Source: Parvularculaceae bacterium
Lineage (GTDB): Bacteria; Pseudomonadota; Alphaproteobacteria; Caulobacterales; Parvularculaceae
Direction of reading: 5' to 3'
Assembly (NCBI GenBank): GCA_021776435.1
Contig: JAJFFW010000055.1
Coordinates: 1-37,799 of the forward strand
DNA length: 37,799 nucleotides
The position numbers were made by a program, and so were the translations under genes. The number at the start of each line of letters is the position of its first letter. The stretch's first letter is position 1. The notes below the pieces were generated by a model. It was not told the DNA's origin. It saw only the letters and a program-made list of their open reading frames with translations, and searched no databases. Positions 1 to 37,799 of this stretch are shown in pieces.

Positions 1-36
1 TGCCCCAAATCTTTGATTTGGTTGGCGAATTGAGCA

Positions 37-87
37 ATCCGGGATCCAGAGCAGCGTGCACTTCGGCCGCGGCCCTGGATCCCGGAT
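37..87. repeat. Perfect 13-bp inverted repeat, intergenic
   Basis: The arms ATCCGGGATCCAG (37-49) and CTGGATCCCGGAT (75-87) are exact reverse complements around a 25-nt spacer. Elements carrying the words GGATCCCGGAT and TCCGGGATGACA are common between genes in alphaproteobacteria, which I know from general experience and did not search for. With the palindrome at 140-158 it makes up most of the gene-free stretch 1-361, downstream of the FGGY kinase stop. I see no complete gene there. Confidence 0.75.
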
Positions 88-139
88 CTAACAGCCATTG
101 GCCGAATGCCTGCGGAATTCGGACGGTTGTAACAGCCTG

Positions 140-158
140 CCCCGGACTTGATCCGGGG
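140..158. repeat. REP-like palindrome (7-bp arms, 5-nt loop)
   Basis: CCCCGGA at 140-146 pairs with TCCGGGG at 152-158 around cttga. It is followed by TCCGGGATGACA, a word typical of dispersed alphaproteobacterial palindromic repeats. It could form a GC-rich hairpin downstream of the minus-strand operon, but there is no T-tract, so I do not call it a terminator. Confidence 0.65.
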
Positions 159-361
159 TCCGGGATGACACGCGTTCCGGGTTTATGAGTCGGTGACCTA
201 CAGGGTATTATCTGGAGTGCGAATTCACCGCGCGACGCAAAAGCCCCGCTCTCAATCCTGATCAACGGCGATACGCTTGAAGCGATGTGCGGACGTCCCA
301 AGGATAAGATGAAACGTGACTGTCCCCGGAGAATGTAAGAATGGACATGTCAATGATTGTC

Positions 362-1954
362 TCAACGGTGTGGCGCTTGGTTTTTTTTGTAAATATTTTG
401 AGTGTGGAGATAGAGAGGATTTAATCTTTTATTCATGTGTTGATAAACTTCGTTATATAAATCATTATACAGAGAGATATTACGATCGTTCGGTTCGAAT
501 ACCTGACCAACACGTGTCATCGCCGCGACTGCAGAAGAAAAATCTGGATAAAAATCGAGGGCGACGGCAGCCGCAATTGCCGCGCCAACGCCAGATGCTT
601 CATATGTATGGGGGCGTTCTGTTGGAAGGTTGAATATGTCAGCTGTCAATTGCATGGCGCCATCGGACTGCGAACCTCCCCCGGCGATCCTTAAGCGTTG
701 CATCGCGATCTTGCTTCTGGTCTCTATCTGTTTCTTGCCGAAGCGCAACTCAAAAGCCAGACCTTCAAGCATGGCTCGGTAAACATGGCCGCGCGTGTGT
801 ATGTCGGAAAAGCCAATCATTGAGCCACGAGTGGAGGATTCAACCGCCCCAACCCCTGGCGCCCAATGGGGTTGAAGGAGTAAGCCCTCTGCCCCCGGCG
901 GTGTCGCCGAGAGGAATTCCTCGAACAATGTTTCAGGCGCGATGCCAAGCGCGTTTGCGGCTTCACATTCCTTATGGCCAAATTGATCTTTAAACCAACT
1001 CACCATCCAATAGCCGCGAAAAATCTGAATCTCGCTATTGAAATGCTTCGGGATGAGCGCGGGATAAGGCGGCGCAAATCGGATCGCTTCAAAGTATTTG
1101 TTGGTCGTGATATTAATCGTTGCGGTTGTTCCATAGGAGATGGCGCCGATCTCTGGTGTGACGGCGCCGGAACCGACAATTTCACAAGCTTTGTCGCCGG
1201 CCGCCGCAATAACCGGCGTGCCTTGTGGAATGCCCGTTTCTTCGGAAGCGATCGGCGAGACCTGACCGAGAATGCTCCCAGAGGGAACAAGGTCAGGCAT
1301 CTGGTCGCGACGTACTTCAAGGGCTTGCCATTTCCAGTCATTGTCTGCGGCCCATATTTGCCGATGAAAATCAAAAGGAAGGTAACCGACCTGCGAGGCG
1401 GTTGAATCTGTAAAGCATCCTGTCAGACAGTAGTTCAACCACCCGGAAAGTAATAAATATTTATGTGTAGACGCATGAATTTCTGGTTTACATTCCGCAA
1501 ACCAGCCAATTTCAGCCTGACGTATAAAATTGCGCAGAGTATCACTGGCTCCGGCAATTTTGGTGGCAACCCGCCAAAGGAGCGGTAAAGCCGGGGTTCG
1601 CGTGGATTGACGTTGGTCAAGCCAGATAATAGCGGGGTGCAGTGGTCGACCGTTGCGGTCAATCGGCGTCACCGTGCCGCGTTGAGTCGTGACCGCGACA
1701 CCGCGCACACGAGAGCGCAATCCCGGATCCGCGAGCCATAATCTTTGACAGACTTCGGCGCTTGCCTCCCAGAAGGCGTCGGCGTCATGCTCAAGCCATC
1801 CTTGTTTCGGAGTTGTATAGGCTGTCAATGGTTGTTGTTGCTTAGCGACGACTTCACCTTGAAGATCAACGAGCAATGCGCGCACGCTTTGTGTTCCGCA
1901 ATCGAGAGCGAGCACCAGATCGTCAACATTGTTTACTTTACCGAGCTTGATCAT
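362..1954 (-). CDS. FGGY-family carbohydrate kinase
   Basis: This 530-aa cytoplasmic sugar or polyol kinase has the two-domain FGGY architecture. The N-terminal phosphate-binding motif is LALDCGTQSVRALLVD (about residues 15-30), followed by the family-typical GWLEHDADAFW. The second ATPase lobe contains AAGDKACEIVGSG and the C-terminal adenosine motif RIAGGGSQSDGAMQLTAD. The length fits the family (about 490-550). The ATG overlaps the stop of the GlpD-type gene by four bases (ATGA), so the two are translationally coupled. Next to glycerol-3-phosphate and alkyl-DHAP enzymes, a glycerol or dihydroxyacetone substrate is the natural inference. However, the sequence is not a close match to classical GlpK, so the substrate stays open (xylulose- or erythritol-type kinases are alternatives). 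Confidence 0.85.
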   Translation of the reverse strand: MIKLGKVNNVDDLVLALDCGTQSVRALLVDLQGEVVAKQQQPLTAYTTPKQGWLEHDADAFWEASAEVCQRLWLADPGLRSRVRGVAVTTQRGTVTPIDRNGRPLHPAIIWLDQRQSTRTPALPLLWRVATKIAGASDTLRNFIRQAEIGWFAECKPEIHASTHKYLLLSGWLNYCLTGCFTDSTASQVGYLPFDFHRQIWAADNDWKWQALEVRRDQMPDLVPSGSILGQVSPIASEETGIPQGTPVIAAAGDKACEIVGSGAVTPEIGAISYGTTATINITTNKYFEAIRFAPPYPALIPKHFNSEIQIFRGYWMVSWFKDQFGHKECEAANALGIAPETLFEEFLSATPPGAEGLLLQPHWAPGVGAVESSTRGSMIGFSDIHTRGHVYRAMLEGLAFELRFGKKQIETRSKIAMQRLRIAGGGSQSDGAMQLTADIFNLPTERPHTYEASGVGAAIAAAVALDFYPDFSSAVAAMTRVGQVFEPNDRNISLYNDLYNEVYQHMNKRLNPLYLHTQNIYKKNQAPHR

Positions 1955-3546
1955 GAATTTTCTGATCTGAATGTTCGTGGGACGGAGTAGAATTGATCAA
2001 TAATATCCGAGTAACGCGATATTTCTGATTGCCACTTGGCGTCATCCCAGAACAGTTCCGTTTTGATTATCGCTTCCAATTTTTCGAATAACGCATTGGC
2101 TCCATGAGGCAGCAGCAGGCCAAGGCGTGTGCGTCGCAAAAGAAGGTCATCGAGATGCAGCACGGTTTCTTCGCGACAAGCATATCGCAACTCAGCCCAC
2201 GGGGTCAGAGTGTTTGGGATGGGCGACAACTCTCCCGGTTGGGCGCAATCGATGAGTGTCGCCAACGCGTTGCCATGCCGACCGAGCATGTGTCGATAGA
2301 GTTCATTCGACCACTGTTCCGGTGAGTCGATTTGATTCGGTGTCGCAAAAACCTCGACCGATTTCAGGCCTCTCAGTTGAGGCAGCCGACTGGCCGCGTG
2401 TTTGAGAACGTCACGCGCCATGCTTCGGAAGGTCGTGAGTTTTCCTCCGCAGACACTTATCAATCCCTCTTCGTCGGAGATAAAATGTTCACGGACTTCT
2501 TGCGATGGTTTGCGCGATCTATCCGACGACACAACCGGTCGAATTCCGGACCAACTCGACAGTGCATCGGATGCTTTGATCGCCAGCGAAGGAAATTGAG
2601 CGTGCAACGCCGCCATTAAATAGGCCGTCTCTTCGGCCGTTATGGTTGGCTCTTTTTGAAGGTCGTTGTGATGGTCGAGATCTGTCGTCCCCACCAACAC
2701 GCCCCCTAGCCAGGGCAGGACGAAAACAGAACGTCCATCCTCCGGGTGTGAAAAAGCGATGGCGCATTTCAATGGTATCAGCGTGTAAGGGAATAATAAA
2801 TGACTGCCGCGCAGCGGACGGATTTTGACGTCACCGCCGAGACGTCGCCTTAAGGAATCAGTCCAGACGCCTGATGCGTTGATGACGCATTGTGCATTTA
2901 TCGTCAGCGCATCACCCGACTGCGTGTCTAATACTTTCGCGCCGCAGACTTTGCCATCGGCATTGCGCAACCATTCATCCATCCGGACATAATTGATGAC
3001 GGTTGCGCCCTGTGATTTTGCTTCGTGAAGGACACGCAGGACCAGGCGTGCATCGTCAGTTTGTGCGTCGAGATACTGCCATGCGCCCAATAAACCGTCG
3101 GCGTCTAGCGACGGGACACGATTGAGGACTTGGCCAGTGTTCAGCCATTTTCGCGTGTGCGCGCCTGCTAACAGGTCGTAAATAGCCAGGGCGGCGCCGT
3201 AGATCGGCTTTGCCAGTCTGTCACGCTTTCGGATAGGGAGTACGAATTCAAGTGGCGTGACTAACCCAGGTGCGTTTTGCAACAATGCAGTCCGCTCACG
3301 AACCGCTTCTCGTGTGAGCAGAAGTTGACCCTGTCTCAGATAACGTAATCCTCCATGGACAAGTTTTGAGGAACGCGAAGACGTGCCGCTGGCAAAATCA
3401 TGCGCTTCTATCAGCCCGGTGCGCACCCCGGCCCGTGCGGCTTCAAGTGCAATCCCCGCGCCAGTTATACCACCGCCAACAACGAGCAGATCCAGAGGCG
3501 CCGGCCCAAGAAGGCGTACTAGCGTTTGTTGTCGTGTAGCGGGCAT
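1951..3546 (-). CDS. glpD: Glycerol-3-phosphate dehydrogenase/oxidase (GlpD family)
   Basis: This 531-aa FAD flavoprotein should oxidise sn-glycerol 3-phosphate to dihydroxyacetone phosphate at the membrane, passing electrons to quinone. The dinucleotide motif DLLVVGGGITGAGIALEAA lies at about residues 19-37. It is followed by the GlpD signature SGTSSRSSKLVHGGLRYL. The catalytic part includes GSHLLFP and GTTDLDHH, and SVCGGKLTTFRSMA closes the FAD site before the C-terminal helical cap. The length matches aerobic GlpD (about 500-540). It starts 11 nt after the stop of the AGPS-like gene and overlaps the kinase downstream, so the three form one operon. No strong ribosome binding site precedes the ATG, which suggests coupling. 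The family assignment is secure. Its specific role could be glycerol use or supply of DHAP for the flavoenzyme upstream. Confidence 0.9.
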   Translation of the reverse strand: MPATRQQTLVRLLGPAPLDLLVVGGGITGAGIALEAARAGVRTGLIEAHDFASGTSSRSSKLVHGGLRYLRQGQLLLTREAVRERTALLQNAPGLVTPLEFVLPIRKRDRLAKPIYGAALAIYDLLAGAHTRKWLNTGQVLNRVPSLDADGLLGAWQYLDAQTDDARLVLRVLHEAKSQGATVINYVRMDEWLRNADGKVCGAKVLDTQSGDALTINAQCVINASGVWTDSLRRRLGGDVKIRPLRGSHLLFPYTLIPLKCAIAFSHPEDGRSVFVLPWLGGVLVGTTDLDHHNDLQKEPTITAEETAYLMAALHAQFPSLAIKASDALSSWSGIRPVVSSDRSRKPSQEVREHFISDEEGLISVCGGKLTTFRSMARDVLKHAASRLPQLRGLKSVEVFATPNQIDSPEQWSNELYRHMLGRHGNALATLIDCAQPGELSPIPNTLTPWAELRYACREETVLHLDDLLLRRTRLGLLLPHGANALFEKLEAIIKTELFWDDAKWQSEISRYSDIIDQFYSVPRTFRSENS

Positions 3547-3557
3547 TTTCTAACAGC

Positions 3558-5192
3558 TTACTGTTTTGTCGAACCGAGCAGATTGTTACTCGCCATTACG
3601 CCGTTGGGGTCAAAATGGTTGACAATACTTTGTAGCGCATCCATGCCCCGCGCTGTCTTTTCAACCAGAAGGAAAGGAGCGTGGTCTTTGCCGACACCGT
3701 GTTGATGGCTGATCGTGCCGCCCTGTTCAACAATCGCCTCACTGACTGTTTTCTTCAAATGTCGCCATCGCGACATGCTGGTCTCAAAATCTGTAGCTGT
3801 ACGGAAAATAAAAGTGGTGTAAACGCTGCTGCCTTGAGGATAAACGTGAGAGAGGTGCGTGTAGACGATGGTGTTTTCACCAAATGTGGAGAGCGCGTCA
3901 CGCCCCGCCGATTCAATCGTGTTCATCATGCCCTCTACATTCGGCCAGTTGACGGCAGTCTCCATTGTGTCGACCCCATAGCCCTGACTCCATAGGCCAT
4001 TACGCAAATAGACACCGCGAAAACGGTTCTCTTCCCAAGCTTTGCCGAGCGCGATCGCTGTTTTTTCATTGGAGCAATCTGCGCCGTGTGATTGGATGAT
4101 ACCGGCAGCAAGATTGCGCATAGCATCGATCTGCGACGGTGAGCCAGTGAAGCCCATCATCAATAATACGGCGCCGAAGGGGGTATTTTCGCCCGCATGC
4201 CCGCCGATTCTGAGTGTCGTTTGAGTTTCGATCGGATTGGACAACCGCATCATCGATAACCCCACACGATTCTGAGCCAAAGCGCGTGCGATTGCTTCGC
4301 CGCAGCTCCAATCCGGGAGTATGACTCCGATGAACACCTCCTGTTCGGGAAGGCGTGAGATCCGCATTGTCGCTTCGCTCAAAACACCCAGCCTACCTTC
4401 CGATCCGAGCACCCATTCGCGCAAGTCAGGTCCTGCTGCGGATGCGGGAAAGGAATGCGGTATGCGAAGTTGACCTGTTGGCGTTTCCAGCACCCCCCCG
4501 GCGAAGAGCGACTCGATGCGACCATAGCGCGATGATTGTTGCCCGGACGACCGCGTCGTGATCCAGCCTCCGAGTGAAGAATATTCGAAGCTTTGAGGGA
4601 AATGCCCCAACGTCCAGCCCTGCTCGCGCAACTTGGCTTCAAGCTCTGGTCCACAGACGCCAGCTTGAAATGTTGCGAGTTGCGAGAGCGCGTCTAATGA
4701 AAGAAGCTTGCTCATGCGCGCCGTAGAGAGGGTCAGCACCGGGCGGTTTGAAGCCGGCGGCGTCAGATGCCCGACAACACTTGTCGCGCCGCCGCAGGGA
4801 ATAACAATCGCTCCAATTTCACCTGCCCATTCAAGGAGAGCTCTTATATCATCATTGCTTTCTGGGAATGCGACGCCATCTGTTATCCGATCAATTTCGC
4901 CGAATCTTAATCTTATCCAATCGCCATAGCTCTGACCGAAACTCGCGCGCAAGCGCGCCTCCGGGTTGGTTGTCACGAGGGAGTGTGGTGGCAATCGGCT
5001 CTTTTGGAGGTCAACTGCTGCGCAGACCTGCGTTAAATCCGCGTCTTTTGGAGGGGCGCCTTTTCCCAAGATAGCAGTGAGGAATTCGAGGGCGTTTTCA
5101 CTCACGGGGTGATCGATCGTGTCGTCCCCCCAACCGTTCCAGCGTCTCATGGCGTCCCAAAGGTTTTTGCCGCAGGCTGCGACAGGATGCAT
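3558..5192 (-). CDS. FAD-linked oxidase, alkyldihydroxyacetonephosphate synthase-like
   Basis: This 544-aa protein belongs to the VAO/PCMH flavoprotein superfamily, AGPS branch. Features in order are an N-terminal RRWNGWGDD segment like the start of AGPS, and the PP-loop IPCGGATSVVGHL, where AGPS has a CGGGTSV-type motif. Next come FPQSFEYSSLGGWITTRSSG and the FAD motif REWVLGSEGRLGVLSEATM. The C-terminal block HQHGVGKDH corresponds to the His-rich active-site loop, and DPNGVMASNNLL is the usual ending. AGPS exchanges the acyl chain of acyl-DHAP for a fatty alcohol in ether-lipid synthesis. Bacterial relatives of uncertain substrate also exist. I start at the ATG at 5192; an in-frame TTG precedes it directly, and neither has a clear ribosome binding site. 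It is the first gene of an operon with GlpD and the FGGY kinase. Confidence 0.8.
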   Translation of the reverse strand: MHPVAACGKNLWDAMRRWNGWGDDTIDHPVSENALEFLTAILGKGAPPKDADLTQVCAAVDLQKSRLPPHSLVTTNPEARLRASFGQSYGDWIRLRFGEIDRITDGVAFPESNDDIRALLEWAGEIGAIVIPCGGATSVVGHLTPPASNRPVLTLSTARMSKLLSLDALSQLATFQAGVCGPELEAKLREQGWTLGHFPQSFEYSSLGGWITTRSSGQQSSRYGRIESLFAGGVLETPTGQLRIPHSFPASAAGPDLREWVLGSEGRLGVLSEATMRISRLPEQEVFIGVILPDWSCGEAIARALAQNRVGLSMMRLSNPIETQTTLRIGGHAGENTPFGAVLLMMGFTGSPSQIDAMRNLAAGIIQSHGADCSNEKTAIALGKAWEENRFRGVYLRNGLWSQGYGVDTMETAVNWPNVEGMMNTIESAGRDALSTFGENTIVYTHLSHVYPQGSSVYTTFIFRTATDFETSMSRWRHLKKTVSEAIVEQGGTISHQHGVGKDHAPFLLVEKTARGMDALQSIVNHFDPNGVMASNNLLGSTKQ

Positions 5193-5492
5193 CAAATGTC
5201 TAAGCCGAGGCTTTGATGACGAGAATGAGTATCCCTAAATAAATCAAATCCCGCAATGTTCACAGCAGCACAAGAAGTGGCCCGGAAGCGCGGGATCGTC
5301 AAAACATCATGCATCGGGCGCCAGCGCCTAGAGATTAATCGACACCGATTCTGGCGGCTTTCTTGTGGGTAAATGCGGATGCGCCCCGATAAGAGCGGTC
5401 CTTGGGTTGACAATTGCTCGCCCTAACGCCGCACACAAGGCTAACAATTTTGCTCTCGTGCAGTAAATCGACTTGTACTCGATCAACCGCCA

Positions 5493-6488
5493 ATGCAAAA
5501 GCGGAGCATGCGATATTTAGTAACGGGAAGTTCCGGCCATCTGGGGGAAGCGCTAGTAAGGGTTTTGCGCGGGCGGAAATTTGACGTCCTATCGCTTGAT
5601 GTAAAAGCCGGGCCATTCACTGATGCTGTTGGATCAATTACGGATCGACAATTCGTCGATAAGCATATGGACGGCGTTAGTATCGTTCTGCACGCCGCCA
5701 CACTTCATAAACCGCATGTCGCGACGCACAGCCGACAGGATTTCGTCGATGCAAACATTACTGGCACGCTGAACCTATTGAAAGCAGCTAAAAATGAAGG
5801 TGTGCAGGCGTTTGTGTTTACGAGCACCACAAGCACGTTCGGCGATGCGCTTTCTCCCGCGAAAGGACAACCCGCAGCTTGGATTACGGAAGATGTGGTT
5901 CCCATATCAAAAAATATATACGGCGTAACAAAGCTCGCAGCCGAAGATCTGTGCTTTCTAGCCCATCGGACAGACAATTTGCCCTGTATAATCTTACGCA
6001 CATCACGGTTTTTTCCTGAGGAACAAGATAATTCTGAGATGAGATTAGCTTTCACCACTCAGAATGCGCAAGTAAACGAATTTCTGCATAGGCGAGTAGA
6101 TATTGAAGATGTTGTCTCGGCGCATCTAGCAGCATCGGCGCACGCACCGAAGCTCGGCTTTGGACGATATATCATCAGCTCCACGACGCCTTTTTTCAGA
6201 GACGATTTATTGCGCTTGCGCACCGATCCTACCGCCGTAGTTCGGAAGTATATTGCCTTCGACGAAATCTATGATCGCCTGGGCTGGTCAATGTATTCAT
6301 CGCTTGACCGCGTTTATTTTAATGAAAAGGCGCGTCGCGATCTTGGCTGGAAGCCAATACATGATTTCGCATCGGTACTGGCCCGAGTTGGCTCTGGCGG
6401 CTCACCCTTGAGCGACTTGGCTATCGATGTGGGCGTGAAAGGTTATCACGAAACGTCTTTTGAACATGGCCCATATCCCGTCGAGTAG
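5493..6488 (+). CDS. NAD-dependent epimerase/dehydratase (extended SDR)
   Basis: The protein has 331 aa with an N-terminal Rossmann motif YLVTGSSGHLGEALV (GxxGxxG), the acidic end of beta-2 in LSLDVKAG, and LHAATLHKP after beta-4. The catalytic triad region is FTSTTSTFG followed by YGVTKLAAED (YxxxK). The C-terminal part contains the RRVDIEDVVSAHLAA stretch of nucleotide-sugar epimerases, and a RRDLGWKP segment close to the usual end of the family. The substrate cannot be read from the sequence. It stands alone between the divergent AGPS operon and the histidine kinase. The start is ambiguous: ATG 5493 has no ribosome binding site, and ATG 5508, which begins right at the Rossmann strand, has GGAG too close to it. 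Confidence 0.8.
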   Translation: MQKRSMRYLVTGSSGHLGEALVRVLRGRKFDVLSLDVKAGPFTDAVGSITDRQFVDKHMDGVSIVLHAATLHKPHVATHSRQDFVDANITGTLNLLKAAKNEGVQAFVFTSTTSTFGDALSPAKGQPAAWITEDVVPISKNIYGVTKLAAEDLCFLAHRTDNLPCIILRTSRFFPEEQDNSEMRLAFTTQNAQVNEFLHRRVDIEDVVSAHLAASAHAPKLGFGRYIISSTTPFFRDDLLRLRTDPTAVVRKYIAFDEIYDRLGWSMYSSLDRVYFNEKARRDLGWKPIHDFASVLARVGSGGSPLSDLAIDVGVKGYHETSFEHGPYPVE

Positions 6489-6822
6489 TGCAGCAAATAT
6501 ATCAGTCGTCTCCTGATTTCCCCCCGTGTCTTGCGAGGCAATTGAGTATTTCCTCAATAAATTCGGCTCACGTGAATTTGCGAAGAGGGATGAGATGCAC
6601 CCGAATTGTCGGCGATTGAATTATCATCCCTCAAATACACACACTGATTATTAGATAAGTAAATGCGTAGACATGTGATGTAAGCAAAGAATGTGGTTCA
6701 ACTGCTAAATAACAACCATTTACCGGGGTTAAGCTGAAACGAACGCGAAATTACATCAATATTAACTTAATAGGTATAGGAAAACACAAGGTTTTAAGGG
6801 GGAAAGCCAAGAAGGAATTGAC
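6489..6822. other. 334-bp AT-rich spacer upstream of the hybrid kinase
   Basis: No convincing gene is present. A 6-bp inverted repeat (ATTGAG 6541-6546, CTCAAT 6553-6558) lies shortly after the epimerase stop. A 19-codon ORF starts at 6594 behind AGAGGGATGAG but has no recognisable product. The last 40 bases carry the kinase ribosome binding site AAGGA, six bases before ATG 6823. The length and AT content suggest the kinase promoter is here, but I cannot place -35 and -10 boxes with confidence. Confidence 0.4.
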
Positions 6823-9462
6823 ATGGCTAAGGATACGTCTTTAACGCCGAGTCTTGGTAGGGCTGGAGTAAAATCCGGAACACGCCTTTTGGTGACGGCG
6901 CTCACAGCCGGGACGAGCGCGGTTCTGTTCATTTTCCTGATCTTCGCCGTTTATCACGATATTTCAGGAAACAGAATACGGCGCACGGAGCTCGAAAAAA
7001 ACCTGGAAACCGTCGGCTCCGCGACGGCGTGGGGGGTAGATAACTGGCTGACCCACCGTACGAAGATGGCTGAGGATGTCGTCTATTCACTGCAAAATGC
7101 TGACGATATTAACGACCCAGTAACAGCTTTGAAAAACTCCGTTTATGAAGAGGCGTTCATTTGGACGTATTTCGGCGGAGTGGATGGCGCCTTTCATATA
7201 TGGCCCTATGACGACATGCCGGCCGGGTATGATCCGCGAACGCGGCCCTGGTTTCACGCAGCGCTTTCCGCAGGGGAAGCGACGCTGACCGAGCCCTATT
7301 TCGATATATCCACGGGTGTTGAAACGATAACCGTCGCCGCTCCTGTCTATGAGAAGGATAAACTGCTTGGCGTCGTTGGCGCCGATTTTTCCACAGAAAC
7401 GCTCAGTGACGTATTGAAACAGACCAATCTCGGCGGGCTGGGCATTGCTTTTCTTGTTACAGGAGAGGGCAAAGTTATTGCTCACCCGAACCGGGAGCTT
7501 GTCTCGCAATCCCTGGGCGACGCATTTCCGGGTGATCGGCCTGAGATTGCTGAAGGCGTTCAATATCTCGAAAATCTGGAAGACCCACATATCGTCACTC
7601 TTGTTCGCATTCCGTCTCAAAGTTCAGTTGAGTGGTATCTGGTGCTTTCCGTCGATAAGCGGGCGGCGTTCGCTAGTCTTCGCAAATTTCGGACGTCGGC
7701 GGCGATCGCGACAATTTCGGCCGCCCTTTTGATGATCCTAGTCCTGGGGTTCGTCATTCATAGGTTGCTTGTTCTCCCCTTGAATAACGCACGAATTGCT
7801 GCTGATGCTGCAAATGTTGCAAAATCTGAATTTCTCGCATCGATGAGTCATGAAATCCGTACACCAATGAACGGTGTTCTTGGTATGGCTGAAATTCTAA
7901 TGAACACTGACCTTGACGCTCGCCAGCAGGAATTAGGTTCGATCATCGTTTCATCGGGCAACGCGTTGATGACGGTGATCAACGACATACTCGATTTTGC
8001 TAAACTTGAAGCCGGTAAGCTTCGTCTGTCGCCGCAATCATTCAATCTTCGCCAGACCGTCTATGAAGTGGCTACGATGATGCAGGCGCGGGCGCTTGAA
8101 AAAGATATTGAAATGATCGTTCGGTATGACCCCAAGCTTCCTGAAGGGGCGATCGCTGACGATTCGCGGTTGCGGCAAATTCTTGGCAATCTGATCGGAA
8201 ATGCCGTGAAATTTACCGAAACTGGATATGTCTTGATCGATGTTTCCGGCGAGCGCAGCGGCGACTGCATGAATCTGCATTTCAGCGTTAAAGATACAGG
8301 TATCGGCATACCGTCTGATGAGATACCGCGCATGTTTGAAAAATTTGAGCAAGCGGATGGATCACACACGCGCCGATTCGGCGGGACCGGGCTTGGCCTG
8401 GCTATTTGCAAGAATATTATTGAGCTGATGAGTGGCGAAATCGGCGCCAATAGCGAAGTCGGAAAGGGCTCGTGCTTCTGGTTTAAGCTGAGCTTGCCGG
8501 TGGATGACACGATTAAAGCCATGCCGACGATTAATGCCACAACCTTTGACGGCGTACGCATACTCGCCGTCGATGATAATGAAGTGAACCGTCGCATATT
8601 GGGCGAACTCATAAAAGGTTGGGGGCTTCGGTCAACCATCGTTAGCGATTCGGTGCGAGCAATGGCGGCGCTCGAAAAATCGATGGTGGACGGCGATCAT
8701 TATAATATCATCCTGGCCGATTACCAAATGCCCGATGAAGATGGCGTTTCCATGACGGTGCGGTTTCATTCCGATGAGAGATTCGCGTCGATTCCGACGA
8801 TCATCCTGTCGTCAATTGATGACGCCGTTGCCTGTGAAAAAGCAGACTCAGCTGGTATCGCTGCATTTCTTGCAAAACCGGTGCGGCCGTCACAGCTGAT
8901 GGATACGCTTGCGCGCGTTCTGGCGGATAGCGCGCCGCATTCTCTGCGGCGCATCGTTAACTCGCTCAAGCATGAGAAGAAAACCGTCTCTGAAGAGCCG
9001 AAGATAAATCAGGACCCTATAGTCGAACGAACAGATGTAGACAGCCATGAAGACGACCGCATAAAAATTCTGGTTGCTGAGGACAATGTCGTCAACCAGA
9101 TGGTCATTACAAAATTTATTGATGACAGTGAGTATGATGTCACCGTTGCTGATAACGGGAAAAAGGCGGTTGAGTTTTATAAAAACGATGTACCAGCACT
9201 GGTCCTGATGGACCTTTCTATGCCGGTCATGGACGGGCTGGAAGCCTCCACCCGTATTCGCAAGGTTGAGGAAGAGCGCGGTTTGAAACGTACGCCGATT
9301 GTTGCAACAACCGCTCACGTCCTTGATGAGGATCGAAAACGTTGCAGCGACGCAGGCATGGACGACTTCCTTGCAAAACCAATTAGAAAGGCGGCTCTTG
9401 ATAATGTGTTCACCCACTGGGTGAAAGACAATTGTGACGCAAAGAAAGCCGGCGCTGCCTAA
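6823..9462 (+). CDS. Cache-domain hybrid sensor histidine kinase with two receiver domains
   Basis: The 879-aa inner-membrane sensor has a transmembrane helix near residues 22-45, a periplasmic Cache-type sensor to about 290 ([20 protein letters not shown] is characteristic), and a second helix at about 293-315. HisKA carries the phospho-acceptor His343 in [18 protein letters not shown]. The ATPase domain shows [25 protein letters not shown] and [10 protein letters not shown]. Receiver 1 has the DD pair 584-585 and phospho-acceptor Asp633 ([12 protein letters not shown]). Receiver 2 has acidic residues 753-754 and Asp797 ([13 protein letters not shown]). Both keep a C-terminal lysine in LAKP. 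No Hpt domain is visible, so a separate phosphotransfer protein is expected. No obvious HAMP separates helix 2 from HisKA. Cache sensors usually bind small extracellular ligands; this one is unknown. An intrinsic terminator follows the gene. Confidence 0.93.
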
Positions 9463-9492
9463 TTCGAACATATGGCAATAATCATGACTGGG

Positions 9493-9519
9493 CGCGCCGC
9501 ATTTTTTGCGGCGCGTTTT
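9493..9519 (+). terminator. Rho-independent terminator after the hybrid kinase
   Basis: CGCGCCGC (9493-9500) pairs perfectly with GCGGCGCG (9508-9515) around the loop ATTTTTT and is followed by TTTT (9516-9519). It lies 30 nt after the kinase stop. It also covers the upstream part of the longest open frame of the next gene, which argues that that gene starts further downstream. Confidence 0.85.
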
Positions 9520-9628
9520 CCATTCGTGCGTGTTAAAATTGATCGCGCTAATCGGGAGTGAAAGCTGTTGTGGTTGCTTCCTTCACAAGAAGGCGTCATT
9601 TTTGACCTACGCAATGAGAGCCAGTCAA

Positions 9629-10747
9629 ATGAAGCCGGAAACAACTGCGATTCATATCCCCAATAAACGTCGTGATGGGGCGGTGGCGCCATCGATCCAC
9701 TTATCGACGACCTTTGACCATGGGCCGGCTAATGAGCGCCCCTTCGGATATGAATATATCCGCGGAGGAAATCCAAATGTTGACGATCTTGAGGAGCGGC
9801 TTACCGCGATTGAGGGCGGCATAGGCGCGGTGGCGTTTTCGTCAGGCATGGCGGCGGTATCAGCCATATTGAACGCTCTTTCCTCAGGATCGCGGGTTTT
9901 AATCCACAAGGATGTCTATTTTGATTTGAGAACGCTTGCGTTGCTAAAACTGCCATATTCGAATTACACTGCTGAATTCCTGGATTTTAATGATGAGGTT
10001 GCATTCGCGGATGCGCTGGATGGCGACGTATCTCTTATATGGTTCGAATCGCCCTCCAACCCTTTGCTGGAGCTTGTTGACATAAAAAGAGTTTGCGGAT
10101 CGGCCGCTTCGGTCGGCGCCAAGACTCTTATTGATGGAACCTTTGCAACGCCCGCACTGCAAAGACCGCTTGAACTCGGCGCGGATTACGTTCTCCACTC
10201 GCTGACAAAATATTTGGGCGGACATAGCGACGTTCAAGGCGGCGCATTGGTCATTCGCGATGATGCGTTGATAGTTGATAAACTTATACAGATCAGAACA
10301 CTGACTGGCGGTGTGTTGGCGCCGTTCAATGCCTGGATGATCTCTCGAGGCATACAAACGCTACATTGCCGGATGGAACGCCATTGCGCCAATGCGCTGA
10401 TCATTGCGAAAATGCTGGAAGGCCGTGATGAGGTGGAGCGTGTTCGATATCCGTTTCTTCCCTCAAGCCCTGATTATGAACTCGCCAGGAAGCAGATGTC
10501 AGGCGGCGGCGGCATGGTTTCGTTTGAAGTCAGGGGCGGGCGCGACGCGGCCATTAAAGTCGCTTCCAAACTGAGCTTGTTTGTGAATGCGACCAGTCTC
10601 GGCGGCGTGGAAAGCCTGATCGAACATCGCGCATCTGTAGAAGGCGAGGGTACAACGACGCCTCAAAACCTTTTGCGAATGTCTATAGGCCTTGAGAATC
10701 CACAAGACCTTGTTGCGGATCTTGTGCAGGCGCTAAGCGCGCTATGA
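9629..10747 (+). CDS. Trans-sulfuration-type PLP enzyme (cystathionine beta/gamma-lyase family)
   Basis: The 372-aa Cys/Met-metabolism PLP enzyme has fold type I. Seen in order are PSIHLSTTFDHG near the N-terminus, YEYIRGGNPNVDDLEERL (usually YSRxxNPT), and FSSGMAAVSAIL. After these come FESPSNPLLELVDI and the PLP lysine Lys194 in HSLTKYLGGHSDVQGG. The C-terminal domain shows GGGGMVSFEV, SLGGVESLIEHRA and LLRMSIGLENPQDL. These enzymes cleave or form cystathionine or related thioethers in the cytoplasm; MetB, MetC and CGL cannot be separated from sequence alone. The frame is open from 9506, but that stretch overlaps a terminator. ATG 9629 begins MKPETTAIH, as is usual in the family, with GAGAG about eight bases upstream; ATG 9614 is the alternative. 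It is monocistronic. Confidence 0.88.
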   Translation: MKPETTAIHIPNKRRDGAVAPSIHLSTTFDHGPANERPFGYEYIRGGNPNVDDLEERLTAIEGGIGAVAFSSGMAAVSAILNALSSGSRVLIHKDVYFDLRTLALLKLPYSNYTAEFLDFNDEVAFADALDGDVSLIWFESPSNPLLELVDIKRVCGSAASVGAKTLIDGTFATPALQRPLELGADYVLHSLTKYLGGHSDVQGGALVIRDDALIVDKLIQIRTLTGGVLAPFNAWMISRGIQTLHCRMERHCANALIIAKMLEGRDEVERVRYPFLPSSPDYELARKQMSGGGGMVSFEVRGGRDAAIKVASKLSLFVNATSLGGVESLIEHRASVEGEGTTTPQNLLRMSIGLENPQDLVADLVQALSAL

Positions 10748-10938
10748 GCAACGGCCGTTTATTCCGACGGGATTCGTTAACTGAACCTCGAATGCTTAAG
10801 CACATGTTTTTCATGGGCGCTGGGCCATGACGCCATAACATTTTCGCGCATGATCACACGTCGCATCGGTCACACGAAAACGCATGGCTCAACTCAATAC
10901 ATAAGTTTTTGTTTTCGGGCGAGGAACGCCACAGCCCC

Positions 10939-11319
10939 TTACTTGCTGCGTTTTGCCAACAACGCGAAGGTCAATACCACGATCGATAACCCAAACGAGA
11001 CATAGCATTGCGGTATACCGTTCACTGAAACCGGACAGATGTCGCCAATAAAAGTGTGTGTCACTGCGCCGACAAAAGCGAGGCCGAAGACCGGCGTCCA
11101 GCCGATGAAAAACAGTCGTGTGAGCCAGGCTTTGGGTAATAAGGCGGAAATAACGATTGCGGCATATCCGACGAAGACAAGCATGCAGGCTGGAATGGGG
11201 CCAAGAGTCGGGCAAGAGTCGCCGGTATGGAGATGATTGAGGCTTAGTTCGCCGCCACCCCATACGCCACCCAAAGCGCTTAGAATAAGCAAGACACGGA
11301 AAAAAATTGAAACATTCAT
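10939..11319 (-). CDS. Four-helix membrane protein with internal duplication and four cysteines
   Basis: The 126-aa integral membrane protein has helices near residues 5-22, 46-62, 67-86 and 106-122. Its two halves repeat each other: GDSCPTLGPIPAC (33-45) before helix 2 matches GDICPVSVNGIPQC (92-105) before helix 4. The basic residues in the 63-69 turn and the KRSK tail put both loops, and so Cys36, Cys45, Cys95 and Cys105, on the periplasmic side. That suggests disulfides, a metal site or thiol redox chemistry. I do not recognise the family; it lacks the CxxC of VKOR or DsbB. It lies 90 nt downstream of the FG-GAP gene on the same strand and converges on the PLP-enzyme gene. The ribosome binding site is weak. 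An overlapping frame (10889-11263) is a shadow with no membrane pattern. Confidence 0.7.
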   Translation of the reverse strand: MNVSIFFRVLLILSALGGVWGGGELSLNHLHTGDSCPTLGPIPACMLVFVGYAAIVISALLPKAWLTRLFFIGWTPVFGLAFVGAVTHTFIGDICPVSVNGIPQCYVSFGLSIVVLTFALLAKRSK

Positions 11320-11409
11320 GGCAAGCTCACAAGATGCAATGATATATTCGTTATACTGAAGGGGTTCACTTTATACTCAGCAAGTGAATAGCGTACACGA
11401 TGTTGCTGC

Positions 11410-13032
11410 TTAATGCGACAGATCAAGTGTTTGACGAATGGCTGGTTTATCGATCTCTACGGTCTCACCATCTTGATAAGCGATCGTAATGGAGGTCACG
11501 CCGCTGGCGTCACCCAGACCGAAAATTAATTCACGTGTCTGATCGGAACCGAGACCCTGACTTGTCATCAATTGTTTTGTCAGTGTTGCGCCCGCGCTGG
11601 TTTTGACGGTGACGATTGCATTCAAAGAACGCGCAATATTTGGGAGTTTGACCTTGATCCAGTTTCGCGCAGCGCCTTCGGAAATATAAGCGATCGAGGG
11701 TTCGTCAAGGTTCGCCCAAAACAGGTCCGGCCAACCGTCGCCGTTGAAGTCGGATATGATAGGTGCGATCCCATAATGTTTGTTTTCTGTACCCGCAACT
11801 TTTTCAACCGGGTGGAATATTTTTTCTTCGGCATGGTACTGAAGAAACTTGCCTGGGTAATGTACGAGAAGGTCATTTACAGGAAAGCGGGCATAATTTT
11901 GAGCCGCTAACAAATCTTCATGCCCGTCCAGATTCATATCGGCGAAGACAACACCCCAGCCAAATCCATATTTGGCGGTATTGGTGTCGCGAGCAATATC
12001 TTGGAAATTCAACCCGCCCTGATTATGGAATAGCATGTATTCAGGGTTGAATTCGGCTTTTTTAGGTAAGTCGCCACGCAAAAGCGCAGGCGGTAAGGTG
12101 TAACCGACATTGGAAAAATATAGATCCATAAACCCGTTATTGTCGTAATCGCCAACCGCGACGCCCATCGGATAACTGTGTACAGACGGGTTATCGATCG
12201 GCTTCATCGGGAAGGAGCCGGTGTTTTCGTACATTTCGACACGGCCGGTGTCTTGAGCAATCACAAGATCGCTATCGAGGTCATTATCGAGATCTGTGAA
12301 TACGGCGGTGAAGGTGTTGTGCTGACGAAAGATGCCCGCTTCTTCGCTGGCGTCACGCCATGTATTATCTCCGTTATTGACAAATAAATAGCTGTATCCG
12401 CCATAGCCGTCGGAGAACACGGTTTCGCCTTGGGCCGCGCTGATCTTTATGTAACCGGAAACATAGATATCCGCCCATCCATCTTTGTTGACGTCGCCAA
12501 GTGCTATCGATAGCGGTGTTGTGTTGTCTTCAAATACGAAGGGTAGTTTTTCGCTGGTGATGCCGGTGGCTGTGTTCCGGTGGAGCCAGACGCCACTCTC
12601 ACGAGCAACGATGAGGTCCGCCAGGCCGTCGCCTTCAAGGTCGAGGGATGCAGCGCCCATGGTGGCGTCGCCGGCGCCTTTTGTGATCGGGTAATCATAG
12701 GATATATTGATGAACCGCTCACCATCGAATTTTAAGAACGCATCCTGCTGTGTATTGCCGCCTCCAAGAAAGACTTCGTCGCGCCCGTCACCATCCATAT
12801 CGATCGCCGCTGCGGCCAGGAAGGGCAGAGAATTTACCAAATCAGCGTTATGATCAAAATCGACCGTCACAGGGCGGAAACGCAAATCCGTATCGCCTTG
12901 CTTGGTCCATTCCTTTTGCCAAAGCCTGAGACTGAGAATTCCACTGCTCGCGACAAATGCGATACTGCCAAGAGCGATCAGCGAGACGCAGCCGATTCCG
13001 ATATAGATGTGTGTTCGATTGATGCGCCTCAT
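11410..13032 (-). CDS. FG-GAP/VCBS repeat protein with C-terminal ASPIC/UnbV domain
   Basis: The 540-aa exported or membrane-anchored propeller protein has an N-terminal hydrophobic segment at residues 8-30. At least seven Ca-binding FG-GAP motifs follow: DMDGDGRDEVFLGG, DLEGDGLADLIVAR, DVNKDGWADIYVSG, DLDNDLDSDLVIAQ, DYDNNGFMDLYFSN, DMNLDGHEDLLAAQ and DFNGDGWPDLFWAN. The C-terminal 85 residues (RNWIKVKLP... to SITIAYQDGETVEID) match the ASPIC/UnbV module of CRTAC1-like proteins. These are surface proteins of mostly unknown function, probably in binding or adhesion. The ribosome binding site AGAAGGA lies 10 nt before the ATG. It is transcribed divergently from the molybdopterin oxidoreductase across a 522-bp spacer. 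Confidence 0.88.
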   Translation of the reverse strand: MRRINRTHIYIGIGCVSLIALGSIAFVASSGILSLRLWQKEWTKQGDTDLRFRPVTVDFDHNADLVNSLPFLAAAAIDMDGDGRDEVFLGGGNTQQDAFLKFDGERFINISYDYPITKGAGDATMGAASLDLEGDGLADLIVARESGVWLHRNTATGITSEKLPFVFEDNTTPLSIALGDVNKDGWADIYVSGYIKISAAQGETVFSDGYGGYSYLFVNNGDNTWRDASEEAGIFRQHNTFTAVFTDLDNDLDSDLVIAQDTGRVEMYENTGSFPMKPIDNPSVHSYPMGVAVGDYDNNGFMDLYFSNVGYTLPPALLRGDLPKKAEFNPEYMLFHNQGGLNFQDIARDTNTAKYGFGWGVVFADMNLDGHEDLLAAQNYARFPVNDLLVHYPGKFLQYHAEEKIFHPVEKVAGTENKHYGIAPIISDFNGDGWPDLFWANLDEPSIAYISEGAARNWIKVKLPNIARSLNAIVTVKTSAGATLTKQLMTSQGLGSDQTRELIFGLGDASGVTSITIAYQDGETVEIDKPAIRQTLDLSH

Positions 13033-13554
13033 TGTGCGTTATTCCTTCTTTTCGCAAAATTAGAGCTTTGTCTAAATTAATTTATAGTCTATTCGTACAC
13101 GAAGCAAAATACTAACTGCGTTCAACTCGTGGCGCATCAGGGCGTGGAGGGCTATAAATATACTGTTGTGAGTACACTAGCAATCTCCGTTATTGACTCA
13201 CATAAGGCGGTATTGCTCGATACAGGGTGGTGAGCTTAATAACTATGTTGTTGGTGAACGAGCGGCGGTGATCACAGGGCATAGTCGGTTGTAACTTATC
13301 GCGCAAACCCGGCATCTAAAAACGTTTGCGCAAAAATTGCGCCGGAAGGCTGGATACAAGAACCGGCCAAGCGGCGCCCCCCGTTGATGAATACTGTGTC
13401 ACAAATTACTGAAAAGCTTGGCGTCGACTTTTCCCGAAAGTACTGAAACATTAGCGTTGTGTAGCTGTTTTCAACAAAATGTGGCCGTATACGTGTCATG
13501 TAAAATCGACGTGATATCGTTAGGCAGCAGGATATTCACAAGGTGGACTCACGG
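13033..13554. other. 522-bp divergent promoter region
   Basis: This spacer separates the FG-GAP gene (minus) from the molybdopterin oxidoreductase (plus), so it should hold both promoters. I see TTGACT at 13193-13198 without a well-spaced -10 box, and a 12-bp palindrome, TTCGT-AC-ACGAA, at 13092-13103. The short frames here (for example 13296-13499 minus) lack ribosome binding sites and recognisable products, so I do not call genes. Confidence 0.4.
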
Positions 13555-15777
13555 ATGGGCGACCATAAGATTACACATCACCGAGTTTGTAATTTTTGCG
13601 AGGCGATGTGTGGTCTGGCGGTGACGTTCGACCCACAGATTGAAAATGATGCAAAAAAGATAATCGTAAAGCCGGACCAAAACGACCCTTTTAGCAAAGG
13701 CAGCATGTGCCCAAAGGCGTCAGTTCTCGGGTCATTGCACTTTGATGAAAGTCGATTGAAGCGCCCCGTAAAGCGCACCGAATCGGGTTGGGCGGAAATC
13801 TCGTGGAACGAAGCATACAATACGGTTGAGGAAAAGCTCAAGAAAATCCGTTCACAATACGGTCCCAACGCCATTGCCAGCTATCTCGGTAATCCCATTG
13901 TTCACAATCTCGGCATGTTGTTGTTCGTCAAACGGCTGACCGACGCCATCGGGTCGAGAAATGTCTACTCCGCAACCACTATGGATCAACTTCCGCACCA
14001 TTTTGCCGCGCATTTTATGTTCGGCCATGAGTTTCGCATACCGGTGCCCGATATCGACCGCACCGATCATATGATCCTTATGGGCGCTAACCCGATCGCC
14101 AGTAATGGCAGTATCATGACATCGGCCGGCGTCACAGAGCGCCTTCGCGATATCCAAACACGCGGAGGGAAATTTGTCGTCATAGATCCAAGAAAAACTG
14201 AGACGGCGAAGATCGCTTCAGAACATCACTTCATCAAGCCGGGTACGGATGTTTATTTTCTATTGGCGTTTTTGCATATTATATTTCGCGATGGCCGTGT
14301 TAAATATGGGTCGGTCGGGGCGCACCTAAAAAACCTTGAAAAGCTTGAACCTTTTTTGAAAGCCTTTACCCCCGAAGGTGTGGCGTCGATTACACAACTC
14401 GATGAGGCAGAGATTGAACGGCTCGCGAGCGAGTTTCTGTCTCATGACCGAGCGGTGATTTATGGCCGAATGGGGCTTTCTACACAGATCCATGGTGGTC
14501 TTTGTAACTGGCTGATCAACGTCATCAATATTGTATCGGGCAATTTCGACGCGCCGGGCGGCATGATGTTTCCATCGCCGGCGATCGAAATGGCGCGATC
14601 GAAAACCCAGCCGGATTCTGTGGGACGGTGGAAGAGCCGGGCGCGCGGGCTTGATGAATTCTATGGTGAGTTGCCAGTTTCAGGGATGGTCGACGAGTTC
14701 CTGACTGAGGGCCCGGAACGGGTTCGGGCCTTCGTGACGATCTGCGGCAATCCAGTCCTGTCAACGCCGAGTGGGTCGCGGCTGGAAACGGCGCTGGAGA
14801 GCATCGACTTTATGGTTTCCATTGATAATTACATCAATGAGACAACGCGCCATGCGGACATTATCTTGCCGACGCCGGCGGGGTTGGAGATTGATCATTA
14901 TGATCTGATTTTCAATACGATCTCCGTGACGAACAATGTGAAATTCTCACAGGCTCTATTTCCGCCCGGAGACGATCGGCCTTATGACTGGCAGGTGCTC
15001 AAGGAACTTATTCGCCGCCTATCTGTGAATGGAGTTGATCTGTTTACGAAATTTGCAACACCGCGACGTGTCATCAATTGGGGATTGATGCTTGGGCCTT
15101 ATGGAAAGCTGAGCCACCCCAAGCGCTGGCTTAACGGGTTGTCACTCGACAAGGTTATCAAATCAGAACACGGGATAGACCTTGGCCCACTACGCGCGCG
15201 CGTACCCGAAGGGCTGATTACAAACGACAGAAAAATCAACATGGCGCCAGATAATTTTCTGGTGCGGCTAAAGACGCTTCATGATGAGGAGTTTCCGGAA
15301 CTTGTCGCCGCCAGCCAAGCGTTAACGGCCGAAAGACAGTCAGCGGATAGTTTCCTTCTTATTGGTCGACGAGGGGTGAACACCAATAATTCATGGATGC
15401 ATCAATACGAAAAGCTGAGCCGGAGCAAATTGGTTCGGTGCACGGTGATGATGAACCCGGAAGACGCTGAGCGCTTATCGATCTCAGATGGGGAAGATGT
15501 GGCGGTGACGTCTCGTATTGGCGAGATCCGGCTGCCCGCTGAAGTGACGGCCGTCATGATGAGGGGCGTTGTTTGCATCCCCCATGGTTTTGGCCATACT
15601 CGGCCGGGAATGAAAATACCTGTTGCGCAAGCCAAGCCCGGAGTTAGCGTCAATGATATCACCGATCATCTTCGTACTGACCCACTAACCAGCAATGCAG
15701 CGTTTTCCGGTCTTCCGGTAACGATTCAGGCGTTGAACGCCGCCCGCGACGATATCAAAAAAAACGGAAACCAATGA
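13555..15777 (+). CDS. Molybdopterin-dependent oxidoreductase with [4Fe-4S] site
   Basis: The 740-aa enzyme is a member of the Mo-bisPGD (DMSO reductase) superfamily. The N-terminal cluster motif is Cys12-x2-Cys15-x3-Cys19-x32-Cys52 (VCNFCEAMCGL ... GSMCPKAS), as in formate dehydrogenase and NapA/NasA-like subunits. Cofactor-binding stretches include SATTMDQLPHHFAAHFMFG, MILMGANPIASNG, FVVIDPRKTETAKIA, INETTRHADIILPTPAG, and a C-terminal dinucleotide-binding domain (INMAPDNFL to HGFGHTRPG). I see no obvious Cys, Sec or Ser Mo ligand in the SATTMDQ segment. There is no Tat signal, so it is probably cytoplasmic. ATG 13555 is preferred over GTG 13543 because AGGTGG at 13541-13546 is well placed for it. 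It overlaps the next gene by ATGA. The substrate is unknown. Confidence 0.9.
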   Translation: MGDHKITHHRVCNFCEAMCGLAVTFDPQIENDAKKIIVKPDQNDPFSKGSMCPKASVLGSLHFDESRLKRPVKRTESGWAEISWNEAYNTVEEKLKKIRSQYGPNAIASYLGNPIVHNLGMLLFVKRLTDAIGSRNVYSATTMDQLPHHFAAHFMFGHEFRIPVPDIDRTDHMILMGANPIASNGSIMTSAGVTERLRDIQTRGGKFVVIDPRKTETAKIASEHHFIKPGTDVYFLLAFLHIIFRDGRVKYGSVGAHLKNLEKLEPFLKAFTPEGVASITQLDEAEIERLASEFLSHDRAVIYGRMGLSTQIHGGLCNWLINVINIVSGNFDAPGGMMFPSPAIEMARSKTQPDSVGRWKSRARGLDEFYGELPVSGMVDEFLTEGPERVRAFVTICGNPVLSTPSGSRLETALESIDFMVSIDNYINETTRHADIILPTPAGLEIDHYDLIFNTISVTNNVKFSQALFPPGDDRPYDWQVLKELIRRLSVNGVDLFTKFATPRRVINWGLMLGPYGKLSHPKRWLNGLSLDKVIKSEHGIDLGPLRARVPEGLITNDRKINMAPDNFLVRLKTLHDEEFPELVAASQALTAERQSADSFLLIGRRGVNTNNSWMHQYEKLSRSKLVRCTVMMNPEDAERLSISDGEDVAVTSRIGEIRLPAEVTAVMMRGVVCIPHGFGHTRPGMKIPVAQAKPGVSVNDITDHLRTDPLTSNAAFSGLPVTIQALNAARDDIKKNGNQ

Positions 15778-16592
15778 CCGCTATATATCATCACCGAAGA
15801 GGAGATTCTGAGTTCATTGCTTTTGAGGCGCCTCAGGGCGTGGCGAGTGTGGGTCATGAAAAAGACGGCCGACAACAAGGTGATGCTGGTTCAACGCTCT
15901 TGGAGGCGAAACTTCCTGGTCGCAATCGCGCCTATATCAACAAGACCGATGACGGGATGAGTTTCGATCAACCCGTCTATGCGATTAACTGGTTCGATAC
16001 TAAAACGCGATGGGTATATGACTTTTATAATGTTTTGGCCGTGCGATCTGTTCGGGCGGTTGGCGGGGCGCCCTTTTTTAAAGGCCGTCTTGAAAAGATA
16101 CTTCATGGCGCCGAAGAACACCGGCGCGACGTATTGCTGGTTGTGCGTTACCCTTCACTGCGTAATTTCAAAACCATGCTTGAGAGTCCCTTTTTTCTCG
16201 TAGTCAGCGTTTTGCGTCTTATGGCCGTTCGCGATTTTACTTTTGGGTTCACCAGACGGCGTGATAAAGGGCCCGACCTCTCGCCAGGAGACTTGAAGGT
16301 TGCGTATGCCGTGCATCACTTTAAGGGGGCTGGAGATTTTGTAGAAAAAATCAGCGCGTTATGTAGAGCTGAAAATGTCGAACCGTTTTACGCGGGCACG
16401 ATCGGCGCCTTTATTACTACGGGGGACATTGTTTCCACCGGAGAGCCAGTGCCCTGCTTGATGGATGCGATTGTGATCTGGAAGTCAGGAAACCAAAACG
16501 ATCTCGAAAAGTTTATTGGTTCGGATTCATATCAATCCTTCCTCAACCAGACTGATTCCTCTTTTATCGGTATTTATGACCGGGTTATATGA
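15774..16592 (+). CDS. DUF1330/dimeric alpha-beta-barrel-like protein
   Basis: The 272-aa protein has no signal peptide or membrane helix. A central stretch (RRDVLLVVRYPSLRNFKTML followed by a hydrophobic segment and AVRDFTFGF, about residues 118-160) resembles the strand-helix-strand of DUF1330 and ABM-type ferredoxin-fold proteins. A second, weaker copy may lie near FYAGTIGAFITTGD to LEKFIGSDSYQSFLNQTDSS. Its ATG overlaps the stop of the molybdopterin oxidoreductase by four bases, so the pair is translationally coupled. That makes it a probable partner, possibly for substrate binding or an accessory enzymatic step. The DUF1330-like reading rests on pattern similarity only. Confidence 0.65.
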   Translation: MTAIYHHRRGDSEFIAFEAPQGVASVGHEKDGRQQGDAGSTLLEAKLPGRNRAYINKTDDGMSFDQPVYAINWFDTKTRWVYDFYNVLAVRSVRAVGGAPFFKGRLEKILHGAEEHRRDVLLVVRYPSLRNFKTMLESPFFLVVSVLRLMAVRDFTFGFTRRRDKGPDLSPGDLKVAYAVHHFKGAGDFVEKISALCRAENVEPFYAGTIGAFITTGDIVSTGEPVPCLMDAIVIWKSGNQNDLEKFIGSDSYQSFLNQTDSSFIGIYDRVI

Positions 16593-16676
16593 AACTTTTC
16601 ATGGCGCATGGCCGCGTGAGGCGGTGATATTTATGTCTCGCAAATCATCTGAATACAGTGTTGAAAGATAAGAAGA

Positions 16677-17579
16677 ATGACCAGCCACCGATCAACCCAT
16701 AATGGATCAAATGTTGTTGTCACCGGCGTATCAAGCGGCATCGGGAGAGAAATCGCACGCTTTCTTGCTGGCAAAGGGTATCGGGTTTTTGGCAGCGTCA
16801 GAAAAGCAGCGGATGCGGACAAACTTGTCCAGGAACTCGATGATTGTTTTCACCCGCTCATATTCGATGTTTGCGATCGCGCCGCTGTTGACGAGGCTGC
16901 AGCTATGGTGCGGTCGGTGATCAAGGACGAACCGTTATTGGCGCTTATCAATAATGCAGGGCTGGCGCTTTTCGGACCGATGGAACATCTGGACGACGAT
17001 GCGTTTGAACACATTATTCAAGTGAATTTGATAGGCACACGAATTGTGACGAACGCTTTTCTTCCATTGTTGAGAGGCGATTATGCCCAATCTGATAGGA
17101 GGCAGTCCACACAAGTGGTGAAGATTGTCAATGTCAGCTCGTTGTCCGGAATTTTTAATACGCCAATGAACGGGGCGTATTGTGTTTCCAAACATGCGAT
17201 GGAAAGTTTGGGTGAAATTTACCGCCGCGAGTTGATGTCTACGAATGTTGATGTTGTCGCCATCAGGTCCGGGCCAATTCAGTCGGAGATCTGGCGCAAA
17301 AACCTTGATGAAGGCGCGCAATATGAAGGCACAATCTATGAGGCGCAGGCGAAAACCTCGCAGAAAATCATGCGTAGTGCTCAACGCGGCGCGCTTCCTG
17401 CCGACGTCATCGCCCGACTTGTTTGGGATATCATTGAAGGTCGAAAAAAACGGATAAGTTATGAGGTCGGGCGGGGCGCCAAGATTTCGCGGCTCTTTTC
17501 ATCTTCTCTTATGCCGCGACGATTAGCTGACCGGCTGATACATAAGACCCTGAACAAACCGGTTTTGCCAAAAAACTAG
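16677..17579 (+). CDS. Classical short-chain dehydrogenase/reductase
   Basis: The 300-aa NAD(P)-dependent SDR shows the cofactor motif VVVTGVSSGIGREIARFL (TGxxxGIG, about residues 13-30), FDVCDR after beta-3 and the structural NNAG in ALINNAGLALFG. It also has the active-site Ser in VNVSSLSGIFN and Tyr-x3-Lys in YCVSKHAMESL. RSGPIQSEIW corresponds to the PG motif region. The extended C-terminus (AKISRLFSSSLMPRRLADRL) resembles that of retinol- or hydroxysteroid-type SDRs, which act on hydrophobic alcohols; this is inference. It lies 84 nt behind the DUF1330-like gene and probably shares its operon. It converges on the small secreted-protein gene with only 15 nt between stops. Confidence 0.88.
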   Translation: MTSHRSTHNGSNVVVTGVSSGIGREIARFLAGKGYRVFGSVRKAADADKLVQELDDCFHPLIFDVCDRAAVDEAAAMVRSVIKDEPLLALINNAGLALFGPMEHLDDDAFEHIIQVNLIGTRIVTNAFLPLLRGDYAQSDRRQSTQVVKIVNVSSLSGIFNTPMNGAYCVSKHAMESLGEIYRRELMSTNVDVVAIRSGPIQSEIWRKNLDEGAQYEGTIYEAQAKTSQKIMRSAQRGALPADVIARLVWDIIEGRKKRISYEVGRGAKISRLFSSSLMPRRLADRLIHKTLNKPVLPKN

Positions 17580-17594
17580 TCACGCAAACTTGCA

Positions 17595-17912
17595 CTATTT
17601 GTTTGACGGCTCGATGGAAGGCGCACAGAACCCAGAAAACCCAGTCACCATACAAAAGAACTCTTGAGAAGACGAAAACTGAAAATCTTTATGATCTTCA
17701 CCAAAGTGGACAGTTATTTTTATAGGACCGTTTCCCGTGCAGAAAAGAGTATTAGGGGATGAAAACGAACACGTGGATTGTCCCCCTGCAATTTCGATTG
17801 AGAATGGGGATCCTTTTTTTTGGATTACACAATCATTTTGAGTTTCGCTTGGGGGCGAACCTGGTGGTTCCGGTTGAACAATCAGAAAACTGTAAAATAA
17901 TAGCATCCACAT
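17595..17912 (-). CDS. Small secreted protein with five cysteines, unknown function
   Basis: The 105-aa protein starts with a short hydrophobic segment, MWMLLFYSFLIV, before a Pro-rich stretch (PEPPGSPPSE), which looks like a minimal signal peptide. Cysteines lie at 28, 48, 58, 87 and 96. The composition is rich in Ser, Phe and Gly, and ITVHFGEDHKDFQF looks like a beta strand pair. I do not recognise a family. The start is well supported: GGGAG lies seven bases before the ATG on the minus strand. It follows the BNR lipoprotein gene on the same strand, with a strong hairpin at 17972-18014 between them. Confidence 0.6.
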   Translation of the reverse strand: MWMLLFYSFLIVQPEPPGSPPSETQNDCVIQKKGSPFSIEIAGGQSTCSFSSPNTLFCTGNGPIKITVHFGEDHKDFQFSSSQEFFCMVTGFSGFCAPSIEPSNK

Positions 17913-17971
17913 TAGCTTTCTCCCAGTCCATTGGTCGAATGATTACATGTCGGGGATCGCCAGCGCCTATT

Positions 17972-18014
17972 CGTTACGGCCCTACGAGGAGGAGTAAATC
18001 GTAGAGCCGTAACG
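17972..18014 (-). other. 16-bp hairpin with CUCCUCC loop between two minus-strand genes
   Basis: CGTTACGGCCCTACGA (17972-17987) and TCGTAGAGCCGTAACG (17999-18014) are inverted repeats with one difference. On minus-strand RNA that difference is a G-U wobble, so the stem is complete, whereas plus-strand RNA has a C-A mismatch. The 11-nt loop reads UUUACUCCUCC on the minus strand. The hairpin starts 13 nt after the BNR gene stop and has no U-tract, so it is not a standard intrinsic terminator. mRNA protection, processing, or an anti-Shine-Dalgarno role are possible. Confidence 0.75.
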
Positions 18015-18027
18015 GGTAGCCAGATCA

Positions 18028-21000
18028 TTATCGTGGAATGATGCCCCCTGGTGTCCACGGGGCGCCAGCTTCCATAAGCGAAGCTTCGAACGCCGGGATT
18101 GTTTCTTGCCGGAGAACATTAAGTCGTACACGAATGTCTTCAAAGTCACTCTCAGCATATTCGAGCGTTTGAACATGTGTGGGTGTCGGGCCATAGGTCG
18201 AATTGCTTGTGCCGTTCAAGACCTTGCCGAGGCGAGTTCGGACAGTTGCCGGGACATCCTGGCCGACAGAAGACATGGCCTGATTACCGCTCAGGGTCGC
18301 GATGATGTCATGCAGTTCCGTACCAACAGCCTGCCATTGATCGTCAAGCGCGGCAGGCGCTGAGCGCGTCCGGTTTAAGGCGACTTTCAAAGCACTGACT
18401 TTGTCCTCAAGCATGCCCGTCGCTTGACTTGCTGCAGTCACGCCACGTTGGAGTTTTGCAAGACGTTCCCAAAACGCAACTGCATCGGCAGGGTCGGCGC
18501 CGGGCAGAGCGCCTTCACGCAAGCGAACGACATCAAATGGTTTTGGTCCAACCAATTCAGTCGTTTCTCCACGAACACGCTTTGAAAGCGAGACCGTGTA
18601 TTGGCCCGGCGCCGCCAGAAAGCCTTGAACGTCTTCGTTCGGAAAACCGGGCCCGGAACCGATGGCGTCCATGGCAGGAAACCGCAAATCCCAGGCGACA
18701 CGGTGAAACCCCTTTTTGGTCGGGCCACTGACGCGCCGCACAACATTGTCGTCCGCGTCTCTGACGGTCAGCCAAATTTCGGGATCAACCTCTCGGCGCT
18801 CTTTTTCGACGGCGTCAAATCCCGGGAACGGCGTGTCGTCCCAAGCTTCGGTTTTGTCTTTCTCAGACTCTTGCCTGATTTCTTTGAGGGATTTTACGTC
18901 CTCGCTGAGATAGTAGGAAAAGACCGCGCCGAAAGGCGGGTTCGGGGCGCGGAAATACCCATGCCCTTGAGAGGCGCCTTCGCTAAATCCGAGTGGATGG
19001 CGCTCCATATACCACCATGCACGACGTCCCGGAAATAAAAGCGCTTCCTGATTTAATGCTTCTTCGTCGATTTCGCGCAGGGGAGTAAAATCATCAAGGA
19101 TAAAAAAGCCTCGCCCAAAAGAAGCGGCGACGACATCGTTTTCTTGTCTTTGGATCGTCACGTCACGGAAGGAAATCGTCGGAGAGCCGCCCGTAAGCTC
19201 GATCCATTTTCCACCGCCATTGAGGGTGAAGAAAAGTCCGAATTCAGTTGCGGTAAACATCAGATTTGGATTGACGTGGTCTTGGACCACACGCCAGACT
19301 AGGTGACGGTCCGGCAAATCCCCGGCCATAGATTTCCAAGTGCGCCCCCGGTTCGTACTTTTTAAGAGATACGGTGTGTAATCGCCGTATTTGTGGTTAT
19401 CGAGGGCCACATAAACAGTATCACGATCAAATAGATCTGCCTTAATATCGTTGACAAAGGCTGTATCTGGAACGCCGGGGAAATTTCCAACGGCGACTTT
19501 GGTCCAATTTTCACCGCCATCGCTGGTCGATTGCATAAGGCCATCGTCGGTCCCTACATAAAGAATATTCTCGTCTAATGGCGATTCCGCGACTGAAGTA
19601 ATCGTGTTGTATTTTGACATCGCCAGGAAATCCCAGGCGGAATCCCACGACCATTGCCGCCCCATAACCGGTAAAAGCATTCGATTTTCATTGCGTGTGA
19701 GGTCACCTGAGATTGCACGCCAACTATCGCCACGATTATCGGACCGCCAAAGGCGTTGAGATGCATAATATATCCGTTTGGGATCATGCGCACTCACGTT
19801 GATGGGCGCATCCCAGTTAAAGCGTTCCAGCGGCTCACCAGGAGCGGCCTGGGGTTGAACGTGCACAACTTCGCCTGTTGTCCGGTCGACACGGGCAAGA
19901 TTACCCTCCTGCCATTCCGCATACATTATATCGGGATTTCCAGGTTCGGTGGCGGATTGATGACCGTCCGCGAAAAGGGTTACAAACCAGTCCGCATTGC
20001 GGATGCCGTGACGGTTATCCGTGCGCGAAGGGCCGCCCTGCGAGTTGTTATCCTGTGTGCCGCCATAGACAAAATAAAATGGCTCAGAATCGTCAACTGC
20101 AACTTTGTAAAACTGCGTTACCGGTAGGTTGTTGATGAAACGCCACGACGTCTCATTGTCATAACTCTCATAAAGCCCGCCATCAGAACCCACCATGATA
20201 TAATCCGGATCATCGGGTCTGAACACGATGGCATGATCATCGACATGTTTATTTTCATTGTTCAGTCCGCGCCAGTTGGCGCCGCCGTCTTGCGAAACTT
20301 GTGTTGTATTGCTCGCAAGATAAATGCGGTCAAACGCATGCGGGCTCGCATAAAGCTCCTGATAGTAATGAGGGCCTGTACCGCCGCCAACCGCATCGCC
20401 TTTTTTCTCCCACGATGCGCCACGGTCATCGGAGCGCCACACACCGCCTTCGCGACGGTTCAGTTCGATGGCGGCATAGAGCACGTCTGGGCGTTGCGGT
20501 GATATCGCGATGCCGATCTTTCCCATATTGCCCTCGGGCAGACCGTTCGTGAGTTTTGTCCATGTCTCGCCACCGTCTTCTGACATGTGAACGCCGGACT
20601 TGGGACCGCCGCCGACATAGGCTGCGACGGTGCGATGGCGTTGCCAGGTCGCGGCGTAAAGGCGATTTGGATCCCGCGGATCTATCGTGACATCAGTAAC
20701 GCCAGTCCATTTGCCTAAGGATAATGTATTCTTCCAGGTCTTGCCGCCATCCGTCGTTTTAAAGAGCCCTCGATCACCGCCTTCGGACCATAGAGGTCCC
20801 TGAGCGGCCACCCATACGGTGTTTGAGTCTTCGGGATGGACAATAATTTTGGAAATATGATCGGAGTTTTCGAGACCGAGCTTGTCCCAATTAGCGCCGC
20901 CATCTTTTGAGCGATAAACGCCGTCGCCAAAACCGACATGGCGCCCGCCGACATTCTCACCGGTTCCGACCCAGACGGTATTCGGATTGGATGGATCAAG

Positions 21001-21306
21001 TCCGATAGCGCCGATGGAGTAAGAGGATTGCTCGTCGAATAACGGCGCCCATGTTGTACCAGCGTTTTTGGTTTTCCAGACGCCGCCTGAGCCAACGGCC
21101 ACATACCAGGTTGCCGGGTCTTCGGGGACAATAGCGATATCGGCGATGCGTCCGGCCATCAACGCCGGGCCTATATTTCTAAGCTCCAATCCCTTGAAGG
21201 TGTCGCTGGATAAAGGTCCTTTATCCCTCTCATTATCGGGTTTTTCCTGCGCGCAGGCCGAGAGCGGTATCATAAAAATAGCGGCGCATACGGATAACAG
21301 TTTCAT
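18028..21306 (-). CDS. Large BNR/VPS10-like repeat lipoprotein
   Basis: The 1092-aa exported protein begins MKLLSVCAAIFMIPLSACAQ, a lipoprotein signal with lipobox LSAC (Cys18). It carries many Asp-box (BNR) motifs: SKDGGANW, TTDGGKTW, SEDGGETW, SDDRGASW, SQDGGANW, SDNRGDSW, TSDGGENW and STNRGRTW. These imply one or two beta-propellers over roughly residues 35-720. The C-terminal part has KGFHRVAWDLRFPAM and an APGQYTVSL segment like a beta-sandwich, then a helical region. Databases usually call such proteins glycosyl hydrolase or sortilin-like; no catalytic function is proven. I prefer ATG 21306 over 21342 because it gives a clean lipoprotein signal and has AGAAGGGG just upstream. A PepSY-type gene lies 47 nt upstream on the same strand. 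Confidence 0.85.
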   Translation of the reverse strand: MKLLSVCAAIFMIPLSACAQEKPDNERDKGPLSSDTFKGLELRNIGPALMAGRIADIAIVPEDPATWYVAVGSGGVWKTKNAGTTWAPLFDEQSSYSIGAIGLDPSNPNTVWVGTGENVGGRHVGFGDGVYRSKDGGANWDKLGLENSDHISKIIVHPEDSNTVWVAAQGPLWSEGGDRGLFKTTDGGKTWKNTLSLGKWTGVTDVTIDPRDPNRLYAATWQRHRTVAAYVGGGPKSGVHMSEDGGETWTKLTNGLPEGNMGKIGIAISPQRPDVLYAAIELNRREGGVWRSDDRGASWEKKGDAVGGGTGPHYYQELYASPHAFDRIYLASNTTQVSQDGGANWRGLNNENKHVDDHAIVFRPDDPDYIMVGSDGGLYESYDNETSWRFINNLPVTQFYKVAVDDSEPFYFVYGGTQDNNSQGGPSRTDNRHGIRNADWFVTLFADGHQSATEPGNPDIMYAEWQEGNLARVDRTTGEVVHVQPQAAPGEPLERFNWDAPINVSAHDPKRIYYASQRLWRSDNRGDSWRAISGDLTRNENRMLLPVMGRQWSWDSAWDFLAMSKYNTITSVAESPLDENILYVGTDDGLMQSTSDGGENWTKVAVGNFPGVPDTAFVNDIKADLFDRDTVYVALDNHKYGDYTPYLLKSTNRGRTWKSMAGDLPDRHLVWRVVQDHVNPNLMFTATEFGLFFTLNGGGKWIELTGGSPTISFRDVTIQRQENDVVAASFGRGFFILDDFTPLREIDEEALNQEALLFPGRRAWWYMERHPLGFSEGASQGHGYFRAPNPPFGAVFSYYLSEDVKSLKEIRQESEKDKTEAWDDTPFPGFDAVEKERREVDPEIWLTVRDADDNVVRRVSGPTKKGFHRVAWDLRFPAMDAIGSGPGFPNEDVQGFLAAPGQYTVSLSKRVRGETTELVGPKPFDVVRLREGALPGADPADAVAFWERLAKLQRGVTAASQATGMLEDKVSALKVALNRTRSAPAALDDQWQAVGTELHDIIATLSGNQAMSSVGQDVPATVRTRLGKVLNGTSNSTYGPTPTHVQTLEYAESDFEDIRVRLNVLRQETIPAFEASLMEAGAPWTPGGIIPR

Positions 21307-21353
21307 TGGATTCCCCTTCTGGTCGCTTGTCTGGTCGGTCACTCAAGATGAAC

Positions 21354-21941
21354 TTAGATTGTGTTCTTTTGTGATGGAGTCACATGTCTTATTTTCTTCA
21401 CCGATTTTTTGGCTTTCTTTAAATGCGGTAAAAAGAACAGATATATTCCAGTACCCCATAAGATGAATAGGATGATTCCGGATGGGAAGAAGATATATAG
21501 TTTCACCCAGTTGGCGAAGAATGAACCATCGTGAATGCTTTCTATAATATCTGATCTTCGATAGGCAACCTGAAGCACCTCACCGGTCATGGTGTCTATC
21601 TGTGCTTCCCAATTATTTTCCGAAACGAATTTTACGATGCTCTTGCCGGGTTTGAAATCGACGCGTGACAGATCACGCCAGTCGAACAGCGCAAGTTCAG
21701 GAGTCGCTTTCGCTGCTTCAAACAGGTCTTCGATGGATTGTGAAGGGATGGCGTTCGGCGCCGATTTTTCGCTGGCCGCTTTTCCGCTGGCCGCTTTTCC
21801 GCTGATCGTAGGCGGTTGGATCCAGTCGAATTCTTTCTTTAGCTGCAATAAAAGCCCGGCGCCAATGACCAGACCCATTTGCAACATGATGATGAGCGAA
21901 CCCCAATGATGGATTTTGCGTAGCAAGACTTGAGTTTTCAT
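21354..21941 (-). CDS. PepSY-type membrane protein
   Basis: The 195-aa protein has an N-terminal transmembrane helix (WGSLIIMLQMGLVIGAGLLL, preceded by RKIHHW) and a C-terminal one (LYIFFPSGIILFILWGTGIY) with a basic cytoplasmic tail. Between them a periplasmic domain contains WEAQIDTMTGEVLQVAYR, the typical PepSY strand pattern, then SIHDGSFFANW. PepSY-TM proteins often accompany iron-reductase or secreted-peptidase systems. ATG 21941 is chosen because the helix begins right after it; a further in-frame start exists at 21986. A perfect 15-bp tandem duplication (21771-21800) encodes two SGKAA repeats in the linker. It probably forms a transcription unit with the BNR gene. Confidence 0.8.
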   Translation of the reverse strand: MKTQVLLRKIHHWGSLIIMLQMGLVIGAGLLLQLKKEFDWIQPPTISGKAASGKAASEKSAPNAIPSQSIEDLFEAAKATPELALFDWRDLSRVDFKPGKSIVKFVSENNWEAQIDTMTGEVLQVAYRRSDIIESIHDGSFFANWVKLYIFFPSGIILFILWGTGIYLFFLPHLKKAKKSVKKIRHVTPSQKNTI

Positions 21942-22114
21942 GAAGTTTGGCAGCTTTCCGTTCCCACGCGATACCGGGCAGATCAACGCATTTATCCTGG
22001 TTGCGTCAATACCCTTTCAAAAGATCGGTATCGTGCATTTGCCTAACTATAAAAATGTAGCGGGTCTGACGCTCTCAATGCTTCACTCGATACATAGGTA
22101 CGGGCAGGTGCATT

Positions 22115-22381
22115 ATGGGTTGTGTTGGCAGGCGCATGGCAACCCACTTAAATATTTTGCGTGAGCGCCTGACTGAAGACGAGGCAGGGGTTTTCATATC
22201 ACTGCTAGACGCATGGTTTCCGGCGGAACATTACAAAAGGGATGAAATTCTTTGTCCATCTAATAAAAATTTGAAGTTTGCAGATTTCATTCAAATTTGG
22301 GGTATGCCGACCACAGTCATAGAAAAACGAAACCGCAAAGGTCCATTTTCTTTTATCGACATTTTCTGTTGCGCTCACTAG
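22115..22381 (+). pseudogene. Possible truncated Crp/Fnr-type regulator N-terminus
   Basis: The open frame of 88 codons includes LRERLTEDEAGVFISLLDAW followed by KRDEIL. That spacing recalls the N-terminal helix and first cyclic-nucleotide-like strand of Crp/Fnr regulators. After about residue 50 the resemblance is lost and the frame ends, with no barrel and no helix-turn-helix. AGG lies seven bases before the ATG. It may be a decayed remnant or a chance frame. The rest of the 484-bp spacer 21942-22425 shows nothing else I can call apart from the ribosome binding site GGAGGG of the next gene. Confidence 0.3.
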
Positions 22382-22425
22382 GTTGCCACTCTTGGGCAGA
22401 TCGAATTGGCTGGAGGGCTGTGTTT

Positions 22426-25400
22426 ATGACTCATTATAAAGCCACACGATTGGTTGTTGCGGTATTGCTGGCAATCGGAGCAACTTACTCTCTCGCAGTT
22501 GCACAAGACGAAACTCGGTTGTTGAGGACTCCATCAATCTCGGAGACTCATCTTACTTTTGTCTATGCTGGCGATATTTGGATTGCAGGACGGGACGGGT
22601 CTAATCCGCGTCGCCTGACGTCTCACCCCGCCGATGAGAAAGGCCCTATTTTTTCGCCCGACGGACAGAGCATCGCCTTCACAGCAAATTATGAGAACAA
22701 TCAGGATGTTTACACGATTCCGATCACCGGCGGTCAACCTGCTCGGCTGACTTGGCACCCAGGCGCCGATACAGCAACAGACTGGACACCTGACGGTGAG
22801 GCGGTCGTCTTCGCATCGGCGCGTGAGACCAATCATGGCCGGTCGGCGCAACTCTATCATGTATCGACGAAAGGCGGACCGCCTGAGCGGCGTATGGATG
22901 CACGCATTTATCTTGGGCGTTATGATGCAGCGGGCGAAAGGTTCGCCTATATCCCGCATGGGCCAGCTTATAATGGCCTCTATGGCGGATCTTCGGGTTG
23001 GCGCGGCTATCGCGGCGGAACAACGCCATCGATTACGATCATGGATATAGCCAACAATCAGGCGACCCAAATTCCGGGTGACCGCGTGAATGATATCAAC
23101 CCCATGTGGGTTGGCGATGATCTTTACTTCATTTCTGATCGCGAAGACAAAGTCCTCAATCTCTATCGTTTCAATTCGGCGAATGGCGCCGTGACCAAAG
23201 TCAGCAATGAAACAGTTTGGGATATCCGCTCAGCTGACGTGCATGGCGATCGCATTGTCTATGAGTCTGCCGGTCAGCTGAAGGAATTCAATCTGACAAG
23301 TGGAGCGGTTTCAAATATTCACGTCTCAATTTCGCCGGACCTTCAGGCGGTGCGTGAGCAATGGAAGGACGCCGGTGATTTGATTGGAAGCATAGGGCTT
23401 TCACCAAGCGGTAAGCGAGCGCTGATCACTGCGCGCGGCGAAGTTTTCACCATTCCTATCGATGATGGGTCAACTCGCAACATCACTGACAGTGATGGAT
23501 CGCACGAATATACAGCCATTTGGTCGCCTGCCGGAGGCCGCATTGCTTATATCGCCGATGATGGTTCTCGTCAGCGCTTGGTCCTTCGGCGCCAAAATGG
23601 TCTCGGCGGAGAAACCAGTTATGATCTCGGTACGGAGTTCTATGGCCTCCTTGGCTGGACGGGAGATGGCCTCCATATAATCTATGAGGATAATCACCTG
23701 AACCTTAAGATGATCAATGTTGGGTCCGGTCGTTCGACGACAATCTCAACGAGCGCTCGCCGGGAGATTGTTGAAATTGACACATCTTCGGACGGTCGCT
23801 GGATTGCCTATACTGAGGAACAAGAGAATTTTCACCGCGATCTCATGCTCTTTGATGTTCAAACCGGGCAGTCGACCCGTATCTCGGACGGCTTGGCGGA
23901 TGTCGCAACGCCGGCCTTTAGCCAAGACGGTAAATATCTTTATTTCGCGGCCTCGACAAATTCGGGCTTGGGGCAGGTCTTTCTGGATTTGTCCAGTCAG
24001 GAGCGGCCCTATCGCGCTGGCCTCTATGCACTTGTTCTTGCCGCCGATACTCCGTCACCGCTACTCCCAAAACCCGGTGATGAGGAGATCGGGAAAGAAC
24101 CGGATAAGGATGGCGACAAAACGGGTGACGCGAAGGTTGTAACGAAGGTTGACCTTGTGGGCATTCAAGACCGGATTATTGGTCTTCCGGTTACCGAGAG
24201 AAACTATTCGAATCTGGCCGTCGGTGAAGACGGTGCATTGTATTATTTGCAAAATGTGCAGGCCGGCGCGGTCAATACCAAGCCTGGCGAACGGGCGTCC
24301 GCTGAAAATGAACTCGTCAAATTCGACTTCGAAGATCTGAGTGCAACGTCCGTTCTTGATGGCGTCACCAGTTTCAGCATTAGCCATGACCGAACCCATA
24401 TTATCGCCGAGACCTCCGGCGGCGGCCTGAGCGTGGCTAAACTTGGCGATACGATCAAGCTTGAGCCTGTCGACAAAAGTGGTTTGCGCGCCTTAATCGA
24501 TCCGCGAGCGGAGTGGCAGTTAATCTTCGATGAAGTATGGCGCATGGAAAAATCATATTTCTATGACCCTGCAATGCATGGACTCGACTGGCAAAGTGTG
24601 CGCGATCGCTACCGTCCGCTTGTCACCCATGTCGGACGCCGGGAGGATTTGAATGCGCTCATGGTTGAAATGATTGGCGAGATGCAGGTCGGGCATAACC
24701 GAACCCGGGGCGGTGACGTCCACCGTGAGAAATCCGTGAACGCTGGGTTGCTCGGCGCTGATCTTCTCATGGAAAACGGTCGCTATAAAATTTCGCATAT
24801 CTATACCGGAGAGGCCTGGAATCCGTTCCTTGCCGGGCCGTTGGCCGCGCCAGGCGTTGACGTCGCCGAGGGGGATTTTATCCTTTCGGTTAATGGCAAA
24901 CCTCTAACCGCGAATGATAATATCCATGGGTTCCTGCAGGGGACGGCTGGCAATCAAGTCAGCTTGACAGTCAGTGACAGAGCGGATGGCCGCTCGCCGC
25001 GAACAGTGACGATTGTGCCGACCGAGAGTGAACGGAGATTACGGCTCTGGGATTGGGTTGAGGGCAACCGCAAGGCGGTCGATGCGGCGACCAACGGCCG
25101 GGTCGGCTATATCTATCTTCCGAATACGGCGGGCGCCGGTTACACCTTCTTCAATCGTATGTTCTTCAGTCAGGTTGATAAAGATGCACTGATCATTGAT
25201 GAACGCGCCAATGGCGGCGGTCAGGCGGCGAACTATATCACTGACATTCTCAGCCGGAAATATCTCTCCGGTTGGCGTGACCGCGATGCGCTTGTGTTTA
25301 ACACGCCAGGCGGCGCTCATTACGGTCCCAAGATCATGCTGATCGATCAGGACGCCGGTTCCGGTGGCGACTATCTGCCCTATGCATTTCGCGAAGAGGG

Positions 25401-25707
25401 TATTGGCAAGCTCATGGGCACACGCACCTGGGGCGGGTTGATCGGCATTTCGATTAATCCAAGGCTTGTTGATGGCGGCAATCTGTCTGTTCCTTACTTT
25501 CGCTTCTTCGACACTAGTGGAAACTGGTCTATCGAGAATGAGGGCACTGTGCCGGATGTCACCGTGTCCCTTGACCCGGCAGCGGCAAATGTTGGCCGCG
25601 ACACTCAGCTTGAAAGCGCCATCGCAGACATCGTCGACCAGCTCGAAAGCTTCGTGCCGACAGTTCCCGAGACAGCCCCGCCTTATCCGACGCAGATTGG
25701 TCAGTAA
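22426..25707 (+). CDS. Secreted tricorn-like S41 serine protease
   Basis: The 1093-aa protein has a signal peptide (MTHYKATRLVVAVLLAIGAT to AVAQ). An N-terminal WD40/TolB-like propeller follows, with repeats such as PIFSPDGQSIAFTANYE and DWTPDGEAVVFAS. A second propeller reaches about residue 640. After these come a helical C1 domain (WQLIFDEVWRMEKSYFYDP), a PDZ-like domain (VAEGDFILSVNGKPLTAND) and the S41 catalytic domain. By comparison with Thermoplasma tricorn (His746, Ser965, Glu1023), His757, Ser979 (AGSGGDYLPY) and Glu1037 have nearly the same spacing. The position before His757 is Gly rather than the Ser of tricorn. It should degrade peptides in the periplasm. GGAGGG ends nine bases before ATG 22426, which rules against the longer open frame from 22297. 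Confidence 0.92.
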   Translation: MTHYKATRLVVAVLLAIGATYSLAVAQDETRLLRTPSISETHLTFVYAGDIWIAGRDGSNPRRLTSHPADEKGPIFSPDGQSIAFTANYENNQDVYTIPITGGQPARLTWHPGADTATDWTPDGEAVVFASARETNHGRSAQLYHVSTKGGPPERRMDARIYLGRYDAAGERFAYIPHGPAYNGLYGGSSGWRGYRGGTTPSITIMDIANNQATQIPGDRVNDINPMWVGDDLYFISDREDKVLNLYRFNSANGAVTKVSNETVWDIRSADVHGDRIVYESAGQLKEFNLTSGAVSNIHVSISPDLQAVREQWKDAGDLIGSIGLSPSGKRALITARGEVFTIPIDDGSTRNITDSDGSHEYTAIWSPAGGRIAYIADDGSRQRLVLRRQNGLGGETSYDLGTEFYGLLGWTGDGLHIIYEDNHLNLKMINVGSGRSTTISTSARREIVEIDTSSDGRWIAYTEEQENFHRDLMLFDVQTGQSTRISDGLADVATPAFSQDGKYLYFAASTNSGLGQVFLDLSSQERPYRAGLYALVLAADTPSPLLPKPGDEEIGKEPDKDGDKTGDAKVVTKVDLVGIQDRIIGLPVTERNYSNLAVGEDGALYYLQNVQAGAVNTKPGERASAENELVKFDFEDLSATSVLDGVTSFSISHDRTHIIAETSGGGLSVAKLGDTIKLEPVDKSGLRALIDPRAEWQLIFDEVWRMEKSYFYDPAMHGLDWQSVRDRYRPLVTHVGRREDLNALMVEMIGEMQVGHNRTRGGDVHREKSVNAGLLGADLLMENGRYKISHIYTGEAWNPFLAGPLAAPGVDVAEGDFILSVNGKPLTANDNIHGFLQGTAGNQVSLTVSDRADGRSPRTVTIVPTESERRLRLWDWVEGNRKAVDAATNGRVGYIYLPNTAGAGYTFFNRMFFSQVDKDALIIDERANGGGQAANYITDILSRKYLSGWRDRDALVFNTPGGAHYGPKIMLIDQDAGSGGDYLPYAFREEGIGKLMGTRTWGGLIGISINPRLVDGGNLSVPYFRFFDTSGNWSIENEGTVPDVTVSLDPAAANVGRDTQLESAIADIVDQLESFVPTVPETAPPYPTQIGQ

Positions 25708-25786
25708 GCTGACAGAATAGCGTGTGGTGTATTTGTAATGACCTCCATGGGGTAATCATATGGCGTCGCCAGATTAATGTTTCGTT

Positions 25787-25930
25787 TTATTTGCGTAACG
25801 CATTGATCTGGCGAGTATTTTGAAAAAAACCGGGGATAGTTATCCGACACTTGACGCGTGGCCCTATAGTGGTCCCGTTATTGGCGGTGGCTTGTGAAGA
25901 GGGTTTCCAACCGGGATTGTCTTCGTCCAT
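25787..25930 (-). CDS. Candidate 47-aa small protein with a perfect Shine-Dalgarno
   Basis: On the minus strand AAGGAGG (plus-strand complement at 25940-25946) lies nine bases before an ATG at 25930. The frame runs 47 codons: it begins MDEDNPGWKPSS, contains one Cys in RVKCRITIPGFF, and ends NALRK. I do not recognise it, and it has no signal peptide or helix. It lies in the 394-bp spacer (25708-26101) between the tricorn-like protease and the E1 gene and would be divergent from E1. The frame continues open upstream to 26128, which weakens the case that it is selected. The rest of the spacer shows no clear promoter. Confidence 0.4.
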   Translation of the reverse strand: MDEDNPGWKPSSQATANNGTTIGPRVKCRITIPGFFQNTRQINALRK

Positions 25931-26101
25931 ATGAAGTCGCCTCCTTAATCGTTTTTCGGAGCGATATTGGTGCGCGATTCGCCGCTTGTCCGGGCTGCGA
26001 TCTCGTTCTAGAGCTTCGAAAGGGAAGAGGCGGCGATGATCTGTCATCCCTTCCCAATGGGAGCGGATAGGACTGGTCTTGCCTGAAAAGGTGAAACGAG
26101 A

Positions 26102-28345
26102 GTGAGTGCGATGTTTGATCGAGCGCAAATTCTGGACAAAGCCTTTCGGGAGAGAGTCACCTCGGGGCTTCTACCCACGGCTCGGGCGAACCGCGCGGTG
26201 ATAGCGAACAATCTGAAACCGACCGAGCTGGTTGACTTGTTCGATAGTCAATTGATGAGCCGTCATCTCGATTTTATGGCCCGGCGCACTAAGGGAAAAA
26301 CGTTTTATTCGATCGGCAGTTCCGGCCATGAAGGGATGGCGGCGGTTGCGAAATCATTTCGTCAGAACGATATGGCGTTCCTGCACTACCGTGACGGCGC
26401 CTTTCTCATCCAACGTAAGAAACAAACGCCCGGACTGACGCCGCTCCATGATATGACGCTCTCGTTTGCGGCGTCGCGTGAGGACCCGGTCTCGGGTGGG
26501 CGCCATAAAGTGTTAGGCTGCGCAGACACTTTTGTGCCGCCACAGACAAGCACGATTGCCTCGCATTTGCCCAAGGCGGTGGGCGCGGCGCATTCTCTGG
26601 GCCTCGCCAAAAAGCTGAAGCTGCCGGGCCGCATTTTGTCGGACGACGCGGTCATTTTGTGTTCTTTCGGTGATGCATCATCAAACCATTCAACGGCTCA
26701 GGGGGCGATCAATTCCGCCGCCTGGGCGTCGTATCAATGTTCTCCCATGCCGATCGTGTTCATCTGTGAGGATAATGGCATCGGCATATCGGTGCGGACG
26801 CCTCGCGGTTGGATTGAAGCGAATTTCGGGACGAAGCCCGGTCTTCATTATATTGCCTGCGACGGCGTGGATTTGATCGACGCTTATCGGGGTGCATCCG
26901 AGGCGGCGGCATATGCACGCGCCAGGCGCAAGCCTGTTTTTCTTCACATGCGAACCGTCCGGCTTATGGGGCACGCTGGCGCGGATATTGAGGCCGCCTA
27001 TGCGACGTCGGAAGAGATCGAAGCGGCTGAACATGACGATCCGCTGCTTCACACGGCGCGCATACTGATCGAACATGGGGCGCTGTCAAAAGAAGACATC
27101 GTCGCGCGTTATGAAACGATGGAAAAACGCGTTGACCGTGTAGCGACGGATGCTTTTCAAAAACCACGGCTGGAAACCGCTACGGATATCATGTCGTCAA
27201 TCACTCCCGGCGCAATCGGCGTCACTGCGCCTCCCTTGCCGGACGAGAAATTGCGCGCCAAGCGATTCTCAAAAGACGCACGAAACTACGAAAAACCACA
27301 AACGCTCGCTAAGCATATCAACTTCGCCCTTGCGGATCTGATGTTGCAATATGAAAACGTCGCTCTCTTTGGCGAAGACGTTGCGCGCAAAGGCGGTGTT
27401 TACGGCGTGACGCAAGGGCTCCTTGATAAGTTTGGGCCTGCGCGGATTTTTGATACGGTACTTGATGAGCAGACTATTCTGGGTCTTGCCATCGGTATGG
27501 CGCACAACGGGTTTATTCCCATTCCAGAGATACAGTTCCTCGCTTATCTTCATAATGCGGAAGATCAAATCAGGGGTGAGGCCGCAACACTCTCATTCTT
27601 CTCAAATCGTCAGTATCGCAACCCGATGATTGTGCGTATCGCTGGCCTGGCTTATCAAAAAGGCTTTGGCGGTCATTTCCACAATGACAATTCACTGGCG
27701 GTCTTGCGTGATATCCCAAGCGTTATTGTAGCGTGCCCTTCGAATGGAGCGGATGCCGGGCCGATGTTGCGTACATGTTTAAAGCTTGCCCACGAAGAAG
27801 GGCGGGTGATCATTTTTATTGAACCGATCGCTCTTTATCAAACTGCGGATCTTCACGAGAGCGGTGACAAAAAATGGTTATCGAAATATCTCCCGCCCCA
27901 CGAGCAGGTTGAATTAGCGCTCGGTGAGATTGCTGTTCACGGTGATGGTGACGCACTTTGCATAATTACTTATGGCAATGGGTATTATCTCTCTTGCAAG
28001 GCGGAAAAAATTCTGGCCGAGAAACATAATCTGAGATGCAAAATTATAGATCTGCGGTGGCTTCAGCCCTTAAATGAAAACGCCATCATCTCAGCCGCCG
28101 CAAAGAGTGACCATATCCTGATTGTCGATGAATGTCGCAAAACGGGTTCCCTTAGCGAGCAACTTTTTACGCTGTTTGATGAACATGACCTGACGCAACC
28201 GCGCGCGCGCGTCACCGCAGAGGATTGCTTCATACCCCTTGGTCCGGCCGCAAATCATGTCCTGCCGAGCGTTGAGAGTATCGTCGAGGCGGCGCTCGGT
28301 CTTTGCAAAACAAAAAATAAAAAAACACAGAGGCGCAAAGCATGA
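26102..28345 (+). CDS. Fused alpha/beta TPP-dependent 2-oxoacid dehydrogenase E1
   Basis: The protein has 747 aa. The N-terminal half (to about residue 370) is an E1-alpha: HYRDGAFLIQR, SHLPKAVGAAHSLGLAKKL and the TPP-binding region CSFGDASSNHSTAQGAIN (Gly-Asp at 190-191). ICEDNGIGIS and LMGHAGADIE complete the alpha half. The C-terminal half is an E1-beta: NVALFGEDVARKGGVYGVTQ, IFDTVLDEQTILGLAIGMA, FGGHFHNDNSLAVL and CIITYGNGYY. Such fusions decarboxylate branched-chain or other 2-oxoacids and normally pass the acyl group to an E2 lipoamide; no E2 or E3 gene is in this window. The start is either GTG 26102 (AAAAGG ten bases upstream) or ATG 26111. It overlaps the next gene by ATGA and leads a three-gene operon. 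Confidence 0.88.
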   Translation: MSAMFDRAQILDKAFRERVTSGLLPTARANRAVIANNLKPTELVDLFDSQLMSRHLDFMARRTKGKTFYSIGSSGHEGMAAVAKSFRQNDMAFLHYRDGAFLIQRKKQTPGLTPLHDMTLSFAASREDPVSGGRHKVLGCADTFVPPQTSTIASHLPKAVGAAHSLGLAKKLKLPGRILSDDAVILCSFGDASSNHSTAQGAINSAAWASYQCSPMPIVFICEDNGIGISVRTPRGWIEANFGTKPGLHYIACDGVDLIDAYRGASEAAAYARARRKPVFLHMRTVRLMGHAGADIEAAYATSEEIEAAEHDDPLLHTARILIEHGALSKEDIVARYETMEKRVDRVATDAFQKPRLETATDIMSSITPGAIGVTAPPLPDEKLRAKRFSKDARNYEKPQTLAKHINFALADLMLQYENVALFGEDVARKGGVYGVTQGLLDKFGPARIFDTVLDEQTILGLAIGMAHNGFIPIPEIQFLAYLHNAEDQIRGEAATLSFFSNRQYRNPMIVRIAGLAYQKGFGGHFHNDNSLAVLRDIPSVIVACPSNGADAGPMLRTCLKLAHEEGRVIIFIEPIALYQTADLHESGDKKWLSKYLPPHEQVELALGEIAVHGDGDALCIITYGNGYYLSCKAEKILAEKHNLRCKIIDLRWLQPLNENAIISAAAKSDHILIVDECRKTGSLSEQLFTLFDEHDLTQPRARVTAEDCFIPLGPAANHVLPSVESIVEAALGLCKTKNKKTQRRKA

Positions 28346-29385
28346 AGGAGACCGCCATCGTCGTTTGCCCAGGGCGTGGTACGTATAATGCGGGCGAACT
28401 CGGTTATCTAACGCGTCACCACGGCGCCCGCTCAGACTTCGTCGAGTCACTCGATGCGCTTCGCCGTGACCAGGCTCAGCCGACCCTGACCGCGCTTGAT
28501 GGAGCGGACACGTTTCGAGCCGGTCTTCACATGTCCGGAGATAATGCTTCGTTGCTGATCTATGCCTGCGCGCTCGCAGATTTTGCTGCGATCAATCGCG
28601 ACCGATATGACATTGTCGCGGTTACCGGCAATTCCATGGGGTGGTATTTGACGCTTGCCTGCGCTGGCGCATTGTCCCTTCTCGACGCTGGCCGCCTCGT
28701 CAATGAGATGGGCGCCTTGATGCATACGGATGGGGTCGGCGGACAAGTCATTTATCCGATGGTTGATGAAGATTGGCGCCCAGACCCGGCCAAACAGAAA
28801 GTCATCACTAGTGTGTTGGAGAAAGCCCGTGCAACACCGGGTGTGGATATACGAATTTCGATTAAACTCGGCGGCTTGCTTGTCTTCGCTGCAAATGATC
28901 AGGGCCTCGCGTTTCTAGCCGAAGAACTGCCTGTGACTGATCGGTATCCGATGCGATTGAATTACCATGCGGCATTTCACAGCGGGCTGCTCGATCATAT
29001 TCTTCCTATGGCGAAGGCGCGTAATTCAGCCAGTCATTTTGGTGATGCGCACATCCCGATGATTGATGGTAAGGGGCGTCTATGGTCGCCGTCGGCCTAT
29101 GACCCCGATGAACTTTATGACTACACGCTTGGCGCCCAGATAAATGAAACCTATAATTTCACTTGCGCCATTGATGTCGCTGTCAAAGAATTTGCGCCGG
29201 ACCGGGTCATTGTACTGGGGCCAGGGACGACGCTTGGCGCGCCCGTCGCTCAAGCTCTCATTTGCGACCATTGGCGAGGGATCGAAAGTAAAACCGCCTT
29301 TACGGCGCGACAAAAGACTGATCCTCTTATTTTAAGCATGGGGATTTGTGAGCAACGCTCTATCGTTGTAAGCGAGAAGAGTTGA
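28342..29385 (+). CDS. FabD-like acyltransferase
   Basis: The 347-aa protein resembles malonyl-CoA:ACP transacylases. The nucleophile Ser98 sits in VTGNSMGWYLTLACAGAL (GxSxG). Asp/Glu-rich NEMGALMHTDGVGG follows where FabD has its conserved R and Q segment. The catalytic His213 lies in LNYHAAFHSGLLDHI, matching the PFHS motif. DRVIVLGPGTTLGAP is like the ending of acyltransferase domains. It is coupled to the E1 gene by a four-base overlap, unlike housekeeping fabD, which sits with fabG and acpP. A role as acyl acceptor or donor partner of the E1 enzyme is inferred from context. N-terminal VVCPGRGTYNAGEL replaces the usual FPGQG motif. Confidence 0.78.
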   Translation: MKETAIVVCPGRGTYNAGELGYLTRHHGARSDFVESLDALRRDQAQPTLTALDGADTFRAGLHMSGDNASLLIYACALADFAAINRDRYDIVAVTGNSMGWYLTLACAGALSLLDAGRLVNEMGALMHTDGVGGQVIYPMVDEDWRPDPAKQKVITSVLEKARATPGVDIRISIKLGGLLVFAANDQGLAFLAEELPVTDRYPMRLNYHAAFHSGLLDHILPMAKARNSASHFGDAHIPMIDGKGRLWSPSAYDPDELYDYTLGAQINETYNFTCAIDVAVKEFAPDRVIVLGPGTTLGAPVAQALICDHWRGIESKTAFTARQKTDPLILSMGICEQRSIVVSEKS

Positions 29386-29480
29386 TCGTCGAGTTTTATG
29401 CCCGAATAAATCAGCCTGTCGGAACATGCGTACGATAAACGGGTTTTCAAAATAGACATGACCGAAATGGTGGAGAGAAT

Positions 29481-30944
29481 ATGCCTTTGCAGTTGAATGA
29501 TCCCTCTCTTTTGCGGTCGCAGGCTTATATCAACGGGGAGTGGACGGACGCCGACGATCGCTCCGCGCTGGGTATTACCAATCCGGCGACTGGCGATACC
29601 ATCGCACAAATGGCGAATTGCGGAACGGCGGAAACCCGGCGCGCGATCACCGCCGCGCAAAAGGCATTGTCTGATTGGCGGCGCAAAACGGCCAAGGAGC
29701 GAGCAGCGCTTTTACGAGCGTGGTTCGACTTGATGATTGCGAATCTTGAAGATCTCGCCCAAATCCTGACAGCTGAACAGGGCAAGCCACTGGCGGAAGC
29801 ACGTGGCGAGATTACTTATGGCGCCAGTTATATCGAGTGGTTTGCAGAGGAGGGGAAGCGGGTTTATGGCGACACCCTTCCGTCCCCATCCAATGATAAG
29901 CGCATCGTTTGCATTAAGCAGCCGGTTGGTGTTGTGGCCTGCATTACGCCCTGGAATTTTCCCAATGCGATGCTCACACGCAAGATCGCCCCGGCGCTGG
30001 CCGCCGGGTGTACGGTTGTGTGCAAGCCAGCCAATGAAACGCCCTTGTCGGCCTATGCGATCGCAGAGCTTGCTGAACGCGCTGGTATCCCGGCGGGCGT
30101 AATCAATGTTTTGAGTGGACGGACCGCAGAGATTGGGGAAGAGCTCACATCAAACCCGACTGTACGTAAGCTGACATTCACGGGCTCAACACCCGTCGGT
30201 AAGATGCTGATGGCGGCTTGTGCAGGTACGGTGAAGCGCACATCGATGGAACTTGGCGGCAATGCACCCTTCATCGTATTTGATGATGCTGATCTCGACG
30301 CGGCGATTGCGGGGGCGATGGCATCCAAGTATCGCAATGCCGGTCAGACGTGCGTGTGCGCCAATCGAATATTGGTGCAGGAAAGTGTCTTCGACATTTT
30401 CGCTGAAAAGCTGGTGGCGGCTGCGAAGACATTAACGATGGGCGATGGAGTGAAGCCAGGGGTAACCATGGGGCCGCTGATCAATGAGGGCGCCGCCAAT
30501 GGGGTGCTTGAAATCATTGATGATGCTATCAAAAGCGGCGCTAAAGTTGTGACCGGCGGGGGGCGTTCCGACCTCGGGCCTTGCTTTTTGGAGCCAACGA
30601 TTTTGACGCATGTTACCAAAGATATGCGCGTTTTCCGGGAAGAGATTTTCGGCCCGGTGGCGCCGCTCTTCAAATTCAAGACAGAAGACGAAGCCATCGC
30701 AATGGCCAATGATACGGAATTTGGCCTGGCGAGTTATTTTTATGCGCGCGATATCGGTCGTGTCTGGCGCGTCAGTGAGGCGCTCGAATACGGAATCATT
30801 GGCATTAATGAGGGCATCATCTCGAATGAAATGGCGCCATTCGGCGGCGTAAAAGAATCCGGTCAAGGGCGGGAAGGGTCTAAATACGGTCTCGATGATT
30901 ACCTTGAAATAAAATATCTCTGCATGGGTGGCATCGATCAATAA
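29481..30944 (+). CDS. gabD: NAD(P)-dependent succinate-semialdehyde dehydrogenase
   Basis: The 487-aa aldehyde dehydrogenase is close to GabD. Motifs are YINGEWTDAD at the N-terminus, GVVACITPWNFPNAMLTRKI, CKPANETPLSA and FTGSTPVGKMLM. The general base is Glu257 in MELGGNAPFIVFDDADLD, and the nucleophile is Cys291 in RNAGQTCVCANRI. The C-terminal part contains REEIFGPVAPLF, INEGIISNEMAPFGGVKESG, GREGSKYGLDDYLEIKYL and CMGG, typical of GabD. It oxidises succinate semialdehyde (or a similar short semialdehyde) to the acid. The gene follows the acyltransferase after 95 nt behind GGAGAG, probably within the same operon. No GABA transaminase is present in the window. Confidence 0.9.
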   Translation: MPLQLNDPSLLRSQAYINGEWTDADDRSALGITNPATGDTIAQMANCGTAETRRAITAAQKALSDWRRKTAKERAALLRAWFDLMIANLEDLAQILTAEQGKPLAEARGEITYGASYIEWFAEEGKRVYGDTLPSPSNDKRIVCIKQPVGVVACITPWNFPNAMLTRKIAPALAAGCTVVCKPANETPLSAYAIAELAERAGIPAGVINVLSGRTAEIGEELTSNPTVRKLTFTGSTPVGKMLMAACAGTVKRTSMELGGNAPFIVFDDADLDAAIAGAMASKYRNAGQTCVCANRILVQESVFDIFAEKLVAAAKTLTMGDGVKPGVTMGPLINEGAANGVLEIIDDAIKSGAKVVTGGGRSDLGPCFLEPTILTHVTKDMRVFREEIFGPVAPLFKFKTEDEAIAMANDTEFGLASYFYARDIGRVWRVSEALEYGIIGINEGIISNEMAPFGGVKESGQGREGSKYGLDDYLEIKYLCMGGIDQ

Positions 30945-31007
30945 AAAGGCGCCGTTTAGGAGGGGAATTTGACGAACGAATTTTTCTTCTAATGTCTGGT
31001 CTCATCC

Positions 31008-31814
31008 TTAAAAATCAAAGGCCAGAAAACGTAGATATCCGCCTGCCTGACCGATGAAGACCAAGGCGCCGGAGAACGCCAGGGCAGGTCCAAAGGGAAT
31101 AGGTGTTTGCCCGTCAATACGTGTGCCAACTAAATATACCGCGCCAACGCCCAAAAGAGCAAGGGTTGCGCCGAGAAAAACTGTTGGGGCAAGCGCCGCC
31201 CAACCGCTCCACGCCCCGAGTGCAGCTAATAATTTGGCATCGCCCAGGCCAAGTCCTTCTCGCCCACGCACATGTTTGAAAATCACGGCGATTCCCCAGA
31301 ACACGAAATAGCCAGCGATTGCGCCGACAACTGCATCTTGCAGCCTGATGAATCGATCTCCTATATTGACTATGATCCCGATAAGGATTAATGGGAGCGT
31401 TAAAACATCTGGCAAATAACCTGTTTCCCAGTCGATGGCGGCAAGGGCGATAAGGCTCCACAAAAACGTCGCCGCCAGCACGCCTGAAACAGTCAAGCCG
31501 AACAAAATGACAGCGCTGGCGCCAGAGACGGCGCCCAGAAATTCAACGATCGGGTAGCGAGGGCTAATCGCTGTATGACATTGCGAACATCGTCCGCGTT
31601 GGAGCAAATAACTCAACAATGGAATATTACGCCATGCGGGAATAGGTTTGCGACAGTGGGGACAATAAGAACGCGGGGTTAGCAAATTTCCTCGTGGCGG
31701 CGTGTCGTTTTCGACCAGTCCCCACATTGCGGGGCCGCGGTGGATGACCACATTCAAGAAACTACCAATCACAAGCCCAAACACGGCGCCTATCGTTGGT
31801 TGGAACCACTGCAT
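31008..31814 (-). CDS. Prepilin peptidase (PilD/GspO family)
   Basis: The 268-aa inner-membrane aspartic protease cleaves and N-methylates type IV prepilins or type II pseudopilins. The N-terminal methylase domain has GLVIGSFLNVVIHR and the zinc-type cysteines Cys51-x2-Cys54 and Cys76-x2-Cys79. The catalytic aspartates are Asp128 (AAIDWETGYLPD) and Asp192 in the GxGD motif (EGLGLGDAKLL). Six to eight transmembrane helices are evident. GAGG lies about six bases before the ATG. It converges on gabD (stops 63 nt apart). No pilus or secretion gene lies next to it, so it is an orphan here. Confidence 0.93.
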   Translation of the reverse strand: MQWFQPTIGAVFGLVIGSFLNVVIHRGPAMWGLVENDTPPRGNLLTPRSYCPHCRKPIPAWRNIPLLSYLLQRGRCSQCHTAISPRYPIVEFLGAVSGASAVILFGLTVSGVLAATFLWSLIALAAIDWETGYLPDVLTLPLILIGIIVNIGDRFIRLQDAVVGAIAGYFVFWGIAVIFKHVRGREGLGLGDAKLLAALGAWSGWAALAPTVFLGATLALLGVGAVYLVGTRIDGQTPIPFGPALAFSGALVFIGQAGGYLRFLAFDF

Positions 31815-32231
31815 GGGGGCCTCGTTTCTGGTTATCCTCAGATGAAATAGATTTTAGGCGCGGTCGCAGGGCTTCGCCGTGTGACCGTTCTATGTGTCAT
31901 AGGGAAGAAGCCTCAGTATGGGAACATCACTTTATTGCCTGTAACAGGACTTTATAAAAGAAAAAACTGCTCAGAGCAGCCGAAGGAAAGTTCCTTTATA
32001 ACAATCGGGTTTACAGCTTCAATCCTTACGCTGTTGAACATAAGAGCGCATGCTTGCCCCCAACATGATAATTACGTATTGTGAGCTATATCATCTTCTG
32101 GAATGCGATTGCAGGTTTGATCGCGCGTTCGGTTAAATCAAAACTGAGAGAGTCAGTATCGCGTAAGTTGTCTTCAAATATGTGTGCGACGCCAAGGCCT
32201 TAGCTTTTATCTCAAGGGGGAGGAAGGAGCG
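31815..32231. other. 417-bp divergent spacer upstream of the secreted-protein operon
   Basis: The spacer lies between prepilin peptidase (minus) and the operon starting at 32232 (plus). It holds three perfect palindromes (31938-31996, listed separately) and, at its end, the ribosome binding site GGAAGGAGC before ATG 32232. The frame 31881-32084 lacks a ribosome binding site and recognisable features. I could not place a convincing -35/-10 pair. Confidence 0.4.
31938..31996. promoter_or_regulatory. Cluster of three perfect palindromes
   Basis: CCTGT-A-ACAGG (31938-31948), CTGCTC-A-GAGCAG (31967-31979) and AAGGAA-AG-TTCCTT (31983-31996) are exact inverted repeats within 59 bp. The centres are about 30 and 17 bp apart. 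Their location in the upstream region of the secreted-protein operon makes operator sites plausible, but no regulator gene is next to them. Confidence 0.5.
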
Positions 32232-33440
32232 ATGACACACCGTTCAAGGGCGCTATTCTCGATTTTGAAAATAACGACAGTGACTTTTGTCGTTGTGGCT
32301 TTCTCTGTTACCGCAGCATGGGCTGTCTATAGACAACCCGTCGAATTGACGACGGCCAGCGGTGAGGAAATCCCACGCACCAGCATCTCCTTTTCGACCC
32401 CCACCGACGAAAGCGTAACGGTTGAAGAAGACGAAGATGATCCCAACCTGATCTGGCTGGTATTTCCGGGTGAGAGCGCAAATAGCGGAACTCTGACGAT
32501 TGATCGCCCGGAGGGGGCGGTTGAAATCTCGGTGCCCGCCGCGGGTCCCGGAGAAAAGATCGTTGTTGATCTTGATCTTGGCGTGGCGACATTGGCGCCT
32601 GTGGAATCCGGACTTTCTGACGCCGGTGACGCGAGTGACTCAAGTTCTACGCCATTAGGATCGGTAACGGAGGATCCATTTGTTTTTGATCTTGCCGAAT
32701 ATCTCCAGCCGATCGAGATTGGGCCTAAATCAGAAGTGGGAACGGAGAGTGCTGGCAGCAAAGCCCTGAAGGGCGCCGCCGGCGCCGCGTTCGGGCGGAT
32801 GCTGGGCGGCGGCGGAGGGCGGTCGTCGTCGGGCTCGTCCGGCCCGAAAACCAGACGCGATCCGACCCGCAAACAGGATCCGACCAGCCTGGTTGATCCG
32901 GAGTCGGAAACCGGCATCGGCGTCAGGACGAAATGGACCGATGACGGATTGCTTGTCAGCACCAATATCGAAGATTCCGATGATCGCGGCACCTTTCATT
33001 ATGTCTATCTTGTCGATGAGACCGGCCGTCAATTAGCGCCGAAAATGATCGAGACCTACAAGATCTGGCAAAAGCACACCCTCACGGTCAGCTGGACGAG
33101 AAGCGAATATGTCGACGGCGGGCTTGTCAGCCAGACCTCTGGCGGCTGGACCGAGAGCTGGACGAAGGATCTCGGCATCTTCACGCGTCAGAGCCACGGC
33201 GAAGGCGCGCAGGCGCCCGGCATCTGGCAAATGGTCGGCTATGATCGCGCCCATGCCGGGCTGCGCAGAATTGGAACCACATTCGATCTGAGCCCTGAGC
33301 AATTTGCTGAACTCGGAAAAGTATACCTCATCGTTCATCTCACACGACCAAGCCTTGACCCAGTAATCACCGCGCCATTTGCGGTATCGTTTACACCCGA
33401 TGGCGGCGGCGGTGTCGACCTCACCCCATATGCGCCGTGA
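32232..33440 (+). CDS. Secreted protein of unknown function with Gly/Ser-rich linker
   Basis: The 402-aa protein has a signal peptide (MTHRSRALFSILKITTVTFV, probable cleavage after Ala31 in TAAWA). The mature N-terminal part is acidic and beta-rich (SVTVEEDEDDPNLIWLVFPG). A glycine-zipper-like KGAAGAAFGRMLGGGGG and a Ser/Gly linker lie near residues 180-205. The C-terminal domain, about 225-395, contains RTKWTDDGLLVSTNIED, FHYVYLVDETGRQLAP and APGIWQMVGYDRAH, which look like an Ig-like or carbohydrate-binding beta-sandwich. I do not recognise the family. The start is set by GGAAGGAGC just before ATG 32232, rather than the longer frame from 32184. It is the first gene of an operon with the next three. 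Confidence 0.75.
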   Translation: MTHRSRALFSILKITTVTFVVVAFSVTAAWAVYRQPVELTTASGEEIPRTSISFSTPTDESVTVEEDEDDPNLIWLVFPGESANSGTLTIDRPEGAVEISVPAAGPGEKIVVDLDLGVATLAPVESGLSDAGDASDSSSTPLGSVTEDPFVFDLAEYLQPIEIGPKSEVGTESAGSKALKGAAGAAFGRMLGGGGGRSSSGSSGPKTRRDPTRKQDPTSLVDPESETGIGVRTKWTDDGLLVSTNIEDSDDRGTFHYVYLVDETGRQLAPKMIETYKIWQKHTLTVSWTRSEYVDGGLVSQTSGGWTESWTKDLGIFTRQSHGEGAQAPGIWQMVGYDRAHAGLRRIGTTFDLSPEQFAELGKVYLIVHLTRPSLDPVITAPFAVSFTPDGGGGVDLTPYAP

Positions 33441-33486
33441 AAATGTGCGCCGTGGATCAAATTTGCCCGTCCCTTGGAGAAGCGCT

Positions 33487-34044
33487 ATGCAGAAAACCAA
33501 CAGAGTCAGCTTTCCTATCTTTGTCGAAGCGCTCGCCATGGTCTGGCGCGCGATGCAAGCAATCGCGATTGCAGCGATCCTGACCGGCATGACGAGCGGA
33601 GCGGCCATCGCGGCGGCGCCGGACGATTTTAAAATCGTGCTTTCAACAAGTCCGCGTGCGCCCAGCGATCCGTTCGGCAGACAGACCGTAGAGATCAAAT
33701 CTGACGGCTCAGTTTGGTTGTCTTCTGTGAAAACATCGCACGGCGATTCACCGGAACGAAAAATCAAAATCAAAAAGGCGGCGGTAGACCGGATCTGGAC
33801 GGCGGTGGAAGAACGCGATTTCTTCAACCTCAAACCGGAATATCGCGATGAGGAGATCAGGGGCGGCGACTTCGCCGCAATCACTGTTTGGGCGAATGGA
33901 AACAAGCACCAAGTCAAAACCGTTAATATCCGCGTCACGGATTTTGATTTCGTGACGATTGCGATCAATGAAGAACTGCCTAAGGATCGGGTGGTTGTCT
34001 ACAACGCTTTATTCATCCTTGAATACACGGCGGTGCAGAGATGA
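33487..34044 (+). CDS. Small secreted protein, unknown function
   Basis: The 185-aa protein has an N-terminal signal (hydrophobic about residues 16-43, ending GAAIAAA). The mature part is a compact alpha/beta domain: DDFKIVLSTSPRAPSDPFGR, TVEIKSDGSVWLSS, KIKKAAVDRIWTAVEERDFF and VKTVNIRVTDFDFVTIAINE. The pattern of a strand pair followed by a helix ending in an x-x-F-F-x-L step resembles small DUF domains that measure 'value per residue', but I cannot name one. GGAG lies eight bases before ATG 33487; the frame is open further upstream (33379), overlapping the previous gene. Its stop overlaps the start of the metallopeptidase gene (ATGA), so they are coupled. Confidence 0.7.
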   Translation: MQKTNRVSFPIFVEALAMVWRAMQAIAIAAILTGMTSGAAIAAAPDDFKIVLSTSPRAPSDPFGRQTVEIKSDGSVWLSSVKTSHGDSPERKIKIKKAAVDRIWTAVEERDFFNLKPEYRDEEIRGGDFAAITVWANGNKHQVKTVNIRVTDFDFVTIAINEELPKDRVVVYNALFILEYTAVQR

Positions 34045-36131
34045 GCCGTGCACACATAAATAAAGCACATCGCGCGATGACTGTTTTTGGCGTGATGTGC
34101 GTCGCGATGGCTTTGCTGGTGTTCTGGCTCACGCCTGGTATTGCGCAGGTCAGCACCAGTCGGACCGGTCCTTGTGAAGTCACCATAACCATCCCGATTG
34201 AGATTTATGGGCCGCGTGGCACAACCCAGGTTGCGAAAGAATGGAAAGAACAGATTGAATCGGTGTGGAACGGACCGACTGAAGAAGCCGCTTTAGCGAT
34301 ATTTGAAGATTCTCAGCTTCGTAAAGACAATCCCGACCTGTTCAAAAAACCAAGCGATATGCGTGATACCATTCGCCGAAAATATAAAGACATGTTCGGT
34401 GAAGGCATGCTCATCAATTGCTGCACGATCAAATTTGTCGCCGATATTATCGTGCGCGCCGAAGACGCCGATCCAACGGAGGGCTATAATCAAGTCAAGG
34501 CGATGCCGGCGTATTACGGCGAGTGGGATACGCTCGGCAGCATTCCGCTGATCGGCCCATATATCGGCGAATATGAAGTGAAATGGTTTCGCTCCTTCGT
34601 CAGGCATTTGCCCGAGTCACCAGACGATCTTCCGGGTGGAGAGTGGGCTAACCAAGCCGGTTATCCGGTTTACGCTCATGAAGTTGGACATCTACTCGGC
34701 ATTGACGATCATTACCATGATGAAGTGGACGAAGATGGTCACACGCATAGCGAAGCCAATGAAGGTCATGAAAATGACCTTATGGGCGGCGATATGCAGG
34801 GTTTCCTTAAAGAGGAACATTTAAGGAAGATTTTGAAATTTCATAACGTGACCTGCAATTGCTGCCCCGTTAATCGAGATGAAGCTATGTACCAGCATTT
34901 TGCCGTAACGCTTCGCGCGGGGAATGATGCGATGGCTGCTAATAATTGCGATGTCTTGAAGCAGTCGCTTGATGATTTGCGTGACCAGAGAGCCAACGCG
35001 CAGTTGGCGCGTATGCCATTCAGGGAGAAATACGATTTTCTCAAACGCCTGGATGAAGAGATCGAACGTATTCGAAAAGCGTGGCTGGAGTGTGATCCAG
35101 ACCCGGTCATCGAAGAAACGACGACCGGCGCTCTTGATGATTATGGACTGTCGACTGACTCAACGGAGTTCTGCACCTATGACGATGGTCTCGCGACGCC
35201 GTTTGGTGGAACGTATATCCCGGGTGGGCTTTATTTTCCGGGCGTAACCCCGGGTACGACGCCGGATGACGGCGACGGTCCGCGCGACACGCCTGGCGAG
35301 ACTCCCGATGCGACCACGCCAGTGCGCCCGGGATTGACGCCTCCGCGGCCCGGCCTGATACCGACGATTACGATTACGCCGATTGATGATGACGGCGACG
35401 ACGAACCGTCGATTCCGGCCAATGAGGGCCTAACACCGGGTTCGACGCCGGATGACGGTGATGACCCACGCGATACGCCGCCGGTCACGGTCCACTTCAA
35501 AGTGAAGAAGACGGTGCTGCAATCTGACGGAACCAGGACGACCACGGCAGAACCACAGCCCGGCCGGCGTCTTAAAATGATCGTGCCGGAGCTGCAAGAC
35601 CCGGTCTTGCCGCTAGCCTACGATGGGGAACCGGCCAAACGGATTAACATGGACCCGCTCGCCCCGTTAGGCACGTATGGCAAAGACACTGACACCGGGG
35701 CGGGCGATGATCCGTTGCAATGCACAACCGACGAGAACGGTGAATGTGATATCGATGAGGTAGAGTTCACTGGTATTATTTTGGCCGAGGGCGGGCGCAT
35801 CGACGTGGACGTCCCTGTTCAAGACGTCAAAGGCGGAGTTATTCCCGATGACGGTTCGGGCGGTGGCGACGTTCCAGAAGGCGGTGAAGTGACTGGCGGC
35901 TTTACAATTGGCGATCAGTCATATCTGCGCTTACGTTGGGATGCAGGTCTCGACCTTGGATATCGCGTCAAACTGGATCTTAAATATGATTGGCATGAAG
36001 ATCTTTGCAAGGACGAACAGCCGGGTCCGTGGATCGGCTCCGACCTCAGTCGTTTTGAAGGCATGGGCCAGAGTGTGCCGCAGAGGACGTTAAAATTCTC
36101 GACGCCTTCTCATGCGTCATCGGGAGGGTGA
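34041..36131 (+). CDS. Secreted metzincin-like metallopeptidase with Pro/Asp-rich repeat region
   Basis: The 696-aa protein has a signal peptide (hydrophobic 13-30, TPGIAQ cleavage near 35). The catalytic domain spans about 45-280 with the zinc motif HEVGHLLGIDDHYHD: His213, Glu214, His217, Gly220, and Asp223 or His224 at the third-ligand place. NDLMGGDM provides a Met-turn candidate. A CNCCPVN cluster and a helical segment (about 280-350) follow. Then comes a low-complexity stretch rich in Thr, Pro, Gly and Asp with two near-identical 16-residue repeats. The C-terminal beta domain contains CTTDENGECDIDEVEF and ends at GG. It is probably exported and cleaves proteins outside the cytoplasm. 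It lies between a small secreted protein and a subtilisin-like protease, 1 nt from the latter. Confidence 0.8.
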   Translation: MSRAHINKAHRAMTVFGVMCVAMALLVFWLTPGIAQVSTSRTGPCEVTITIPIEIYGPRGTTQVAKEWKEQIESVWNGPTEEAALAIFEDSQLRKDNPDLFKKPSDMRDTIRRKYKDMFGEGMLINCCTIKFVADIIVRAEDADPTEGYNQVKAMPAYYGEWDTLGSIPLIGPYIGEYEVKWFRSFVRHLPESPDDLPGGEWANQAGYPVYAHEVGHLLGIDDHYHDEVDEDGHTHSEANEGHENDLMGGDMQGFLKEEHLRKILKFHNVTCNCCPVNRDEAMYQHFAVTLRAGNDAMAANNCDVLKQSLDDLRDQRANAQLARMPFREKYDFLKRLDEEIERIRKAWLECDPDPVIEETTTGALDDYGLSTDSTEFCTYDDGLATPFGGTYIPGGLYFPGVTPGTTPDDGDGPRDTPGETPDATTPVRPGLTPPRPGLIPTITITPIDDDGDDEPSIPANEGLTPGSTPDDGDDPRDTPPVTVHFKVKKTVLQSDGTRTTTAEPQPGRRLKMIVPELQDPVLPLAYDGEPAKRINMDPLAPLGTYGKDTDTGAGDDPLQCTTDENGECDIDEVEFTGIILAEGGRIDVDVPVQDVKGGVIPDDGSGGGDVPEGGEVTGGFTIGDQSYLRLRWDAGLDLGYRVKLDLKYDWHEDLCKDEQPGPWIGSDLSRFEGMGQSVPQRTLKFSTPSHASSGG
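35247..35480 (+). repeat. Duplicated 48-bp coding repeat in the metallopeptidase linker
   Basis: The codons at 35247-35294 and 35433-35480 encode TPGTTPDDGDGPRDTP and TPGSTPDDGDDPRDTP, identical at 14 of 16 residues and offset by exactly 62 codons. The bases between are also Pro/Thr/Asp rich. DGD-containing repeats of this kind may bind calcium or act as a flexible spacer. Confidence 0.8.
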
Positions 36132-36132
36132 G

Positions 36133-37590
36133 ATGATGAAAAGCGGTATGAAAAACAATCTATCCTCTCGTGCGATCAAGCTTGCGGCAATCGTGTTGTT
36201 CGCGGCGGGGGCTAGTTCTTCGGGGATTGCAAAAGCGCAGACCGCTCCGAATGACCCTTATTTCAAGGCGAAAGGAACTTGGGGGCAATCTTATCCTGAC
36301 CAGTGGGCGCTCAAGCGTGTCGGATTCGATGAAAGCGCCAACAGTGCCTGGACCCTGGTCGGCAAACGCCCATCACCTGTCATTGTCGCCGTCATCGATA
36401 CGGGTCTTGATTGGAACCACGCGGATATCGCGTGGGATCATATCTGGAAAAATTCTGGAGAAACCCCAGATAATGGAAAAGATGATGACAGTAACGGGTT
36501 CGTCGATGATGTTATTGGTTGGGACTTTTATGCGAACGGAAACAAGCCCTGGGATCATGATGGACACGGGACATTCGTAACCGGCATCATTGCTGCGGAC
36601 ACCAATAACAAAATAGGCATGGCGGGAATCAACCCGTACGCTAAAATTATGGTGCTGAAAGCGCTTAACAATTTTGGCCATTCGCGTGCGTCTTACCTTG
36701 CTCAGGCGCTTGTCTACGCGGCCGATAATGGAGCGCGTATCGTCAATTTGAGCGTTGGTGGAAAGGGACTGACACCTGTCGAGCGTGATGCGGTGACTTA
36801 TGCAGTATCAAAGGGCGTTTTCATCATTGTTGCTGCGGGCAATGAGGCGGTGAGGGCTGAAGAGTTTGGTTTGGCAGGCCTTGAGGATGTCCTGACAGTC
36901 GCAACCACGGGACTGGATGACAATAGAGAGGTTTTTTCAAACTGGGGGCAAAGCGTGGATCTTGCTGCGCCGGGAATTGATGTCCTTAGTTTACGGGCGC
37001 GGCGTACGGATTTTATGGCGGGTAATCCGGATATAGAGTATGAGCCGGGTGCAGCTTATGTGGGATCGGACAAGAGATATTATCGCTCGAGCGGAACATC
37101 GTTTTCCGCCCCAATCGTCACAGGAATCGCGTCACTGCTCTTGTCTAAAGATCCATCTCTGACCAATGAAGAGCTTCGGAGGATTCTGAAACAATCTGCA
37201 CGCGATATTGAAACGCCAGGAATTGATCAGTTTACGGGTTACGGTCTTGTCGATGCGCGCGCCGCCCTAAAGGCGGATCGGAAATTCTTTGTTTCCGCAT
37301 CCATCTCAGATGTTCAGATTGTTCAGGATGGCGCTGGTCAGGCTGTTGAAGTGTTGGGCACGGCGAATGCCGACCAATTTAACAAGGCAGAGTTATTTCT
37401 CGGATCTGGTGAGGACCCGACGTCTTGGAAGCCCGTAGCGACCCCCTTAACACAATCCATGAGTGACGGTGTGTTGGGACGTATCTCAGCGGCGGAGTTT
37501 GCTGGCGCCCCGGTATGGGTGGTGCGCCTGGTGACGACGCATTCGAATGGTAAAACGCGTGAGGCCCGCTATCAAATCGACCTTGACTAG
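36133..37590 (+). CDS. Secreted subtilisin-like (S8) serine protease
   Basis: The 485-aa protein has a signal peptide (IKLAAIVLFAAGASSSGIAK, cleaved near KAQ). The S8 catalytic triad is Asp89 (VAVIDTGLDW), His145 (DHDGHGTFVTGIIAAD) and Ser323 (SSGTSFSAPIVTGIASLLL). The oxyanion Asn lies in IIVAAGNEA. A propeptide is short or absent: the mature-like region WALKRVGFD starts soon after the signal, as in subtilases of the thermitase type. The last 100 residues form a beta domain (VSASISDVQIVQDGAGQAVE). GGGAGG lies just upstream of ATG 36133 (or 36136), 1 nt after the metallopeptidase stop. The TAG stop at 37588-37590 is followed, in the same frame, by an Rhs-core sequence. Confidence 0.93.
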   Translation: MMKSGMKNNLSSRAIKLAAIVLFAAGASSSGIAKAQTAPNDPYFKAKGTWGQSYPDQWALKRVGFDESANSAWTLVGKRPSPVIVAVIDTGLDWNHADIAWDHIWKNSGETPDNGKDDDSNGFVDDVIGWDFYANGNKPWDHDGHGTFVTGIIAADTNNKIGMAGINPYAKIMVLKALNNFGHSRASYLAQALVYAADNGARIVNLSVGGKGLTPVERDAVTYAVSKGVFIIVAAGNEAVRAEEFGLAGLEDVLTVATTGLDDNREVFSNWGQSVDLAAPGIDVLSLRARRTDFMAGNPDIEYEPGAAYVGSDKRYYRSSGTSFSAPIVTGIASLLLSKDPSLTNEELRRILKQSARDIETPGIDQFTGYGLVDARAALKADRKFFVSASISDVQIVQDGAGQAVEVLGTANADQFNKAELFLGSGEDPTSWKPVATPLTQSMSDGVLGRISAAEFAGAPVWVVRLVTTHSNGKTREARYQIDLD

Positions 37591-37799
37591 GGACAAAGCC
37601 CTAGCAGGCCGCTGACCACGCGTCTGGCCAATGGCGGGCCGAACGCCTATTACCATAGCGATCACCTCACCAGCCGCGTCGCCGAAACCCGGACCGACGG
37701 GACCGTGAATTGGCGTGAGCATTACACCCCATTTGGCGAGCGTCTGATCGGCGAGAAAAACGGCAACGTCCAAGGCTATACCAATCATGTGCGCGACGC
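37591..37799 (+). pseudogene. Rhs repeat-associated core fragment without a start, runs off the window
   Basis: From about 37612 the frame reads LTTRLANGGPNAYYHSDHL, then SRVAETRTDGTVNWREHYTP, then FGERLIGEKNGNVQGYTNHV, open to the window edge. This is the late Rhs core (YYHxDHLxS, DxxGxVxWxxxYxPFGE) that normally precedes the RYYDP motif and a variable C-terminal toxin. There is no ATG in frame after the peptidase stop. Only seven codons separate that TAG from the recognisable Rhs sequence. GC is about 61% by hand count against roughly 45-50% in two sampled stretches of the protease gene. It could be an orphan Rhs tip joined here by recombination, or part of a larger Rhs gene whose 5' part was replaced. 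Confidence 0.8.

Follow-up and report, generated by a model that had tools for sequence, protein, structure and literature searches.

The window analysed here, the whole stretch of 37,799 bases, is an entire contig (G000:C93) of a host genome of 2.96 Mb in 142 contigs. Its last complete gene encodes a subtilisin-like protease, behind which a piece of Rhs core sequence runs into the contig end. The features at this end of the window are as follows.

36133..37590, plus strand: subtilisin-like protease (S8), putatively secreted, complete, with a native TAG end (Pfam S8, motifs and six close homologues)
37587..37604, no strand: perfect inverted repeat CTAGGG-ACAAAG-CCCTAG, with a 6-bp stem and a 6-base loop, spanning the protease stop codon
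37591..37608, no strand: junction of six codons outside every alignment (the earliest Rhs alignment starts at 37609)
37609..37799, plus strand: 5'-truncated Rhs core fragment (YYHSDHL ... NHVRD), open and cut by the contig end (tblastn to the Rhs cores of relatives)

The protease frame begins at an ATG at 36133 (36112 in the ORF listing) and stops at the TAG at 37588-37590. Pfam recognises an S8 domain with an E value of 1.4e-49, the DTG, HGT and GTS motifs are all found, and our reading of the N-terminus suggests that the enzyme is secreted. A search at an E limit of 1e-60 in 61 genomes (the host and relatives) returned only the window's own gene, while 385 genomes of the class searched at 1e-35 gave four matches, namely the window's own, G218 (59% identity), G486 (49%) and G393 (43%), the last limited to protease residues 52-286. 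Plasmid records held no match to the protease (E limit 1e-60) or to the Rhs fragment (E limit 1e-5). A first scan of a genome contig collection with the protease alone as query gave no match; from an alignment-based scan of the collection the best 80 loci of at least 519 confirmed relatives were kept, the closest among these 80 being L061 (58%), L062 (53%), L063 (48%) and L064 (45%). With a criterion of at least 45% identity over about 430 residues or more, the close homologues are six (G218, G486 and L061 to L064), and G393, L065 (36%) and L066 (44% over residues 40-379) fall outside. The protease ends no more than about two residues from the window's TAG in all six (45-59% identity), as judged from the alignment and from match or frame ends, and therefore the TAG is evidently the protease's own, native end. 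The frames of L066, L067 and L071 extend into other C-terminal parts.

This result bears on two alternatives in the original prediction, a single protease-Rhs fusion interrupted by the TAG, or a TAG that is read through. The relatives give no sign of either. None of the six close homologues continues beyond the TAG column into Rhs in the stretches examined, tblastn found no Rhs match in the G218, G486 and G393 loci, and among the best 80 loci of the alignment-based scan Rhs occurs in one (L135), 3.5 kb from a 34% homologue. Because the homologues end at the TAG and Rhs is absent behind the close ones, the Rhs piece is, by this comparison, particular to the locus and not a domain of the protease. 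Subtilisin-family proteases do figure among the processing domains of Rhs-type polymorphic toxins (PMC3482391, in excerpt), and the two sequences share a frame, a coincidence expected by chance one time in three that means little. On the evidence of the homologues we reject the interrupted fusion, which, with or without read-through, we regard as very improbable; read-through of a native stop is itself unsupported. A scheme in which an Rhs toxin tip would be made by read-through or reinitiation at the TAG and delivered by a secreted subtilase is scarcely credible. Among the literature matches listed for Rhs together with subtilisin or serine protease, none had a protease-Rhs fusion as its subject, judged by title or the opening of the abstract, and those listed for Rhs read-through or orphan translation were papers on orphan Rhs genes and unrelated ones.

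After the TAG, the protease frame reads on for 69 codons without a stop to the contig end; the minus strand is open across the Rhs piece as well. Against the loci of relatives the fragment reaches a best tblastn E value of 1.7e-13, and it aligns with all 11 of the relatives' Rhs frames at 41-53% identity and without a frameshift, a homology that by these alignments is beyond chance. Pfam and NCBIfam assign no family to the 69 residues by themselves. The homology to the 11 frames begins 18-54 bases past the TAG, with alignment starts at 37609 (two of the 11), 37612 (one), 37621 (five), 37636 (two) and 37645 (one), so that eight lie within 37609-37621. Inspection by eye showed no in-frame ATG, GTG or TTG ahead of YYHSDHL (37648), the first GTG lying inside TVNWREH, and two in-frame CTG codons, at 37612 and 37624, that precede YYHSDHL. 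The prediction that Rhs sequence starts about seven codons after the TAG, in the same frame and without a start codon of its own, is borne out by these alignment starts and by the lack of a usual start.

A jump to about 61% G+C at the junction had also been taken to suggest a recombination boundary. The last 209 bases are indeed 61.2% G+C. Of 1870 windows lying to the left, 2.4% have a value as high or higher, but relative to the 209 bases before them the rise is 4.3 points, and a step as large separates 49% of neighbouring 209-base windows, so the jump is not distinctive. G+C at third codon positions does differ, being 0.71 in the Rhs piece, 0.52 in the protease and 0.65 in an rhs gene on another contig of the host (C135). 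The inverted repeat over the stop codon occurs once in the window and nowhere else in the genome, and the reversed pattern at seven genome places. It may be due to chance: of 3776 stretches of 40 bases taken from the window, 173 (4.6%) contain a stem of equal size, and with a stem of so frequent a kind and one genomic place we draw no conclusion about a recombination site.

Of 149 genomes searched with the 69-residue fragment, 20 gave a match, the window's own counted in, with 30 matches listed. Beyond the window there are 29, of which 13 lie in frames of at least 1354 codons, 15 in frames of 287-856 codons and one in a 35-codon frame (on G082:C12). Nineteen places were read, and the flanking sequence was inspected for 11 partial copies, namely 10 of the 15 intermediate ones and one short match in L041; those of G077 (two), G120 (two) and G032:C73 were left out. 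Counted from where the match begins, all 10 intermediate frames extend for 254-302 codons (one, L040, has a run of N upstream), and in eight of them (not L029 and L038) a same-strand ORF of 85-161 amino acids starts between -36 and +88 bases from the frame end. As a control, 8588 positions were drawn at random from these loci, and 991 of them (11.5%) had such an ORF start; so did 17 of 62 ends of any frame of at least 280 codons, orphans included. The order in G082 is main rhs, small ORF, orphan, small ORF, and around some orphans, for example those of L029, L030, L036 and L038, no main rhs was matched within the region covered. The second L041 entry is an 88-codon remnant. When nine partial frames were searched with Pfam, RHS or YD-shell was matched in six, above the curated cut-off in one, and nothing in three; no named toxin domain was found by Pfam in the nine, and the term toxin tip therefore rests on architecture. 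From these frames and their neighbours, the relatives evidently hold full-length rhs genes plus orphan tips with short core remnants.

The host genome itself contains other Rhs pieces. On contig C135 an rhs gene is represented by its 5' part, the first 857 codons, cut at the contig end; its N-terminus resembles a signal peptide in our reading. These 857 codons are all that the own genome shows of a full-length rhs that would share the core, as no contig of the assembly was found to hold the core part. Contig C113 starts within Rhs, in a frame that stops at base 286, and on C49 (L055, 8681-8857, minus strand) there is a decayed piece of Rhs core, about 50-65 residues long and interrupted by two stops, with unrelated genes on either side. 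The second half of one Rhs protein from a relative, used as a query against the own genome, matched only C113, C49 and the window's contig, so the continuations of the window's fragment and of the C135 gene were not found in the assembly. A protein search with the fragment added two weak matches, on C118 and C85 (E 0.095 and 0.8), which were not confirmed as Rhs, giving no match to the relatives' Rhs frames at E 0.01. Separately, the ORFs that follow the Rhs stop on C113 (L054, 1-4684) resemble, by eye, retropepsin-like, Fic-type and TIR-type proteins.

The decayed piece on C49 and the stop-ended piece on C113, together with the short copies in relatives (the 35-codon frame of G082 and the 88-codon remnant of L041), raise the possibility that the window's fragment is likewise a short, decayed and functionless Rhs remnant that lacks both tip and immunity gene. 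Against this, its 69 visible codons are free of stops and of frameshifts relative to the relatives, an argument weakened by the shortness of the piece, and 28 of the 29 matches in relatives lie in long frames, an argument weakened by selection, since the copies were found via a match to an intact-looking core and the sample favours intact copies. On balance we consider a remnant unlikely, at a level still to be reckoned with.

The position of the contig break deserves attention. Core copies were compared within the genomes of six relatives, and in three of them copies above 90% identity were found. In G082 two copies share 91% identity along 348 bases, beginning near fragment residue 37; G019 has copies at 97% identity along 150 bases, beginning near residue 64, and at 93% along 269 bases, beginning near residue 33; and the copies in G077 reach 93% along 484 bases that span the fragment's region. 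Likeness is lower in G065 (73-89%) and G045 (74-79%), and G002 gave no match. The window's contig breaks off at fragment residue 69, and near-identical core copies, which would break a short-read assembly, are a possible cause of the break here. The same circumstance could have produced a chimeric contig end, in which the assembler joined the last ~200 bases to the protease contig: the junction lies only about 209 bases from the end, Rhs cores are repeated within relatives' genomes, and C135 and C113 also break inside Rhs. However, no second DNA copy of the Rhs end sequence that might mislead an assembler exists among the host's 142 contigs, the last 26 bases have no further copy there with up to three mismatches allowed, and the protein search with the fragment likewise yielded no confirmed second copy; as copies left unassembled would be invisible, this carries little weight. 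We judge such a chimera improbable.

What is present, then, is an open Rhs core, truncated at its 5' end and lacking a usual start, behind a complete protease, in a host with other Rhs pieces; it is a real Rhs fragment, most likely of an already known kind, cut by the contig end, and not a protease-Rhs fusion. Our preferred reading, held with slightly more belief than doubt, is that an orphan (displaced) Rhs tip begins here, with the fragment as its 5' end and an unrelated protease gene in front. For this reading speak the 28 of 29 outside matches in frames of at least 287 codons, the small ORF behind eight of the 10 orphans, the near-identical core copies within single genomes of relatives and the C135 rhs gene in the host; against it, no full-length rhs lies upstream within the window, the enterobacterial arrangement being described as tandem, the host also has the C49 and C113 pieces, and near-identical core copies were seen in just three of the six genomes compared. 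The earlier suggestion of an orphan toxin tip thus stands insofar as relatives carry short-core orphan tips with a small ORF, but the fragment's own tip or immunity gene would lie past the contig end and, the window being the whole contig, is beyond view.

The best-described counterpart of such an orphan tip is the orphan rhs-CT/rhsI module of Salmonella LT2 (STM0292). Like it, the window's piece has a 5'-truncated core and no usual start, and as there, the orphan cores of relatives resemble those of full-length rhs genes; unlike it, the piece has an unrelated protease, and no main rhs, in front of it, and any tip or immunity gene would fall beyond the contig end (PMC3967940, in excerpt). In Salmonella, orphan rhs-CT genes usually have no translation start, and one gained expression via recombination with the main gene over the shared core (PMC3967940, in excerpt). 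A Salmonella orphan is also reported to be expressed at a low level from a CTG start codon (PMC7043789, in excerpt); the two in-frame CTG codons of the window would be candidate starts. A similar case is that of orphan cdiA-CT/cdiI modules, detached toxin tips mostly without start codons that have been proposed as a reserve of toxin/immunity diversity and for which expression of an orphan immunity gene was shown in comparable CDI systems; they differ from the present piece in belonging to CdiA, not Rhs, and in being placed after the main gene (PMC3150448, in excerpt).

By analogy, the frame would continue beyond the contig end through the remaining core into a variable toxin tip followed by an immunity gene. 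In its present form the orphan piece would yield little protein or none. It would act as a reserve: recombination via the shared core with a full-length rhs could transfer the orphan's tip to the main gene, and protection could come from the immunity gene by itself. Provided that a tip follows, such a reserve role would be the most likely one here. If the reading is true, the locus adds a further orphan Rhs tip, with no main gene in sight, to a group of bacteria in which such tips recur. Its main use is as a warning, since repeated Rhs cores can break assemblies and a contig ending in Rhs should not be taken for a gene fusion.

Two genes upstream of the subtilase may be mentioned. Directly upstream, 34041-36131 encodes a protein with a zinc-protease-like motif (HEVGHLLGIDDH), to which the N-terminal extension of the G218 subtilase shows a weak match (23% over 179 aa, E 5e-5) that, having been run without a low-complexity filter, perhaps reflects composition only. 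The C-terminal part of the protein encoded at 32184-33440 is 28% identical over 179 aa (E 2e-11) to a gene in a Scalindua MAG (L061), which lies directly behind the second of two similar subtilases, and this gene is perhaps a recurring neighbour of the subtilase.
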